Source: Xanthobacteraceae bacterium (GTDB taxonomy: Bacteria; Pseudomonadota; Alphaproteobacteria; Rhizobiales; Xanthobacteraceae). Taken from it: 64,000 bases of DNA. The notes under the pieces are model-generated. The model worked only from the letters and a program-made list of their open reading frames with translations, did no database searches and was not told the DNA's origin. The stretch's first letter is position 1. Each line of letters begins with the position of its first letter. The translations under genes and the position numbers were made by a program. Of this stretch, positions 1-64,000 are shown in pieces. The stretch covers positions 1 through 64,000 of the forward strand of contig JAQSWY010000006.1 in NCBI GenBank assembly GCA_029266425.1, in the 5' to 3' direction.

Positions 1-26
1 CAAGTCGTGCAGGCAAGTCGTGCAGG
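1..26. repeat. 13-bp tandem direct repeat
   Basis: The window opens with two perfect, adjacent copies of a 13-base unit (1-13 and 14-26). The rest of the stretch up to the glyS start at 169 shows no convincing ribosome binding site or complete gene. One frame stays open through 67-168 and runs out of phase into glyS, so it could be the tail of an upstream gene cut by the window edge. The tandem copy may be real or an assembly-edge effect. Confidence 0.5.
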
Positions 27-168
27 TCGGATTATCGCGCTAAACGTGCATCGCCGTCCAATCAAACCCGCCTGGCGTCCTCGCCGGCCTTGACGGCGCG
101 GCGAAGCTGGGCAATTTCGCCCCGACCTTCCCGGCAACCCTGTCGGGTGCCGACATGGTGGCCGCTCA

Positions 169-2436
169 ATGCCTGATCTCCTGCTTGAACTGTTCTGCGA
201 GGAAATCCCCGCGCGCATGCAGGCCACCGCGGCGGACAATCTGAAGAAGCTGGTGACCGATGCGCTGGTCGAGCGCGGCCTCATCTATGAGGGCGCCAAG
301 GCCTTCGTGACGCCGCGCCGGCTCGCGCTCGCGGTGCACGGCCTGCCTGCGGGCCAGCCGGACACCCATGAGGAGCGCAAGGGCCCGCGTGTCGGCGCGC
401 CCGAGGCGGCGATCCAGGGCTTCCTCAAGGCGGCGGGGCTGGCCTCGATCGACGAGGCGACGATCGAGAGCGATCCGAAGAAGGGCGAGTTCTATGTCGC
501 CCGCATCCACAAGCACGGCCGACCGACGCCGGCGGTGATCGCCGACATCGTGCCCGAGATCGTGCGCACCTTCCCGTGGCCAAAATCCATGCGCTGGGGT
601 TCCGGAACCTTGCGCTGGGTGCGGCCGCTGCAATCCATCCTCTGCACCTTCGGCCCGGAGACCGAGGAGCCGGAGGTGGTGCAGTTCGAGATCGACGGGC
701 TGAAGTCCGGCGACCTCACGCGCGGCCATCGTTTCCTCAGCGAAGGCGACATCAAGGTTCGCCGGCTCGACGACTGGATGGTGAAGCTGGAAGCGGCCCA
801 TGTCGTCGTCGACCGCGAGCGCCGCAAGGACATCATCCTCAACGACGCCAAGGACCTCGCCTTGGCGCAGGGGCTGGAACTGGTCGAGGATCCGGGCCTG
901 CTGGAGGAGATCGCCGGCCTCGTCGAATGGCCGGTGGTGCTGATGGGCGAGTTCGAGGAGGCCTTCCTCGACATCCCCGACGAGGTGATCCGCGCCACCA
1001 TCCGGGCCAACCAGAAATGCTTTGTCTTGAAGGACCCCAGGACCGGCCGGCTGGCGAACAAGTTCGTGCTGGTGTCGAACCTCGTCGCGACGGACGGGGG
1101 AGCGGCGATCGTCGCCGGCAATGGCCGGGTGATCCGCGCCCGCCTGTCCGACGCAAAGTTCTTCTGGGACACCGATCGGAAGGCGACGCTGGAAAGCCGG
1201 CTGGGCAAGTTCGAGAACATCACCTTCCACGAGAAGCTGGGCTCGCAGGCGGAGCGGATCGGGCGCATTGCGAAGCTGGCCCGCGAATTGGCACCCGTCG
1301 TTGGCGCCGATCCGGACTTGGCCGAAAAGGCCGCCCGCCTCGCCAAGGCGGACCTGCTGACCGAGGTGGTGGGCGAGTTCCCCGAGGTGCAGGGCTTGAT
1401 GGGGAAGTATTACGCCCGGTTGGAAGGCCTGCCGGAAGAGATCGCCGCGGCGAGCGAGGAGCACTACAAGCCGCAGGGGCCGAGCGACCGCGTGCCGACC
1501 GCACCGGTTTCGGTGGCCGTCGCGCTGGCCGACAAGATCGATACGCTGGTCGGCTTCTGGGCCATCGACGAGAAGCCTACGGGGAGCAAGGACCCGTATG
1601 CGTTGCGCCGCGCGGCGCTGGGGGTGGTACGTATCGTGCTGGAGAACGGGGTGCGGCTGAAGCTCGGCGTTAGCACCCTGAGTTCAACTAGAGTGATTTT
1701 GAGGCTCTTGGCGGAACGCACTCTTGTAGAGATGCGCGAGAATGAGGCGAAGCTAAAGAGCGAATTCGAAGTTGCGCGATCTCTTCCCTTTGCGATGGGG
1801 ATTCAAAGAGGCGCGGAGGCCGAAGGGTTATGGCTGTACCACCAGCGTCTCGCCGATGAGTTCGAAAGTACGCGAGAGTCGTGGGTTAGCGAGCGGGAAC
1901 CGAAACTTGTACTGGAACTCCTCACTTTCTTCGCCGACCGCCTGAAGGTTCATCTTCGCGAGCAGGGTGCTCGGCACGACCTCGTCGATGCCGTCTTCGC
2001 GCTCGAAGGCCAGGACGATCTGCTGCTCATCGTCCGCCGCGTCGAAGCGCTCGGCCGCTTCCTCGGCACCGATGACGGCAGGAACCTCCTCACCGGCTAC
2101 AAGCGCGCGGCGAACATTCTGCGCATCGAGGAGAAGAAGGACGGCGTCTCGTACACGGGCAGCGTCGATGCCGCACTGCTCGAGGCGCCAGAGGAACGCG
2201 CCCTCGAGGAAGCCATCGCCGCCGCCACACCGCGCATCGACGACGCGCTCGCCCGCGAGGATTTCGAGGGCGCAATGAGCCTCATCGCCACGCTGCGCGC
2301 GCCGGTCGATGCCTTCTTCGAGAAGGTCACGGTGAACGCGCCCGATGCCGCGCTGCGGGCCAATCGGCTGCGCCTGCTCGCCGACATCCGCTCCGCGACC
2401 CGGGCGATCGCGGATTTCGACCGGATCGAAGGGTAG
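169..2436 (+). CDS. glyS: Glycine--tRNA ligase beta subunit
   Basis: Beta subunit of the heterotetrameric (alpha2beta2) bacterial glycyl-tRNA synthetase, which charges tRNA-Gly in the cytoplasm. The N-terminus ([17 protein letters not shown]) is the family's characteristic opening and fixes the start, although I see no strong ribosome binding site. The segment around residues 470-497 ([14 protein letters not shown]) and the later [20 protein letters not shown] block are typical alphaproteobacterial GlyS and lead into the C-terminal anticodon-binding region. At 755 residues it is slightly long for the family. Residues about 500-584 (bases about 1666-1920) are odd: the codons there (TTA, CTA, GTA, AGT, ACT, AGA) are unlike the GC-rich codons on either side, although the reading frame is intact. 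glyQ is presumably just outside the window. Confidence 0.96.
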
Positions 2437-2449
2437 CGCCTAGGGAACG

Positions 2450-2540
2450 ACCTCATCCTGAGGTGCCGCACGCGGCCTCGAAGGATGCTGAGACAGGACG
2501 GCCCCATCTGCGCGAGCATCTTCGAGGCTCGGATGAGGTG
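2450..2540. repeat. Family A palindromic intergenic repeat
   Basis: The motif CCTCATCCTGAGGTGC, then CTCGAAGGATG, with an inverted partner ending in GGATGAGG. Related copies lie at 41069-41173 and 45703-45748. It matches the style of REP-like elements scattered between genes in Hyphomicrobiales. Confidence 0.7.
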
Positions 2541-2554
2541 GTAAATTAAGGTTG

Positions 2555-2580
2555 GGAACCTTCCCCTACCTCCGGCCGTT
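2555..2580 (+). promoter_or_regulatory. EcfG-type promoter for the DUF3096 gene
   Basis: GGAAC (2555-2559), 17-base spacer, CGTT (2577-2580). This is an exact match to the EcfG consensus GGAAC-N16/17-CGTT of alphaproteobacterial general stress promoters. It ends 31 bases upstream of the ATG at 2612, and the cognate sigma factor is encoded at 16892-17446. Confidence 0.75.
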
Positions 2581-2611
2581 CTCCGCACGCCATCCTGCGG
2601 AGCCCGTTCCC

Positions 2612-2755
2612 ATGCAGATCGACGTCATCACCCTTCAGCCGATCGTCGCCCTGGTCGCCGGCATACTGATCCTCGTGATGCCGCGCCTCTTGAACATGAT
2701 CGTGGCCGTCTACCTCATCTTCATTGGCGTCGTCGGGCTGATGGGCAAGTTCTGA
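2612..2755 (+). CDS. DUF3096 small membrane protein
   Basis: A 47-residue protein made almost entirely of two hydrophobic helices (about residues 9-25 and 29-43) around a PRLL turn. It matches the DUF3096 family of small inner-membrane proteins of unknown function. I chose the ATG at 2612 because the protein then opens MQIDVITLQP, the usual start for this family; longer frames upstream read through the promoter. The exact EcfG-type promoter just upstream suggests induction in the general stress response. The function is not known. Confidence 0.85.
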   Translation: MQIDVITLQPIVALVAGILILVMPRLLNMIVAVYLIFIGVVGLMGKF

Positions 2756-2779
2756 CGCCTGCCCATCGCGCCGTGGCGA

Positions 2780-3178
2780 TCAGTCCTTCTTCAGCATCGC
2801 ATCGAGGCTCCAGGGCCCGGGACCCGCGAAGAACAGATAGAAGAAGACAAAGCAGTACAGCACCGCCAGCTCGCCTTGATTGACGATTGGGAAGAAGTTT
2901 TGCGGCGCGTGCACCATGAAATAGGCAACCGCCGTGAAGCCCGAGAGGATGAAGGCGACCGGCCGGGAAAACAGGCCGATCAGCAGCAGGATACCGCCGA
3001 CCAGTTCGATCAGGCCGGATAGCCCGCTGAGCGATGAGAAGTCGATCCCGATGTGCCGCCCCGGCGGGAAACCGAGGACCTTCATGGTGCCGTGCTGCAA
3101 TAAGAGCAGCGCCGACATGATGCGTAGCAGGCTGAGAACGCGTGGCGTCCAGCTCCCTAAAGTCGTTTCCATTGACAT
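2780..3178 (-). CDS. DoxX family membrane protein
   Basis: A protein of about 132 residues with four predicted membrane helices, matching the DoxX family (relatives of the thiosulfate:quinone oxidoreductase subunit and many uncharacterised membrane proteins). The segment LLLLQHGTMKVLGFPPG and the following GLIELVGGILLLIGLFSRP block are typical. The start at 3178 (MSMETTLG) has an alternative in-frame ATG at 3172. It converges on the DUF3096 gene with a 24-base gap and diverges from ppdK. Its substrate or redox partner cannot be told from sequence. Confidence 0.85.
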   Translation of the reverse strand: MSMETTLGSWTPRVLSLLRIMSALLLLQHGTMKVLGFPPGRHIGIDFSSLSGLSGLIELVGGILLLIGLFSRPVAFILSGFTAVAYFMVHAPQNFFPIVNQGELAVLYCFVFFYLFFAGPGPWSLDAMLKKD

Positions 3179-3396
3179 GCAAACAATCCCCGAATCGTCT
3201 TCACCGGCTCCCGGCCGATCGTGAAGGTGCCGTAACGGCGCTTCCGCGACAATCTGCCGCCTGCTCACGTTCCGGTGCGCTCTTCTGTTTCGCTGCACTG
3301 CGAAGGATTGAATTGAACCGGGACGCGCGACCGGTTAGACCGTATTGTGGAAAAGCTGTCCGGGCGGATTGTCCGGATAGGCACCATAGCCTTGAT

Positions 3397-3416
3397 ACGA
3401 CGATATTTATCGTCGT
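3397..3416. promoter_or_regulatory. 20-bp palindrome in the DoxX/ppdK divergent region
   Basis: Perfect 9-bp arms, ACGACGATA and TATCGTCGT, separated by TT. It lies 64 bases upstream of the ppdK ATG in an AT-richer part of the 302-base divergent intergenic region (3179-3480). It looks like an operator for a dimeric regulator; the regulator is unknown. I see nothing else definite in this intergenic stretch. Confidence 0.5.
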
Positions 3417-3480
3417 TTCCGGAATTTCCATTCCACGCCGCGCAATGGCCTCGGCCATGCGCCAACGGGGCAACCACCAC

Positions 3481-6177
<2,697 letters not shown>

Positions 6178-6314
6178 AGCCGGCTTAAGAACTACGCCAT
6201 CTCCGGTACGAACAGACCGGGGATGGCGGTGTGATAAGACCTTCGGCGGATAAAGCCGCGCGGCGGTCATCATTCGGTGCCACACTGGTCCGGTTCGTCT
6301 TGCCGAGTCGTCCC

Positions 6315-7067
6315 ATGCTGTTCCGTGCCACTCGCCCCGCCCCGCCGGAGCCCGAGCAATTCATGCTGCGGGTCGATGGTGAGGACATACCAATAAGCCT
6401 GCGCCGCAACCCGCGTGCGCGGCGCTACACGCTGCGCGTGCGTACCGCCGAGCGCGATGTCGTGCTCACCATGCCGCCGCGCGGCTCGGCGCGGGAGGCC
6501 TTCGCCTTCGCCGAGCGCTACCGCGACTGGATCACCGTCCGCCTCGCCCGGCTTCCCAAGGCGATACCGTTCGAGCCCGGGGCCAGGATACCGCTGCGCG
6601 GCGACGTGCACCGGCTGGTGCATCGGCCGAATGCCCGCGGTACGGTCTGGCTTGAAGCATCGGCCACCGGCCCGCTGCTCTGCGTCGCCGGCGAGCGCGC
6701 GCATTTTGCGAGGCGCGTGCACGATTTCCTGAAGCGGGAGGCGCGGCGTGACCTCACCGAGGCTTCGCGCCGTCATGCGAGCGCCCTCCGCGTCAGCATC
6801 GCGCGTATCACCTTGCGTGACACGGCGAGCCGCTGGGGGTCCTGCTCGGCCAGTGGAGCGCTGTCCTACTCCTGGCGGCTGATCTTTGCGCCCCCTTTTG
6901 TGCTCGACTATCTCGCGGCGCATGAGATCGCGCACCGGCGCGAGATGAATCATGGATCGCGCTTCTGGAAGGCGGTCGACGCCCTCTATCCCAATCGCGA
7001 ACGTGCCGAGCGCTGGCTGAAGGTGCATGGGCCGGAACTGCACCGGTACGGGGTAGAGGAGGATTAG
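6315..7067 (+). CDS. YgjP-like (DUF45) zinc metallopeptidase domain protein
   Basis: A protein of about 250 residues of the YgjP/DUF45 family, related to SprT and M48-type zinc metalloproteases. The sequence shows RWGSCS, then the zinc motif HEIAH inside YLAAHEIAHRREMNHGSRFW, with a downstream histidine in the expected position. The N-terminal part (IPISLRRNPRARRYTLRV) is the family's usual beta-rich region. I preferred the ATG at 6315 (MLFRATRPAPPEP) over an upstream start at 6231 because the upstream extension is not conserved in style. The physiological substrate is unknown. Confidence 0.85.
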   Translation: MLFRATRPAPPEPEQFMLRVDGEDIPISLRRNPRARRYTLRVRTAERDVVLTMPPRGSAREAFAFAERYRDWITVRLARLPKAIPFEPGARIPLRGDVHRLVHRPNARGTVWLEASATGPLLCVAGERAHFARRVHDFLKREARRDLTEASRRHASALRVSIARITLRDTASRWGSCSASGALSYSWRLIFAPPFVLDYLAAHEIAHRREMNHGSRFWKAVDALYPNRERAERWLKVHGPELHRYGVEED

Positions 7068-7085
7068 CCTCCGACCCCCACAGGT

Positions 7086-7184
7086 GTCATCCCGGACGCC
7101 GCGCCAGCGGCGAGCCGGGATCGCGTGAAGTCCCGCGCATCACCTTCCCAAGATCCCGGATCGGCCTGCAGCCGTCCGGGATGC
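7086..7184. repeat. Family B palindromic intergenic repeat
   Basis: GTCATCCCGGACGCCGCG, then GAGCCGGGATCGC, with an inverted half ending in GTCCGGGATG. Related copies are at 18881-18922, 29153-29245, 38354-38460 and 55913-55995. It lies between two convergent genes, where it may also serve as a terminator-like hairpin. Confidence 0.7.
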
Positions 7185-7206
7185 CGCCCAGAGGGAAGCA
7201 GGGATA

Positions 7207-9399
7207 TCAGCCGTTGCCGCCGAACAGCTTGTCGAGCAGCCAATTGTCGAGCCCAGGGGCACGAGACGGCGCGGGAGCGCCCATATCGCCCGGCGGGCGC
7301 GGATAATAGGTCGGGCCCCCGGTCACCACCGGCTCCTCAGGCACGTCGCCGGACGGCGGCGTTGCGTAGTCCTGAATGTAGTCGCCGCCGGGCAGCGCGG
7401 CGACCGGCACGCCGTCATGGGCGGTGCGCATCAGCCGGCTCCAGATCTCTACCGGCAGGCCGGAACCGGACGCTTTCTTGGTCGGCGAGGAATCGTCATT
7501 GCCGAGCCAGACGGTGGCGATATAGCGGGACGTGTAGCCGACGAACCAGGCGTCGCGATAATCCTGGCTGGTGCCGGTCTTGCCGGCGGCCGGCCAGCCC
7601 GGCAGTTCGGCGCGGCGGGCGGTGCCGGTCACCAATGTCTCGCGCAGCATGCGGTTCATCATGGCGACGTGGGGCGGCGCCATCACCTGCCCGCGGTTCT
7701 GCCCGGCATAGGAATAGAGGATCTTGCCCTTGGCATCGCGCACCCGGTCGATCACGTGCGGCGTGACCCCGATACCGCCATTGGCGAAGGGCGCATAGGC
7801 CGCCGCCATCTCCAGCGGAGACACTTCCGAGGTGCCGAGCGCGATGGAGGGATTGGGCTCGAGCTTGGAGGTGATGCCGAGTCGCTTCGCCGTCTTCGCC
7901 ACCTCGGCCGGGCCGACCTCGAGCGCGAGGCGCACCGCCACGGTGTTCAGCGAGAGCGACAATGCCGTCGTCAGCGTCACCGGGCCGCGATAATCATGGG
8001 AGAAATTCTCCGGCTTCCAGCCCTTCAGCTTGATCGGCGCGTCCTCGCGCACGCTGTCCGGCGTCAGGCCGCGCTCCAGCGCGGTCAGGTAGACGAACGG
8101 CTTGAAGGAAGAACCGGGCTGGCGCCGGGCGCTCACCGCGCGATTGTACTGGCTGTCCTCATAGGATTTGCCGCCGACCAGGGCCTTGACCGCGCCGTCG
8201 GTGTCCATCAGCACGATGGCGCCCTGCTCGACGCCGTAGCGCGCGCCGTTGCGGTTGAGCGCGTCGGTGAGCGCCTTCTCGGCGGTTGACTGGAGGGTGC
8301 TGTCGAGGCTGGTCTGCACGATGACGTCGTGATCGATGGTGCCGATCAGCGGCTCGAGCTGCTCCATGATCCAGTCGGCGGCATAGGCGGCGCTCTCCTG
8401 GCCCTGGTTCTTCGAGAGCACGGCCGGGCGGGCGGTTGCCGTCGCCGCCATGGCGGAGGTGATGAAGCCGGCATCCTGCATGGCGGCTATCACCAACTCG
8501 GCGCGCTCCTGCGCACCCTTGAGATTGCGGGTCGGGGCCAACGCCGAGGGCGATTTGACGAGGCCGGCCAGCATGGCGGCCTCCGACAGCGTCACCTGCC
8601 GCGCCGACTTGCCGAAATAGCGCTGCGCCGCCGCCTCGACGCCATAGGCGCCGGCGCCGAAATAGACCCGGTTCACATAGAGCTCGACGATCTCGTTCTT
8701 CGAGTATTTGGCCTCAAGCCACAGCGCCAGGATCACTTCCTGGATCTTGCGGGACAGGGTGCGCTCCTGGGTCAGGAACAGGTTCTTGGCGAGCTGCTGG
8801 GTCAGCGTCGAGCCGCCCTCGCGCAGCCGGCCGGAGGTGAGGTTCACCACGACGGCGCGGGCGAGGCCCAGCACGTCGATGCCGAAATGGCTGTAGAAGC
8901 GTCGGTCCTCGATGGCGATGAAGGCCTGCGGCAGATAGGGCGGCAGCGCGCGCAGCGGCACAGCGGTACCGCGCATGTCGCCGCGTGTGGCGATGGTCTT
9001 GCCGTCCTGACCCTGGATGATGACGGTCGGCGGGCGCTCGGGAATGGCAAGGTTCTGGATCGGCGGCAGCTGGCTCGCCTCATAGGCGACGAGCCCGGCG
9101 AGGCCGATCACCGCCCACAGGCCGAGCACGAAGCTCCAATAGAACAGCCGGCGCCAGCCCCGCTTGCGACGCGGCGCGGTGTGGGTGCGCTCGCGCGGGC
9201 GGTCTCGGCGGGTGGAGGTGGCGCGGGCGGGAATGGCCTCGGTCCTGGGTTCGCTGTCACGGGGCGCCCGCGGCGAGGATCTCGTATCTGGGCCGCGGAT
9301 CACCGCCGGCCGGTCGTCCGGACCGAGCCGCAGATCGACGATTGCGCCGGGCGCGCTCAATACCGGCTCGCGCCGACCCTCGCCCTTGCGCCGTCCCAT
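7207..9399 (-). CDS. Class A penicillin-binding protein (PBP1A type)
   Basis: A bifunctional peptidoglycan glycosyltransferase/transpeptidase anchored in the inner membrane. After a basic cytoplasmic tail there is one membrane helix (about residues 45-65). The GT51 domain follows with the EDRRFYSHFGID motif and the REGGSTLTQQLAKNLFL motif. The transpeptidase domain has the SxxK serine in PGSSFKPF, SLN in LSLSLNTVAVR, and KTG in AGKTGTSQDYRD. I chose ATG 9399, preceded by a purine-rich GAGGGAAG, rather than the GTG at 9417 that overlaps that site. It is slightly shorter than E. coli PBP1a and ends in a proline-rich tail. Confidence 0.93.
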   Translation of the reverse strand: MGRRKGEGRREPVLSAPGAIVDLRLGPDDRPAVIRGPDTRSSPRAPRDSEPRTEAIPARATSTRRDRPRERTHTAPRRKRGWRRLFYWSFVLGLWAVIGLAGLVAYEASQLPPIQNLAIPERPPTVIIQGQDGKTIATRGDMRGTAVPLRALPPYLPQAFIAIEDRRFYSHFGIDVLGLARAVVVNLTSGRLREGGSTLTQQLAKNLFLTQERTLSRKIQEVILALWLEAKYSKNEIVELYVNRVYFGAGAYGVEAAAQRYFGKSARQVTLSEAAMLAGLVKSPSALAPTRNLKGAQERAELVIAAMQDAGFITSAMAATATARPAVLSKNQGQESAAYAADWIMEQLEPLIGTIDHDVIVQTSLDSTLQSTAEKALTDALNRNGARYGVEQGAIVLMDTDGAVKALVGGKSYEDSQYNRAVSARRQPGSSFKPFVYLTALERGLTPDSVREDAPIKLKGWKPENFSHDYRGPVTLTTALSLSLNTVAVRLALEVGPAEVAKTAKRLGITSKLEPNPSIALGTSEVSPLEMAAAYAPFANGGIGVTPHVIDRVRDAKGKILYSYAGQNRGQVMAPPHVAMMNRMLRETLVTGTARRAELPGWPAAGKTGTSQDYRDAWFVGYTSRYIATVWLGNDDSSPTKKASGSGLPVEIWSRLMRTAHDGVPVAALPGGDYIQDYATPPSGDVPEEPVVTGGPTYYPRPPGDMGAPAPSRAPGLDNWLLDKLFGGNG

Positions 9400-9516
9400 C
9401 TGTCCCGCTTCCCTCACGCCACCGGCGGTAAACGAACCCTAAATCGGACCGTTTAAAGGGCGGGTTAATGGCGGGATTTTGCGGACCCTGCGTCAGGCGG
9501 GCGAGGATCGGGGTCA

Positions 9517-9627
9517 CCCCCTCTCTCCATTGGGGAGAGGGTTGGGGTGAGGGGGCTTGGCGGCTCTGCGGTGGTAGTCCCCTCACCGACCCGCTTCGCG
9601 GGCCACCTCTCCCCGACGGGGAGAGGT
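9517..9627. repeat. Family C palindromic intergenic repeat
   Basis: CCTCTCTCCATTGGGGAGAGG, followed by a conserved CTCACCGACCCGCTTCGCGG segment and a second CTCTCCCC/GGGGAGAGG hairpin. It fills most of the gap between the PBP gene and glnD. Related copies are at 23645-23756, 53722-53760 (partial) and 57303-57350. Confidence 0.7.
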
Positions 9628-9646
9628 AATTGCCCGGGCAACCGCC

Positions 9647-12460
9647 TCAACTTGCCTGAGCGTTGGTGGCTTCGGTCTCGTCGTCGGCGTCCAGCACCTG
9701 CAGCAGAGCGCGGCGGATGGCGGAGTGGCGGGCCGCGCCGATGATCTTCGCCCCCATCAGGTCGGTGACGTAGAACACGTCGACCGCCCGCTCGCCGAAA
9801 GTCGCGACATGCGCCGAGGCGATGTTGAGATTGAGCCGCGACAGCGTCTGGGTCAGCCCGTAGAGCAGGCCCGGCCGGTCGAGCCCGGACACTTCCACCA
9901 CTGTGTGCCGGTTGGACCAGGAATTGTTCAGCGTCACGTCCGGCTCGACGGTGAAGGCGCGCGGGCGCTTCGGCATCTTTCTCGCCACCACCTCGGGCAG
10001 CTTGATCTCGCCGGAGAGCGATTTCCCGATCGAGGCCGAGATGCGCTCGGCGCGGCGGATCTCGTCGGAATCCTGCTCGAAGGCGCGGGTCAGCGCGATG
10101 GTGTCGAGCGCACGCCCGTCGGTCGTGGTGCTGATCTGCGCATCGACGATGTTGGCCCCCGCCGCCGCACAGGCTCCGGCGATGACCGCCAGGAGCTTGG
10201 GATGATCCGGCGCCAGCACGGTGAGCTCGGTGATGCCGCGCTCGGCGTCGATCCTGGTGGTGGTGTCGAGCGCGCGCCCGGCGGCCTCCGCCTCGGTGAC
10301 GAAGCGGGCATGGGCGAGCTTGTGGTCGAGATCGGCGCGCAGCCAATAGGGCGCGTAGTGCCGCGCCATGTAGCGCTCGACGGCCTCCGCGCTCCAGTCC
10401 GGCACCGCGGCGCGGAATTCGGCCTGCGCCCGGGCGACGCGGCGGGCGCGGTCGCTCTCCGAGAAGCCGCCGGTGACCACCGGCTCGGTCTCGTAATAGA
10501 GCGTGCGCAGCAGCTGCGATTTCCAGTTGTTCCACACTCCGGGGCCGACCGCGCGGATATCCGCCGTGGTGAGGATCAGCAAGAGCTTCATGCGCTCGAG
10601 GCTCTGCACCACCGCGCCGAAATTCTCGATCGTCTTGCGGTCCGACAGGTCGCGTGACTGGGCAATGGTCGACATAGTCAGATGCTGTTCGATCAGCCAG
10701 GCCACGGTGTCGGTGTCGGCGGTATTGAGGCCGAAGCGCGGCCCGAGGCGGCGCGCCACCTTGGCGCCGGCGGTCGAGTGGTCTTCGGGCCGCCCCTTGG
10801 CGATGTCGTGCAGGAAGGTCGCGACATAGAGCAATTGGCGGTTCTTGATCTGCGCCATCAGCTCATTGGCGATGCCATGTTCCGGCCGGTCGCCGCGCTC
10901 GATCTCGGACAACACGCCGATCGAGCGGATCAGATGCTCGTCCACCGTGTACGAATGGTACATGTTGAACTGCATCATCGCGACGACGCGGCCGAAATCC
11001 GGTACGAAGCGGCCGAGCACGCCGGTCTCGTTCATGCGCCGCAGCACGATCTCCGGCTCGCGCTTGGAGCAGAGAATGTCGAGGAACAGCCGGTTGGCCT
11101 CGGCGTCCTCGCGCACCCGCTGGTCGATCAGCTTGAGCGAGCGGGTGGCGAGGCGCATTGCCTCCGGGTGGAAGGCGAGTCCGTGCTTGTCGGCGAGGTG
11201 GAAGATGCGGATCAGATTGATCGGGTCGCGTCCGAAGGCGCTGGCATCGGCGACATTGATCCGGTCATTGTCGATGATGAAGTCGGTCGTCTCCTTCAGC
11301 GGGCGGCGCGGCGAGCGCTTCAGCCGCGCGATCATCCGGTTCAGCCGCGGCACCGGCTTGTCATGGCGCTCTTCCAGCGCCGCGGAGACGATGGCGGTAA
11401 GGTCGCCGACATCCTTCGCGACGAGGAAATAGTGCTTCATGAAGCGTTCCACGTCCTTCAGGCCGGGATGCTCCGTATAGCCGAGGCGCTCGGCCATCTC
11501 GCGCTGCAAATCGAAGGAAAGCCGCTCCTCCGGCTTGCCGGCGAGGAAGTGCAGATGGCAGCGCACCGACCAGAGGAAGTCCTCGCAGCGGCGGAAGATC
11601 GCGGCCTCTGCCGCGGTGAACACGCCCTTGGCGACGAGTTCCTTCGTCTCGTGGACGCGATAGACATATTTCGCGATCCAGAACAGCGTGTGCAGGTCGC
11701 GCAGGCCGCCCTTGCCGTCCTTGACGTTCGGTTCGACGAGATAGCGCGACTGTCCTGCGCGCTTCAGCCGCTCCTCGCGCTCGGCGAGCTTGGCGGCGAC
11801 GAACTCCACCGCGGTGCCCTCCACCACATCGCGGTCGAAGCGGCGGGCCAACTCGTCGAAGAGCGCCTGCTCGCCGAGAAGGAAGCGCGCTTCCAGAAGA
11901 CCGGTGCGGATGGTCATGTCGCCGCGTGCCTGGCGGATGCACTCGTCGACCGACCGCGTGGCGTGGCCGACCTTCAGCCCCATGTCCCACAGCACATAGA
12001 GCATCGCCTCGGCGACGCTCTCGCCCCAGGCAGTCTGCTTGTAGGGCAGCAGGAACAATATGTCGGTGTCGGAGCCCGGCGCCATCAGCCCGCGCCCATA
12101 GCCGCCGACCGCGACGATCGCCATGCGCTCGGAGGTAGACGGGTTATCGGACGGGTAGAGGAAGCGCACCACCAGCTCATAGACGAGGCGGATGATCTCA
12201 TCCTGCAGGCGGGAGAGCCGCTCGGCGCAGCGGCGGCCGGAGCCGTCCTGCATTAGCCAGAGTTCGGCGGTCGCCTGGCCCTCGGCATAGGCCCGCTTCA
12301 GCCGCTTGGCGACGGCGGCACGCAGCTCGGTCTCGCGGCTCGCCTTGGCGTTGGCGAGCGTCGAAATGGCGAGGGCGGCGAGCTCACCGCGCATGGCCTC
12401 GATGTCGAACAGATCCTTGAAGGGAAATTCGGAGCGACGGCGACGGCGGATCTCGTTCAT
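9647..12460 (-). CDS. glnD: PII uridylyltransferase / uridylyl-removing enzyme
   Basis: Senses glutamine and adds or removes UMP on PII proteins, setting nitrogen regulation. The 937 residues have the full GlnD order: a nucleotidyltransferase domain with GGYGRGLMAPGSDTDILF (GGxGR and SDxD metal ligands), an HD domain with FLHDIAKGRPEDHS, and two C-terminal ACT domains (LTVLAPDHPKLLAVIAGAC and VSGLDRPGLLYGLTQTL). It starts at ATG 12460. The presence of this nitrogen sensor is relevant to the sigma-54-type promoter at 57.5 kb, although the two loci are distant. Confidence 0.96.
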   Translation of the reverse strand: MNEIRRRRRSEFPFKDLFDIEAMRGELAALAISTLANAKASRETELRAAVAKRLKRAYAEGQATAELWLMQDGSGRRCAERLSRLQDEIIRLVYELVVRFLYPSDNPSTSERMAIVAVGGYGRGLMAPGSDTDILFLLPYKQTAWGESVAEAMLYVLWDMGLKVGHATRSVDECIRQARGDMTIRTGLLEARFLLGEQALFDELARRFDRDVVEGTAVEFVAAKLAEREERLKRAGQSRYLVEPNVKDGKGGLRDLHTLFWIAKYVYRVHETKELVAKGVFTAAEAAIFRRCEDFLWSVRCHLHFLAGKPEERLSFDLQREMAERLGYTEHPGLKDVERFMKHYFLVAKDVGDLTAIVSAALEERHDKPVPRLNRMIARLKRSPRRPLKETTDFIIDNDRINVADASAFGRDPINLIRIFHLADKHGLAFHPEAMRLATRSLKLIDQRVREDAEANRLFLDILCSKREPEIVLRRMNETGVLGRFVPDFGRVVAMMQFNMYHSYTVDEHLIRSIGVLSEIERGDRPEHGIANELMAQIKNRQLLYVATFLHDIAKGRPEDHSTAGAKVARRLGPRFGLNTADTDTVAWLIEQHLTMSTIAQSRDLSDRKTIENFGAVVQSLERMKLLLILTTADIRAVGPGVWNNWKSQLLRTLYYETEPVVTGGFSESDRARRVARAQAEFRAAVPDWSAEAVERYMARHYAPYWLRADLDHKLAHARFVTEAEAAGRALDTTTRIDAERGITELTVLAPDHPKLLAVIAGACAAAGANIVDAQISTTTDGRALDTIALTRAFEQDSDEIRRAERISASIGKSLSGEIKLPEVVARKMPKRPRAFTVEPDVTLNNSWSNRHTVVEVSGLDRPGLLYGLTQTLSRLNLNIASAHVATFGERAVDVFYVTDLMGAKIIGAARHSAIRRALLQVLDADDETEATNAQAS

Positions 12461-12640
12461 GGGGCGGCCTGGCTAGTGAGCCCTCCGCTTTATCCGATCG
12501 GGCCGCCCGCGTCATCGTGCGCCGCGGGAGAGCGCCGGATGTGGAAATCGGAGGCGCATGTCCGACATGAGGTCGGCATGGGTTCGCCGGCAAACGCTGG
12601 GCGCAAAAGCTGGCCGGCACGAGTTGTCGGCAAAGGTTAG

Positions 12641-12683
12641 TCGGCAGGTCCTGGAGAAAGACTGGCAGGTGCTGAAGAAAGAC
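12641..12683. repeat. Imperfect 22-bp tandem pair
   Basis: Two adjacent imperfect copies of a unit of the type TSGGCAGGTSCTGRAGAAAGAC (12641-12662 and 12663-12683), in the roughly 296-base gap between glnD and the PRC-barrel gene. Apart from this pair and the terminator at 12704-12730 I see nothing in the gap; the frames open across it lack the codon pattern of genes. Confidence 0.4.
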
Positions 12684-12703
12684 CGAGCCGGCGCGGCGTG
12701 ATG

Positions 12704-12730
12704 AAAAAATGCCCGGCCGAAGCCGGGCAT
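12704..12730 (-). terminator. Rho-independent terminator of the PRC-barrel gene
   Basis: Perfect 9-bp stem ATGCCCGGC/GCCGGGCAT with a CGAA loop (12709-12730), followed on the minus strand by a run of six T (A on the plus strand, 12704-12709). It lies 27 bases past the stop codon at 12757. Confidence 0.85.
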
Positions 12731-12756
12731 GAGCATGAACATCAGCTGAAGCGGCA

Positions 12757-13284
12757 TTACTGCGAGGGCGTGTTGCTCGCCGCGCGGGTCTCGTCCAGCG
12801 TCTTGAACTGCGGTGCATTGTTCAGATCGTCCTTGCTCATGGCGACGACGATCTTCTGACCGCTGTCGGTCGGCGCCATGGTCAGCGAATCGAAGGACAC
12901 CGCAACCGGCTTGGCGCCGATGCCGAGGAAGCCGCCAACATCGATGATCGCGGCGACGGCCTTGCCGTCCTTCTCGAACAGGATGTCGCTGATGTCGCCG
13001 AGCTTCTCGTCGTTCGACGTCACGACATCGGTGCCGACCAGGTCGGAGCTCAGCATCTGGCCGCTGGCCTGGGACTCAACGAATTTCGGCGTGGTCGGCG
13101 CCACGGTTGTGGTCGCCGGAGGCGTCGGCATCTTCTCGGCCGGTGCCGGAGCTGCAGGAGGGGTCGTCGGTTCGGTCGCGGCCGGAGGCGTGGTCTCGGG
13201 CGCCGTCGGGCTCTGAGCCAGCGCTACGGCAGGGCTGAGAGCCAGGGCGGCAAGGGCAGTGAGGGTAGCCAGCTTGTTCGTCAT
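12757..13284 (-). CDS. Exported PRC-barrel domain protein
   Basis: A 175-residue protein with a Sec-type signal peptide (TNKLATLTALAALALSPAVALAQ), then a proline/threonine/alanine-rich linker (about residues 22-68), then a PRC-barrel domain. The domain runs from MLSSDLVGTDVVTSNDEKLG through DILFEKDGKAVAAIIDVGGFLGIG. PRC-barrel proteins of this exported type are frequent in Hyphomicrobiales, often stress-related, with unknown biochemical role. The start at 13284 has a good GGGAG site seven bases upstream, and the gene ends at a clear terminator. A weak EcfG-like match (GGAAC-N16-CGAT, 13347-13371) lies upstream, but I do not rely on it. Confidence 0.85.
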   Translation of the reverse strand: MTNKLATLTALAALALSPAVALAQSPTAPETTPPAATEPTTPPAAPAPAEKMPTPPATTTVAPTTPKFVESQASGQMLSSDLVGTDVVTSNDEKLGDISDILFEKDGKAVAAIIDVGGFLGIGAKPVAVSFDSLTMAPTDSGQKIVVAMSKDDLNNAPQFKTLDETRAASNTPSQ

Positions 13285-13480
13285 CTCAAATCTCCCAGTC
13301 GAATTTCGCCAGGTTCGCGGCCATGGGGCCGCCGCCTGTTCTGACAATCGCCAGATGGAAGATTTGGTTCCCGAGTATATATTCCAACGTGGCCTAGGAA
13401 GGAATAAATTACCGCTACGGAAGTCTGCCGAAAATAGCGACAATCGACAAATGTAAGTAAAAGTTAATCCTGCACGGAAA

Positions 13481-13903
13481 TCAGTTGATCGTCGAAATGT
13501 CGGCAACGCATACCGTCATCTCTTCCGTGGCAGTGTTCGAATTCAATCCACCAATAGCGGAGAGGCAACCGCGCGGGGTTGGGCCATTGATACGCGGCTT
13601 GATCCTTTGCTTCGCACCTTTGCTCACCACCGACGTCGCCGTATCGGAGGCCGAGCGTACGGCCGCCGGCAAATACCCTCCGGACGGCGCCGGAAGCGGG
13701 AGGCGGGAGGCCTTCGCGGAGCGGTTCACCATGCTGGCCGATGAGGCGTCGGCCGCGGCCGGCGCCGGGGCACCCATCTCGGCGCCGGCAAGCCGCGAAG
13801 CCGCAATCGCGCCGACCCAACTCCCCGAGAGCGCGAGCGGCAAGGCGATGACGAGACCGGTGAGGACGCCGGAGGCGAAGCGCGTGCTGGGAAAGCGAAG
13901 CAT
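13481..13903 (-). CDS. Hypothetical secreted or membrane-anchored protein
   Basis: I do not recognise this 140-residue protein. It has an N-terminal hydrophobic segment (GVLTGLVIALPLALSGSWVG) that could be a signal peptide or anchor, an alanine/serine-rich middle, and a C-terminal part with two cysteines (RGCLSAIGG and MTVCVADIS) that might form a disulfide in the periplasm. The codons have the G/C-ending pattern of genuine genes here, and GAGGGT precedes the ATG at 13903. The intergenic stretches on both sides (13285-13480 and 13904-14248) are AT-richer; I see no other gene in them. Confidence 0.6.
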   Translation of the reverse strand: MLRFPSTRFASGVLTGLVIALPLALSGSWVGAIAASRLAGAEMGAPAPAAADASSASMVNRSAKASRLPLPAPSGGYLPAAVRSASDTATSVVSKGAKQRIKPRINGPTPRGCLSAIGGLNSNTATEEMTVCVADISTIN

Positions 13904-14248
13904 GGTCGTACCCTCGTCGAGGTTCGCTCATGCCCACGGCACGCACTACAAAGCGCAGCGCAAACACACGCACCGCCGCAGATCCGCGAGCTGGCCAATG
14001 GCGCCGGTCGTACCCGGGCGCACCGGTAACAACGCGGTTTGCCGCGCGCGGTTCCGCACCGCACCTGTGCCTCACAATCGGGACGGGCCCACAGCACGAC
14101 GAGAAAGTACTATTAAATCAAGCCATTGCGCAGCGTTAGCGCCACAAAGGCCATTCACTTTGCGCTACTTAACTTTTGCGGTACTCGAGTTCATGGCAGC
14201 ACGGCTGCAACGCCGAGGGACGGAATCATCCGACTTTCGAGAAAAGCT

Positions 14249-15571
14249 CTAGCGGCCGACGGAGAGGTGCTGTTCGGGCACGGTGACGCGGCAGATCAGG
14301 CCGGCAGGCGCGAATTCGAGGCTCACTTCGCCATCGAGGGCGCGCGACAGGTTCCGCTCGATCACCAGCGAGCCGAAGCCGCGGCCCTCGGGCTTCGCCA
14401 CCAGCGGGCCGCCGGTCTCCTTCCATTCGAGGCGGATGCCGCCCCCCTTCTCGACCGGCCGATGCGCCCAGATGATGTCGACATGGCCGCCCGGCACCGA
14501 GAGCGCGCCGAATTTCGCAGCGTTGGTCGAGAGCTCGTGCAAGGCGAGGCCGAGGTTCTGCGCCGCCTCCGGACGCAGCAATATGTCCGGGCCGGTCACC
14601 GAGACCTGGCTGTTGTCGCGGTCGAGATGATGGCCGAGCTGCGAGCGCACCATGTCGTTCAGTGAGGCGCCGTGCCAGCTCTCCTGCACCAGCAGGTCAT
14701 GGGAGCGGGCGAGTGCCTGGAGCCGGGCGCTGAACTGCTCGACGAAATCGTCGGTGGTCCCGGCATGGCGCGCGGTCTGCCGCGCCATGGCCTGGATGAC
14801 CGCGAGCAGGTTCTTCGAGCGGTGCGTCAGCTCGCGCATCAGCAGGCGCAGATGCCGCTCATTCTCCTTGCGTTCGGTGACGTCGACCGCGGCCCCGGTG
14901 AGGCCGACGGTGCGGCCGGTCAGGTCGCGCAGCGATTCGATGTGCAGATCGTACCAGCGCGGCCCGCCCGGCTCCGCCACCTCGATCTCGCCCTTGCGCG
15001 GCTCGCTGCTGCTGATGGCCTCGCGCTTCATTTGGGCGGCGGACTGCGATGGTGCCGCGCCGAGCAACTCGCCGTCGGTAGCGCCGAGCACTTTCTCCAC
15101 GGGGAAGCCGAACAGCGGCTTGCTGACCGAGGTGTAACGCAGGTCGCGATCCTGGGTGAAGATCGCGACGTTGGAACCGCGCAACGCCATCTCGTAGCGC
15201 TGCAGCGCACTGGCGAGCTCCAGCGCCAGGCGACGCTGCTCGCTCGCCACATAGCCCGGCGAGGGCAGCCGCAGCAGCGTGCCGAGGTTCATCCAAACGG
15301 CGGCGGCGCTGACCAAAGTAAGCGCGGCGACGCAGATGCGCACGGCGGTCTGCAGCCCAGGGACGTAACCGTTGCCGTCCAGATTGGCGAGGAACGACAG
15401 GAGGCCGACGGAGAGCACCAGCGCCGCGAACAGCGCGGCGAGCCATCTCGTCCGCACCGAGAGGTCCGGACGCGCGCGGATGAAGCGATACACCGCGAGG
15501 GTGATCGCTACCGAACCGATTGCGGTTACCAGCCGTGCGGCGTCGTCAATGCCGCTCACAAACGGGTCCAT
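14249..15571 (-). CDS. Membrane-bound HWE-family sensor histidine kinase
   Basis: A 440-residue kinase: three membrane helices within residues 1-100, a PAS domain (about 125-240, LRGSNVAIFTQDRDLRYTSV), then an HWE/HisKA_2-type kinase core. The phospho-acceptor region is RELTHRSKNLLAVIQAMARQ, followed by ALHELSTNAAKFGALS, the WKE tryptophan-glutamate motif, and GRGFGSLVIERNL. It begins five bases after the phyR stop codon, in the same operon. HWE kinases next to phyR typically phosphorylate PhyR to start the general stress response (PhyK/PakF-like role), so this is probably the cognate kinase. The signal it senses is unknown. Confidence 0.9.
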   Translation of the reverse strand: MDPFVSGIDDAARLVTAIGSVAITLAVYRFIRARPDLSVRTRWLAALFAALVLSVGLLSFLANLDGNGYVPGLQTAVRICVAALTLVSAAAVWMNLGTLLRLPSPGYVASEQRRLALELASALQRYEMALRGSNVAIFTQDRDLRYTSVSKPLFGFPVEKVLGATDGELLGAAPSQSAAQMKREAISSSEPRKGEIEVAEPGGPRWYDLHIESLRDLTGRTVGLTGAAVDVTERKENERHLRLLMRELTHRSKNLLAVIQAMARQTARHAGTTDDFVEQFSARLQALARSHDLLVQESWHGASLNDMVRSQLGHHLDRDNSQVSVTGPDILLRPEAAQNLGLALHELSTNAAKFGALSVPGGHVDIIWAHRPVEKGGGIRLEWKETGGPLVAKPEGRGFGSLVIERNLSRALDGEVSLEFAPAGLICRVTVPEQHLSVGR

Positions 15572-15576
15572 AATGC

Positions 15577-16380
15577 TCAGGCTGTGGCGCGCTGCTCCCG
15601 GGGACGAGCCTTGCGTTCGAAGAACAGCGCCTGACTGATGACAGCGGCGACTGTGGCCGGCTGGAACGGCTTGGCGATGAGGAAGGCGGGCTCCGGCCGT
15701 ACCCCGGTCAGGAAGCGCTCGGGATAGGCGGTAATGAAGATCACCGGTACTTCGACCCGCTCGATCAACTCATTGACGGCGTCGAGGCCGGAGCTGCCAT
15801 CGGCGAGCTGGATATCCGCAAGGACGAGGCCGGGCGTCTTGCGCCGCGCCAGCGCGACCGCCTCGGCGTGGGTGCGGGCGATGCCGGTGACGCGATGGCC
15901 GAGGCTTTCCACCAGGCCTTCGAGATCGAGCGCGATGAAAGGCTCGTCCTCGATGATCAGCACTTCGGTGGCGATCTCGGAGGCGAGTTCGCGTCCGGCT
16001 TCCTCGACGAGGCTGCGCAGCCGGGCGACGTTGATGTCCAGAATCTCCGCGGCGTCTTCCTCGTCGAAGCCCTCGAGCGAGACCAGAAGGAACGCCTGCC
16101 GCACCAGCGGCGTTATGTGTCCGAGGCGCTCCTCGGCCTTGGCCGGAGCCGGGCCCGGGTCCGGCTCGCCATTGATAGACACCGAATTCCACAGGCTGGT
16201 CAGTAACTTATAGAGGCCGACGCGGGGATCGAGATCGGGGCTGAGCGATTGTGGATCGGCGATCAGCGTCTCGAGCATGGCAGTCACGTAGGCGTCGCCC
16301 GCGGCCTGGGTGCCGCTCAGGGCGCGTGCATAACGGCGCAGGAACGGCAGGTGCTGCGCGACTAGTTGGGATGTGCTCAC
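15577..16380 (-). CDS. phyR: PhyR anti-anti-sigma response regulator
   Basis: The switch of the alphaproteobacterial general stress response. When phosphorylated, its sigma-like domain binds NepR and frees EcfG. The 267 residues comprise an N-terminal sigma-factor-like domain (SQLVAQHLPFLRRYARALSG through GFDEEDAAEILDINVARLRSLV) and a C-terminal receiver (VLIIEDEPFIALDLEGLV), with the phospho-aspartate in LVLADIQLADGSSG and the lysine in IAKPF. The start is the GTG at 16380: it sits behind GGGGGAG and gives the family N-terminus, whereas the GTG at 16395 overlaps that binding site. Divergent from nepR-ecfG, with its own EcfG-type promoter. Confidence 0.96.
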   Translation of the reverse strand: MSTSQLVAQHLPFLRRYARALSGTQAAGDAYVTAMLETLIADPQSLSPDLDPRVGLYKLLTSLWNSVSINGEPDPGPAPAKAEERLGHITPLVRQAFLLVSLEGFDEEDAAEILDINVARLRSLVEEAGRELASEIATEVLIIEDEPFIALDLEGLVESLGHRVTGIARTHAEAVALARRKTPGLVLADIQLADGSSGLDAVNELIERVEVPVIFITAYPERFLTGVRPEPAFLIAKPFQPATVAAVISQALFFERKARPREQRATA

Positions 16381-16424
16381 AAGTGTCTCCCCCACGCTGG
16401 AGCATGTGCGAAAAAGCGCAAACT

Positions 16425-16450
16425 AACGCGCATCATTCGCATCGGGTTCC
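16425..16450 (-). promoter_or_regulatory. EcfG-type promoter of phyR
   Basis: On the minus strand, GGAAC (16450-16446), 17-base spacer, CGTT (16428-16425), 45 bases upstream of the phyR GTG. Matches GGAAC-N16/17-CGTT and implies positive feedback by EcfG. Confidence 0.7.
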
Positions 16451-16492
16451 CGCGGAGTGGCGAAAATCGCTTGGATTTTTTTGCAACTTCGC

Positions 16493-16517
16493 GGAACCCT
16501 GCGACACCCGGCTTGTT
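16493..16517 (+). promoter_or_regulatory. EcfG-type promoter of nepR-ecfG
   Basis: GGAAC (16493-16497), then 17 bases, then GTT (16515-16517); read as N16-TGTT it is one base off the CGTT consensus. It lies 55 bases upstream of nepR, consistent with the autoregulated nepR-ecfG operons of this class. Confidence 0.7.
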
Positions 16518-16571
16518 ATTCTGCGCACCTAGCGCCGGGGACGCCCCCTCGTCGGCTTGCTCGGAGGCTCA

Positions 16572-16895
16572 ATGGCAGGAAGAAAAAGCATGGAAGACGA
16601 GCAGTCTGGAGCCGGCGCGGATAACGACGTCGGGGCTACGGTTTCGGTGCTGCGGCGGACGGCGCCCGGATCGGGACATTCCCGGAATGCCGCATCAACC
16701 CTTGGAAGTGACGTCCAGGCGAAGATCGGCCAGCATTTGCGTGCTATGTATGACGATGTGGTTCGGCAGGGCGTGCCGGATCGCTTCATGGACCTGCTCG
16801 CGCAGCTCGATCGGCCCGACGCCAATCGGCAAGCCGACCGGGGCGGCGAACAGCGGCCGGCCTCGCGCCCTCGCGAGGAGGGTTCCGAACGGTGA
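16572..16895 (+). CDS. nepR: NepR anti-sigma factor
   Basis: A 107-residue anti-sigma factor that sequesters EcfG until PhyR~P binds it. The conserved core lies at about residues 42-78: LGSDVQAKIGQHLRAMYDD followed by VPDRFMDLLAQLD, the two-helix NepR signature. The ends are charged and probably disordered, as usual. ATG 16572 follows GGAGG at 16563-16567 with a short four-base spacing; an in-frame ATG at 16590 is an alternative. The stop codon overlaps the ecfG GTG by four bases (GTGA), indicating translational coupling of anti-sigma and sigma. Confidence 0.95.
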   Translation: MAGRKSMEDEQSGAGADNDVGATVSVLRRTAPGSGHSRNAASTLGSDVQAKIGQHLRAMYDDVVRQGVPDRFMDLLAQLDRPDANRQADRGGEQRPASRPREEGSER

Positions 16896-17446
16896 GACAA
16901 GTCGAACCGACGCTGCGCGACGAGATCATCGCGGCAATTCCGAATTTGCGCGCGTTCGCAATTTCGCTGAGCGGCAGTGTCGACCGCGCCGACGATCTGG
17001 TGCAGGAGACGCTGCTGCGGGCCTTCGCCAATATTGGCAGCTTTCGGCCCGGGACGAACCTGTCCGCCTGGCTCTTTACCATCCTGCGCAATCTTTTCCG
17101 TTCCGAATACCGCAAGCGGCGCCGCGAGGTGCCGGATTCGGACGGAGCGTTCGCCGCGACGCTGACCACGCACCCCGACCAGAACACCCATCTCGATTTC
17201 GAGGATTTCCGCGCCGCGCTCGACCGGCTGCCGCCGGACCAGCGTGAAGCCCTGATCCTGGTCGGCGCTTCCGGCTTCTCCTATGAGGAGGCGGCGGACA
17301 TCTGCCAGTGCGCGGTGGGCACCATCAAGAGCCGGGTCAATCGCGCCCGGCGCCGGCTCGGCGAGATGCTCGCCATCGACACCGCCGAGGATTTCGGTCC
17401 CGATCGGCCGACCCGCGCCATATTGTCGGCGGTCGATCGGCCCTGA
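16892..17446 (+). CDS. ecfG: EcfG general stress sigma factor
   Basis: A 184-residue ECF15-type sigma factor. Region 2 includes DDLVQETLLRAFANIGSFRPG and LSAWLFTILRNLFRSEYRKR; region 4 includes RLPPDQREALILVGASGFS, then YEEAADICQCAVGTIKSRVNRAR. It has no C-terminal extension. It is translated from a GTG overlapping the nepR stop. It should recognise GGAAC-N16/17-CGTT promoters, exact copies of which precede several small genes in this window. Confidence 0.96.
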   Translation: MRQVEPTLRDEIIAAIPNLRAFAISLSGSVDRADDLVQETLLRAFANIGSFRPGTNLSAWLFTILRNLFRSEYRKRRREVPDSDGAFAATLTTHPDQNTHLDFEDFRAALDRLPPDQREALILVGASGFSYEEAADICQCAVGTIKSRVNRARRRLGEMLAIDTAEDFGPDRPTRAILSAVDRP

Positions 17447-17470
17447 AACCGACGAGCATTCCAAACGAAC

Positions 17471-17552
17471 GTCATCCCCGGCCTTGTGCCGGGGATCTCG
17501 ATTCCGGACGGCGCATCAGAGGCCGAGATGGCCGGCACAACCGGCCATGACG
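17471..17552. repeat. Family D palindromic intergenic repeat
   Basis: GTCATCCCCGGCCTTGTGCC, then GGGGATCTCGATTCC, then GAGATGGCCGGCACAA, with an end of CCGGCCATGACGG. Six family members are recognisable in the window: here, 32518-32601, 45800-45883, 49183-49267, 51213-51300 and 60043-60129. Confidence 0.75.
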
Positions 17553-17570
17553 GGAAAAAAATGGCTCCCG

Positions 17571-17601
17571 AAAAGAAAAACGCCCCCTTCGCGGGGGCGT
17601 T
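17571..17601 (-). terminator. Intrinsic terminator between ecfG and the DUF1328 gene
   Basis: Stem AACGCCCCC with GGGGGCGTT around a short loop (17579-17601). On the minus strand the stem is followed by a T-rich tract (plus-strand AAAAGAAAAA), which fits termination of the DUF1328 gene. On the plus strand it may also help to end ecfG. Confidence 0.8.
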
Positions 17602-17627
17602 CTTGTTCGGATGGTGCGCGCGGAGCG

Positions 17628-17798
17628 CTATGGCGCCCCTCGCCGCATGAAGCCCATCACCGCGGAGATCACGAACAGGATGATGGCGACGAAGAAGATG
17701 ATCTTCGCAATCTCGATCGCCGTTCCGGCAATACCGCCGAAGCCGAGCACGGCGGCGATCAGCGCGATGACCAGGAAAGTAAGCGCCCAACCAATCAT
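17628..17798 (-). CDS. DUF1328 (UPF0391) small membrane protein
   Basis: A 56-residue protein with two membrane helices separated by a glycine-rich turn (GFGGIAGTA), ending FMRRGAP. It is a clear member of the DUF1328/YtjA-like family found widely in proteobacteria; the function is not established. ATG 17798 has a strong GGAGG nine bases upstream. The gene has a perfect EcfG promoter and an intrinsic terminator, so it is a monocistronic stress-regulated unit convergent with ecfG. Confidence 0.92.
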
Positions 17799-17829
17799 GT
17801 GAAACCTCCGGCATCTATTCCGAGAGGAC

Positions 17830-17854
17830 AACGAGCGATCGGGACGGTGGTTCC
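17830..17854 (-). promoter_or_regulatory. EcfG-type promoter of the DUF1328 gene
   Basis: On the minus strand, GGAAC (17854-17850), 16-base spacer, CGTT (17833-17830), 31 bases upstream of the ATG. Exact consensus match. Confidence 0.8.
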
Positions 17855-17864
17855 GTAGCTGGCT

Positions 17865-18764
17865 TTAGAGCCGCTGCGCCAGTTCGGGGCCGATCGCCTT
17901 CGCTTCCGCCACCAGCGCCGCGGCGATCGGCGTCATCGGCTCGCGGTCGAGCACGACGAGGCCGATCTCATGCAGCACTTCGGGCTCGACGATGGGGATG
18001 GAGCGGATCGTCTTCGGGAACGCGAACACGTCGGCGAGAGTTGTCGGCACCACGCTCGCCCAGTCGCCGGTGCGCACATGGGCGAGCAGTGCGATGGTGG
18101 AATTGGATTCCAGCATCGGCGCCGCGATATGGCCGGACTTCCGGAGCTGGCCGTCGACGATGCGGCGATTCTGCATGTCCGGGGTGAGCAGGCACAGCGG
18201 GACTTCGGCGATCTGCTCCCAGGTGACCGATTGCCGGTCGCCGAGCGGCGAGTCCACCGAGGTGATGAAGCGGTAGCCCTCGCGATAGAGCGGCACCGCC
18301 TTCACCCGGCCGAGCGGATCATTGTCGAGATAGGTGACGCCGGCGTCGACCTCGAGATTCTCGATCAGCCGCAGGATCTCGTTCGAGGTCGCCGATGTCA
18401 GCGTGAAGCGTACGTCGTTGTGCTTGTTGCGGAACGGCGTGGTCAATTCGACCAGCATCGGCATAGCGGTGGGAATCGCGGCGATGCGCAGATGCCCGCT
18501 CAATCCCTTGCGCAGCGCCGCGATCTCCTGGCGCATCGCCCGCGCATCGCCGACGATGCGCCGCGCCCATTGCAGCGCCCGCTCGCCTTCCGGGGTGAAG
18601 CCGATGAAACGCGAGCCGCGCTCGACGAGGCGCACCCCGAGCACTTCCTCGAGCTGCTTCAGGCCGGCGGAGAGGGTGGGCTGGGTGACGCCGCAGGCCT
18701 CCGCCGCCCGGCCGAAATGGCGCTCTTTGGCAAGCGCGAGCAGAAGTTCGAATCGGTCGAGCAC
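17865..18764 (-). CDS. LysR-family transcriptional regulator
   Basis: A 299-residue LysR regulator. The winged helix-turn-helix is at the N-terminus (LALAKERHFGRAAEACGVTQ through PTLSAGLKQLEEVLGVRL); the ligand-binding domain begins after LSGHLRIAAIPTAMP. It starts with GTG at 18764. It lacks the cysteine pair of OxyR. From memory, the sequence style (for example CLLTPDMQNRRIVDGQL) resembles regulators that often sit divergent from NAD-dependent formate dehydrogenase operons, but no such genes are here, so its target is open. Confidence 0.88.
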   Translation of the reverse strand: MLDRFELLLALAKERHFGRAAEACGVTQPTLSAGLKQLEEVLGVRLVERGSRFIGFTPEGERALQWARRIVGDARAMRQEIAALRKGLSGHLRIAAIPTAMPMLVELTTPFRNKHNDVRFTLTSATSNEILRLIENLEVDAGVTYLDNDPLGRVKAVPLYREGYRFITSVDSPLGDRQSVTWEQIAEVPLCLLTPDMQNRRIVDGQLRKSGHIAAPMLESNSTIALLAHVRTGDWASVVPTTLADVFAFPKTIRSIPIVEPEVLHEIGLVVLDREPMTPIAAALVAEAKAIGPELAQRL

Positions 18765-18880
18765 GCGTAACGCTTCCCGGCAACAACGGTAAACCTTGCT
18801 TGTATCAGAAGCGCCCGTCGATGCGAATTGGAGCGATGTAACTCTGCGGCAATCGTTTTCGCAGTGTCACCACCCGGGCC

Positions 18881-18922
18881 GTCATCCCGGCCGAAGCTCG
18901 CATGGCCTAGAGCCGGGATGAC
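18881..18922. repeat. Family B repeat, short copy
   Basis: GTCATCCCGGCCGAAGCTCG, followed 12 bases later by AGCCGGGATGAC: a simple inverted repeat. It lies between the convergently placed end of rmuC and the start of the LysR gene region. Confidence 0.65.
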
Positions 18923-18939
18923 GATAATTGCGGGAAGCC

Positions 18940-20115
18940 CTATTCCGCCGCGCCGCGCAGCATGTCGGCGGGCGCAGCCGGGTCGGGCCGTTCGCCCTCG
19001 AACTCGAGCTGCTCGATGCGCGCGCCGCGCCGGGCGATCTTGTCGGAAGAGATCAGCACCTGCGCGACATCGTCGCCCAACTGGCCGAAGTGCTTCTGCA
19101 GATTGCCGACCCGGTCGCGCAGCCGGACGACGTCGGCGACCAGCGCACCACACTCGGCGCGGATCAGGTCCGCCTGCTCGCGCATCCGCGCGTCCTTGAC
19201 GATAGCCTGCACCACCTGGATCGCCAGCATCAGCAGCGACGGCGAGACCAGGATGACGCGGGCGCGGAAGGCGCGCTGGATCACGTCGTCGAAGTGCTCG
19301 TGCAGTTCCCCATAGACCGATTCCGACGGCACGAACATCAGCGCGACATCCTGTGTGTCGCCGGCCACCACATAGCGCTCGGCAATATCGCCGATATGTC
19401 GGGCGACATCCTGCTTCACCCGGGTCTCGGCCTGCTTGCGGGCCTCCCCGCTCGCCGCCTCGCGATAGGCTGTCACCGCCTCCAGCGGAAATTTGGAATC
19501 GACCAAGAGCGGGCGCCGGTCGCCCGGCAGGAAGATGGCGCAGTCGGCGCGCCGCCCGTTCGGCAGCGTGTGCTGGAAGGCGAAGCTGTCGCGCGGCAGG
19601 CCGTCGGCAACGATGGCCTGCAGCCGGCCTTCGCCGAAGGCGCCTCGCGCCTGCTTGTTGGACAGCGTCTCGCGCAGCGAGACCACCTGGTCGGACAGTT
19701 CGCCGAGACTCGCGCGGGCCTGGTCGACAAGGGCGAGGCGCTCATTGAGCTTGACGAGGTTCTCGTGCGTCGCCTCGCTGGCGCGCGCGATGCTCTCGCC
19801 GACCCGGTGCGAGGAGGCGTCGAGCCGCTCGGAGACGGCGCGGGCGAGGTCGCTCTGGCGCTGGGAGAGCACCTCGGCCATGGTCTGCACCCGGCCGGAG
19901 GTCTCGGCCTGTATACGGGCCAACTGGAGCAGGCGTTCCTCCAACTCCTGGGCCCGCTCGGCCTGCGCCTCGGCTTCGGCCGCGCGGTCGCGAGCGCTGC
20001 GCGAGACCGCGATCAGGAGGCCGATCAGCAGCAGGAAGGCGAGCGCCGCCCCGCCGAGGACGAGCTCGGCCAGCGTGATCGGATAGGTGCCGAGGATGAA
20101 CACGGTCTCTCGCAT
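18940..20115 (-). CDS. rmuC: RmuC family DNA recombination protein
   Basis: A 391-residue protein with an N-terminal membrane helix (about residues 10-35), a long coiled coil (about 40-140, with repeated [16 protein letters not shown] heptads) and a nuclease-like core. The core carries [20 protein letters not shown], then [15 protein letters not shown], then [19 protein letters not shown]. RmuC proteins limit inversions and are proposed to act as structure-specific nucleases; that role is from the family. ATG 20115 ([18 protein letters not shown]) precedes the membrane helix. The frame is open further upstream through the def/fmt region, but only as a high-GC shadow. Confidence 0.93.
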
Positions 20116-20217
20116 CGAGGTCCTTCTAGCGCGATTCGAATACCGGCGCGAACGAAAAGTGAACATGGAAAAAGCCGCTCCGTTGACCGGCGCCATCTCC
20201 TCGCTTATTTCGCTGTC

Positions 20218-20745
20218 ATGTCCGTCCGTCCGCTCGTCATCATTCCCGATTCGCGCTTGCGCCTCATCTCCGAACCCTTGGTCCGGGTGGATGCCAAGGT
20301 GCGTGCTCTGGTCGAGGACATGTTCGAGACCATGTACGACGCCCCCGGCATCGGGCTGGCGGCGATCCAGATCGGCGTGCCGGAACGTGTCGTCACCATC
20401 GACACCGCGCGCGAGGGCGAGGAGAGGAGCCCGCTGGCGCTGATCAATCCGGAGATCGTCACCGCCTCCGAGGAATTGTCGGTCTACCAGGAAGGCTGCC
20501 TCTCGATCCCGGAATATTATGAGGATGTCGAGCGGCCGGCGCGGGTCACGGTGCGCTTCATGGATCTGAATGGCGAGATGCAGGAGATCGAGGCAGACGG
20601 CCTGCTCGCCACCTGTGTCCAGCACGAGATCGACCATCTGAACGGCGTTCTGTTCATCGATCACATCTCCAAGCTCAAGCGCGACCGCGTGGTGAAGAGG
20701 TTCACCAAGGTCGCGAAGGAGAAGGAGCGCGAGGCCGGGGCCTGA
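20218..20745 (+). CDS. def: Peptide deformylase
   Basis: Removes the formyl group from nascent N-terminal methionine. All three motifs are present: [10 protein letters not shown] (motif 1; most members have Q at this place, seen here), EGCLS (motif 2, metal cysteine) and QHEIDHLNG (motif 3, HExxH). The protein has 175 residues. ATG 20218 gives the usual [14 protein letters not shown] opening. It is divergent from rmuC and 30 bases ahead of fmt, the standard def-fmt pairing. Confidence 0.97.
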
Positions 20746-20775
20746 GTCCGGGCCTCGCTCGACCCGGGATCCACT

Positions 20776-21693
20776 ATGCGCATCGTCTTCATGGGAACGC
20801 CGGACTTCGCGGTGCCGACGCTGGCCGAGATCGTCGGCCGCGGCCATGAGGTCATTGCCGCCTATACCCGCGCGCCGGCGGCGGGTGGACGGCGCGGGCT
20901 CGATCTGGTGCCCTCGCCGGTGCACCGCGCGGCGGAGCGATTCGGGATCCCGGTGCTGCATCCGAAGACCCTGCGGACCGAAGACGCGGCCGAGACATTC
21001 CGTGGCCACGAGGCCGACCTCGCGGTGGTGGTCGCCTATGGCATGATCCTGCCGCGCGCCGTTCTCGATGCGCCGCGGCTCGGCTGCGTGAACCTCCACG
21101 CCTCGCTGCTGCCGCGCTGGCGCGGCGCCGCCCCGATCCAGCGCGCGATTCTCGCCGGCGACACTGAGACCGGCGTCGCGGTGATGCGGATGGAGGAAGG
21201 GCTCGATACCGGCCCGGTCGGCCTTGTCGAGCGCGTTGCCCTCGCGCCCGACATGACCGCGGGCGAACTGCACGACCGGCTGATGCTGGTCGGCGCCGAC
21301 CTGATGGGCCGCGCACTCGCGGCGCTGGAGCGCGACGCCATCAGTTTCACGCCGCAGCCGAGCGACGGCGTGACCTATGCGGCGAAGATCGACAAGGCGG
21401 AAAGCCGCATCGACTGGTCCCGCCCGGCGAACGCGGTGCACGACCATATTCGTGGCCTCTCGCCTTTCCCGGGCGCCTGGTTCGACGTCGATGGGACGCG
21501 CGTGAAGGCGCTGCGCTCGACGCTGGCCGCAGGCCACGGCGCGCCAGGCGAGGTCCTCGACGATGCCCTCACCGTGGCCTGCAAGGACGGCGCGGTGCGC
21601 CTCGTCGAGGTGCAGAAGGCCGGCAGCCGCGCCATGCCCGCGGTGGAATTCCTGCGCGGCACGCCGCTCGCCACAGGTACCAGGCTCGGCTGA
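20776..21693 (+). CDS. fmt: Methionyl-tRNA formyltransferase
   Basis: Formylates initiator Met-tRNA using 10-formyl-tetrahydrofolate. At 305 residues it has the normal length. The catalytic region [18 protein letters not shown] and the downstream [19 protein letters not shown] are intact; the C-terminal domain begins after [22 protein letters not shown]. The usual tRNA-binding loop is present as [11 protein letters not shown]. Forms an operon with def. truA, which often follows fmt in this order, is absent here. Confidence 0.97.
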
Positions 21694-21766
21694 GCCGGCA
21701 CGGGTCACGACACGGCCTCGCTCCAGCCTCGCTCCGGCCCTGCTCTCGGCATTGGCTGACGGTACG

Positions 21767-21791
21767 GGAACCTTGCCGGCTCCATGGCGTT
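21767..21791 (+). promoter_or_regulatory. EcfG-type promoter of the glycine-zipper lipoprotein gene
   Basis: GGAAC (21767-21771), 16-base spacer, CGTT (21788-21791), 55 bases upstream of the ATG. Exact consensus match. Confidence 0.78.
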
Positions 21792-21846
21792 GAAGCGCCG
21801 GGGTCAGCCCCGCCTTTGACGACGGTACGCATGAGAGAGGGATGCC

Positions 21847-22104
21847 ATGTTCAAGATCATCGCCGTTTCCGCCCTGGCGCTTAGCGCTGCGGCCTGCACC
21901 ACGACGCAGCGTTATGCCGGTACCGGCGCGCTGATCGGCGGCGGCACTGGCGCCATCATCGGCGGAGCGACGGGTGGCGGCACCGGCGCCGCGGTCGGCG
22001 CTGCGGTCGGTGCCGGCACTGGCGCCCTCGTCGGCGCAGCGGTCTCGCCCGGTGATTGCTGGGCCCGTGACCGCTGGGGCAACCGCATCCGCGTGCGCTG
22101 CTGA
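21847..22104 (+). CDS. Glycine-zipper outer-membrane lipoprotein
   Basis: An 85-residue small lipoprotein. The signal peptide ends in a lipobox (SAAACTTT, cysteine at residue 17). A glycine-zipper stretch of repeated GxxxG/GxxxxG units (GALIGGGTGAIIGGATGGG onward, residues 27-66) follows, then a short C-terminal WARDRWGNRIRVRC tail. Such proteins (YMGG/Rick_17kDa-like) insert in or span the outer membrane; the precise role is unknown. GAGAGGGATGCC precedes the ATG. It has an exact EcfG promoter and its own terminator, so it is a monocistronic stress gene. Confidence 0.88.
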   Translation: MFKIIAVSALALSAAACTTTQRYAGTGALIGGGTGAIIGGATGGGTGAAVGAAVGAGTGALVGAAVSPGDCWARDRWGNRIRVRC

Positions 22105-22127
22105 TCCCACGAACCCATCTACGAAAG

Positions 22128-22153
22128 AGCGGGCCCGCAAGGGTCCGCTTTTT
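22128..22153 (+). terminator. Intrinsic terminator after the lipoprotein gene
   Basis: Stem AGCGGGCCC/GGGTCCGCT with a GCAA loop (22128-22149) followed by a T-tract, 24 bases past the stop codon. Confidence 0.85.
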
Positions 22154-22198
22154 GTACGCCGCTTGCGCGCGCCGGCAGGCACGGCTAGTCCTCGCGCC

Positions 22199-22564
22199 AT
22201 GATAGCGCTCGATGGCCGGCCGGCCCACATCTACAAGATCTGCCCCCGGGTCCTCTGGAATGTCGCGGAAGCCGCGGGCCGTTTCGACGGTGCGCCGGTC
22301 GATCTCGCCGATGGCTATATCCATTTCTCGACCGCGACCCAGGTCGCCGAGACCGCGGCCAGGCACTTCAAGGGGCAGGACGACCTCGTGCTGGTCGCCA
22401 TCGATCCCGGCGCCCTCGATCCCGCGGCGCTGCGCTGGGAACCCTCGCGCGGCGGCCACCTGTTCCCGCATCTCTACGGCTCCTTGCCGCTCGCGGCGGT
22501 GGCCTGGGTGAAGCCGCTTCCTCTCGGCCTCGACGGCGCGCATCGCTTCCCGGAACTCGCATGA
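22199..22564 (+). CDS. DUF952 family protein
   Basis: A 121-residue protein matching DUF952: [20 protein letters not shown], then [19 protein letters not shown], then a C-terminal [13 protein letters not shown] block. Members resemble glutathione S-transferase-like or ADP-ribosyl-fold proteins in some annotations, but the function is not established. Its stop overlaps the pyrD start in an ATGA (22561-22564), so the two are translationally coupled. This pairing with pyrD is common in Hyphomicrobiales, which suggests, but does not prove, a link to pyrimidine metabolism. Confidence 0.9.
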
Positions 22565-23637
22565 GCCCGCTGCTCGACCTTGCCTTGCCCTTTGCGCGGC
22601 TGCTCGATCCGGAGACCGCGCACGGCCTCTCCATACGCGCGCTCGCTTGCCTGCCGCCGCACGCCGCCCCGCCGGACGATTCGCGGCTCGCGGTCGATGC
22701 GTTCGGGCTCACCTTTCCCAATCCGGTCGGCCTCGCTGCCGGATTCGACAAGGAAGCCGAGGTGCCGGACGCCGCGCTCGGTGCCGGATTCGGCTTCGTC
22801 GAGGTCGGCACCATCACGCCCCGCCCGCAGCCGGGCAATCCGCGGCCGCGCAATTTTCGGCTGACCGAAGACCGCGCGGTGATCAATCGTTACGGCTTCA
22901 ACAGCGGCGGCCACGGTCCCGCCCGCGCCCGGCTGGCGGCCCGCAAGGGGCGTCCCGGCATCGTCGGCGTCAATGTCGGGGCCAACAAGGAGGCGGCCGA
23001 CCGCGCGGCGGATTATGCCGCAGGCATCACGACCTTTGCCGGCCTCGCCTCCTATTTCACCGTGAACGTCTCCTCGCCCAACACGCCGGGCCTGCGCGAT
23101 CTCCAGGAGGAGCGCGCGCTCGACGATCTGCTCGCCCGCGCTCTGGAGGCCCGCGATCGCGCGGCTCCGGGCGTGCCGGTGCTCTTGAAGATCGCGCCGG
23201 ATCTCGCCCTGCCGCATCTGGACGCGGTGGTGAACGTGGCGCGCCGGCGCGGCATCGAGGGCATGATCGTTTCCAACACCACCATCTCGCGCCCGCCGAG
23301 CCTTCGCTCGCGGGATCGCGGGGAGACGGGGGGCCTCTCCGGCCGGCCGCTCTTCGCGCTGTCGACGCGGATGCTGGCGGAGACCTATGTGCGGGTCGAA
23401 GGCGCATTCCCGCTCGTCGGTGTCGGCGGCATCGACAGCCCGGAGACCGCCTTCGCCAAGATCGAGGCCGGGGCGAGCCTGATCCAGCTCTATTCGAGCC
23501 TCGTCTATGAGGGTCTCGGCCTGGTGCCGCGGATCAAGGACGGCCTGCTGCGCCGGCTGGCACGCGAGAAGGTCGCGTTGAAGGACGTCGTCGGCCGCGC
23601 GGCGGCACGTCTCGTCAGCGAGCCGTTCCCGGGTTAG
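22561..23637 (+). CDS. pyrD: Dihydroorotate dehydrogenase (quinone), class 2
   Basis: Oxidises dihydroorotate to orotate in de novo pyrimidine synthesis, passing electrons to membrane quinone. The 358 residues contain the FMN-binding [32 protein letters not shown], the catalytic serine region [32 protein letters not shown], and the C-terminal phosphate-binding [10 protein letters not shown]. The N-terminal helix pair ([20 protein letters not shown]) marks the membrane-associated class 2 enzyme. Coupled to the DUF952 gene. Confidence 0.97.
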
Positions 23638-23644
23638 GCCGACT

Positions 23645-23756
23645 CCCTCTCCCCGTGGAGGAGAGGGCTGGCCTGAGGGGGCCTTCGCGGCTTCGCAACG
23701 ATGCCTTCCCTCACCGACCCGCTTCGCGGGCCACCTCTCCCCGACGGGGAGAGGGA
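23645..23756. repeat. Family C palindromic intergenic repeat
   Basis: CTCTCCCCGTGGAGGAGAGG, then CTCACCGACCCGCTTCGCGG, then CTCTCCCCGACGGGGAGAGG. It fills the convergent gap between pyrD and the MATE gene. Confidence 0.7.
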
Positions 23757-23774
23757 AGTGAAGGTCGGCCGAGA

Positions 23775-25103
23775 CTACCCGAACGTCCGTCGCACCAGCG
23801 CCGGCATGCGCCAGGCCTGGAACAGGCCGCGGCCGGCCATGAAGGACAGGTACGCGCTCCACAGCCCGGTATTGCCGAAGCTGAGCGTCGCCGCCCACAC
23901 CGCGAAGAACAGCCCGACCGCCGGCAGCATCAGATTGCGCATGTCGCGCGACCAGGTGGCGCCGGAATAGATGCCGTCGAAGGAGAACGCCGCAACGCCG
24001 AGCAGTGGGGTGAGCGCCGCCATCGGCAGGAAGGCGCGCGCCACCTCGCGTACCTGTTCGTTGGCAGCGAGCAGGTCGATCACCCGGCCGCCCTCCAGCA
24101 CCAGGAGCAGGCTCGCCGGCACCGCGAAGCCGAAACCCCACATCAGCACCATGCGCACCGCGCGCAGGAAGGCGGGCCGGTCGCGCGCGCCGACGCTCCG
24201 GCCGCAAATCTGCTCGGCGGCGGTGGCGAAGCCGTCGAGGAAGAAGGCGGTGACCATGACGATGTTGTAGAGCACCGCATTGGCCGCCAGCGTCACGTCG
24301 TCATGGCGAGCGCCCTGCGACGCGAAGAACAGCAGCACCAGCATGAGCAGTCCGGTGCGCACCATGATGTCGGTGTTCACCGCGACCGTCTCGATCACGC
24401 GATGCCGGTCGAGCACGGTCGCGAGTGGCACGCGCCAGCTGCGGCCGAGCAGACGGCGCGCGGCGGCGAGGCCGGCAACGGTGCCGACCACTTCCGCCAG
24501 CAGGTTGGCGAGGGCCGCGCCGGCAATGCCGAAATCCCAATAGAGCACCAGCAGCGCGGTGAGGCCGGCATTGGCGAGCGCGATCAGGATCTGCAGGCCG
24601 AGGCCGATATCGGTGCGGGCGATGCCAACCAGCCAGCCGAGCACCGAGAAATTGGCGATGGCGAACGGCGCGGCGAAGATGCGGATCGAGAAATAGAGCC
24701 CGGCGGCGGTGCTCACCGCGGCGCTGGTGCCCATCAGGGTGAAGGCGATGTGGGCAACCGGGGCATGGAGGACGATCAGCACGAGGCCGATGGCGAACGA
24801 GATCAGCACGGCGCGGATCAATGCGGCGCGCACCTCGACCGGATGGTTGCGGCCGAGCGCCTGCGCGGTCAGCCCTGCGGTGCCCATGCGCAGCGAGCCG
24901 AACACCCAGAACAGGAAATCGAACAGCAGCGCGCCGACCGCCACCGCGCCGAGCAGCACCGCATCGCCGAGCCGGCCGATCGCGCCGGTGGCGACGAGGC
25001 CAAGCAGCGGCGTCGTCATCTGCGCCAGCGTTGCCGGCAGCGCGATGGCGAGGAAGCGCCGATGGGTGACCTCGACCCTGCCGGCTCCTATGGCGATGCT
25101 CAT
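23775..25103 (-). CDS. MATE family efflux transporter (DinF-like)
   Basis: A 442-residue multidrug and toxin extrusion transporter with about twelve membrane helices in two homologous halves. It opens HRRFLAIALPATLAQMTTPL and continues LLGLVATGAIGRLGDAVLLG, the signature of the DinF branch. The second half includes DGFATAAEQICGRSVGARD. It uses a cation gradient to export organic substrates; the specific substrate cannot be inferred. Its neighbours give no clue: it converges on pyrD and is followed upstream by a small membrane protein. Confidence 0.92.
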   Translation of the reverse strand: MSIAIGAGRVEVTHRRFLAIALPATLAQMTTPLLGLVATGAIGRLGDAVLLGAVAVGALLFDFLFWVFGSLRMGTAGLTAQALGRNHPVEVRAALIRAVLISFAIGLVLIVLHAPVAHIAFTLMGTSAAVSTAAGLYFSIRIFAAPFAIANFSVLGWLVGIARTDIGLGLQILIALANAGLTALLVLYWDFGIAGAALANLLAEVVGTVAGLAAARRLLGRSWRVPLATVLDRHRVIETVAVNTDIMVRTGLLMLVLLFFASQGARHDDVTLAANAVLYNIVMVTAFFLDGFATAAEQICGRSVGARDRPAFLRAVRMVLMWGFGFAVPASLLLVLEGGRVIDLLAANEQVREVARAFLPMAALTPLLGVAAFSFDGIYSGATWSRDMRNLMLPAVGLFFAVWAATLSFGNTGLWSAYLSFMAGRGLFQAWRMPALVRRTFG

Positions 25104-25125
25104 GGCGGACCGATGCTGTGCGGGC

Positions 25126-25395
25126 TTACTGCCCGCTGCGCGCCACCCGCATGATCAGCCAGAGCGGGATGACGATCACCGCGCCGAGCAAGAAATAGCG
25201 CCACAGCCGCTCGATCGCCTCGAAGCTGAAATTGAACAGGTTGCGGATCAGCCGCTCGATGCTCTGCAGGATGTTGAGCGGATCGAGGCCGAGCGCGCTC
25301 AGGATCACGCCGACCACCACCGACAGGAGGGCCAGGCGCACCAGCACCCAGATGGGAGAGCCGCCCATCCAGCGGGCGACCTGATTGTCGGACAT
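25126..25395 (-). CDS. DUF6460-like small membrane protein
   Basis: An 89-residue protein that opens SDNQVARWMGGSPIWVLVR, has a first membrane helix at about residues 15-36, an amphipathic middle (LDPLNILQSIERLIRNLFNF) and a second helix at about 65-83. It resembles the DUF6460 proteins of Hyphomicrobiales (recalled, not searched). Function unknown. It lies 31 bases downstream of the DNA ligase stop and 22 bases ahead of the MATE start, so it could be co-transcribed with either. Confidence 0.75.
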   Translation of the reverse strand: MSDNQVARWMGGSPIWVLVRLALLSVVVGVILSALGLDPLNILQSIERLIRNLFNFSFEAIERLWRYFLLGAVIVIPLWLIMRVARSGQ

Positions 25396-25426
25396 CGAGC
25401 GACTCCTGCGACCGGAACGTTGGTAC

Positions 25427-27109
25427 TCAACTAGCACGGCGCGAGCCGCTGCGGGAGACGCCTGCGGCCCCGGCAGCGGCGGCCTCGTCGCCCAGCATGC
25501 GCTCGAGCGTCTCCAGCCGGTCGGCCTCGCCCGGCGGCTTGTCCCAGCGCAGCCGCGCGACGCGCGGAAAGCGCATGGCGACGCCGGAACGGTGGCGGGT
25601 CGAGCGCGCCAGCCCCTCGAACGCCACTTCCAGCACCAGCCCTTCGGTCGCGGTGTGCACGACTTCCCGCACCGGGCCGAAGCGGTTGATGGTGTGGCGG
25701 CGCACGAAGCGGTCGATCTCCAGCAACTCCTCGTCGGTGAAGCCGAAATATGCCTTGCCGACCGGCACCAGCTCGCCCTCCTTGGTCCACACCCCGAAGG
25801 TGTAGTCGGAATAATAGGAGGAGCGCTTGCCGTGGCCGCGCTGGGCATACATCAGCACGGCATCGACACGGTGCGGGTCGCGCTTCCATTTCCACCACGG
25901 CCCCTTGGGCCGGCCGGGAAGATAGAGGCTGTCGGCGCGCTTCAGCATCACCCCTTCCACCGCCTCGGCGTCCGCGCCGGCGCCGTGGGAGGCCGGATCG
26001 GCACGGGCCGACGCGAGATCATCCCAACTGCCGAACGGCACCAGCGGCGAGATGTCGAGCGGGCTCTCCGGATGCTGGGCAATGAGGGCCTCCAGCCGGG
26101 CGCGGCGTGCCTCGAAGGGCTCGTCGCGCATATCTTCCCCGGCTTCGAACAGCAGATCGTAGGCGCGGATATGGGCCGGGAATTCGGCGATCAGCTTCGG
26201 CGTCACCGTCTTCCGGTTCAGCCGCTGCTGCAGCACGTTGAAGGACTGCACGCGGCCCTCACGCAGGATCAGCAATTCGCCGTCGACCGCGCCGTCGAAG
26301 GCGAGCGCCTCCGCGAGATCGGGGAAGGCCGGCGAGATATCCTCGCCGGTCCGGCTATAGAGCCGCGCCACATGGCGGCCCGCAGGGTCGGCGCCGCGCA
26401 CCGCCTGCACGCGAATGCCGTCCCATTTCCATTCGGCGCGGAAGGCGCCGGGGTCGAGCGCGGCGAAATCCGGCTCCTCGATGGCGTGCGCCAGCATCAC
26501 CGGGCGGAACGGCGCCGGATCCTCGGTCTCGGGACGCGGTCCGCGCCCTTCGGCCCAGGCGAACAACTCGGTATAGGGCGGCACCAGGCCCGGCCAGACC
26601 AGCTCGATCGCGTCCGGCTCCAATTCGCCCAGCGCCGCCACCGCCGTCTTTGCGAGCCGCGCCGAGACGCCGATGCGCAGGCTCCCGGTGATCAGCTTCA
26701 GGAGTGCCCAGCGCCCGGTCTCGTCGAGCCGGTCGAGCAGCGATGCGAGGACCGCTGGGAGTTCGGTCTTGCCGAGTGTCGAAAAGGCATGGACGACGGC
26801 GGAGAGCGACGGCGGCTCCGGATCGTTGCGGCCGCGTGGCGCCGGCCACATCAGCGCCACCGTCTCGGAGAGATCGCCGACATAATCATAGGAGAGGGCG
26901 AACAGCACCGGATCGGTGCGCTCGGCAATCAAAGCGCGGATCAGCCCCGGCTTGGCGTTTCGGAACGACAGCGCACCGGTGAGCGCGGCGAGCGCCCAGC
27001 CGCGTTCCGGATCCGGCACATGGCGGAAATAATCCGCGATCAGCCGCAACTTGCCATTGCGGCGCGGCTCATAAGCGAGGCGATCGAGCAGCGCAGCGAA
27101 GCGGTTCAT
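25427..27109 (-). CDS. ATP-dependent DNA ligase of the Lhr/Exo/PdeM repair set
   Basis: A 560-residue ATP-dependent DNA ligase. The adenylated lysine lies in EWKWDGIRVQ (about residue 228, the KxDGxR motif); an N-terminal DNA-binding domain precedes it and an OB-fold with PWWKWKRDPHRVDAVLMYAQ follows. It is of the 'cisplatin damage response' ligase type that co-occurs with the MBL exonuclease, the Lhr-core helicase and PdeM; all four are in this 7-kb stretch. The ATG at 27109 overlaps the exonuclease stop by four bases, so the two are translationally coupled. The C-terminus is alanine/serine/arginine-rich and variable. Confidence 0.93.
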   Translation of the reverse strand: MNRFAALLDRLAYEPRRNGKLRLIADYFRHVPDPERGWALAALTGALSFRNAKPGLIRALIAERTDPVLFALSYDYVGDLSETVALMWPAPRGRNDPEPPSLSAVVHAFSTLGKTELPAVLASLLDRLDETGRWALLKLITGSLRIGVSARLAKTAVAALGELEPDAIELVWPGLVPPYTELFAWAEGRGPRPETEDPAPFRPVMLAHAIEEPDFAALDPGAFRAEWKWDGIRVQAVRGADPAGRHVARLYSRTGEDISPAFPDLAEALAFDGAVDGELLILREGRVQSFNVLQQRLNRKTVTPKLIAEFPAHIRAYDLLFEAGEDMRDEPFEARRARLEALIAQHPESPLDISPLVPFGSWDDLASARADPASHGAGADAEAVEGVMLKRADSLYLPGRPKGPWWKWKRDPHRVDAVLMYAQRGHGKRSSYYSDYTFGVWTKEGELVPVGKAYFGFTDEELLEIDRFVRRHTINRFGPVREVVHTATEGLVLEVAFEGLARSTRHRSGVAMRFPRVARLRWDKPPGEADRLETLERMLGDEAAAAGAAGVSRSGSRRAS

Positions 27110-28161
27110 CCCGGCGCCTCCGGGCTCTCCGGCATCTCCGTGGCGGGCGCGGCGAGCTCGCCCTCTTCCTCGCCATAGCCGACCATGTGCAGCGGACGGG
27201 CGCGCAGCCCGGCGAGCAGCGCCCAGTGCACCAGCGCATCTTCCTGGCCGTGCGTCACCCAGAGCTCCTCGCAGCCGGTGGCGAGGATCGAGGCTTGCAG
27301 GTCGTCCCAGTCGGCATGGTCGGAGACGATGAGCGGCAGCTCGACGCCGTTCTGCCGGGCGCGGGCGCGGATCCGCATCCAGCCCGAGGCGAAGGACGTG
27401 ACCGGATCGGGGAATTTGCGCGACCAGAGATCGGTCAGCGAACTCGGCGGGCAGATGGCGACGCGTCCCGCCAGCTCCGCGGGCTTCGCCTCGCGTGCCG
27501 GCAATACCTCGCCGAGATCGATGCCCTGTTCGATGTAATAGGCGGTGAGCCGCTCCATCGCGCCGTGCAGGTAGATCGGCTGGGAATGCCCGGCGGCGCG
27601 CAGCAGCGCGATCACCCGCTGCGCCTTGCCCAGCGCATAGGCGCCGACGAGATGCGCCCGCTCCGGGAACAGCTCCAGCGAATCCAGGAGCTTGGCGATT
27701 TCCGTCATCGGCTCGGGATGGCGGAACACCGGCAGGCCGAAGGTCGCCTCGGAGATGAAGACATGGCACGGCACCGGCTCGAACGGCGCGCAGGTCGGGT
27801 CCGCACCCGGCTTGTAATCGCCGGAGGCGACGATCCGGCAACCCTTGCACTCCAGCGCGACCTGCGCCGAGCCGAGTATGTGCCCGGCCGGGTGCAGCGT
27901 GACATCGACACCGTCGACATGGATGGTCTCGCCATAGGCGGCGGCCTGCGTCGTGCCGGCGAACTCCACGCCATAGCGGATCGCCATAATGTCGAGCGTC
28001 TCGCGGGTCGCCAGCACCGCGCCATGGCCGGCGCGGGCATGGTCGGAATGGCCATGGGTGATGATGGCGCGCTTCACCGGCCGGTGCGGATCGACATGGA
28101 AGTCGCCGGCCGGCGAATAAAGTCCCTCAGGCGTGGGCAGCAGCAGCTCTTCCGGGCGCAT
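27106..28161 (-). CDS. Ligase-associated DNA exonuclease (MBL fold)
   Basis: A 351-residue metallo-beta-lactamase/beta-CASP-like nuclease. The metal motif HxHxDH is in IITHGHSDHARAGHG; further ligands lie in LHPAGHILGSAQV, ASGDYKPGADP and SDHADWDDL. In the family it is a 5'-3' exonuclease working with the co-encoded ligase and helicase in an alternative DNA repair route. It starts at ATG 28161, divergent from the methyltransferase gene across only 44 bases. Confidence 0.93.
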   Translation of the reverse strand: MRPEELLLPTPEGLYSPAGDFHVDPHRPVKRAIITHGHSDHARAGHGAVLATRETLDIMAIRYGVEFAGTTQAAAYGETIHVDGVDVTLHPAGHILGSAQVALECKGCRIVASGDYKPGADPTCAPFEPVPCHVFISEATFGLPVFRHPEPMTEIAKLLDSLELFPERAHLVGAYALGKAQRVIALLRAAGHSQPIYLHGAMERLTAYYIEQGIDLGEVLPAREAKPAELAGRVAICPPSSLTDLWSRKFPDPVTSFASGWMRIRARARQNGVELPLIVSDHADWDDLQASILATGCEELWVTHGQEDALVHWALLAGLRARPLHMVGYGEEEGELAAPATEMPESPEAPG

Positions 28162-28205
28162 CGCGGAGAAGATATAGGGCGGCCAACGGATTGCGCGAGT
28201 TCCTC

Positions 28206-29150
28206 ATGAGCGACGGCCCCTTGCACCTGTCTTCCGGCGACCCGGTGGTCGATCGCCGCCTCGAATGGGCGCGGGCGCTGATCGAGGAAGGCAATGCCGC
28301 AGACGCAGCGCACCTGCTGCTGGAGGTGACCGCGCGCGCGCCGGACTTCCTGCCGCTGTGGTTCCTACTCGCCGAGGCGCGGGAGAAGGCCGGCGATCCG
28401 GATGGCGCCGCCGGCGCCTATGTCCGCGCGCTGCGCGCCGATCCAGACGATCCGCTCGGCGCCGGGGTGCGGCTCGCCCGGCTCGGCCGCGATCGGGTCG
28501 AGGCGAAGATGAGCGAAGCCTATGTGCGCACGCTGTTCGACCAATATGCTGGCCGCTTCGACGAGGCGCTGGCGCGGCTCGATTATCGTGGCCCCGAGCT
28601 GATCCATGACGCGCTCGGAGCGGCCTGCGATACGCTCGGCCGGCCTTTCGCCTTTGACCACGGGCTTGATCTCGGCTGCGGCACCGGGCTGGTCGGGGCC
28701 GCGCTCGCGGGCAAGGTCGGCAGGCTCGACGGTGTCGACCTTTCGCCGAACATGATCGAGCAGACGCGCCATCGCGGCGGCTACGACCGGCTTGAAGTTA
28801 TGGACATGCTGGCCTTCGTCGAACGGCAGACGACGCAGACCGCCGATTTGGTCTTTGCCGGCGACGCCTTCTGCTATCTCGACGATCTGGCGCCGATCCT
28901 CAAGGAAAGCGCCCGCGTGGTGGAAGCCGGCGGGCTGCTGGCCTTCACCGTCGAGACCCATAACGGCGAGGGCGTGATCGTGCGCGACACCCTGCGCTAC
29001 GCCCACGCGGAGGCCTATGTGCGGGAAAGGCTGGCGGAGGCTGGCTTCTCACTGGTGTCTCTGGAGCACGCCTCGACCCGCAAGGAAGGCACCGTGCCGG
29101 TGCCGGGACTGGTCGTGGTGGCGGAGCGGCAGTCCACTTCCTCCACATAA
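28206..29150 (+). CDS. TPR-containing class I SAM-dependent methyltransferase
   Basis: A 314-residue protein: an N-terminal TPR-like helical segment (about residues 15-95, with the repeat ARAPDFLPLWFLLAEAREKA), then a Rossmann methyltransferase domain. The SAM-binding motif I is GLDLGCGTGLVGAALAG and the acidic motif II is LDGVDLSPNMIEQ. The substrate is unknown. It sits inside the ligase/exonuclease/helicase/PdeM block. This arrangement recurs in my memory of Hyphomicrobiales genomes, but a repair role is only guilt by association. ATG 28206 is chosen over 28191 because the protein then starts SDGPLHLSSGDPVVD. Confidence 0.85.
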   Translation: MSDGPLHLSSGDPVVDRRLEWARALIEEGNAADAAHLLLEVTARAPDFLPLWFLLAEAREKAGDPDGAAGAYVRALRADPDDPLGAGVRLARLGRDRVEAKMSEAYVRTLFDQYAGRFDEALARLDYRGPELIHDALGAACDTLGRPFAFDHGLDLGCGTGLVGAALAGKVGRLDGVDLSPNMIEQTRHRGGYDRLEVMDMLAFVERQTTQTADLVFAGDAFCYLDDLAPILKESARVVEAGGLLAFTVETHNGEGVIVRDTLRYAHAEAYVRERLAEAGFSLVSLEHASTRKEGTVPVPGLVVVAERQSTSST

Positions 29151-29152
29151 GA

Positions 29153-29245
29153 CGTCATCCCGGCCGGAGGCGAAGCCGTCGAGCCGGGATCGCTCACCAA
29201 TTCCGCGGACGATCCGGCTCGCCGCTTCGCGGCGTCCGGGATGAC
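29153..29245. repeat. Family B palindromic intergenic repeat
   Basis: CGTCATCCCGGCCGGAGGCG, then GAGCCGGGATCGC, and on the far side GATCCGGCTCGCCGCTTCGC and GTCCGGGATGAC. Its last bases include an ATG that opens the following helicase frame, so that ATG is a doubtful start. Confidence 0.75.
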
Positions 29246-29306
29246 ACTGTTTCATGAGCAAGAGGCGGCCTCGAAGGATGCTCGTCCAGGCACTATCTTT
29301 CCCGCC

Positions 29307-31805
29307 GTGTCCCGCTCGCCCGATGCCCCGCAAGACGAACTGCCCGAACGCTTCCTCCGCTGGTTCGCCCTGCGCGGCTGGGCGCCGCGCGCGCACCAGC
29401 TCAAGCTGCTCGCCCGCGCCCGCGAAGGCCGCTCGGTGCTGCTCATCGCCCCGACCGGCGCCGGCAAGACGCTGGCGGGCTTCCTGCCGACCCTGGTCGA
29501 GCTCTCCAGCAACCGCAACGCGCTGCGCGGCCTGCACACGCTCTATATCTCGCCCTTGAAGGCGCTCGCGGTCGATGTCGCCCGCAATCTGGAGCGGCCA
29601 GCCGCCGAGATGGAACTGCCGGTGCGCATCGAGACCCGGACCGGTGACACCCCGGCCTCGCGCCGTCAGCGCCAGCGCCGTGATCCGCCGGACATCTTGC
29701 TGACGACGCCCGAGCAGATCGCGCTGCTGCTCGCCTCCGCCGATGCCCCGCATCTGTTCAGGCACCTGCGCCGCATCGTGCTGGATGAGCTGCACGCGCT
29801 CGCCGGCTCGAAGCGCGGCGATCTGCTCGCGCTCGGCCTCGCCCGGCTGCGGGCGCTGGCGCCGGAGGTGCAGACGGTGGGCCTCTCCGCCACCGTCGCC
29901 GATCCGGATACGCTGCGCCGCTGGCTGGTGCCGCAGCGCGGCGCGAACGAGATGGGCGATCTCGTCGTCGCCGAGGCCGGCGCCGCGCCGGATCTCTCCA
30001 TGCTCGACACCGCACGGCATCTGCCCTGGGCCGGGCACAGCGCGGTGCATGCGCTGGGCGAGGTCTATCAGCTCATCAAGGTGCACAAGACGACGCTGGT
30101 CTTCGTCAATACCCGCATGCAGGCCGAGCTGCTGTTCCAGGAGCTGTGGCGCATCAATGACGACAATCTCCCCATCGCCCTCCACCACGGCTCGCTCGAT
30201 GTCGCGCAGCGCCGCCGGGTGGAGGCGGCCATGGCGGAGGGCCGGCTCAAGGCGGTGGTCTGCACCTCCTCGCTCGATCTGGGTATCGATTGGGGCGATG
30301 TCGACCAGGTCATCAATGTCGGAGCGCCGAAGGGCTCGTCCCGGCTGATGCAGCGCATCGGCCGCGCCAATCACCGGCTCGACGAACCGAGCCGGGCGGT
30401 TCTCGTGCCATCCAACCGTTTCGAGGTGCTGGAATGCCGTGCCGCCATGGAGGCGGTGCGCCATGGCGAGCAGGATTCTGCGGTCATCCGCTCCGGCGGG
30501 CTCGACGTGCTCGCCCAGCACGTGCTCGGCATGGCCTGCGGGTCGCCGTTCGATGCGCTGGAGCTTTATCACGAGATCAACTCCGCCGAGCCTTATGCCG
30601 ATCTCGATTGGGAAACCTTCGAGCAGGTGGTCGATTTCGTCGCCACCGGCGGCTATGCGCTGCGCGCCTATGAGCGCTTTGCCCGCATCCGCCGCATGAA
30701 GGATGGACGCTGGCGCGTCGCCAACCCCACCGTCGCCCAGCAATACCGGCTGAATGTCGGCACCATCGTCGAGGCGACCATGATGAAGGTGCGCCTCGCC
30801 AAGCCGAAATCACGCTATGGCGGCCGGGTGCTGGGTGAGGTCGAGGAGTATTTCGTCGAGACCATGAGCCCGGGCGACACCTTCGTCTTCGCCGGCGAGG
30901 TGCTGGAGTATCAGGCCATCATCGGCGAGGAGGTTTATGTGCAGCGCACCTCCTCGAAGGATCCGCGCGTGCCCTCCTATGAGGGCGGCAAGTTCCCGCT
31001 CTCGACTTTCCTCGCCAGCCGCGTGCGCGCCATATTGGCGAGCCCGGAGCGCTGGAGCACGCTGCCGGACCAGGTGCATGAATGGCTCGCCATCCAGCAG
31101 GAGCGCTCGCGGCTGCCCGGGCGCGAGGACCTGCTGGTCGAGACCTTTCCCCGCGGCGACCGGCACTATCTCGTCGCCTATCCGTTCGAGGGCCGCCTCG
31201 CCCACCAGACGCTCGGCATGCTGCTGACACGCCGGCTGGAGCGCGCCCGGCTGCGCCCGCTCGGCTTCGTCGCCAATGACTATGCCCTAGCCGTCTATGG
31301 CATGTCCGACCTCTCGCTCGCCGTGCAACAGGGGCGGCTCGATCTCGACGCCCTGCTGGCCCCTGACATACTCGGCGACGATCTAGAGGAGTGGCTGGCG
31401 GAGGCGGCGCTGATGAAGCGCACCTTCCGGCAGTGCGCGGTCATTGCCGGGCTCATCGAGCGCCGTTTTCCCGGCAAGGAGAAGAACAGCCGGCAGGTCA
31501 CCATGTCGACCGATCTCATCTATGACGTGCTGCGCTCGCACGAGCCTCAGCATCTCCTGCTGCGCGCCGCGCGCGCCGATGCCGCCACCGGATTGCTGGA
31601 CATTCGCCGTCTCTCCGACATGCTGGCGCGCATAAAGGGGCGGATCGATCACGTGATTCTCGATCACGTCTCGCCGCTCGCGGTGCCGGCCATGCTGGAG
31701 ATCGGCCGCGAGACTATCCATGGCGAGGCGGCGGATGCCCTGCTCGCGGAGACCGAGGCGGAGCTGGTCAGGGAGGCGATGGGTGCTGGACGAAGCGTTC
31801 ACTGA
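29307..31805 (+). CDS. Ligase-associated Lhr-core DEXH-box helicase
   Basis: A superfamily 2 helicase of the Lhr-core type, about 832 residues. Walker A is APTGAGKT (about residues 47-54), motif II is DELH in LDELHALAGSKRGD (about 160), and motif VI is QRIGRANH. The Lhr winged-helix and C-terminal domains follow. It tracks 3'-5' on single-stranded DNA in characterised relatives. The frame is open from an ATG at 29241, but that ATG lies inside a family B repeat; a GTG at 29307 is a more likely start, though its ribosome binding site is weak. The last 23 bases overlap pdeM. Confidence 0.93.
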   Translation: MSRSPDAPQDELPERFLRWFALRGWAPRAHQLKLLARAREGRSVLLIAPTGAGKTLAGFLPTLVELSSNRNALRGLHTLYISPLKALAVDVARNLERPAAEMELPVRIETRTGDTPASRRQRQRRDPPDILLTTPEQIALLLASADAPHLFRHLRRIVLDELHALAGSKRGDLLALGLARLRALAPEVQTVGLSATVADPDTLRRWLVPQRGANEMGDLVVAEAGAAPDLSMLDTARHLPWAGHSAVHALGEVYQLIKVHKTTLVFVNTRMQAELLFQELWRINDDNLPIALHHGSLDVAQRRRVEAAMAEGRLKAVVCTSSLDLGIDWGDVDQVINVGAPKGSSRLMQRIGRANHRLDEPSRAVLVPSNRFEVLECRAAMEAVRHGEQDSAVIRSGGLDVLAQHVLGMACGSPFDALELYHEINSAEPYADLDWETFEQVVDFVATGGYALRAYERFARIRRMKDGRWRVANPTVAQQYRLNVGTIVEATMMKVRLAKPKSRYGGRVLGEVEEYFVETMSPGDTFVFAGEVLEYQAIIGEEVYVQRTSSKDPRVPSYEGGKFPLSTFLASRVRAILASPERWSTLPDQVHEWLAIQQERSRLPGREDLLVETFPRGDRHYLVAYPFEGRLAHQTLGMLLTRRLERARLRPLGFVANDYALAVYGMSDLSLAVQQGRLDLDALLAPDILGDDLEEWLAEAALMKRTFRQCAVIAGLIERRFPGKEKNSRQVTMSTDLIYDVLRSHEPQHLLLRAARADAATGLLDIRRLSDMLARIKGRIDHVILDHVSPLAVPAMLEIGRETIHGEAADALLAETEAELVREAMGAGRSVH

Positions 31806-32499
31806 GGCGAGCGAGCGGTCCGACGAAATCGGCCTCGCCGGCGTGCGCCTCGTGCTCGATCCGGCCGGCGCGCTGTTCTGGCCAGACGAGCGCCTGCTCG
31901 TCGTCGCCGACCTGCATCTGGAGAAGGGCTCCGCCTTCGCCGAGCGGGGCGTGCCGCTGCCGCCCTACGACACCCGCGCCACGCTGACGCTTTTGACGAC
32001 CCTCGTTGGGCGCTGGCGCCCGCGCGCGGTCGTGGCATTGGGCGACAGCCTGCACGATCGCCGGGCGGCGCAGCGTTTGGGTGCGGTCGAGCAGGAAGCC
32101 CTCGCCAGCCTGCGGCAGGGCCGCGATTTCATCTGGATAGCCGGCAATCATGATCCGGAACCGGCGCCGCAGCTTGGGGGCATCCATGCCGCGGAACTGA
32201 CGATCGGCCCGCTCATGTTCCGCCACGAACCCGCGGCGGGCTCGGTACAGGGGGAGGTTGCGGGGCATTTCCATCCCGTCGCCCGCATCGTCCGCCGCGG
32301 GCGCGGCATCCGCCGGCGCTGCTTCGCCGCCGACGAGGGCCGCCTGGTGCTGCCGGCGCTCGGCGCTTATGCCGGCGGGCTCAATGTGCGCGATCCGGCG
32401 CTCGAGGCGCTGTTCGCGGGCGCCTATGCGGCGCATCTCGTCGGCGGCGCGCGCACTTACCGCATCGCCCACCACGCCTGCCTGCCGGATCAGGGATAG
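31783..32499 (+). CDS. pdeM: Ligase-associated endonuclease/phosphoesterase PdeM (MPE)
   Basis: A 238-residue calcineurin-like metallophosphoesterase. The motifs are in order: DLHLEKG (DxH), GDSLHD, GNHDPEP, and the C-terminal GHFHP. It completes the ligase/exonuclease/Lhr-core/PdeM gene set; characterised relatives are DNA endonucleases/phosphodiesterases. The GTG at 31783 follows GGAGG at 31772-31776 and overlaps the helicase stop by 23 bases, so the pair is translationally coupled. Confidence 0.92.
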   Translation: MLDEAFTEASERSDEIGLAGVRLVLDPAGALFWPDERLLVVADLHLEKGSAFAERGVPLPPYDTRATLTLLTTLVGRWRPRAVVALGDSLHDRRAAQRLGAVEQEALASLRQGRDFIWIAGNHDPEPAPQLGGIHAAELTIGPLMFRHEPAAGSVQGEVAGHFHPVARIVRRGRGIRRRCFAADEGRLVLPALGAYAGGLNVRDPALEALFAGAYAAHLVGGARTYRIAHHACLPDQG

Positions 32500-32517
32500 T
32501 ATCGCACTTGATCACCC

Positions 32518-32601
32518 GTCATGGCCGGCCTTGTGCCGGCCATCTCGATTCCGGAAGCGCTATCGGGAATCGAGATCCTCGGCACAAGGCCGAGGATGAC
32601 G
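32518..32601. repeat. Family D palindromic intergenic repeat
   Basis: CGTCATGGCCGGCCTTGTGC, then CTCGATTCC, with GGGAATCGAGATCC and GGCACAAGGCCGAGGATGACG. Fills the convergent gap between pdeM and the PodJ-like gene. Confidence 0.75.
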
Positions 32602-32623
32602 TAGTTCTCTGGCCTGTCGGCGC

Positions 32624-35600
32624 CTAAACCCGCGACGAGGTCTTCTTCTTCGCCGTGGGCACTTCGGCGCGGTCCCAGTCCGGGCTTACGAGCGCGACAT
32701 TGGCCTTGTCGTCGGCGAGCACCGGGGTCCAGGTCTGCACCGCGAAGCGCAGCGTGACGAGTTGCTGCTGGTCGAGCCGCGCCGCCACCTCGTCGCGCTT
32801 GCGGCCAGCCTCCTGGTCGCCCTGCGCGGCGGCCAGCGAGAACCACTTCCAGCTCTCGCCGAGATCCTGCTTCACGCCGAGCCCGCGAGTATAGAGCACG
32901 CCGAGATTGTACTGGCTGTCGCGCACTCCGCGCTCGGCCGCCTTGCGGAACCAGGCCACCGCCTGGATATAGTCCGGCTGGCCGTCGACGCCCTCGGCGA
33001 GCAGCACGCCGAAATTGTGCATGGCGCGGACATTGCCGGCCTGCGCCGCGCTCTCATAGAGGTTGCGGGCACGGGCGACGTCGCGGTTGAGGCCCTCGGC
33101 GCCCTTCTCCAGCAGCACGCCGAGCCGATAGGCCGCCGGGATCGAGCCCTCGGCGACGGCGAAGGCGAACCAGTCCGCGGCGCGGGCGGCATTCGGGCCG
33201 ACGCCGCGGCCTTCGGCGAAGCGGGCGCCGACCTCATAGGCCGCGCTCGCATCGCCGGCGAGCGCGGCGGCGCGCAGCGCCGGGCCGCCGATCCCGACGG
33301 GGAGGTCGCCATTCGGCATGGCACCGTTCGGTTTGCCGGCCGAGGAGGACGGCGAGGCGCCGGGTGAGGGCGTCGGCAGCGGCGTGCCCACCGAGCCGGT
33401 GATATCGGACGGGTTCGGCACCATGCCGGAGGTCGCCGGCCCGCCGCCGAACGTCGTGTCCCCGCCGACCACACCGGAGGAGGGCAAGGTGTCGGCGAAC
33501 GGCACTGTCTTGGCGGCAGGCACTGTCTTGAGACCTGGCGCTTGCGCGGTGGAGGCAGGCGGAATGCGCGGCGTGATGGTGAGGCTCGGTTGCGTCGACA
33601 CAGCGGAGCTCGGCGCATCCTGTGCCGGCTGGGCGGCGCCGACCTGCTGCGCATCGAGCGTGCCGGCGAGTTGCCAGGCGCCGAGCGCCAGCGCCGAGCC
33701 GCACACGCCGACCAGCAGCGGCAGGCGGGCGCGCGACAGCAGGCGGGACAGGCGCGAGGAGCCGGCATCCTTCTGCGCCGCGTCGTCGGCCTTGGGCTTG
33801 GTCGAGCTGGCGGACTGCGCGGCGCGGCGTGCGGCGGCGATGAAATCGGCCCGGCTCGGCGCCGGTTGCGCATCTTCGCCACGGCCGATGAGATCGTCGA
33901 TCGTGGCCTCCGACTCGGCGATGCGGGCGGCGACCGCGGCGGCGCGCTGGCGCGGCAGGCCGGAACCGGGCTCCAGCGGGAAGTCGTCCGGGAAGGCCGG
34001 CTCCTCGGCCTTCTCCGCGGCGGCCGGCATCACCACCGGCGGCACCATGCCGGGCGGCACGCCCGCGCTCCAAGCCGGCGCGGGAGGCGGCGTCGGTGCC
34101 GGGTTCGGAACCGTCGCGCGCGGCACCGGTTCGGCATCGTTCGCCTGCAGCGAGGCGGCCGGCATTGCCGGCGCAGACGCCTGCGGGGCGCTGGGGGGCG
34201 TCGTCTCCAGCGAGGTGATGCGCTCGACCACGCGTCCCAGCGTCGTGTGCACCGCGTCCAGCGTGTCGTAGGTGCGCCGCTCGCTGTTCTCCTGCCGGAC
34301 GCCGAGATCGGCGAGCTCGCGCTGGATCAGCGCCATGCCCTCATGGGGCGTGCTGCCGCCGGCATATTCGGCTGCGGCGCTGCGGGCGCTCTGCTCGGCG
34401 GCGGCGATGGCGCTGGCGCGGGCCTCTTCCATCTGCACGAACAGGTCGCCGAGCGCGCGCTCGATGCCGGTGAGCTGGTCGAAGCGGCTGTCATTGACGT
34501 TGATGCGCTCGGCGATGGAGGCGAGCTGCCGGCTCAGCGCCTCGACCGATCCGCCGAGTGCGGCGTCCGGCCGGGCCATGCGCTCGATACGCTCGACCAG
34601 CCCGTCGAACAGCGCCTCCATACCATCGGGCGTGGCAGGCGTGGTGCCGGCCACCGCGGCGTGCAACTCGTCGAGGCGGCGGACAATGTCGTCGAACGGC
34701 GCGGTGTCGCTTCCGGTCGCGGCGGCATAGGTGTCGATGCGGGCGGCGAGCTGGTCGATGCGCCGGCCGAGCGCCTCCACCACCTCATGGGCGAGCCGCT
34801 CGTCCGGATTGGCGAAGCGCTCGATCTTGCCGACCAGAAGTGCCACCTGCTCGGCGAGCAGGCGAACCGAATCATTGGAGAGGGCGCGGCCCAGCAGGTC
34901 GCGGATCTCGGCGGTCTGCGCCTGCAGGCGGGCGATGGTGGAGCCGTCGACGGTCTTGGCGCTGATGATGTCGAGCTTGCGCGACAGCGCCTCGACCTCG
35001 CGCTCCAGCGCTTCGGAGTTCTCCGGCGGACGCAGCTCTTCCATTACGTCGCGCAGTCCGGCGAGGGTGCGGACGATCTCCACGTTGGCTTCGCCTGCGC
35101 CCTGGCGCTCGATGCGCTGGGCGATCAGCGTGACCGCGCGCTCCAGTTCTTCGACCGCGCGGCGCGGCGCGAGCTCGGCGAGCGAGCGCTTCATCTCCGC
35201 CACGTCGCCGCGCAGCGCGCCCATAGCTTCGCCTTGGGGGGCGGTGCGGGTGAGCGCGGTCATCTGGTCGGCAATCATGTTGAGCTGGCGCTCGAGACCG
35301 GACAGGTCGACCTCGCGCATCGCCGGTGCCGGCACCGGAGCCTGCGGAGCGACCGGAGGTGGCGTCGGTGCGGAGCGCGCCTGGGCCGCGGTATCCAGCA
35401 GGCGCTGGCGGGCCGCGATCTCCGCCACCGCGGCGTCGAGCGCGGCGGTGCGGGTCGGTGCGGGAACCGCGGCCTGGGGCAACGCGCTGCGCTCGAGCCT
35501 GCGGTTCAGCGTGTCGACGGTGCGGGCGATCTCGCTCATGCGCCGGTCGAAGCTCTCGGCCGGCTGCGCTTCCGCCTGCTTCTCTTCGGTGCGCTTTTCT

Positions 35601-36061
35601 TCCGGGCGTCTCTCTTGCGCCAGGGATTCGATGCGCTCGTTCAGGCGGCGGATGGTCTCGTCGAGATGGGTGGCGGCGGCGGCGCTGCCCTTGTCCGGGT
35701 CCTGCAGCAGCTTCTCGACGCGCGTGTTGAGTGCGTCGAGCGCGGCGACAAGGCCCTCGCCCTGCGGGGAGGCGATACGGCTGCCACGGTGCGGGGTTGC
35801 CGGCGGCTCGGCGCGGGCGAGGCGGTCGATCTCGCCGGCAAGGTCGCTGACCCGGCGCTGCAGATCGCCGACGTCGGGCGTGCCAGTCGGTGCGCTGGGC
35901 GCGGATCCGGCAGCGGCGCCCGGCAGCTCGACGGTTCCCGCCAGCAGCTTGGCCTTCAGCCATTCGCCGAACGGCATGCCGGATCGGCGCGCGGCCTCGC
36001 GCAAGGCGGCCCAGGCTTCCGAGTCGATCTGCTCGGCATTGGTCGGGGCGCCCTGCCTCAC
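32624..36061 (-). CDS. PodJ-like polar localisation protein with SEL1 repeats
   Basis: A 1145-residue protein with the PodJ/SEL1-type plan: a short N-terminal motif (DSEAWAALREAARRSGMPFG, then EWLKAKLL), a very long coiled-coil region (about residues 60-700, dense in VExLxRxLD-type heptads), a proline/alanine-rich linker, one membrane helix (LPLLVGVCGSALALGAWQLAG, about residue 840), and a periplasmic C-terminus with about four SEL1 repeats (such as AAYRLGVLLEKGAEGLNRDV). Caulobacter PodJ uses this layout to organise the cell pole. The start is the GTG at 36061, which follows GGAGAATAAGG and gives the family N-terminus. The antisense strand carries a long open frame that is a composition artefact. 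Confidence 0.82.
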   Translation of the reverse strand: MRQGAPTNAEQIDSEAWAALREAARRSGMPFGEWLKAKLLAGTVELPGAAAGSAPSAPTGTPDVGDLQRRVSDLAGEIDRLARAEPPATPHRGSRIASPQGEGLVAALDALNTRVEKLLQDPDKGSAAAATHLDETIRRLNERIESLAQERRPEEKRTEEKQAEAQPAESFDRRMSEIARTVDTLNRRLERSALPQAAVPAPTRTAALDAAVAEIAARQRLLDTAAQARSAPTPPPVAPQAPVPAPAMREVDLSGLERQLNMIADQMTALTRTAPQGEAMGALRGDVAEMKRSLAELAPRRAVEELERAVTLIAQRIERQGAGEANVEIVRTLAGLRDVMEELRPPENSEALEREVEALSRKLDIISAKTVDGSTIARLQAQTAEIRDLLGRALSNDSVRLLAEQVALLVGKIERFANPDERLAHEVVEALGRRIDQLAARIDTYAAATGSDTAPFDDIVRRLDELHAAVAGTTPATPDGMEALFDGLVERIERMARPDAALGGSVEALSRQLASIAERINVNDSRFDQLTGIERALGDLFVQMEEARASAIAAAEQSARSAAAEYAGGSTPHEGMALIQRELADLGVRQENSERRTYDTLDAVHTTLGRVVERITSLETTPPSAPQASAPAMPAASLQANDAEPVPRATVPNPAPTPPPAPAWSAGVPPGMVPPVVMPAAAEKAEEPAFPDDFPLEPGSGLPRQRAAAVAARIAESEATIDDLIGRGEDAQPAPSRADFIAAARRAAQSASSTKPKADDAAQKDAGSSRLSRLLSRARLPLLVGVCGSALALGAWQLAGTLDAQQVGAAQPAQDAPSSAVSTQPSLTITPRIPPASTAQAPGLKTVPAAKTVPFADTLPSSGVVGGDTTFGGGPATSGMVPNPSDITGSVGTPLPTPSPGASPSSSAGKPNGAMPNGDLPVGIGGPALRAAALAGDASAAYEVGARFAEGRGVGPNAARAADWFAFAVAEGSIPAAYRLGVLLEKGAEGLNRDVARARNLYESAAQAGNVRAMHNFGVLLAEGVDGQPDYIQAVAWFRKAAERGVRDSQYNLGVLYTRGLGVKQDLGESWKWFSLAAAQGDQEAGRKRDEVAARLDQQQLVTLRFAVQTWTPVLADDKANVALVSPDWDRAEVPTAKKKTSSRV

Positions 36062-36326
36062 CCTTATTCTCCGTCGCGGTGTGCGCCCGCACCCAGTCGC
36101 GAAGAGCACCGAAAAGGTGCGAATCGCCGGGCGCAGCACGAAAGGCCGTGTTCTCCGGACTTTTCCGTTTCTTGGTAAATGGCGCGTTAACAAATCCGGA
36201 ATCCTCACGGCGATCCGGTACCTGCACGAGGGCGCCTGCCAGTTCCCTTCCGGTGCGGCAGTTCGACGATTCGACCGTTTGTACACGACCAAAATGGCGC
36301 TTACGTCCGCAGTGCGTGCAATGCGG

Positions 36327-36351
36327 CATCTCGATCTCGCGATGCGAGATG
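36327..36351. promoter_or_regulatory. Inverted repeat upstream of the MerR gene
   Basis: Arms CATCTCG (36327-36333) and CGAGATG (36345-36351) in an AT-richer stretch. It lies in the 427-base divergent region between the PodJ-like gene and the MerR-type gene. It could be an operator for either side. I see no gene elsewhere in this stretch. Confidence 0.4.
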
Positions 36352-36488
36352 TTTGGTATCAATGGGTTAGGCGTCGTTTAACAGTAAGTTGCCCTAACGT
36401 CGGGTGCGACTTTCTCCCCTAGCGGCAACCCGCCTGCAACAATCGGCCCACGTTCACGAAACACCCGTAACCAGCCGGAGTTGACGAC

Positions 36489-36923
36489 ATGGATTTCACT
36501 CACGCTCTCGACGCCGATCGCCGGACCGACACTCACCCGATGGCGACCGCCGATGCCCAGATCTTCACCATCGGTGATCTCGCCCGTGAGTTCGGCGTGA
36601 CGTTGCGCGCGCTGCGCTTCTATGAGGACAAGGGTCTGCTGGAGCCGCGCCGCGAGGGCCTGACCCGGCTCTACAGCGCCGCCGAGCGCTCCCGCCTCGC
36701 CATCATCCTGAAGGGCAAGAAGCTCGGCTTCACCCTCGCCGAGATCAAGAGCATGGTCGCGCTGCGCGAAGGCGGCCCGATGCCCGCCGGCGGCCTAGCC
36801 TTGACCGCCGAGAAGTGCGTCGAGCAGGTCGCGCTGCTCGAGCGCCAGCGCACCGACATTGACGAGGCGATCGCCGAGCTGCGCCAGATGATCGCCGCCT
36901 TTCCGGGCCGCGTAGCCGCCTGA
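36489..36923 (+). CDS. MerR-family transcriptional regulator
   Basis: A 144-residue MerR regulator. The winged helix-turn-helix is FTIGDLAREFGVTLRALRFY followed by EDKGLLEPRREGLTRLY. A dimerisation coiled coil (VEQVALLERQRTDIDEAIAE) follows. The effector domain is very short and has a single cysteine (EKCVEQ), so a classic metal-binding site is not evident. An N-terminal extension of about 20 residues precedes the domain; an internal ATG at 36540 is an alternative start. It ends at an intrinsic terminator and so is monocistronic. Target genes are unknown. Confidence 0.88.
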   Translation: MDFTHALDADRRTDTHPMATADAQIFTIGDLAREFGVTLRALRFYEDKGLLEPRREGLTRLYSAAERSRLAIILKGKKLGFTLAEIKSMVALREGGPMPAGGLALTAEKCVEQVALLERQRTDIDEAIAELRQMIAAFPGRVAA

Positions 36924-36956
36924 CGCGACCGCACCTCCTCAACAAGGCCTTTCGAG

Positions 36957-36987
36957 ACGGCGCCCCGACGGGCGCCGTTTCTGTTTT
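36957..36987 (+). terminator. Intrinsic terminator of the MerR gene
   Basis: Perfect stem ACGGCGCCC/GGGCGCCGT with a CGAC loop (36957-36978) followed by TTCTGTTTT. Confidence 0.88.
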
Positions 36988-37093
36988 GCGGGTGTAGCCC
37001 CTCTCTTTGCGGGTGTGGCCTCGGAGCCGCGGCGGCGAGGTTTCGCATCGCGCCGAATCCACTTTTCGGCGAAAGACGTTACAGTCCGGCGCC

Positions 37094-37729
37094 ATGAGCG
37101 CTGACACGACCCCCCGCACCATCTTCCATTACTTCTCCATCCACAGTCCGTGGGCTTTCCTCGGCTATGCGCCCTTCGCCGAGGTCGCCCGGCGCCATGG
37201 CTTGAGGGTCGAGCATCGCCCGGTGCAACTCGGCGAATTGTTTTCGCAGACCGGTGGCCTGCCGCTGCCCCGCCGCCATCCGGTGCGCCAGCGCTATCGG
37301 ATGACGGAATTGAAGCGCTGGCGCGAGAAGCGCGGCGTCGAGTTCGAGCTGAAGCCAGCCTTCTGGCCCTATGAGCCGGCGCTGGCCGATCGCGCGGTCA
37401 TCGCCACGATCGTCGCCGGGATCGATCCCGATCCCCTGATCCGCCGCCTGTTCGCCGGGGTCTGGCAGCGCCAGGAGAACATGGCGGATCCCGCTGCGCT
37501 GCTCGGCGTGCTGGCCGAGCTCGGCATATCCGCCGACGTACTGATCGAGGCCGCGGGCACGGCGATTGCCGGCATCTATGCCGCCAACCAGGCCAAGGCG
37601 GTCGAGACCGACGTGTTCGGCTCGCCCTCCTATGTGCTCGACGGGGAGGTGTTCTGGGGGCAGGATCGGATCGATCTGCTCGACGATGCGTTGACGTCGG
37701 GTCGCGCGCCTTTCACGCCGGAGGCGTGA
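37094..37729 (+). CDS. 2-hydroxychromene-2-carboxylate isomerase family (DsbA-fold) protein
   Basis: A 211-residue member of the DsbA-like/HCCA isomerase (GST kappa-related) family. The opening IFHYFSIHSPWAFLGYAPFA, with serine in SPW, corresponds to the family's active-site S-P-(Y/W) segment; AVETDVFGSPSYVLDGEVFW, followed by GQDRIDLLDD, is the conserved C-terminal block including the cis-proline region. HCCA isomerases act in naphthalene degradation, but most family members have unknown glutathione-linked roles, and no aromatic degradation genes lie here. ATG 37094 is chosen over upstream in-frame starts because it gives the family's N-terminal strand. Confidence 0.85.
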   Translation: MSADTTPRTIFHYFSIHSPWAFLGYAPFAEVARRHGLRVEHRPVQLGELFSQTGGLPLPRRHPVRQRYRMTELKRWREKRGVEFELKPAFWPYEPALADRAVIATIVAGIDPDPLIRRLFAGVWQRQENMADPAALLGVLAELGISADVLIEAAGTAIAGIYAANQAKAVETDVFGSPSYVLDGEVFWGQDRIDLLDDALTSGRAPFTPEA

Positions 37730-37753
37730 GCGCGCTGCTGAGAGGAGGCTCCC

Positions 37754-38332
37754 ATGTGGACGGTTCATCGAGCCCTGGGCGCTGCCGCGATTGCGTTGCT
37801 CGTAATGGCCGCGTTCCCCGCCTTCGCGCAGCAATCGCCGGCCAATCCGACCAAGCCCGTCACGCCCGCCACGCCGATCGATCCGCAGGCGAACTTCACG
37901 ATGCTCCAGGTCGAGGGCGGGCTGATGAAGCTCGACACCCGCACCGGCAAGCTCAGCTTCTGCTCGACCCGCACCGGTGCCTGGACCTGCGAACTGGTGC
38001 CGGAAGAGCGCTCGGCCTATGAGGACGAGATCGGCCGTCTGAACGGGCGCATCGCGACGCTGGAGCGCGGCAACGTGCCGCCCGGCGTACCGGACATCGC
38101 CAAGCCTCCGGTCGCGGGAGCGCCTCCTGCAGCGGGAACGCCTCCGGCAGTCACGCCGAAGGCCGGAGAGGGCAGCGGCGACACCGCCGCGAAGAAGCCC
38201 GACGCCGGCGATTCCACGGATGAAGACGATGTGCGCGGCCATATGGACCGTGCCATGGACATGGCCGAGCAGGTGTTCCGCCGCTTCCTCGAGATGGTGG
38301 AACGGCTGAAGGGCGAGACCGAGAAGCTGTAG
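37754..38332 (+). CDS. Hypothetical exported protein with C-terminal coiled coil
   Basis: A 192-residue protein of unknown function. A signal peptide ends at about residue 25 (AAFPAFAQ). A small domain follows with LMKLDTRTGKLSFCSTRTG, then AWTCELVPEERSAYEDEIGR; the two cysteines may pair. Then come a short coiled coil, a proline/alanine-rich linker, and an acidic helical C-terminus (EQVFRRFLEMVERLKGETE). Proteins with this 'DTRTG...C...W.C' layout are common in Hyphomicrobiales, but I know of no assigned role. ATG 37754 follows GAGAGGAGG. It lies 24 bases after the isomerase gene, probably in one operon. Confidence 0.8.
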   Translation: MWTVHRALGAAAIALLVMAAFPAFAQQSPANPTKPVTPATPIDPQANFTMLQVEGGLMKLDTRTGKLSFCSTRTGAWTCELVPEERSAYEDEIGRLNGRIATLERGNVPPGVPDIAKPPVAGAPPAAGTPPAVTPKAGEGSGDTAAKKPDAGDSTDEDDVRGHMDRAMDMAEQVFRRFLEMVERLKGETEKL

Positions 38333-38353
38333 GAGCCCTTCCTCACCGCGAAA

Positions 38354-38460
38354 CGTCATCCCGGCCGGAGCTTGAAAGGCGGAGAGCCGGGATCGCAGGG
38401 AGGTGATACGGGGGACTTCACGCGATCCCGGATATGGCCTGTGGCCATTCCGGGATGACA
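38354..38460. repeat. Family B palindromic intergenic repeat
   Basis: CGTCATCCCGGCCGGAGC and GAGCCGGGATCGC on the left; GATCCCGGATATGGCC and CCGGGATGACA on the right. Lies in a convergent gap. Confidence 0.75.
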
Positions 38461-38472
38461 CATGGATGGACC

Positions 38473-39483
38473 TCAACAGCCCGCGATGAACCCATGCATC
38501 CGTGCCAGCGCCTGATCCGACAGTGTGCCGGGGAAGCCGATGAAGACGTGGGCGCCGCCCGGATAGACCGCGAGTTCGGTCGCGTTGCCCGCCGCGAGCC
38601 AGCGCGGCGCCATGAACAGCGTGTCGTCGATGAGCGGATCGCGGGTGCCGACCGTGAACAGGGCTGGCGGCAGGCCGGTGAGGTCGGCATAGAGCGGCGA
38701 GATGTCTGGGGTCGCCGCTGAGGCGTCCGCCACCTCGCCCATGGTGCGCAGATAATGGCCGACGAAGACATTGATGTCGCGCGTGTTCAGCACCAGCGGC
38801 TCGTCGCCCCAGGACCGCGCGCTCGGGGTGAGGGCGAGGTCGTAGCAGCCGGCGTGAAGGCTCGCGGCGCGAAACGGCATGATGCCGTGCTTGTCGCGCA
38901 GCCGGAGCAATGTTGCCACCGAGAGGTTGGCGCCGGCCGACTCGCCGCCGATGGCGTAGCGTTCGGTTCCGAAGCGCGTCGGCCCTTCGCGCAGCAGCCA
39001 CAGCGCCGCCGCCTCGCAATCGTCCGGTCCCATCGGCCACGGCTCCTCGGGAGCGAGCCGATAGTCTACCGAGACCACGGCGAAGCCGGTGCGCTCGACG
39101 AAGCGGTGGTTCAGCCCGTCATTCTCGCGTGCCGAGCCCAGTGTCCAGCCGCCGCCATGCAGATGCAGATAGACGCCCTTCGGCTCCGGCGGGCTCAGTA
39201 CCCGCAGAGGTATCGGGCCGTGCGGTCCGTCGATCTCGATCGCCTGCGCATAGGGGCTTTCCGGCGCCAGCGGAAACGGCCCCTTGCCGTCCAGCCGGAG
39301 CTTGCGGAGCATCGCCATCGGGAAAACCCAGCGATCCGGCACCGCACCGAGCGCCTTGACGATGCCGGCATTCACCGCGCGAGTCTCTGCCGAGATCGCG
39401 GCCGGGTCGAACACAGCCGGGTCGATCGTGATCGCACCGCGCGGTGCGAGGTCGGGCTGGACGGCGGGAGACGAAATCGGCAT
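38473..39483 (-). CDS. Alpha/beta hydrolase, HSL-type (family IV) esterase
   Basis: A 336-residue alpha/beta hydrolase of the hormone-sensitive-lipase group. The oxyanion motif HGGG is in YLHLHGGGWTLGS, the nucleophile serine is in YAIGGESAGANLSVA (GESAG), the acid is probably in GTRDPLIDD, and the histidine is in YPGGAHVFIGFP. It probably hydrolyses short-chain esters; the physiological substrate is unknown. ATG 39483 is chosen as the first methionine ahead of a plausible N-terminal cap; the open frame extends further upstream without support. Confidence 0.9.
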   Translation of the reverse strand: MPISSPAVQPDLAPRGAITIDPAVFDPAAISAETRAVNAGIVKALGAVPDRWVFPMAMLRKLRLDGKGPFPLAPESPYAQAIEIDGPHGPIPLRVLSPPEPKGVYLHLHGGGWTLGSARENDGLNHRFVERTGFAVVSVDYRLAPEEPWPMGPDDCEAAALWLLREGPTRFGTERYAIGGESAGANLSVATLLRLRDKHGIMPFRAASLHAGCYDLALTPSARSWGDEPLVLNTRDINVFVGHYLRTMGEVADASAATPDISPLYADLTGLPPALFTVGTRDPLIDDTLFMAPRWLAAGNATELAVYPGGAHVFIGFPGTLSDQALARMHGFIAGC

Positions 39484-39638
39484 GGCGGGGCTCCGCTGGG
39501 TAAGGGCGGGTGGTCGGCCGGAGGAGTTGCGTTGGATCGGCCTATCCAAGCCCGGATCGCTCGGCGCGTCCACCCATCCAGAGGTAGAAAGGCGTGCGCA
39601 TGAAACGGATCCGCCGCTCCGACCCACGGGAGACCCTG

Positions 39639-40064
39639 GTGACGCGACGCGCCACCGCGACGCTTGAGGTCGAGACGCCGGGCGCCGGCTTCACCGAGCT
39701 CACCGGCACGATAGCGGATTTCCTGAAGGAGATCGGCGCCGGCGATGGCGAGGTGACGCTGTTCTGCCGGCACACCTCGGCCTCGCTGATCATCCAGGAA
39801 AATGCCGATCCGGACGTGCGCACCGATCTCCTGACGGCGCTGGACCACGTCGCGCCCGAGGATTTCGGCTGGGTGCACGATGTCGAGGGGCCGGACGACA
39901 TGCCGGCCCATGTGCGGACCATGTTCACCGGTGTCTCGCTCGCCATTCCGGTGATCGCCGGGCGCCTGGCGCTCGGCACCTGGCAGGGCATCTATCTCAT
40001 CGAGCACCGGGCAAGGCCGCATAGTCGCCAAATGGTTGTGGCCTTTACCGGCAATGGAGGCTAG
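39639..40064 (+). CDS. YjbQ family (UPF0047) protein
   Basis: A member of the YjbQ/UPF0047 family, about 141 residues. The conserved block GEVTLFCRHTSASLIIQENA, then DPDVRTDLLTALDHVAPED, and the C-terminal LALGTWQGIYLIEHRA are all present. Some members have weak thiamine-phosphate synthase activity, but the main role is unknown. The GTG at 39639 sits six bases after GGGAG; an ATG at 39600 would add a basic extension without an obvious binding site. Confidence 0.88.
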   Translation: MTRRATATLEVETPGAGFTELTGTIADFLKEIGAGDGEVTLFCRHTSASLIIQENADPDVRTDLLTALDHVAPEDFGWVHDVEGPDDMPAHVRTMFTGVSLAIPVIAGRLALGTWQGIYLIEHRARPHSRQMVVAFTGNGG

Positions 40065-40066
40065 AG

Positions 40067-40177
40067 CATGTTCCGCGAAAGGTGCGACTTTTGCGATGAG
40101 AACATGGTCCAGCATTTTTAATCGAGAGCACTATCTTTTTGTTCGGATGCTTCCATCAGAGCGGATAGGGCTCTAGA
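40067..40177. repeat. Family E-like repeat, divergent copy
   Basis: Starts TAGAGCATGTTCC and ends with GTTCGGATGCTTCCATCAGA, then GGGCTCTAG. It shares TAGAGCA, TTCGGATG and CCATC blocks with the two family E copies, but in a different order. It lies between yjbQ and the response regulator gene. Confidence 0.5.
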
Positions 40178-40286
40178 ACCTCCCGCCCCGCGCCTTGCGC
40201 GGTCGGCCTCGCACAACCATGATCGCCGTGCGGCGCCCGGCAAGCGCGTCGCGAGTGGAAAGGGCCGGTGTCAGGTGGACACGAAT

Positions 40287-40943
40287 ATGAGCTTCCGGCT
40301 GGTGATCGCCGACGATCATCCGCTGTTCCGCGGTGCCTTGAGGGAAGCGGTGGCGCGGCAATTCCCCGCCGCCGAGCTGTTCGAGGCCGGCGGCTACGAT
40401 GATCTGCAGGCGCTGCTGGAGCGCGAGGCCGATATCGACCTGGTGCTGCTCGACCTTGCCATGCCGGGCGTGCGCGGCTTCTCCGGCCTGATGTATCTGC
40501 GCGCGCAATATCCGGGCGTGCCGGTGGTGGTGGTCTCGGCCCATGAGGAGGCGGCAACCATCCGCCATTGCATGGATTTCGGCGCGTCGGGCTTCATCCC
40601 CAAGACCAGCGCGGTCGACACCATGCGCGAGGCGCTCGCCGCCGTGCTCGAGGGCCGCACCTGGACGCCGCCGGATGTCGATCTCGATGCCGGCGCCGAC
40701 AAGGAGGCGAAGGCTCTCGCCGGCCGGCTGGCGACGCTCACTCCGCAGCAGGTGCGGGTGCTGATGATGCTGTCGGAAGGGCTGCTCAACAAGCAGATCG
40801 CCTATGAGCTCGGTGTCTCCGAGGCGACGGTGAAGGCGCACGTCTCGGCGATCCTGCAGAAGCTCGGAGTCGAGAGCCGCACCCAGGCGGTGATCGCCGC
40901 CGCCAAGATCGAAGGCGGCCAGTGGGCACCGGCGGCTGGCTAA
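40287..40943 (+). CDS. LuxR/NarL-type response regulator (CrbR/ErdR-like)
   Basis: A 218-residue response regulator: a receiver domain (LVIADDHPLFRGALREAV, phospho-aspartate in LVLLDLAMPGV, lysine in FIPKTS) and a LuxR-type helix-turn-helix (LTPQQVRVLMMLSEGLLNKQ through IAYELGVSEATVKAHVSAIL). ATG 40287 follows AGGTGG; a GTG at 40275 would add four residues. Regulators of this type paired with sodium/solute-symporter-like hybrid kinases (CrbS, MxtR, ErcS' type) control acetate/acetyl-CoA synthetase genes. The kinase is encoded 1.2 kb away at 42135, so this is probably its partner. Confidence 0.9.
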   Translation: MSFRLVIADDHPLFRGALREAVARQFPAAELFEAGGYDDLQALLEREADIDLVLLDLAMPGVRGFSGLMYLRAQYPGVPVVVVSAHEEAATIRHCMDFGASGFIPKTSAVDTMREALAAVLEGRTWTPPDVDLDAGADKEAKALAGRLATLTPQQVRVLMMLSEGLLNKQIAYELGVSEATVKAHVSAILQKLGVESRTQAVIAAAKIEGGQWAPAAG

Positions 40944-40945
40944 AG

Positions 40946-41049
40946 CCCTTGTCGTTCGGATGGAAACATCCGAACGACAGATGAGTGCTCTAGATTCAAT
41001 AAGCTGGAGCAATTCTACTTCGATTCCATCTGATCGGGAAATGCTCTAA
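40946..41049. repeat. Family E 3'-flanking repeat, copy 1
   Basis: A roughly 104-base element starting three bases after a stop codon: TTCGGATGGAAACATCCGAA hairpin, then CAGATGAGTGCTCTAGATTC, then AATAAGCTGGAGCAATTC, ending CCATCTGATCGGGAAATGC. Nearly identical to 47830-47944. Confidence 0.85.
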
Positions 41050-41068
41050 GTCGCCGCCGCGCTGCTTC

Positions 41069-41173
41069 AACATCCTTCGAGGCTCGCTCGCGCTCGCACC
41101 TCAGGATGAGGACCATATTTGAGGTACGCCCTCATCCTGAGGTGCCCGGCGGAGCCGGGTCTCAAAGGATGCC
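41069..41173. repeat. Family A palindromic intergenic repeat
   Basis: CATCCTTCGAGGCTCGC and CACCTCAGGATGAGGACC on the left, then the reverse arrangement CCTCATCCTGAGGTGCC and CTCAAAGGATG on the right. A head-to-head pair of the unit. Confidence 0.75.
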
Positions 41174-41208
41174 CTCGCAGAGCAGCTTTCCTCAGGCTGG
41201 TGCGCCCC

Positions 41209-41628
41209 TCACGCCTTCTTCGCGAGGATGTCGCGGATCTCGGTGAGCAGGACCTCTTCCTTGGTCGGCGGCGCCGGCGGGGGTGGGGTCTCCGCGGCCC
41301 TGCGGCGCAGCCGGTTGATGCCTTTCACCACCAGGAACAGGATCCAGGCGATGATGAGAAAATTGATCACCACGGTGATGAAGCTGCCATAGGCGAACAC
41401 CGCGCCCTGCTTGCGCGCTTCGCCGAGCGAGGCGGCGGTGACGCTTGGCGAAAGGCCCAGGAAATAATTGGTGAAATCGAGCCCGCCGAGCAGGGCGCCG
41501 ACAATCGGCATGAACAGGTCGGAAACGATCGATTCGACAATGCGCCCGAATGCGGCGCCGATGATGACGCCGATGGCGAGATCGACGACGTTGCCCTTCA
41601 CCGCGAACTCGCGGAACTCCTTCAGCAT
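41209..41628 (-). CDS. mscL: Large-conductance mechanosensitive channel MscL
   Basis: A homopentameric membrane channel that opens under osmotic downshock. The 139 residues have the conserved first helix ([20 protein letters not shown] followed by [20 protein letters not shown]), the periplasmic loop, the second helix ([20 protein letters not shown]) and the cytoplasmic helix ending [12 protein letters not shown] after a PPPPAPP linker. Starts at ATG 41628. It lies between the response regulator and its kinase, on the opposite strand. Confidence 0.97.
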
Positions 41629-41724
41629 GCGGCATCCCCCGGTAAAAAACTGGCGTCACAACACCTATACCCCCGCACCCGCTCCAGGCGCGAGGGTAAT
41701 ACTCGCAATTCACCAGCGCCGGCT

Positions 41725-42030
41725 TCAAGCCGATTTTGCCATCGCGTTCTTGATGATGCCGACGATCGCCATCAGCACGGCGCCGCCGACGCCACCGCCC
41801 GCGACCTGCTGTATGATCGAGCCGATGTCGAGCCCGCCCCCGGCCGCGCCAGCGGCACCGGCGCCGAGCATCGCGGTAAGGATCTGCCCGCCGATGCCGC
41901 CGCCGACGATGCCTGCCACCGAGTTCCACAAGGTGCCAAGATCGATATTCTTGGAAGCCGCGCCCGCAAGGTTGCCGCCTACCGCACCGGATATGAGCTG
42001 AATGACAAGGTTAATAAGTGCCGGATCCAT
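41725..42030 (-). CDS. Glycine/alanine-rich hypothetical membrane protein
   Basis: A 101-residue hydrophobic protein rich in glycine and alanine: [19 protein letters not shown], then [20 protein letters not shown], then [20 protein letters not shown]. It resembles small membrane proteins of Hyphomicrobiales with no assigned role. ATG 42030 follows GGGGGAAAG. Divergent from the hybrid kinase gene; 96 bases upstream of mscL, so the two might share a transcript. Confidence 0.75.
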
Positions 42031-42134
42031 GCTTTCCCCCGAATCGCCCGCGCCGCTTGCCGACGCAGTGCGTAAAATAGCATAAGATTTGAGCACTCGC
42101 CCGAAATACCAGCGGGCGAATACTGGGAGTTCCC

Positions 42135-45100
42135 ATGCTTCAGGGCTGGGTCATCATTGCCGTGGCGCTTGCCTATATCGGCCTGCTTTTCGCGGTGGCG
42201 AGCCTCGGCGATCGATGGCGTCCGCGCGCTGCGAAGGGGCGTGGTCGACCATATATCTACGCGCTCTCACTGGCGGTCTATTGCACGTCCTGGACCTTCT
42301 TCGGCTCGGTTGGCCTCGCCACCACGCAGGGACTGAACTTCCTCACCATCTATATTGGCCCGGTGATCGTCTTCACCTTGGCGACGCCGTTCCTCCTGCG
42401 CATCATCCGCCTCGCCAAGGCGCAGAACATCACCTCCATCGCCGACTTCATCGCCGCGCGCTACGGCAAGAGCCAGGGCGTCGCCGCCCTCGTGGCCGGC
42501 GTCGCGATAATCGGCGCGCTGCCCTATATCGCGCTCCAGCTGAAGGCCGTGTCGGCCTCGCTGCTCGCGATGCTCGGCGATTTCGAGGGGCTGGGGCTGA
42601 GCTATCCGGTCGTCGGCGATCTTGCCTTGTTCGTCGCGGTGGCGATGGCCGCGTTCGCCGTGCTGTTCGGTACCCGCCACATCGACGCGACCGAGCATCA
42701 GGAAGGGCTGATGCTGGCGATCGCCACCGAATCCATCGTCAAGCTGGTTTCCTTCCTCGCCGTCGGGCTGTTCGTCACCTTCGTGATGTTCTCAGGTCCC
42801 GCCGACCTGTTCGGCCAGGCGCGGGCGCGCGAGGTGCTCCCGGTGCTGACCGAGGGCTTCTCGCTGGCGAACTGGGTGACGATGACCGTGCTGTCCTCGC
42901 TCGCCATCCTGATGTTGCCGCGCCAGTTCCACGTCGCCGTGGTGGAGAACACCTCCGAGCAGGAATTGCGCACCGCGCGCTGGCTGTTCCCGCTCTATCT
43001 CGTCCTCATCAACCTGTTCGTGGTGCCGATCGCCCTGGCCGGCATGATCTCCTTCCCGCCCGGCTTCATCGACGGCGACATGTACGTGCTCGCCCTGCCG
43101 CTCTCGGCGGGAGCGAAGCTGTTCGCGCTGCTCGCCTTCGTCGGCGGACTCTCGGCGGCGACCGCCATGGTGATCGTCGAGACAGTGGCGCTCGCCGTCA
43201 TGGCCTCCAACGATCTCGTCATGCCGCTGATGGTGCGCAGCCGCCGCAGCCGCGCCGCCGCCCGGCAGGATATGGGCCAGGGGACGGACGGCGGCGGCGA
43301 CATGGGCACCGTGCTGCTCACGGTGCGCCGGCTCGCCATCTTCCTGATCCTGCTGCTGGCCTATCTCTATTACCGCCTCACCGGCGAAGCGCAGCTTGCG
43401 CAGATCGGCCTCCTGTCGTTCGCCGCCGTGGCGCAGTTCGGCCCAGCCTTCGTCATCGGCCTGATGTGGCGGCGCGCCACCGCGCTCGGGGCCATTGCCG
43501 GCATCGCCGCGGGTGTCGTGCTCTGGGCCTATACCCTGCTGCTGCCGAGCCTTGCCGATACCGCCCAGTTCGGCTCCGCCCTGCTGACCCAGGGCCCGTT
43601 CGGGTTCGAACTGCTGCGGCCGCAGGCGCTGTTCGGCCTGCACGCCGCGCCGCTCACCCATGGCGTCATCTGGAGCCTCGGGGTCAATCTGATCTGCCTC
43701 GTGGTCGTCTCGCTGCTGACGCAGCCGGCTCCGATCGAGCGCCTGCAGGCCAGCGTCTTCGTCGAGGCTGACCGCGCCCCCTCGGCGCCGAGCTTCCGGC
43801 TGTGGCGCTCGCCGGTGACGGTGGAGGAGCTGATCGGCACCGTTGCCCGCTATCTCGGCGAGGAGCGGACCCGCGCCTCGTTCGAGAGCGTCTCGGCGAT
43901 GCGCGGGGTCTCGCTGGAGCCGAACCGCGAGGCCGATTTCCAGCTCATCCGCTATGCCGAGCACCTGCTCGCCTCGGCCATCGGGGCGGCCTCCTCGCGC
44001 CTCGTGCTGTCGCTGCTCTTGAGGAAGCGCACCGTCTCGACCAAGGCGGCGCTGAAGCTGCTCGACGACGCCTCCGCCGCCATCCAGTACAATCGCGAGA
44101 TCCTGCAGACCGCGCTCGACCATGTGCGCCAGGGCATCGCCGTGTTCGACCGCGACCTGCGCCTCGTCTGCTGGAACCGGCAGTTCGGCGACATGCTGGA
44201 CCTGCCGTCGGAGATCGTGCGCATCGGCATCGGGCTCGACGACATATTGCGCTTCAATGCCCGCGCCGGCCTGTTCGGGCCGGGCCTGATCGAGGAGATC
44301 GTACGCGAGCGGCTCGGGCGCTATTCGCAGCGCAACGCCACCTTCCTGGAGCGCCTCGCCCCGCGCGGCGTGGTGATGGAAGTGCGGGTCAACGCCATGC
44401 CGGACCAGGGCGCGGTGGTCACCTTCACCGACATCACCCCGACGGTGGAAGCTGCCGAGGCGCTGGAGCGTGCCAATGAGACGCTGGAAAAGCGCGTGCG
44501 CGAGCGCACCAAGGCGCTGGAACACCTCAACGCCCAACTCGCTCTGGCAAAGTCGGAAGCGGAAGAGGCCAACATCTCCAAGACCCGCTTCCTCGCCGCA
44601 GCGAGCCACGACATCCTGCAGCCGCTCAACGCCGCCCGGCTGTACGCCACCAGCCTCGTCGAGCGCGCTGCCGAGGGCGAGCCCGGCCGGCTCGCCCAGA
44701 ATGTCGATGCCTCGCTGGAGGCGGTGGAGGAGATCCTCGCCGCGCTGCTCGACATATCGCGGCTCGATGCCGGCGCGATGAAGCCGGAGATCGCGCCCTT
44801 CCGCATCGACGACATCTTCCGCCAGCTCGAGCTGGAATTCGCCCCGCTGGCTCGCGAGAAAGGGCTCACCCTCACCTTCGTCGCCTGCTCGGCCTCGGTG
44901 CGCTCCGACCGCCGCCTGTTGCGCCGGCTGCTGCAGAACCTCGTCTCCAACGCCATCAAATACACGCCTAGGGGCCGCGTGCTGGTCGGCGCCCGGCATC
45001 GCCGGGGAAGGCTGCGCATCGAGGTGCTGGACACCGGCCCCGGCATCCCGCAGGGCAAACAGAAGCTGGTGTTCAAGGAGTTCCAGCGGCTCGACCAGGG

Positions 45101-45677
45101 CGCCAAGGCCGCGCGGGGACTGGGCCTCGGGCTCTCCATCGTCGAGCGCATCGCCCGCGTGCTCGACCATCCGGTCGACCTCGCCTCGAGCCCGCCGAAC
45201 GGCAGCCGCTTCGCCGTGGAGATGCCGCTGGCCCCAGCCGTCCCGGTGCAGATCCGGCCGGCTGCGCCGCCGTCGTCGCCTTCCACCGCACTCGACGGCC
45301 TCACCGTGCTGTGCATCGACAACGACCCAACCATTCTCGACGGCATGGACACGCTGCTCACCGGCTGGGGCTGCCGGGTGGTGAAGGCCCCGGGCGCGGC
45401 GAGCGCGCTCGGAACCTTGCGCGAAGCCAGGCTTTCTCCCGACGTGCTGCTGATCGACTACCATCTCGACGAGGGCGACGGCATCGAGGCGGCGCGGAAC
45501 CTGCGCTGGAAGCTCGATCGCGCCTTGCCTGCGGTGCTGATCACCGCTGACCGCTCCAAGACCGTGCGCGATGCCGCCCGTGCCACAGGCATGGAGGTCT
45601 TGAACAAGCCGGTGCGCCCGGCGGCGCTGCGCGCCCTGCTGGCGCAATGGCGGGTGGCGCGGACCGCGGCGGAGTAG
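42135..45677 (+). CDS. Symporter-like hybrid sensor kinase/response regulator (CrbS/MxtR type)
   Basis: A 1180-residue fusion. Residues 1-530 form a sodium/solute-symporter (SSSF)-like membrane domain with about 13 helices. A short linker and coiled coil follow (about 560-650), then a PAS domain (about 655-775, GIAVFDRDLRLVCWNRQFGD), a HisKA domain with the phospho-histidine in FLAAASHDILQPLNAA (about 825), an ATPase domain with LVSNAIKYTP, DTGPGIP and GLGLGLSIVE, and a C-terminal receiver (about 1056-1175, phospho-aspartate in LLIDYHLDEGDG). Relatives sense acetate or related carbon signals and act with a LuxR-type regulator, here probably that at 40287. GGGAG precedes ATG 42135. Confidence 0.93.
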   Translation: MLQGWVIIAVALAYIGLLFAVASLGDRWRPRAAKGRGRPYIYALSLAVYCTSWTFFGSVGLATTQGLNFLTIYIGPVIVFTLATPFLLRIIRLAKAQNITSIADFIAARYGKSQGVAALVAGVAIIGALPYIALQLKAVSASLLAMLGDFEGLGLSYPVVGDLALFVAVAMAAFAVLFGTRHIDATEHQEGLMLAIATESIVKLVSFLAVGLFVTFVMFSGPADLFGQARAREVLPVLTEGFSLANWVTMTVLSSLAILMLPRQFHVAVVENTSEQELRTARWLFPLYLVLINLFVVPIALAGMISFPPGFIDGDMYVLALPLSAGAKLFALLAFVGGLSAATAMVIVETVALAVMASNDLVMPLMVRSRRSRAAARQDMGQGTDGGGDMGTVLLTVRRLAIFLILLLAYLYYRLTGEAQLAQIGLLSFAAVAQFGPAFVIGLMWRRATALGAIAGIAAGVVLWAYTLLLPSLADTAQFGSALLTQGPFGFELLRPQALFGLHAAPLTHGVIWSLGVNLICLVVVSLLTQPAPIERLQASVFVEADRAPSAPSFRLWRSPVTVEELIGTVARYLGEERTRASFESVSAMRGVSLEPNREADFQLIRYAEHLLASAIGAASSRLVLSLLLRKRTVSTKAALKLLDDASAAIQYNREILQTALDHVRQGIAVFDRDLRLVCWNRQFGDMLDLPSEIVRIGIGLDDILRFNARAGLFGPGLIEEIVRERLGRYSQRNATFLERLAPRGVVMEVRVNAMPDQGAVVTFTDITPTVEAAEALERANETLEKRVRERTKALEHLNAQLALAKSEAEEANISKTRFLAAASHDILQPLNAARLYATSLVERAAEGEPGRLAQNVDASLEAVEEILAALLDISRLDAGAMKPEIAPFRIDDIFRQLELEFAPLAREKGLTLTFVACSASVRSDRRLLRRLLQNLVSNAIKYTPRGRVLVGARHRRGRLRIEVLDTGPGIPQGKQKLVFKEFQRLDQGAKAARGLGLGLSIVERIARVLDHPVDLASSPPNGSRFAVEMPLAPAVPVQIRPAAPPSSPSTALDGLTVLCIDNDPTILDGMDTLLTGWGCRVVKAPGAASALGTLREARLSPDVLLIDYHLDEGDGIEAARNLRWKLDRALPAVLITADRSKTVRDAARATGMEVLNKPVRPAALRALLAQWRVARTAAE

Positions 45678-45702
45678 CCGCGGAGGGCTTCTCCTGCTTC
45701 AG

Positions 45703-45748
45703 CATCCTTCGAGGCCCGGCCGACGCCGGGCGCACCTCTGGATGACGT
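45703..45748. repeat. Family A repeat, short copy
   Basis: CATCCTTCGAGGCCCGGCC, then GCCGGGCGCACCTCTGGATGA: an inverted repeat 26 bases past the kinase stop. Confidence 0.65.
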
Positions 45749-45799
45749 CGTGTGAGCAAGTCATCGTGGGAGGTTGACCGAATACTCCCAGAGCGCCCG

Positions 45800-45883
45800 C
45801 CATCCCCGGCCTTGTTCCGGGAATCTCGATTCCTGACAGCGCATCAGAGGTCGAGATGGCCGGCACAAGGCGGGCCATGACGG
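45800..45883. repeat. Family D palindromic intergenic repeat
   Basis: CCATCCCCGGCCTTGTTCC, GGGAATCTCGATTCCTGAC, and GAGATGGCCGGCACAAGGC with CCATGACGG. The rest of the 464-base gap (45678-46141) is non-coding as far as I can see. Confidence 0.72.
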
Positions 45884-46141
45884 CCGGAAATGATCCACTT
45901 TCGTCGACGGACGTAGGTGCATTTGTGAGTCAGGCCCTGAGTGCAAGCACAGCAAGCCTCGGGGGATGCTGAGGCCGGACACCGCTTCCCGGTCATTCGC
46001 GGACACCCAGTCACAAAGATGAACGCTGCCTGACGACAGCATTCACGATGGATTCCCGCTGCCGGTCTTAAAAATCCTCCCACGCCGTCGGGATCGCCCG
46101 GCATTAGTCAACCGATCATCCCAGCCTTCTGGGGGGCTAAC

Positions 46142-46369
46142 ATGATCACTCACGTTATCGCCGAACCAGCGAACGAAATGAGCCGCGGGCGTTCGCGCAG
46201 CGGCTATGCGGAAGACTTCGTCACGCGCGTCTGGGTGTGGGGCTATCGCGCCTATATGCGGGTCAAGAGCCGTCGCGAAATGCGCCGCCTGCCCGAAGAG
46301 ATGCTGAAGGACATCGGCATCACCAGTGCCGACGCCGAACGGGAATCATCCAAGCCGTTCTGGCGCTGA
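46142..46369 (+). CDS. DUF1127 domain small protein
   Basis: A 75-residue protein with a C-terminal DUF1127 motif: RREMRRLPEEMLKDIGITSA followed by DAERESSKPFWR. Arginine-rich DUF1127 proteins in alphaproteobacteria bind RNA and affect phosphate, carbon or stress metabolism in the cases studied; the N-terminal half here is variable. ATG 46142 lies behind GGGGGG. Strong hairpins follow the stop, so it is probably monocistronic. I found no EcfG consensus upstream. Confidence 0.9.
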   Translation: MITHVIAEPANEMSRGRSRSGYAEDFVTRVWVWGYRAYMRVKSRREMRRLPEEMLKDIGITSADAERESSKPFWR

Positions 46370-46375
46370 GGAGAT

Positions 46376-46408
46376 CGGCGGTAGATCCTTGCGGAGGATC
46401 TGCCGCCG
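46376..46408 (+). terminator. Long hairpin after the DUF1127 gene
   Basis: A 14-bp stem with one G-U pair (46376-46389 with 46395-46408) and a five-base loop, starting six bases past the stop. The T-tract is poor, so it may be a terminator or an RNA-stabilising 3' end. A second hairpin, CGGGTCGGACTTGTCCGACC, lies at about 46443-46463. I see no gene in the rest of the gap to 46631. Confidence 0.55.
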
Positions 46409-46631
46409 CACTTGTCCTTGCCAGTCCTTATCTCAAGGGCCCCGGGTCGGACTTGTCCGACCCGGATCGCTGCATGAAATGGTCGGGCTTGCCCGGCCAT
46501 TGTGCTTTTCGGGTGGCGCCGCCGATTTTGATCCATAAGCGTCTCGAAACGGGGTCATAACGCCTTTTGATGAAATTCCGCCGTCTTCGCCGCTATGCTG
46601 TCCGCTCGCTTTCAAAAGCCTCGGGAAGCCT

Positions 46632-47831
46632 ATGCTCGCCGAACCTGCGCGATTTGCTCCGCCGTCCTCGCTGCTCGACCATGTGCGTCCCGCCGCGCTC
46701 ACTCTGCCCGAGAGCGGCATCGTCGAGGTGATGAATTACGGCCGCGAGCGGCCGGGCATGATCCCGCTCTGGGCCGGCGAGGGCGACCTGCCGACGCCTG
46801 CCTTCATTGCCGAGGCCGCCACCCGCTCGCTGGCGGCGGGCGAGACCTTCTACACCTGGCAGCGCGGCATTCCCGAACTGCGCTGTGCGATCGCCCGCTA
46901 CATGGCGGGGCTCTATGGCGTGCCGGAGGATCCGGAGCGCTATTTCGTCACCGGTTCCGGCATGCAGGCGATCCAGATCGCCATGGCGCTCACATTGTCC
47001 GCGGGCGATGAGGTGATCATACCGTCCCCGGTCTGGCCGAACGCGGCGGCGGCGGCCGACGTGATCGGCGCCCATCCGGTCTATGTGCCGCTCGCTTTCG
47101 ACGAGGTGCACGGCTTCTCGCTCGAGCTCGACCGGCTGGAAGCCGCGGTGACGCCGCGCACCCGGGTGATCTTCATCAATTCCCCCGCCAATCCGACCGG
47201 CTTCGTCGCCTCGCACGAGGTCCTGAAGGGCGTGCTCGACATCGCCCGCCGGCACGGCCTGTGGATCATCGCCGACGAGATCTATGGCCGCTTCTATTAC
47301 GAGGCCGGGCTGGCGCCTTCCTTCCATGACGTGATGGCGCCGGGCGATCGCATCCTGTTCGTGCAGACCTTCTCCAAGAACTGGGCGATGACCGGCTGGC
47401 GCATGGGCTGGATCGAGGCGGATCCCTCGCTCGGCGCGGTGCTGGAGAACCTGATCCAGTATTCCACCTCGGGCGTCGCCGCCTTCATGCAGCGCGCGGG
47501 CGTCGCGGCGCTGGAGCGCGGCGAGAGCTTCGTCAGCCACCAGATCGAGCGGGCGCGGCGCGGCCGCGACATCGTCGCCGACGCGATCCTGCCGACCAAC
47601 CGCGTGCATCTCGTGAAGCCGCCGGGGGCATTCTATCTGTTCTTCGGCGTCGAGGGCGAGACCGACATGCGCGCCCTCGCCTTGAAGCTGGTCGATGAGG
47701 CGAACATCGGTCTTGCTCCGGGCACGGCCTTCGGCCCGGGCGGCGAGAAATATATCCGCATGTGCTTCGCCCGCGGCGAGGCCCAGCTCACCGAGGCCGC
47801 CGACCGGCTGGCACGCTGGCTGCGGCGCTAG
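46632..47831 (+). CDS. Class I/II pyridoxal-phosphate aminotransferase
   Basis: A 399-residue fold-type I aminotransferase close to aspartate aminotransferases. The substrate/cofactor motifs are present: YTWQRGIPELRCAIARYM, TGSGMQAIQIAMAL, NSPANPTGF, IADEIYGRFYY, and the PLP-lysine in SKNWAMTGWRMGW, with the substrate-carboxylate arginine in YIRMCFARG. The N-terminus includes GIVEVMNYGRERPGMIPLWA. The specific amino acid is not clear. It is followed three bases from its end by a family E repeat. Confidence 0.9.
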   Translation: MLAEPARFAPPSSLLDHVRPAALTLPESGIVEVMNYGRERPGMIPLWAGEGDLPTPAFIAEAATRSLAAGETFYTWQRGIPELRCAIARYMAGLYGVPEDPERYFVTGSGMQAIQIAMALTLSAGDEVIIPSPVWPNAAAAADVIGAHPVYVPLAFDEVHGFSLELDRLEAAVTPRTRVIFINSPANPTGFVASHEVLKGVLDIARRHGLWIIADEIYGRFYYEAGLAPSFHDVMAPGDRILFVQTFSKNWAMTGWRMGWIEADPSLGAVLENLIQYSTSGVAAFMQRAGVAALERGESFVSHQIERARRGRDIVADAILPTNRVHLVKPPGAFYLFFGVEGETDMRALALKLVDEANIGLAPGTAFGPGGEKYIRMCFARGEAQLTEAADRLARWLRR

Positions 47832-47944
47832 AGCCCTTTCCGTTCGGATGGAAACATCCGAACGACAGATGAGTGCTCCAGATTCAATAAGCTGGAGCAA
47901 TTCCTCTTCAATCAGATGATTCCATCTGATCGGGAAATGCTCTA
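47830..47944. repeat. Family E 3'-flanking repeat, copy 2
   Basis: Same order as copy 1 (40946-41049): TTCGGATGGAAACATCCGAA hairpin, CAGATGAGTGCTCCAGATTC, AATAAGCTGGAGCAATTC, ending CCATCTGATCGGGAAATGC. It carries an extra AATCAGATG-type insertion, making a second small palindrome (CAGATGATTCCATCTG). It immediately follows the aminotransferase gene. Confidence 0.85.
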
Positions 47945-48048
47945 ATGACCGCGCCCGGCGCATGAAGGCGCCGGATGTTATGCATGCATTCGGTTTGACC
48001 CGGTGCGGCTTCGGGGGCATTGAGAAGCCCTAGCCCCTGCCCGGACCC

Positions 48049-49161
48049 ATGCCGCTCTTCTCCATCCGCAAGCCCGATCTGTCGCCCCGCGCGCTGGGAC
48101 GCCTTGCCGTCACGCTGGCCGTCGCGAGCGCGGGCGGCACGCTCTTCGCCTATGCCGGCATGCCCGCCGGCTGGCTGTCCGGCGCGCTGGTCTTCACCGC
48201 AATCGCCGCGCTCGCCGGCGTCAGGGTCGGCGTAGGCGGCTGGCTGCGCGAGCCCACCTTCATCGTGCTCGGCACCTCCATGGGCGCGGCGATCTCGCCG
48301 GAGACATTGCAGGGCATGCTCAGCTGGCCGCTCACCATGCTGGTGCTGGCGATTTCCGTGCCGGTGATGATGACCGCGGTGGTGCTCTATCTGGAGAGGG
48401 TCGCCGGCTGGGACCGGCGCAGCGCCTTCTTCGCCGCCGCGCCCGGCGCGCTCTCCGCGGTGCTGATCATCGCGGAGACCACGGGCGCCGATACGCGGCG
48501 GGTGGCGTTCGGCCAGTCGATGCGCCTCTTCGTGCTGGTGGCGCTGCTGCCGGCGGCGCTCGGCGGACTCGGGCATCAGCCGGCAGGAACGCTGCCGCTT
48601 GGCCTGCAGGCGACCGGCGTCCTCGATCTCGCGATCGCGCTGTTGATCGGTATCCTCGGCGCGTGCCTTGCCGAACTCGTCAGATTTCCCGGCGGGGCCA
48701 TCGTCGGCTCCATGCTGGCGAGCGGCATCGCCCATGGCAGCGGCTTCGTCGAAGGGCGGCTGCCGGACATCTTCCTGATCGTCGGGTTCATCATACTCGG
48801 CGCCAACACCGGCAGTCGTTTCGCCGGCACGCGGCTGGAGACGCTGCGGCGTTTCCTCATCGATGCGCTGATGGCGCTCGTCATCGGCACTGCGGTTATG
48901 GTCGTGTTCGCCATGCTTGCCGCCTCGATCGCCGGCGAGCCGTACGTCAAGGTGCTGGTGGCCTATGTGCCGGGCGCGCTGGAGGCGATGACCATCATGG
49001 CCTTCGTGCTGGGCCTGGACCCGGCCTTCGTCGCCGCCCACCACCTCGCCCGCTTCATCGGCCTGTCGCTGGCGATACCGCTGGTGGCGCGGATGTTCTT
49101 CAGCCCGGCGCTGGTGCCCTCGGAGAATGTCGACCCCGACCCGAGCGAGACGAAGGATTGA
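48049..49161 (+). CDS. AbrB-family (duplicated) integral membrane protein
   Basis: A 370-residue protein with about ten membrane helices in two repeats, each with the family's PxGxLxGxL-type motif (MPAGWLSGALVF and FPGGAIVGSMLAS). It belongs to the AbrB/TIGR03082 membrane family. Database names such as 'regulator AbrB' or 'ammonia monooxygenase' are misleading; it is a putative transporter and not the DNA-binding AbrB. The substrate is unknown. ATG 48049 precedes SIRKPDLSPRALGRLAVTLA. No close operon partner. Confidence 0.85.
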   Translation: MPLFSIRKPDLSPRALGRLAVTLAVASAGGTLFAYAGMPAGWLSGALVFTAIAALAGVRVGVGGWLREPTFIVLGTSMGAAISPETLQGMLSWPLTMLVLAISVPVMMTAVVLYLERVAGWDRRSAFFAAAPGALSAVLIIAETTGADTRRVAFGQSMRLFVLVALLPAALGGLGHQPAGTLPLGLQATGVLDLAIALLIGILGACLAELVRFPGGAIVGSMLASGIAHGSGFVEGRLPDIFLIVGFIILGANTGSRFAGTRLETLRRFLIDALMALVIGTAVMVVFAMLAASIAGEPYVKVLVAYVPGALEAMTIMAFVLGLDPAFVAAHHLARFIGLSLAIPLVARMFFSPALVPSENVDPDPSETKD

Positions 49162-49182
49162 GCTTTCTTTCCTTCAGTACAC

Positions 49183-49267
49183 CGTCATCCCCGGCCTTGT
49201 GCCGGGGATCTCGATTCCTCACTCTGCATCAGTGGCCGAGATGGCCGGGACAAGCCCGGCCATAACG
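49183..49267. repeat. Family D palindromic intergenic repeat
   Basis: CGTCATCCCCGGCCTTGTGC, GGGATCTCGATTCC, and GAGATGGCCGGGACAAGCCC with GGCCATAACG. Convergent gap between the AbrB-family gene and hemA. Confidence 0.75.
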
Positions 49268-49287
49268 TGGTCCGTGGTGGGTCGCCG

Positions 49288-50514
49288 CTACTCCGCCGCC
49301 TGCGCGCGCGGCGCGAATTCCAGCCCGAGCCGCGTCCACACATCACTCAGCGCGCTGGCGAGCTGCGCCACCAGGGCGTCGTCATGGAACGGGCCGGGGG
49401 TGATGCGCAGCCGTTCGGTGCCGCGCGGCACGGTCGGGTAGTTGATTGGCTGGATATAGATGCCGTGCTCGGCGAGCAGCATGTCGCTCGCCGCCTTGCA
49501 GGCCTCCGCATCGCCCACCATCACCGGCACGATGTGGGTGTCGGTGACGAGCTGCGGCAGGCCGGCGGCTTCCAGTGCCCGCTTCACCTTCGCGACCTGC
49601 GCCTGCTGGCGCTCGCGCTCGATGGATGACGCCTTCAGATGCCGCACCGAGGCGGCGGCCGCCGCGGCGATCGCCGGCGGCAGCGCGGTGGTGAAGATGA
49701 AGCCGGGCGCATAGGAGCGCACCGCGTCCATCACCGCGCGCTTGCCCGTCAGGTAGCCGCCGACCACGCCGAACGCCTTGCCGAGCGTGCCCTCGATGAC
49801 GTCGACCCGGTGCATGACGCCGTTGCGCTCGGCGATGCCGGCGCCGCGCGGACCGTACATGCCGACCGCATGGACCTCGTCGAGATAGGTCATGGCGCCA
49901 TACATCTCGGCAAGGTCGCAGATGTCGGCAATGGGGGCGACGTCGCCATCCATCGAATAGACACTCTCGAACACGACGAGCTTCGGCCGGTCGCCGGCGG
50001 CGCGCAGCAATTCCTCGAGATGCACGAGGTCGTTATGGCGGAAGATCGCCTTGTCGCGGCCGGCACGGCGCACGCCCTCGATCATCGAATTGTGGTTCAG
50101 CGCATCGGACAGCACGAGGCAGTCCGGGATCAGGCGCGCCAGCGTGGCGATGCCGGTCTCGTTGGACACATAGCCGGAGGTGAAGACGAGGCCGGCTTCC
50201 TTGCCGTGCAGGTCGGCGAGTTCGCACTCCAGTTCGACGATGGCGTGGCTGTTGCCGGATATGTTGCGGGTGCCGCCGGCGCCGGCGCCGGCCGCGCGGG
50301 CGGTGGTGCACATCGCCTCGACCACGCTGTCATGGCAGCCCATGCCGAGATAATCGTTCGAGCACCAGATGACGATCTCGCGGGGCCCCTGCGGCGAATG
50401 CCAGGTGGCGCGGGGAAAGCGCTGGGAGTCGCGCTCGATCTCGGCGAAGGTGCGGTAGCGTCGCTCGTTCTTCAGCGCATCGACTGCCGCAGCGAAATGG
50501 CCTTCATAATCCAT
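49288..50514 (-). CDS. hemA: 5-aminolevulinate synthase
   Basis: Condenses glycine and succinyl-CoA to 5-aminolevulinate, the first step of haem synthesis in alphaproteobacteria. The 408 residues carry [44 protein letters not shown]-type [31 protein letters not shown], and the PLP-lysine in [13 protein letters not shown]. The C-terminal [18 protein letters not shown] is typical. ATG 50514 ([14 protein letters not shown]) is the family start; a TTG at 50547 is less likely. There is no obvious FNR box upstream. Confidence 0.97.
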
Positions 50515-50650
50515 GGATGCGTCCGTCCTTTCCTGCCCGAAGGTCAACCCGGGCAGGGCACGCAGGCACCTTGGACTTTGGAGCCGTTCCGATCAAGCCG
50601 CGCGGAGCGAGGCGCGGCGATCCGGCGCGCCATTGCGGCCGGCCCGCGGC

Positions 50651-51175
50651 TCACAGTTCCGCGAGCGCGCGCGCCTCGGCAAGGCTCAGCGCGCGCGGCG
50701 CCGTGCCGTCGAAATAGAGGAAGCGCAGGCGCTTGCGGCGCGACACCATGCTTGCCGGCAGCGGATCGTAGCGGAACGAGCCGCCCCCCAAATGCGGCAT
50801 CACGGCGCCGATGTCGGTGACGTCCTCGGTCTCGACCCGCAACAGGCTGAGCCGGGCGCCGGCGGCGTCCGTGGCATCGAACGGCACGCGGGCCAGCCGC
50901 AGGAAGCTGGTCGGATCGCTGGACGTCGTGAAGCTCTCGACGAAGGCCTTCTCGACAAGGTCGAGGTCGGCCTCGCTATGGCCATGCTCAAGCTCGGCTT
51001 GAGCATCCGGCAGGTGCGGCGTCTGCCACTGCGCGACGCGCTGCGGGCCATGGCCGTGATTGTGGCCGGGGCCGTGCGAATGGCTGCCGGGCGAATGATC
51101 GCCGTGGGAATGGCCATGGGAGTGCGAATGCCCGCCCCCGCCAAGGTCGTGATGATGATCGTGCCCGCGATGCAT
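50651..51175 (-). CDS. Histidine-rich protein, candidate nickel chaperone for GdmH
   Basis: A 174-residue protein I do not recognise. Residues 1-44 hold 16 histidines (pattern HDHHH, then HSHSHGHSHGDH, then HSHGPGHNHGHG), like the metal-storage tails of HypB, UreE or SlyD. The remaining 130 residues form an apparently compact mixed domain (for example LDLVEKAFVESFTTSSDPTS, LLRVETEDVTDIGAVMP, RRKRLRFLYFDGTA) with no GTPase motifs. It follows gdmH on the same strand, with a family D repeat between. The context (riboswitch-controlled gdmH, NikR-type operator at hupE) makes nickel delivery the leading guess; a zinc or copper role is not excluded. GAAGGA precedes ATG 51175. Confidence 0.7.
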   Translation of the reverse strand: MHRGHDHHHDLGGGGHSHSHGHSHGDHSPGSHSHGPGHNHGHGPQRVAQWQTPHLPDAQAELEHGHSEADLDLVEKAFVESFTTSSDPTSFLRLARVPFDATDAAGARLSLLRVETEDVTDIGAVMPHLGGGSFRYDPLPASMVSRRKRLRFLYFDGTAPRALSLAEARALAEL

Positions 51176-51212
51176 GGCGGTATCCTTCGGACGACGGTTG
51201 TTCCTGTCACGA

Positions 51213-51300
51213 CGTCATCCCGGCCTTGTGCCGGGGATCTCGATTGTCCCCGGGTGCGCCCGGAGCGGTCGAGATGGCCGGCACAAGGCCGGCCATGACG
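51213..51300. repeat. Family D palindromic intergenic repeat
   Basis: CGTCATCCCGGCCTTGTGCC, GGGGATCTCGATTG, and GAGATGGCCGGCACAAGGCC with GGCCATGACG. It separates gdmH from the His-rich gene; its hairpin could attenuate read-through between them. Confidence 0.75.
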
Positions 51301-51330
51301 GATTGTGAATGTGGCTCCGGGGACTAATCT

Positions 51331-52554
51331 TCAGTAGCTCACCGGCTTGTCGATCATGTGCTTGTGGCTGCCGAGCTTCCCGTGGGCGACCATCGAGCCG
51401 AGCGCCTCGACGACGACACGCAGGCCGAACAGCGCGGTGATGTCGGAGGTGTCGTACGGCGGCGAGACCTCGACCACCTCCAGCCCGCACAATCCTTCGG
51501 CGGCGACGAGGCCGAGGATCTTGAGCGCCTCGCGTGGCAGGAAGCCGCCCGGTTCCGGCCAGCCGGTGCCGGGCACGAAGCCGCAATCGATGCTGTCGAC
51601 GTCGAACGAGATGTAGACCGCGTCGGCATCCTTCCAGGCGAGCTCCAGCGCGATCTCGGCGGTCTTCTCCAGCCCGATCTTCTCGATGTCGGCGATGGTC
51701 AGCACGTTGGTGCCGCGCTTCCTCGCCTCCTCGACGCCGTAGCGCGGCACCTGCCAGCCGCCAATGCCGAGCTGCACCAGGTTCTTCGGCGAGACGTTCG
51801 GCAGGTTTGTCGCCCAGTACCAGGGCGTGGTGTGCATGCGCTCGTCAAGATCCTTTTCCTGGATGTCGATGTGGCGGTCGAAATGGATGATGCCGATGCG
51901 CTTCGAGGTGCACTCGGCAATGCCGCGCACGCAGGGGAAGCCGATCGAATGATCGCCGCCCAGCATGATCGGCAGCGCCCCCGACGAGAACACGTGGGAG
52001 ACGCCGCGGGTGATCTGGTCGAAGCTCTTCTCGAGGTTCGCGGGGATGGTGAAGACGTCGCCGGCGTCGCACAGCGTCATCTGCTCGCGCAGGTCGACGC
52101 CCAGCTCGTAATTGTAAGGCGTGTAGAGCGCCGAGATGCGGCGGATGCCCTGCGGCCCGAAGCGGGTGCCGGGGCGATACGTGGTGCCAGAGTCGAACGG
52201 GATGCCGAGCACGGCGGCGTCGTACTTGCCGACGTCGCGGACATTCTCGACATAGGGCGCCTTGAGGAAGGTGTTGATGCCCGCAAAGTGCGGCAGCTCG
52301 CCCCGCGCGAATGTCGGGATCGACTTGTCGGTAATGGAATCGGCGCCGGGCAGGCCCATGTCGAGCGCCCATTGCTGCTCCTTGCGCCAGCCGTCGGAGG
52401 AAAGGTTCTCCTCGGCCTCGAGCGCCTTCCAGCCCTGCATCTCGCGAATTTCGAAATTGGGATGGTGGCGGCGCAGGCGCTCGCCTGGCGGCGCAAGGCC
52501 GGCGAAGCGGGCCGAACGGATGGGATAGGCGCCACAAAGGGTACGAAGCATCAT
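51331..52554 (-). CDS. gdmH: Nickel-dependent guanidine hydrolase (ureohydrolase family)
   Basis: A 407-residue ureohydrolase predicted to split guanidine into urea and ammonia. Motifs: LGGDHSIGFP (metal histidine); HFDRHIDIQEKDLDERMH, where the usual DAHxD is DRHxD but the D/H/D ligands remain; YISFDVDSIDCGFVPGTGWP, with tryptophan where agmatinases have threonine; and LEVVEVSPPYD. The roughly 90-residue N-terminal extension and the PGTGWPEPGG motif are features I associate with GdmH (Synechocystis Sll1077 type) rather than agmatinase. A guanidine-I riboswitch sits 97 bases upstream. Nickel supply is implied by hupE next door. GGGAG precedes ATG 52554; a second ATG is at 52551. Confidence 0.85.
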   Translation of the reverse strand: MMLRTLCGAYPIRSARFAGLAPPGERLRRHHPNFEIREMQGWKALEAEENLSSDGWRKEQQWALDMGLPGADSITDKSIPTFARGELPHFAGINTFLKAPYVENVRDVGKYDAAVLGIPFDSGTTYRPGTRFGPQGIRRISALYTPYNYELGVDLREQMTLCDAGDVFTIPANLEKSFDQITRGVSHVFSSGALPIMLGGDHSIGFPCVRGIAECTSKRIGIIHFDRHIDIQEKDLDERMHTTPWYWATNLPNVSPKNLVQLGIGGWQVPRYGVEEARKRGTNVLTIADIEKIGLEKTAEIALELAWKDADAVYISFDVDSIDCGFVPGTGWPEPGGFLPREALKILGLVAAEGLCGLEVVEVSPPYDTSDITALFGLRVVVEALGSMVAHGKLGSHKHMIDKPVSY

Positions 52555-52650
52555 GGTCTCCCGTTCTGCGGGAAAGCCCATGCGCTCGGCAGCTCGGGGG
52601 AAGGATGCGGGCAGATGCCGGCGGCCTTCGCTGCGACCTCGTCGCACGAG

Positions 52651-52752
52651 CCTCCCGGGCTTTTGTCCCGCCGTGGACCCGGCGAATGTCTCGCCGCCGG
52701 GCTGCCCCTCTCGGTCCAGCCGCATCGCGCACGATGCCGGAACCCTAGGGGC
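52651..52752 (-). promoter_or_regulatory. Guanidine-I (ykkC) riboswitch upstream of gdmH
   Basis: On the minus strand, the aptamer blocks appear in order: CCCTAGGGTTCCGGC (ending near 52737), GGCTGGACCGAGAGGGGCAG (consensus CUGGUCCGAGAG, one base different), then CCACGGCGGGACAAAAGCCC and GGGAGG (ending at 52651). The CGGCGGGA-AAAA-GCCCGGGAG end is the most diagnostic part of the class. About 96 bases of expression platform follow to the gdmH ATG. They contain a small CTCGTGCGACGAG hairpin but no T-run, so translational control or Rho-dependent control is more likely than an intrinsic terminator. Confidence 0.88.
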
Positions 52753-52814
52753 CTTTTGAAGGTAGCAATGGTTTCGCGCGAAGCGAAGCCTCGATTTTCG
52801 GCAGAAGCGCCGAA

Positions 52815-52837
52815 CCGCGCCGAAAGATTCGGCGCGG
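52815..52837 (-). terminator. Strong hairpin between hupE and the riboswitch
   Basis: Perfect 10-bp arms CCGCGCCGAA/TTCGGCGCGG with an AGA loop, 28 bases past the hupE stop. There is no T-tract on the minus strand, so it is a stable 3' hairpin or Rho-assisted terminator rather than a textbook one. Confidence 0.5.
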
Positions 52838-52864
52838 CGCCGGATGTGGGGCAGTCCGATGGCT

Positions 52865-53464
52865 TCAGATCACCCCGACCAGCAGGCCGACGCCGGCGAC
52901 CGCAACCACGGCGCCGAGCGCCTGGCTGAAGCGCGGCGCGTTCGTGCCGATCCGGCCGATGGCAAGGCCGACACCGATGCCGGCAGCATGCAGCAGCGCG
53001 GTCGCGACGAGGAAGCCGGCCGCGTAATCCAGCCCGGAGGCATCCGCCGGCATCTCGGCGCCATGAGCGAAGCCATGGAAGATCGCGAAGGCGCCGACCA
53101 TCGCCATGGCAGCGCCAAGCGGCCAGTTGGCCGAGCGCAGCGCGACGACGCCGCCCAGTACGATGACCGAGGCGGCAATCCCGATCTCGGCGAACGGCAC
53201 GTTGAGCCCGGACATGCCGAGCGCGCCGCCGACCGCCATCAAGGCGACGAAGCTCGCCGGCACCGCCCACAGCGCCCGCCCGCCGAGATTGGCGGCGAAG
53301 ATGCCGACCGCGACCATGGCCAGCACATGGTCGAGCCCGCCGATCGGATGCATGAAGCCATGAACGAAGCCCACCGTGTCGCCATGCCCCGGATGGGCGA
53401 AGGCGAGCGTCGGGCTGAGTGCGAGGAGGGCGGCGAGTGCGGTGCGCAAGGCGATTGTGTTCAT
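52865..53464 (-). CDS. hupE: HupE/UreJ family nickel permease
   Basis: A 199-residue HupE/UreJ protein. The signal-like first helix ends LAFAHPGHG; the family's metal motif follows (GFMHPIGGLDHVLAMVAVGI), and a second histidine motif lies in FAIFHGFAHGAEMP. About six or seven membrane helices. Characterised relatives move nickel (or occasionally cobalt) for hydrogenase or urease. Neither enzyme is here; the adjacent metalloenzyme is GdmH. The NikR-type operator 49 bases upstream supports nickel-responsive control. ATG 53464 follows GGGGAT. Confidence 0.93.
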   Translation of the reverse strand: MNTIALRTALAALLALSPTLAFAHPGHGDTVGFVHGFMHPIGGLDHVLAMVAVGIFAANLGGRALWAVPASFVALMAVGGALGMSGLNVPFAEIGIAASVIVLGGVVALRSANWPLGAAMAMVGAFAIFHGFAHGAEMPADASGLDYAAGFLVATALLHAAGIGVGLAIGRIGTNAPRFSQALGAVVAVAGVGLLVGVI

Positions 53465-53512
53465 GCTTGAATCCCCGTAAGCGGCGGCCCCGCGTACGTG
53501 ATGCGCGCCCGC

Positions 53513-53540
53513 GTATGACGTTTTTATGAAAACAGCATAC
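53513..53540 (-). promoter_or_regulatory. NikR-type nickel-responsive operator
   Basis: GTATGA (53513-53518), 16 bases, GCATAC (53535-53540): one mismatch from the E. coli NikR operator GTATGA-N16-TCATAC. The symmetry extends outward by one base (C...G) and inward through GTTTT/AAAAC. It lies 49-76 bases upstream of the hupE ATG. nikR itself is not in the window. The rest of the 305-base gap up to the upp stop shows only a short GCGCGGG-AGATGCT direct repeat (about 53592-53625) and a partial family C repeat at 53722-53760. Confidence 0.75.
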
Positions 53541-53721
53541 GACGGGAGCGGGGGGCGTCAATCGCCTTTTCGCACCTGCGAAGGGCCTCTGCGCGGGCGC
53601 AGATGCTCGTGCGCGGGTAGATGCTTAGCCGGCTTTTACCCTGCGCATGTGATTTGGCATCCCGTTGGGGCAGGATGTGCAGATGTCCGTAACGCGCCCC
53701 GCGTTGAGCGCCGTCGGAACG

Positions 53722-53760
53722 GCCCTCTCCCCAGCCCTCCCGGCAAGCGGGAGAGGGAGA
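53722..53760. repeat. Family C repeat, partial copy
   Basis: CCCTCTCCCCAGCCCTCCC and GCAAGCGGGAGAGGG form an imperfect hairpin just past the upp stop codon. Confidence 0.5.
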
Positions 53761-53769
53761 AGAGCGGCT

Positions 53770-54417
53770 CTACTTCGTCCCGAAGATGCGATCCCCGGCG
53801 TCACCGATACCGGGCACGATATAGCCGTGCTCGTTCAGGTGGCTGTCGATCGCCGCGGTATAGACCGGCACGTCCGGGTGCACCTCGTGGAAGGTCTTCA
53901 GCCCCTCTGGCGCGGCGATCAGGCAAACGAACCTGATCGACTGGCAGCCTGCCGCCTTCACCTCGGCCACCGCGGCGGCGGCGGAATTGCCGGTCGCCAG
54001 CATCGGGTCGAGCACGATCGCGGTGCGCTCCGAGATGTCGCGTGGCAGCTTCAGATAATACTCCACCGCAGCCAGCGAGACCGGATCGCGATAAAGCCCG
54101 ATATGACCGACGCGGGCGGCGGGAAGGATGTCCAGCATGCCCTCCAGTATGCCGCCGCCGGCGCGCAGCACCGAGACCAGGCACAGCTTCTTGCCCGCCA
54201 CCACGGGGGCCATCATCTTCGCCAGCGGCGTCTCGATCTCCACCATCTCCATCGGCATGTCGCGCGTCACCTCATAGGCGAGCAGCATGCTGATCTCGCG
54301 CAGCAGCAGCCGGAACTCATTGGCCGCGGTCTTGGTGCGGCGCATCAGGGTCAGCTTGTGCTGGATCATCGGGTGGTCGACGACGAGGGTCTGACCGGCA
54401 TCGGCGGGGCTTGTCAT
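53770..54417 (-). CDS. upp: Uracil phosphoribosyltransferase
   Basis: Converts uracil and PRPP to UMP. The 215 residues carry [37 protein letters not shown], the PRPP-binding loop [16 protein letters not shown], and the uracil-binding [18 protein letters not shown] 54417 gives near-standard length; an ATG at 54456 would add 13 residues. It is divergent from the URC1-type gene. In yeast the URC6 step of uracil catabolism is exactly this reaction, so here it probably feeds catabolism as well as salvage. Confidence 0.95.
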
Positions 54418-54484
54418 GAGGGCGTCGGCTCGCTGGGGAAGGATGTGGTCGGGCATGCGAAGCGCGTGCCGTTCCCAAGCATGA

Positions 54485-54496
54485 GCGCAATTCGCG
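54485..54496. promoter_or_regulatory. Candidate operator half in the upp/URC1 divergent region
   Basis: GCGCAATTCGCG, a near-palindrome that resembles the perfect palindrome at 54552-54566. Both contain the core CGC(G)AA-TTCGCG. Confidence 0.35.
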
Positions 54497-54551
54497 TGCG
54501 CGGGAAGGTACCCGATACGTGAAGCGCCCGGTGATCCTCCCACTTGCAGCG

Positions 54552-54566
54552 GCGCGAAATTCGCGC
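54552..54566. promoter_or_regulatory. Palindrome upstream of the URC1-type gene
   Basis: GCGCGAA-A-TTCGCGC, perfect 7-bp arms with a single central base, 58 bases upstream of the URC1-type ATG. With the similar site at 54485 it could bind a regulator of uracil catabolism; none is encoded adjacent. Confidence 0.45.
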
Positions 54567-54623
54567 TCTGCTATGTCGCTTCCTGAGGCCGGCGAAGATG
54601 CCGTGCCAGCAAAGAGAAGCCAA

Positions 54624-55895
54624 ATGTCCGTCAATGCCGGTTCCGGCAGCCGTCCCCGCAGTCACATCGTCCTGACCTCGCATGGCGCCCCGACCGGGGT
54701 CGCCGCGGACGCGCCCGTGCTTAACTGGGGCGCTCCCGATCCGAAAGTGCGCGGCCCGATCGTCGCCACCCTCACCGATCCCAAGCGCCGCAACGCCATC
54801 GGCACCCATGCCGGCGGCTATGCGGTCTATCGCGCGCTCGCCATTTCCGCCGGGGCGCTGCCGGCCGACTTCAAGGCCGACCTCACCAATACCGCGCCGT
54901 CCGATCTCATCGGCCCGCACCCGCAATGGGGCGACCCGAAGAAGATCGTCTCGCTCGATCCGTTCGGGCACATGGTGGGCGAGGTGTTCGCCGACGAGAT
55001 CGCCGCCGGCCTCGATGTGCGTCCGACTATCGCGGTAACCCGCGCCCATATCGACATGCCGGAAATCCGTGACGCGATCCGCGCCGGGCGGCTCAAGATC
55101 GACGGCGACATCATTGGGCCGAAGGGCGACGTGCGCGTCACCAAGGCAGCGATCGATCCTGTGTGGTACCTGCCCGGCATCGCAGAGCGTTTCGGCGTCT
55201 CGGAAGGCCAGCTGCGCCGCGATTTGTTCGAATATACCGGCGGCATGTTCCCGGAGCTGGTCACCCGCGGCGACCTCAAGGCCTTCCTGCCGCCCATCGG
55301 GGGCATGACGCTCTATATGTTCGGCGACGTGGCGAAGATCGGCGACGGCGTCACCCCGCTCGCCTGCCGGGTGCATGACGAGTGTAACGGCTCGGACGTG
55401 TTCTCGTCCGACATCTGCACCTGCCGGCCCTATCTCGCCCATGGCATCGAGATCTGCGTGGAAATGGCGCAGCAGGGCGGCACCGGCCTCGTGGTCTATA
55501 ACCGCAAGGAAGGCCGTGCGCTCGGCGAGGTGACGAAGTTCCTGGTCTACAATGCGCGCAAGCGCCAGGAGGGCGGCGACCGTCCGGACGCCTATTTCAA
55601 GCGGACCGAATGCGTCGCCGGCGTGCAGGATATGCGGTTCCAGGAGCTGATGCCGGACGTGTTCCAGTGGCTCGGGATCACCCGGATCGACCGCTTCGCC
55701 TCCATGAGCGACATGAAGTTCAATGCGCTGGCGCGGGCCGGAATCGAGATCGGCGAGCGGGTTCCGATCCCCGAGGAACTGATCCCGCCCGATGCCCGCG
55801 TCGAGATGGAGGCGAAGGTTTCAGCCGGCTATTATTCCGGCGGCGCCTTCAACAGCTCCTATGACGCCACGCAGGGGCGGGGGCTGAAGGAGTAG
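54624..55895 (+). CDS. URC1-type GTP cyclohydrolase II homologue (uracil catabolism)
   Basis: A 423-residue homologue of GTP cyclohydrolase II. The C-terminal half has the RibA-like zinc region RVHDECNGSDVFSSDICTCR (three cysteines) and YNRKEGRALGEVTKF, where RibA normally has RQEGRGIG. The long N-terminal half (SHIVLTSHGAPTGVAADAPV onward) is the URC1 extension absent from riboflavin-pathway RibA. In yeast, URC1 acts after URC6 on a uracil ribotide and opens the pyrimidine ring. Its neighbours, upp and the URC4-type gene, make the uracil pathway far more likely than riboflavin. AGAGAAG precedes ATG 54624; an upstream frame from 54519 lacks support. Confidence 0.9.
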   Translation: MSVNAGSGSRPRSHIVLTSHGAPTGVAADAPVLNWGAPDPKVRGPIVATLTDPKRRNAIGTHAGGYAVYRALAISAGALPADFKADLTNTAPSDLIGPHPQWGDPKKIVSLDPFGHMVGEVFADEIAAGLDVRPTIAVTRAHIDMPEIRDAIRAGRLKIDGDIIGPKGDVRVTKAAIDPVWYLPGIAERFGVSEGQLRRDLFEYTGGMFPELVTRGDLKAFLPPIGGMTLYMFGDVAKIGDGVTPLACRVHDECNGSDVFSSDICTCRPYLAHGIEICVEMAQQGGTGLVVYNRKEGRALGEVTKFLVYNARKRQEGGDRPDAYFKRTECVAGVQDMRFQELMPDVFQWLGITRIDRFASMSDMKFNALARAGIEIGERVPIPEELIPPDARVEMEAKVSAGYYSGGAFNSSYDATQGRGLKE

Positions 55896-55912
55896 TTTCA
55901 GCAACCCACATT

Positions 55913-55995
55913 CGTCATCCCGGACGCGGCGCAGCCGCGAGCCGGGATCGTCCTCCAGTCCGCCCTTCCGGCCAGCGATCCCGGCTCGGGCCGAT
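55913..55995. repeat. Family B repeat between the URC1 and URC4 genes
   Basis: CGTCATCCCGGACGCGGCGC, GAGCCGGGATCG, then GCGATCCCGGCTCGGGCC. It interrupts a same-strand gene pair. Confidence 0.7.
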
Positions 55996-56030
55996 GGCCC
56001 GTCAGGACGGCAAATGGAAGTGAAATCGGC

Positions 56031-57260
56031 ATGACCCCACCCGAACTCCTCGCGCTCCGTTCCCCTGCCGCCGTGCGTGCGCGCTCGCATCAGGTGCTCG
56101 ACCATGTGCTGGCCGGGAATTCTCCGCACTTCACCATCGACGAGGCGGCGCTGGGCGGAGTGGCGGACTATGTGGCGGAGGTGACGCGCCAGGCGTACCC
56201 CATGCTCGACATCCCCTATCACAGCCGCTGGCGCCACTTCGCCGCCGCCGGCGTCGACCGCTGGGCAAGGATCGAGGCGACGCTCCAGGCCCGCGACGCG
56301 CTCGAGCGCGCCCGCATCATGGTCGATCTCGCCGTGCTGAGCGTGCTGCTCGATGCCGGCGCCGGCGATGCCTGGCGCTACAAGGAAGGCGAGACCGGCC
56401 TCACGCTGAGCCGCTCGGAAGGGCTGGCGGTCGCGAGCCTGCGTCTGTTCGAGGCCGGCGGCTTCTCCTCGGATCCGAACGACCCGCTGCGTGCCGACGC
56501 GCCCGGCTTGCTGCGCATCGACGCTGCAAGGCTCGGTGAGGCGTTCCACGTGACGGACGGCAATCCGCTCGTTGGCGTCGACGGCCGGGTCGCCCTGCTG
56601 AACCGTCTGGGCCAGGCGCTTGCCGCTCGCCCCGACCTGTTCGGCGCCACGCCGGCGCGGCCGGGCGGCCTCGTCGATGCGCTGCTGCCTGCGGCTGAGC
56701 GCGGACGGCTACCGGCGGCGCGCATCCTGGAAACGCTGCTCGACGGCTTCGCCCCGATCTGGCCGGCGGGGCTGATGGTAGACGGCGTCGCGCTGGGCGA
56801 TGCCGGCCGGCACCCGGCGGCGGTGGCGCCGGATCGCTCCAACGGCATCGTGCCGTTCCACAAGCTCTCGCAATGGCTGACTTATTCGCTGCTGGAGCCA
56901 TTCGAGGCGGCGGGGCTCGCGGTGACCGAGCTCGACGACCTCACCGGGCTTCCGGAATATCGCAATGGCGGACTCCTGATTGATCTCGGCCTGATCGTGC
57001 CGCGCGCGCCGCTCGACCCGGCGCAGGCCCATCCGGTGACCTCCGAGATGGTGGTGGAATGGCGCGCGCTCACCGTCGCGCTGCTCGACCGTCTCGCCGA
57101 TCCGGTGCGCGAGCGGCTCGGGCTCGACGCCTCGGGATTCCCGCTGGCCAAGATGCTGCAGGGCGGCACGTGGGCGGCGGGCCGGCGCATCGCCGCCGAG
57201 CGCCGCCCACCCGTAGGCGCACCGCCGCTGGCGATTGCGGCGGACGGGACGGTGTTTTGA
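56031..57260 (+). CDS. URC4/Urg3-type protein (DUF1688), uracil catabolism
   Basis: A 409-residue DUF1688 protein. The opening LLALRSPAAVRARSHQVLDH, then IPYHSRWRHFAAAGVDRWAR, then DAWRYKEGETGLTLSRSEGL, and the C-terminal VPFHKLSQWLTYSLLEPFEA are conserved features of the URC4/Urg3 family. URC4 is required for uracil use in yeast, probably near the ribosylurea step; its reaction is not settled. It is 135 bases downstream of the URC1-type gene, with a family B repeat between, and probably co-transcribed. Confidence 0.92.
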   Translation: MTPPELLALRSPAAVRARSHQVLDHVLAGNSPHFTIDEAALGGVADYVAEVTRQAYPMLDIPYHSRWRHFAAAGVDRWARIEATLQARDALERARIMVDLAVLSVLLDAGAGDAWRYKEGETGLTLSRSEGLAVASLRLFEAGGFSSDPNDPLRADAPGLLRIDAARLGEAFHVTDGNPLVGVDGRVALLNRLGQALAARPDLFGATPARPGGLVDALLPAAERGRLPAARILETLLDGFAPIWPAGLMVDGVALGDAGRHPAAVAPDRSNGIVPFHKLSQWLTYSLLEPFEAAGLAVTELDDLTGLPEYRNGGLLIDLGLIVPRAPLDPAQAHPVTSEMVVEWRALTVALLDRLADPVRERLGLDASGFPLAKMLQGGTWAAGRRIAAERRPPVGAPPLAIAADGTVF

Positions 57261-57302
57261 GCGTCGAAGATCGCCGAGCTCACGGCTCCGCAACCATACT
57301 CC

Positions 57303-57350
57303 CCCTCACCGACCCGCTTCGCGGGCCACCTCTCCCCCAATGGGGAGAGG
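57303..57350. repeat. Family C repeat, half copy
   Basis: CCCTCACCGACCCGCTTCGC, then CTCTCCCCCAATGGGGAGAG. It lies just past the URC4 stop and ahead of the ABC operon promoter region. Confidence 0.7.
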
Positions 57351-57380
57351 GAACTACCGGCGATGCCTTACGGGAAAACA

Positions 57381-57416
57381 GATTGGATTCGATCTGGACG
57401 TAAGTTGTATCCAATC
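57381..57416 (+). promoter_or_regulatory. Inverted repeat upstream of the ABC operon
   Basis: GATTGGA (57381-57387) and TCCAATC (57410-57416), perfect 7-bp arms 22 bases apart, with a nested CAGAT/ATCTG pair (57380-57384, 57391-57395). A candidate operator in the 333-base gap between URC4 and the ABC transporter genes. Confidence 0.4.
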
Positions 57417-57424
57417 GAGGCAGC

Positions 57425-57439
57425 GCACTGTGTACGTGC
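57425..57439 (+). promoter_or_regulatory. NtrC-like site
   Basis: GCAC-N7-GTGC, the core of the NtrC enhancer consensus (TGCACC-N5-GGTGCA), though the flanking bases match less well. It lies about 100 bases upstream of the sigma-54-type promoter, the normal place for an enhancer. Confidence 0.4.
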
Positions 57440-57527
57440 CTAGAAACTGAGCGCCGCGCCCGATGCGTTCTCAGCGCCGGCGCCGGGAAACAACGTCCGC
57501 GCGCCGCGCTCGCGCTCCGCTGCGTTT

Positions 57528-57542
57528 TGGCACATGCTTTGC
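57528..57542 (+). promoter_or_regulatory. Sigma-54-type promoter of the ABC operon
   Basis: TGGCACATGCTTTGC: GG and GC elements separated by exactly 10 bases, matching TGGCACR-N4-TTGC. The expected start point is about 12 bases downstream, roughly 40 bases before the ATG at 57594. Confidence 0.6.
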
Positions 57543-57593
57543 GACAGTTCCGCGGGCTCGATGGAGCGGGCGGCGGCGTGCGGGGCGTAGGGC

Positions 57594-58688
57594 ATGGGCA
57601 AGGGCGCGGATATCGAGCTGATCGACGTCACCAAGCGCTATGGCGCCGCGCTTGCCGTCGACCGCGTCTCGCTCAAGATTCCCGCCGGCACCTATTGCTG
57701 CCTGCTCGGTCCCTCCGGCTGCGGCAAGACCACGACGCTGCGCATGATCGCCGGCCATGAGAGCATCACCGAGGGTGACGTGCGCCTCGGCCCGGCGGTG
57801 GTGACCGAATTGCCGCCGGCCAAGCGTGGCACCGCCATGATGTTCCAGAGCTATGCGCTCTTTCCCCATCTCGACACCGTCGACAATGTCGCCTTCTCGC
57901 TGAAGATGAAGGGCGCAGAGAAGACCGCGCGTCGCACCAAGGCGCTGGAGATGCTGAAGCTGGTCCAGATGGACCATCTCGCCGAACGCCGTCCGGCGCA
58001 GCTTTCCGGCGGCCAGCAACAGCGCGTCGCGCTCGCCAGGGCGCTCATCACCGATCCGCAGGCACTCCTCCTCGACGAACCGCTCTCCGCGCTCGACCCG
58101 TTCCTCAAGATCAAGGTGCGGCAGGAGTTGAAGCGGCTGCAGAACCGGCTTGGCATCTCATTCATCCATGTCACTCACAGCCAGGAGGAGGCGATGGCGC
58201 TCTCCGACCTCGTGGTGGTGATGAATGGCGGGCGCATCGAGCAGGCGGCGACGCCGCGCGAGGTGTTCAACCGTCCCGCGACTGCCTTCGTCGCCCGCTT
58301 CATGGGCGACCACAATGTCCTTGCCGGCCGGGTGACGTCGCTGGCCGACGGCACGGTCACCTTCGAGGTGCCGGGCGGGGCCGCCTTCCGCGCGCCGGCC
58401 GAGGAAGGGCTCGAGCCCGGCGCGCCGGTTGAGATCGCTGTGCGCACCGACCGGGTGCGTCTGGCGGACATGGTGATGCCCGGCTGTGGCCTCACCGGCC
58501 TGGTGCAGAACATCGAATATCACGGCCAGAAGGTGCAACTGGCGCTGTCCGCCCCCGGTGTCGACGAGTTCTCGGTGCAGGTGCCGGAGACCGCCTTTTT
58601 CGAGACGCCGCTGAGTGTCGGCGATGCCGTGCCGCTCGCTTGGACGCCGCAGGACGTCCACATCCTCAGACCCTCGCCCGCCGCCTGA
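57594..58688 (+). CDS. ABC transporter ATP-binding protein, polyamine-type (PotA-like)
   Basis: A 364-residue ATPase of the spermidine/putrescine (Pot) class. Walker A is GPSGCGKTTT, the Q-loop lies in MMFQSYALFPHL, the signature is LSGGQQQR, Walker B is LLLDEPLSALD, and the switch histidine is in VTHSQEEA. The C-terminal TOBE domain (about residues 275-360) is present. It powers the importer encoded by the next three genes. It follows the URC genes on the same strand, behind its own sigma-54-type promoter, suggesting import of a nitrogen source. Confidence 0.93.
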   Translation: MGKGADIELIDVTKRYGAALAVDRVSLKIPAGTYCCLLGPSGCGKTTTLRMIAGHESITEGDVRLGPAVVTELPPAKRGTAMMFQSYALFPHLDTVDNVAFSLKMKGAEKTARRTKALEMLKLVQMDHLAERRPAQLSGGQQQRVALARALITDPQALLLDEPLSALDPFLKIKVRQELKRLQNRLGISFIHVTHSQEEAMALSDLVVVMNGGRIEQAATPREVFNRPATAFVARFMGDHNVLAGRVTSLADGTVTFEVPGGAAFRAPAEEGLEPGAPVEIAVRTDRVRLADMVMPGCGLTGLVQNIEYHGQKVQLALSAPGVDEFSVQVPETAFFETPLSVGDAVPLAWTPQDVHILRPSPAA

Positions 58689-58734
58689 GCGCCGACCGCC
58701 GAAAGACAGCAACAAGACCTTCGGGAGAACAGTC

Positions 58735-60024
58735 ATGAGCAAGATCGAGAAGGCCCCCAAGGGCGTCAGCCGCCGCACCGTGCTGAAGGGCGCCGGCGCG
58801 CTCGCCGGCCTCGCTGCGGGCGGCGGCGTGGTCACCGGCTTCCCCACCATCTGGGCACAGAACCCGATCACGCTGCGCCAGTTCGGCACCGGCGTGTCGA
58901 ACCTCAACGCCATTGCCGAGAAGTGCAAGGCCGACCTCGGCATCACCCTGCAGATGACCGCGCTCGATTCCGATGCGGTGTCGCAGCGCGTCGTGACCCA
59001 GGCCAACAGCTTCGACATCGCCGACATCGAATACTGGATCTGCAAGAAGGTGTTCCCGGCCGGCACGCTGCAGCCGATGGACGTGAAGAAGATCAAGTTC
59101 TACGACCAGATCGTGCCGATCTTCACCACCGGCAAGCTCACTCCGGAATCCAAGATCGCCCAGGGCACCGCGCCGCACAGCGTCACCTTCGTCGAAGGCC
59201 CGGACTCCAAGAAGTTCGCCAAGGAGCAGACGCAGTGGATGACGCTGATCCCCACCATCTACAATGCCGACACGCTCGGCATCCGTCCTGATCTTGTGGG
59301 CCGGCCGATCAAAAACTGGAAGGACATTCTCGACCCGGCGTTCAAGGGCAAGACCTCGATTCTGAACATCCCGTCTATCGGCATCATGGACGCGGCGATG
59401 ATCTGCGAGAGCGCGGGTCTCATCAAATACGCCGACAAGGGCAACATGACCAAGGAGGAGATCGACAAGACGATCGCCTTCCTGATCAAGACCAAGAAGG
59501 ACGGCCAGTTCCGCGCCTTCTGGAAGACCTTCGACGAGAGCGTGAACCTGATGGCCTCCGGCGAGGTGGTGATCCAGTCCATGTGGTCGCCGGCGGTGGC
59601 CGCGGTGCGCTCAAAGGGCATACCTTGCGTCTACCAGCCGCTGGAAGAGGGCTATCGCGCCTGGGGGGGCGGCCTCGGCATCGCCAAGCACCTGAAGGGC
59701 GCGAACCTCGACGCGGCTTACGAGTACATTAACTGGTATCTCTCCGGCTGGGTCGGCGCCTATCTCAATCGCCAGGGCTATTATTCCGCGGTGCTGTCGA
59801 CCGCCGAGAAGAACATGACGCCGGACGAATGGGCGTTCTGGATGCTCGGCCAGCCGGCCAAGGCCGACATCCTCTCGCCCGAGGGCAAGGTGATGTACAC
59901 CGCCGGCGCGGTGCGCGACGGCGGCTCCTTCAAGGAGCGCATGGGCGCGGTCGCCTGCTGGAACTCGGTGATGGACGAGGACCGCTACATGGTCCGCAAG
60001 TGGAACGAGTTCATCGCGGCGTGA
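58735..60024 (+). CDS. ABC transporter substrate-binding protein, Tat-exported
   Basis: A 429-residue extracellular binding protein of the PotD/iron-type superfamily. The N-terminus has a twin-arginine motif (SRRTVLKGAG) and a hydrophobic stretch ending near residue 40, so it is exported folded. The mature part includes DIADIEYWICKKVFPAGTL, TLIPTIYNADTLGI, NWKDILDPAFKGKTSILN and WGGGLGIAKHLKG. The ligand is not predictable; polyamines, pyrimidines or other ureido/guanidino compounds are all possible from context. CGGGAGAAC precedes ATG 58735. Confidence 0.9.
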   Translation: MSKIEKAPKGVSRRTVLKGAGALAGLAAGGGVVTGFPTIWAQNPITLRQFGTGVSNLNAIAEKCKADLGITLQMTALDSDAVSQRVVTQANSFDIADIEYWICKKVFPAGTLQPMDVKKIKFYDQIVPIFTTGKLTPESKIAQGTAPHSVTFVEGPDSKKFAKEQTQWMTLIPTIYNADTLGIRPDLVGRPIKNWKDILDPAFKGKTSILNIPSIGIMDAAMICESAGLIKYADKGNMTKEEIDKTIAFLIKTKKDGQFRAFWKTFDESVNLMASGEVVIQSMWSPAVAAVRSKGIPCVYQPLEEGYRAWGGGLGIAKHLKGANLDAAYEYINWYLSGWVGAYLNRQGYYSAVLSTAEKNMTPDEWAFWMLGQPAKADILSPEGKVMYTAGAVRDGGSFKERMGAVACWNSVMDEDRYMVRKWNEFIAA

Positions 60025-60042
60025 GGATTTGTCCGATCGCAA

Positions 60043-60129
60043 CGTCATCTCCGGGCCTTGTGCCGGGGATCTCGATCCCTGACAGCACGTCGGGAATCGA
60101 GATGGCCGGGACAAGCCCGGCCATGACGG
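60043..60129. repeat. Family D repeat inside the ABC operon
   Basis: CGTCATCTCCGGGCCTTGTG, GGGGATCTCGATCC, then GAGATGGCCGGGACAAGCCC and GGCCATGACGG. Lies between the binding-protein and first permease genes, where a hairpin may protect the upstream mRNA and raise binding-protein yield. Confidence 0.75.
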
Positions 60130-60163
60130 ACCGAGCAGCACTCCAGCAGCATCGCGGACGCCC

Positions 60164-61015
60164 ATGACGCTCTCACGCCTTGCGCCATACCTCCAGGCGA
60201 CGCCGCTGTCGCTGATCCTGCTGGCCTTCCTGGTGCTGCCCATCCTCACCATCATCATGGTGAGCTTCTGGGACTATGATTCCATCCAGATCTTTCCGGC
60301 CTTCGTCTTCACCAATTACGAGGAGACGATCACCTCGCCGGTGACCTGGAACACCTATCTCAACACCCTGAAATACACCGTCATCGTCTGGGCGATCACG
60401 CTGTTCGTCGGCTTCTGGGTGGCCTATTACTTGGCCTTCCACATCCGCTCGGCGACGACGCAGATGGTGCTGTTCCTGGTCTGCACCATCCCGTTCCTCA
60501 CCTCGAACATCATCCGCATGATCTCCTGGATCCCGTTCCTCGGACGCAACGGGCTGCTGAACCAGACGCTGATGTCGATGGGGCTCATCAATCAGCCGCT
60601 GGAGTTCCTGCTGTTCTCGGACTTCGCGGTGGTGCTCGCCATGGTGCACCTCTACACGCTGTTCATGGTGACGCCGATCTTCAACACGCTGATGCGCATC
60701 GACCGCGCGCTAATCGAGGCGGCGCGGGACGCCGGCGCGTCGGCGCTGCAGATCCTCACCAACGTCATCATCCCGCTGGCCAAGCCCGGCATTGCCATCG
60801 GCTCGATCTTCGTGGTCACGCTGGTGATGGGCGATTTCATCACCGTGCGCTTCATGTCCGGCGGCCAATCGGCCTCGGTCGGCCTGATGATGGCGAACCA
60901 GATCGCTTTGCTGCAATACCCGGCGGCGGCGGCGAACGCGGTGATACTCCTGATCCTCGTGCTGCTGCTGGTCGCCGGTATCCTGCGGATCGTGAATATC
61001 CGCAAAGAACTTTGA
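60164..61015 (+). CDS. ABC transporter permease, PotB-like
   Basis: A 283-residue inner-membrane permease with six membrane helices. The coupling motif is EAARDAGASALQILTNVIIP, with LAKPGIAIGS after it. The N-terminus starts LSLILLAFLVLPILTIIMVS. Pairs with the next permease. ATG 60164. Confidence 0.92.
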   Translation: MTLSRLAPYLQATPLSLILLAFLVLPILTIIMVSFWDYDSIQIFPAFVFTNYEETITSPVTWNTYLNTLKYTVIVWAITLFVGFWVAYYLAFHIRSATTQMVLFLVCTIPFLTSNIIRMISWIPFLGRNGLLNQTLMSMGLINQPLEFLLFSDFAVVLAMVHLYTLFMVTPIFNTLMRIDRALIEAARDAGASALQILTNVIIPLAKPGIAIGSIFVVTLVMGDFITVRFMSGGQSASVGLMMANQIALLQYPAAAANAVILLILVLLLVAGILRIVNIRKEL

Positions 61016-61050
61016 GCAGACTGGAACGTTGAGATGGTGGAGCTCTGGAG

Positions 61051-61881
61051 ATGAACGGCGAGCGCCGCGGCCCCGGCTTCTGGATCCTGACCGCCTTCTT
61101 CGTGCTGTTCGTGCTGTTCCTCTACGGGCCGCTGACGACCATCTTCATCCTGTCGTTCCAGGGGCCGAATGGCGGGCTCACCTTCCCGATGAACGGCTCG
61201 TCCTTCCACTGGTTCAACAATCTGTTGTTCGAGCAGCAGGCAGTGGGCGATTTCGGCGGCGCCTTCTCGCGCTCGCTCCAGCTCGGGCTGATGAGCATGG
61301 CGGCGACCGTCGTGGTCTCGCTGCTCGCCGGCCTCGCCTTCCGCCGCCGCTTCCTCGGCTCCGGCCCGCTCTTCTATCTCGCCATCGCCAGCCTGATCGT
61401 GCCGTCGATCCTGATCTCGCTCGGCATCGGCCTCGCCTTCCAGGTCATGGGGCTGGAGCCGGCGTGGTTTAGTTCCGGCTTCGGCGCCCATCTCACCTGG
61501 ACCCTGCCCTTCGGCCTGCTGATCATGTTCGCGGTCTTCAATCGCTTCAATCCGGCCTATGAGGAAGCGGCGCGCGATCTCGGCGCCACGCCGTGGCAGA
61601 CCTTCGCGCACGTCGTGCTGCCGATCATCCTGCCGAGCCTCGTCGGTGTCGGCCTGTTCGGCTTCACCCTCTCTTATGACGAGTTCGCCCGCACACTGAT
61701 GACCTCGGGCACCTTCAACACGCTGCCGCTCGAGATCTACGGCATGACCACCAATGTCACGACGCCGGTGCTCTATGCGTTGGGCACGGTGACGACGCTC
61801 TTCTCCATGGCGGTCATCATGATCGCGCTTGCCGCGATTGCCGTGCTCAGGCTACGCCGCGCCCGAAAACTGGCGGGATAG
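61051..61881 (+). CDS. ABC transporter permease, PotC-like
   Basis: A 276-residue permease with six membrane helices (first, WILTAFFVLFVLFLYGPLTT) and the EAA coupling motif EEAARDLGATPWQTFAHVVL. The usual PotC-style SYDEFARTLMTSG block follows. It closes the four-gene importer operon, 35 bases after the first permease. Confidence 0.92.
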   Translation: MNGERRGPGFWILTAFFVLFVLFLYGPLTTIFILSFQGPNGGLTFPMNGSSFHWFNNLLFEQQAVGDFGGAFSRSLQLGLMSMAATVVVSLLAGLAFRRRFLGSGPLFYLAIASLIVPSILISLGIGLAFQVMGLEPAWFSSGFGAHLTWTLPFGLLIMFAVFNRFNPAYEEAARDLGATPWQTFAHVVLPIILPSLVGVGLFGFTLSYDEFARTLMTSGTFNTLPLEIYGMTTNVTTPVLYALGTVTTLFSMAVIMIALAAIAVLRLRRARKLAG

Positions 61882-61935
61882 GCGCGGGATTACCGTGCGG
61901 CAGGCAAAAAAACCGGTGTGAATCACGCGGTTGTG

Positions 61936-61960
61936 GGAACCTGCTACCCGGTCATGCGTC
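61936..61960 (+). promoter_or_regulatory. Near-consensus EcfG-type promoter
   Basis: GGAAC (61936-61940), 16 bases, CGTC (61957-61960): one base off CGTT. It lies 58 bases upstream of the small gene at 62019. Confidence 0.4.
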
Positions 61961-62018
61961 TTGTAATTGAGGTCCTTTCTGCGTCAAATGCACTCAGGGG
62001 GCAGGGGAGATAGACGCC

Positions 62019-62240
62019 ATGAACATCTGCACGACCAGCCGCAGCGTTTGCGATCTGCTGAAGGAAGTGGCCAAGGACGACCGCAAGCACGCCCTAACCA
62101 TCAAGCTGCGCAGCGGCGACATGATCACCGCTTATGGCCCGATCGAAGTCGCGGACCGCTTCATGCTCTGCCGGCTGCACGACAATAATTACCAGGGCAC
62201 CCAGCTGATCTCGCTCGACACCATCGAGTTCATCCGCTGA
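62019..62240 (+). CDS. Small LSm-like hypothetical protein
   Basis: A 73-residue protein I cannot assign with certainty. After a short helix (SVCDLLKEVAKDDRKHALTI) the pattern KLRSGDMITAYGPIEVADRF followed by MLCRLHD and LISLDTIEFIR suggests a small all-beta SH3/LSm-like barrel, with alternating hydrophobic strands. Codon use is typical of the genome and GGGGAG lies 12 bases before the ATG. A near-consensus EcfG promoter suggests stress control. An RNA-binding role would be speculation. Confidence 0.65.
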   Translation: MNICTTSRSVCDLLKEVAKDDRKHALTIKLRSGDMITAYGPIEVADRFMLCRLHDNNYQGTQLISLDTIEFIR

Positions 62241-62334
62241 GCCGCCGGCCACCGGGCGGATACCGCTCGCTGGCCACGACATTTCAGACATGCCCCGCCG
62301 GCCAACAGCGCCGAGACCCTTGCTTTGTCGCGGT

Positions 62335-63317
<983 letters not shown>

Positions 63318-63321
<4 letters not shown>

Positions 63322-64000
63322 GCCGCCACCTCGATGCGTTGGGGCACGCCATCCACCAGCGGCGTATGGCAGAGCGCATGGCCGAGCGCGGGGCCGTGGC
63401 GCGGCGGCGGCACATTGCGGCAGCGGTCGGTGGCGAAGCGGCAACGCGGCGAGAACAGGCAGCCCTTGGGACGGTCCGCCAGCCCGGGGACGACGCCCGG
63501 GATCGAAGGCAGCAGGCGACCGCTCGCCCGCTCGGGCAGCGCCGCGAGCAGCGCTGCCGTATAGGGGTGGTGCGGGTCTCGGAACAGGCCTTCGGTGGAC
63601 TGCATCTCCACCTGCTGGCCGGCATAGTGCACGCAGACGCGCTGCGCGGTCTCGGCGACCACGCCCATGTCGTGGGTGATGAGCACCAGCCCGACGCCGT
63701 TCTCGCGCTGCAGCCGCACCAGGAGATCGAGGATCTGCGCCTGGATGGTGACGTCGAGCGCGGTGGTCGGCTCGTCGGCAATGATGAGCTTCGGCCGGCA
63801 GGCGAGCGCCATGGCGATCATGACGCGCTGGCTCATGCCGCCGGAGAGCTGGTGCGGGAAGGCCCGCAGCCGCCGCTCCGGTTCGGGAATGCCGACTTGG
63901 TTGAGCAAATCGATGGCGCGGGCGTGGCGCTCGCTGCGGGACAGGCCGAGATGGGCCTTCAGGGCCTCGCCGAGCTGGAAGCCGACGGTGAAGCACGGAT
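63318..64000 (-). CDS. Oligopeptide/dipeptide ABC transporter ATP-binding protein (DppD-like), partial
   Basis: The C-terminal roughly 227 residues of a DppD-like ATPase, cut by the window edge before Walker A. Visible are the signature [15 protein letters not shown], Walker [16 protein letters not shown], the switch [14 protein letters not shown], and the C-terminal cysteine motif [18 protein letters not shown]. It overlaps the DppF-like gene by ATGA, as expected for this operon type. The substrate class (dipeptides, oligopeptides, nickel or sugars) cannot be settled from the ATPases. Confidence 0.93.

Follow-up and report, generated by a model that had tools for sequence, protein, structure and literature searches.

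The closest described counterpart of the site considered here is the NikR operator of nikABCDE in Escherichia coli, which lies in the promoter of a nickel importer and possesses GTATGA-N16-TCATAC arms with a span of 28 bp (PMC7055735). The NikR signal of the enterobacteria has been given as GTATGAT-[N13/14]-ATCATAC and that of the delta-proteobacteria as GTGTTAC-GTAACAC (PMC545781). The palindrome in front of hupE in the 64,000-nucleotide stretch of DNA analyzed here (the window) shares with the E. coli operator the type of arms, the span and the location in the promoter of a putative nickel importer. However, its target is hupE, one base of its arms differs, its inner half-sites are symmetrical too, and the gene for its regulator appears to have been deleted. 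As with the enterobacterial signal, it is an inverted repeat of 27-28 bp, while the delta-proteobacterial consensus does not fit it.

A second system for comparison is the metformin hydrolase operon, where, as in the window, hupE is found alongside genes for nickel-dependent ureohydrolases (PMC11399263). The neighbors described there are hypA and hypB, and that text does not mention NikR (PMC11399263). Among the papers listed on NikR, hupE, guanidine and nickel, most of them judged by title and opening of the abstract, none describes a guanidinase cluster in which NikR regulates hupE.

The hupE promoter and its surroundings

The sequence GTATGACGTTTTTATGAAAACAGCATAC at positions 53513-53540 has the form GTATGA-N16-GCATAC, with the position and letters first described for it. 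The claim of the initial annotation that it lies one base from the NikR consensus was confirmed, as 11 of its 12 arm bases are those of GTATGA-N16-TCATAC in the form printed in PMC7055735. The full inverted repeat is longer, extending over 30 bp (53512-53541, CGTATGnnGTTTTnATnAAAACnnCATACG), of which 24 are self-complementary by hand count; in addition to the NikR arms, its interior is symmetrical as well (GTTTT..AAAAC). The start codon of hupE is the ATG at 53464, leaving 48 bases between palindrome and gene. The designation as a NikR-type operator, which is assigned to neither strand, is based upon this palindrome, shuffled controls and comparison with relatives.

When arms and palindrome were scored together, the site reached 15.5, a value never attained when the 290-bp promoter region was subjected to 5000 mononucleotide shuffles; the weakest site in a relative scored 12, which was attained by 43 of 5000. 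The exact arms, GTATG-N18-CATAC, occur once in the 5.67 Mb of the genome. Taken alone, the arms are not special when mismatches are allowed, with three matches in the 64-kb window at up to two mismatches against 1.54 expected. At one mismatch there are 14 matches in the genome against 11 for the reversed pattern, and 16 against 19 in the sister genome G022; among the matches listed for the 30 genomes of the genus, the forward pattern is not clearly commoner than the reversed one. A wider NikR regulon can therefore not be claimed from the counts. A simple inverted-repeat search missed the operator at 53513-53540, presumably owing to its interior mismatches.

The sole sigma-70-like site found between 53400 and 53800 is TTGACG-16-TATGCT on the minus strand (53561-53534), with a -35 element at 53561-53556, a 16-nt spacer and a -10 element, TATGCT, at 53539-53534. 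The operator encloses the -10, and the -35 overlaps the position once occupied by the nikR stop codon. The palindrome is located where a repressor of this promoter-like site would sit.

The genes downstream, all on the minus strand, fit the nickel context that had been proposed for hupE. The hupE product (52865-53464, 199 aa) belongs to the HupE/UreJ family (PF04955, E 5.9e-56; 189.2 bits against a cut-off of 23), and its role as a nickel carrier is putative, based on the presence of nikR beside it in relatives and on the nickel ureohydrolase type encoded downstream. Between hupE and the guanidinase gene is a guanidine-I riboswitch (52650-52759; RF00442, 92.9 bits against an Rfam gathering score of 63), in agreement with the earlier suggestion of a guanidine signal for the enzyme. 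The guanidinase gene of the gdmH type (51331-52551) encodes a member of the arginase family. Its start was set at 52551, since the mechanical open reading frame extends to 52725 and overlaps the riboswitch. The best match among known structures is 7esr/7oi1 (E 4.2e-161), labeled 'Probable agmatinase 2' in the structure table, which we take to be GdmH. The motifs GTTYRPG and GTGWPEPGG align with this structure, and by hand-matched numbering the protein has both residues of the rule for guanidine specificity, Thr97 and Trp305 (PMC11410670).

Beyond the guanidinase gene, a histidine-rich open reading frame (50651-51175, minus strand) precedes a gene for 5-aminolevulinate synthase. It has no Pfam or NCBIfam match and is found in all nine nikR-bearing clusters, and its product is a possible nickel storage or delivery protein. 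On the other side of hupE, the neighbor in the window is upp, encoding uracil phosphoribosyltransferase (53770-54543, minus strand, as listed and with a provisional start). In nikR-bearing relatives, nikR is located between these two genes. The sister G022 also possesses genes for an NMT1-type binding protein, a permease and an ATPase between the guanidine riboswitch and gdmH (L067, 7150-10151, plus strand). The window lacks these three genes, and its riboswitch lies directly next to gdmH.

A nikR relic between upp and hupE

The initial annotation had proposed looking for nikR in the genome. The assembly (G000) comprises 5.67 Mb in 222 contigs, with a completeness of 91.65% and a contamination of 7.51%, and a search of this incomplete sequence for NikR_C (PF08753) returned no match; what was found was a relic at the syntenic place. 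With the NikR of G022 as the tblastn query, the sole match in the genome is at 53626-53712 on the minus strand (59% identity, E 2e-5). The relic (53558-53706, minus strand) is homologous to G022 nikR from approximately codon 121 to the stop. The tblastn match reaches codon 119 (53712), and the ungapped homology begins near codon 121 (53706). It contains indels and is frameshifted after its conserved part, and it possesses neither the DNA-binding domain nor the nickel ligands.

In the alignment with G022, a junction of 63 bases (53707-53769, minus strand) and the 3' piece of nikR link upp to the hupE promoter, the junction taking the place of approximately 120 codons at the start of nikR together with part of the spacer between upp and nikR. 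By eye, an inverted repeat that is GC-rich and imperfect, CCCTCTCCCG..CGGGAGGG..GGGAGAGGG, can be made out in the junction, and we take it to resemble the dispersed palindromic repeats of related bacteria. A pattern for this repeat with up to three mismatches had no matches in the window and missed even the junction itself, so the search is of little weight as evidence on a mobile or repeated element at this place.

G000 is sister to the nikR-bearing G022 (support 100/100). The first 13 codons of the relic differ from G022 by seven synonymous changes and one non-synonymous change, as if the protein had been under selection until lately, while the later codons, in the variable tail, have diverged freely. 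Judged from these few codons, the deletion of nikR is probably recent and followed long purifying selection. Over the whole relic, 30 of 142 columns differ when gap columns are set aside, a figure that may equally be compatible with a loss further in the past. The operator differs between the two genomes at one of 30 positions, its flanks at 4 of 21 and 9 of 47, and the fourfold sites of hupE at 30 of 124; at a divergence of 20%, the probability of zero or one change in 30 positions is approximately 0.01. Part of this low divergence is due to the -10 that the operator contains, and the needs of the promoter itself could account for part of the conservation of the palindrome. That selection has kept the operator since the loss of nikR is not claimed here, as the predominance of synonymous changes in the relic suggests that the loss was recent.

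The genome has other nickel-related genes, with two strong matches and a weak third to the urease alpha subunit and NicO-type matches in two places, and no match to the CbiM family (PF01891). Three further tandem HupE/UreJ-like matches, of which one falls short of the family cut-off, are present on contig C17 (L077, 28434-30215, plus strand), and the same trio is found in G022.

nikR, operator and leader among relatives

Among 30 genomes of the genus searched with the NikR_C profile, 23 had some match. A canonical NikR was found in nine (G004, G008, G009, G012, G015, G018, G020, G022 and G023; E 5e-28 to 1.2e-30) and only a diverged type in 14 (E 2.9e-15 to 1.4e-13), with G012 possessing both. 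In all nine genomes the canonical nikR is a single-copy gene located 95 to approximately 410 bp upstream of hupE and nowhere else, in the order upp-nikR-hupE-gdmH. The G022 protein contains a ribbon-helix-helix domain (PF01402, E 2.1e-8) and NikR_C (PF08753, E 1.6e-29), the other eight having been assessed for NikR_C only, and it aligns with E. coli NikR (1q5v, E 7.5e-43) at all four nickel ligands, which in E. coli are His76, His87, His89 and Cys95 (PMC7055735). The QH, HVH and C ligand positions are shared by all nine canonical sequences. A guanidine-I riboswitch was detected in each of the five loci searched (L067, L068, L073, L080 and L083), three of which bear nikR.

A related palindrome lies between nikR and hupE in 9/9 nikR-bearing relatives, with scores of 12-16, so both the earlier assignment as a NikR-type operator and the expectation that hupE orthologues would share it were upheld. 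With up to two mismatches allowed, seven of the nine match GTATGA-N16-TCATAC. Imperfect operators, with 8 or 9 of 10 arm bases, are those of G008, G009, G012, G015 and G020, and that of G018 and G023 is GTATGCTGATTTGGTCAAATCATCATAC, which resembles the enterobacterial signal. The cluster itself occurs in 17 genomes, comprising that of the window, the nine with canonical nikR and seven without it (G003, G010, G011, G016, G024, G025 and G026, with G025 encoding the diverged type). In these seven, approximately 180-250 bp separate upp from hupE, and the highest scores are 9.5-10.5, so that none reaches 12. Specifically, G010, G011 and G025 retain CTATGCTCGCCGTGCCAAATCATCCTAC, which amounts to one good half-site and the -10; G003 retains TTGACG and TATGCT, the remainder of the repeat being gone; and G016, G024 and G026 have no trace of the palindrome. 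The pattern in the first four looks like decay of the operator with the promoter kept. Scores of at least 12 occur in 15 of 924 windows of 290 bp in the 17 loci, operators included, and at seven positions outside the operators. When the joint loss of operator and nikR was placed on the tree, there were three independent pairs, two concordant and one without a difference (sign test, p 0.5). The correlation is not significant, the independent events being few.

A second conserved element is found just before the hupE start. In 15 of the 17 clusters this leader has the form GCAGACGTACGCACCGG(n)CCGAAGGCGGCCTGCC and is invariant except in the loop of a hairpin (for instance L068, 6255-6312, plus strand). 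The exact pattern is present once each in 15 of 296 genomes of the family, all in this genus, and is absent from G000 and G022. RNAalifold predicted 15 pairs, two with changes on both sides; owing to the invariance of the sequence, covariation neither supports nor rejects most of the fold. A search of four of the 15 leaders (L068, L073, L080 and L083) against Rfam returned no family match. The leader is a candidate for a new structured regulatory RNA.

The operator-type site is also NikR-like beyond hupE, next to genes for the diverged NikR. This type gave 15 NikR_C matches, 11 of which became loci L050-L060, and in 10 of these 11 an exact GTATGA-N16-TCATAC is located within a few hundred bases of the gene. 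In L060 (1414-1959, minus strand; PF08753, E 2.5e-14), the protein has ALSVPLDHTTSVDV at the positions that in canonical NikR are held by two His and the Cys ligand, and a divergent DUF4198 gene lies beside it (1927-2814, plus strand), both features having been checked in this locus. Outside the genus, the nikR-hupE-gdmH triad was not found among the best 80 of at least 533 hupE loci. Seven of these 80 contain nikR, and the one of the seven that also contains gdmH is L085, from Ancylobacter lacus, a member of the genus. Among nikR-hupE pairs of other Alphaproteobacteria, L158 and L160 possess repeats of the GTATGA..TTCATA(A)C type between the genes, with the spacing in L160 one base shorter than in the window. 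A palindrome with 9 of 10 arm bases is located 89 bp upstream of the hupE match in L089; L140 has separated half-sites only, and L088 and L111 have no clear palindrome at this spacing.

A probable orphan operator and its significance

Based on these comparisons, we infer that the ancestor of the locus encoded NikR between upp and hupE, with the palindrome as its operator. Nickel-loaded NikR would have bound the hupE promoter at its -10 and start region, halting import when nickel was plentiful, and the riboswitch would have allowed guanidine to induce the nickel enzyme. Approximately the first 120 codons of nikR would then have been deleted in the lineage of the window, probably recently, with the promoter, operator and hupE retained. 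The neighboring nikR having been reduced to a broken stub, hupE is probably free of nickel control, its transcription most likely no longer repressed by the metal, and the operator would be an orphan that has not yet decayed. We assign this explanation a probability of roughly three in four. The proposal of the initial annotation that the locus responds to two signals, nickel for the importer and guanidine for the enzyme, is plausible for the nine relatives but not for this genome as assembled, in which a relic is all that was found of nikR. That annotation had also named two observations that together would speak against its interpretation. The absence of nikR from the genome was indeed encountered, while the lack of conservation of the palindrome was not.

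The alternatives concern either the protein that occupies the palindrome or the reality of the deletion. A nikR relocated to unassembled sequence is possible because the genome is 91.65% complete and in 222 contigs, with 7.51% contamination, and an operator nearly unchanged from that of G022 is what would be expected if it were still in use. However, canonical nikR is a single-copy gene confined to this locus in all nine genomes that bear it, and the upp-hupE locus itself is assembled, relic included, which makes an intact gene elsewhere unlikely, though it is the strongest of the competing explanations. The same conservation, one change in 30 positions against approximately 20% in the flanks, together with the inner GTTTT..AAAAC symmetry outside the NikR arms, could instead indicate that another DNA-binding protein now holds the site. 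This is improbable: a recent loss of nikR would leave the palindrome conserved without any new reader, sites that match its arms lie next to other NikR-like genes in the genus, and the palindromes of relatives without canonical nikR are decayed or absent.

Slightly less probable still is an assembly artefact or a mixture of strains, the real genome having nikR before hupE. The contamination and the dependence on the assembled sequence as sole source leave room for it, but the relic has substitutions, indels and a frameshift of its own and adjoins a new junction, unlike a simple misjoin. That the palindrome is a chance inverted repeat within a promoter deserves hardly any credence. Although arm matches with one mismatch occur at the background rate in this genome (14 against 11 reversed), no shuffle reached the score of the site, and the related palindrome in place in 9/9 nikR-bearing relatives is strong evidence to the contrary.

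The orphan operator may also belong to a broader pattern, which we put forward tentatively and as rather less likely than otherwise. Specifically, the control of hupE in these clusters could consist of interchangeable layers. One would be a NikR operator gained and lost together with nikR, the other the leader found in 15 of 17 clusters, possibly a translational riboswitch for nickel or guanidine. Both would be gone or altered in the lineage of the window, and the locus would form a before-and-after series in which this genome represents the stage where the repressor has already been lost and the operator has yet to decay.

In the relatives, the locus would join the supply of nickel to the demand of a nickel enzyme, with NikR controlling the importer and a guanidine riboswitch controlling the guanidinase. 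The window adds a warning that an operator alone is a poor guide to control, as the site looks functional while its reader appears to be gone. With the regulator apparently deleted and the operator intact, it stands beside relatives in which the operator appears to have decayed already, and such series make it possible to study how long an operator persists once its repressor has been lost.
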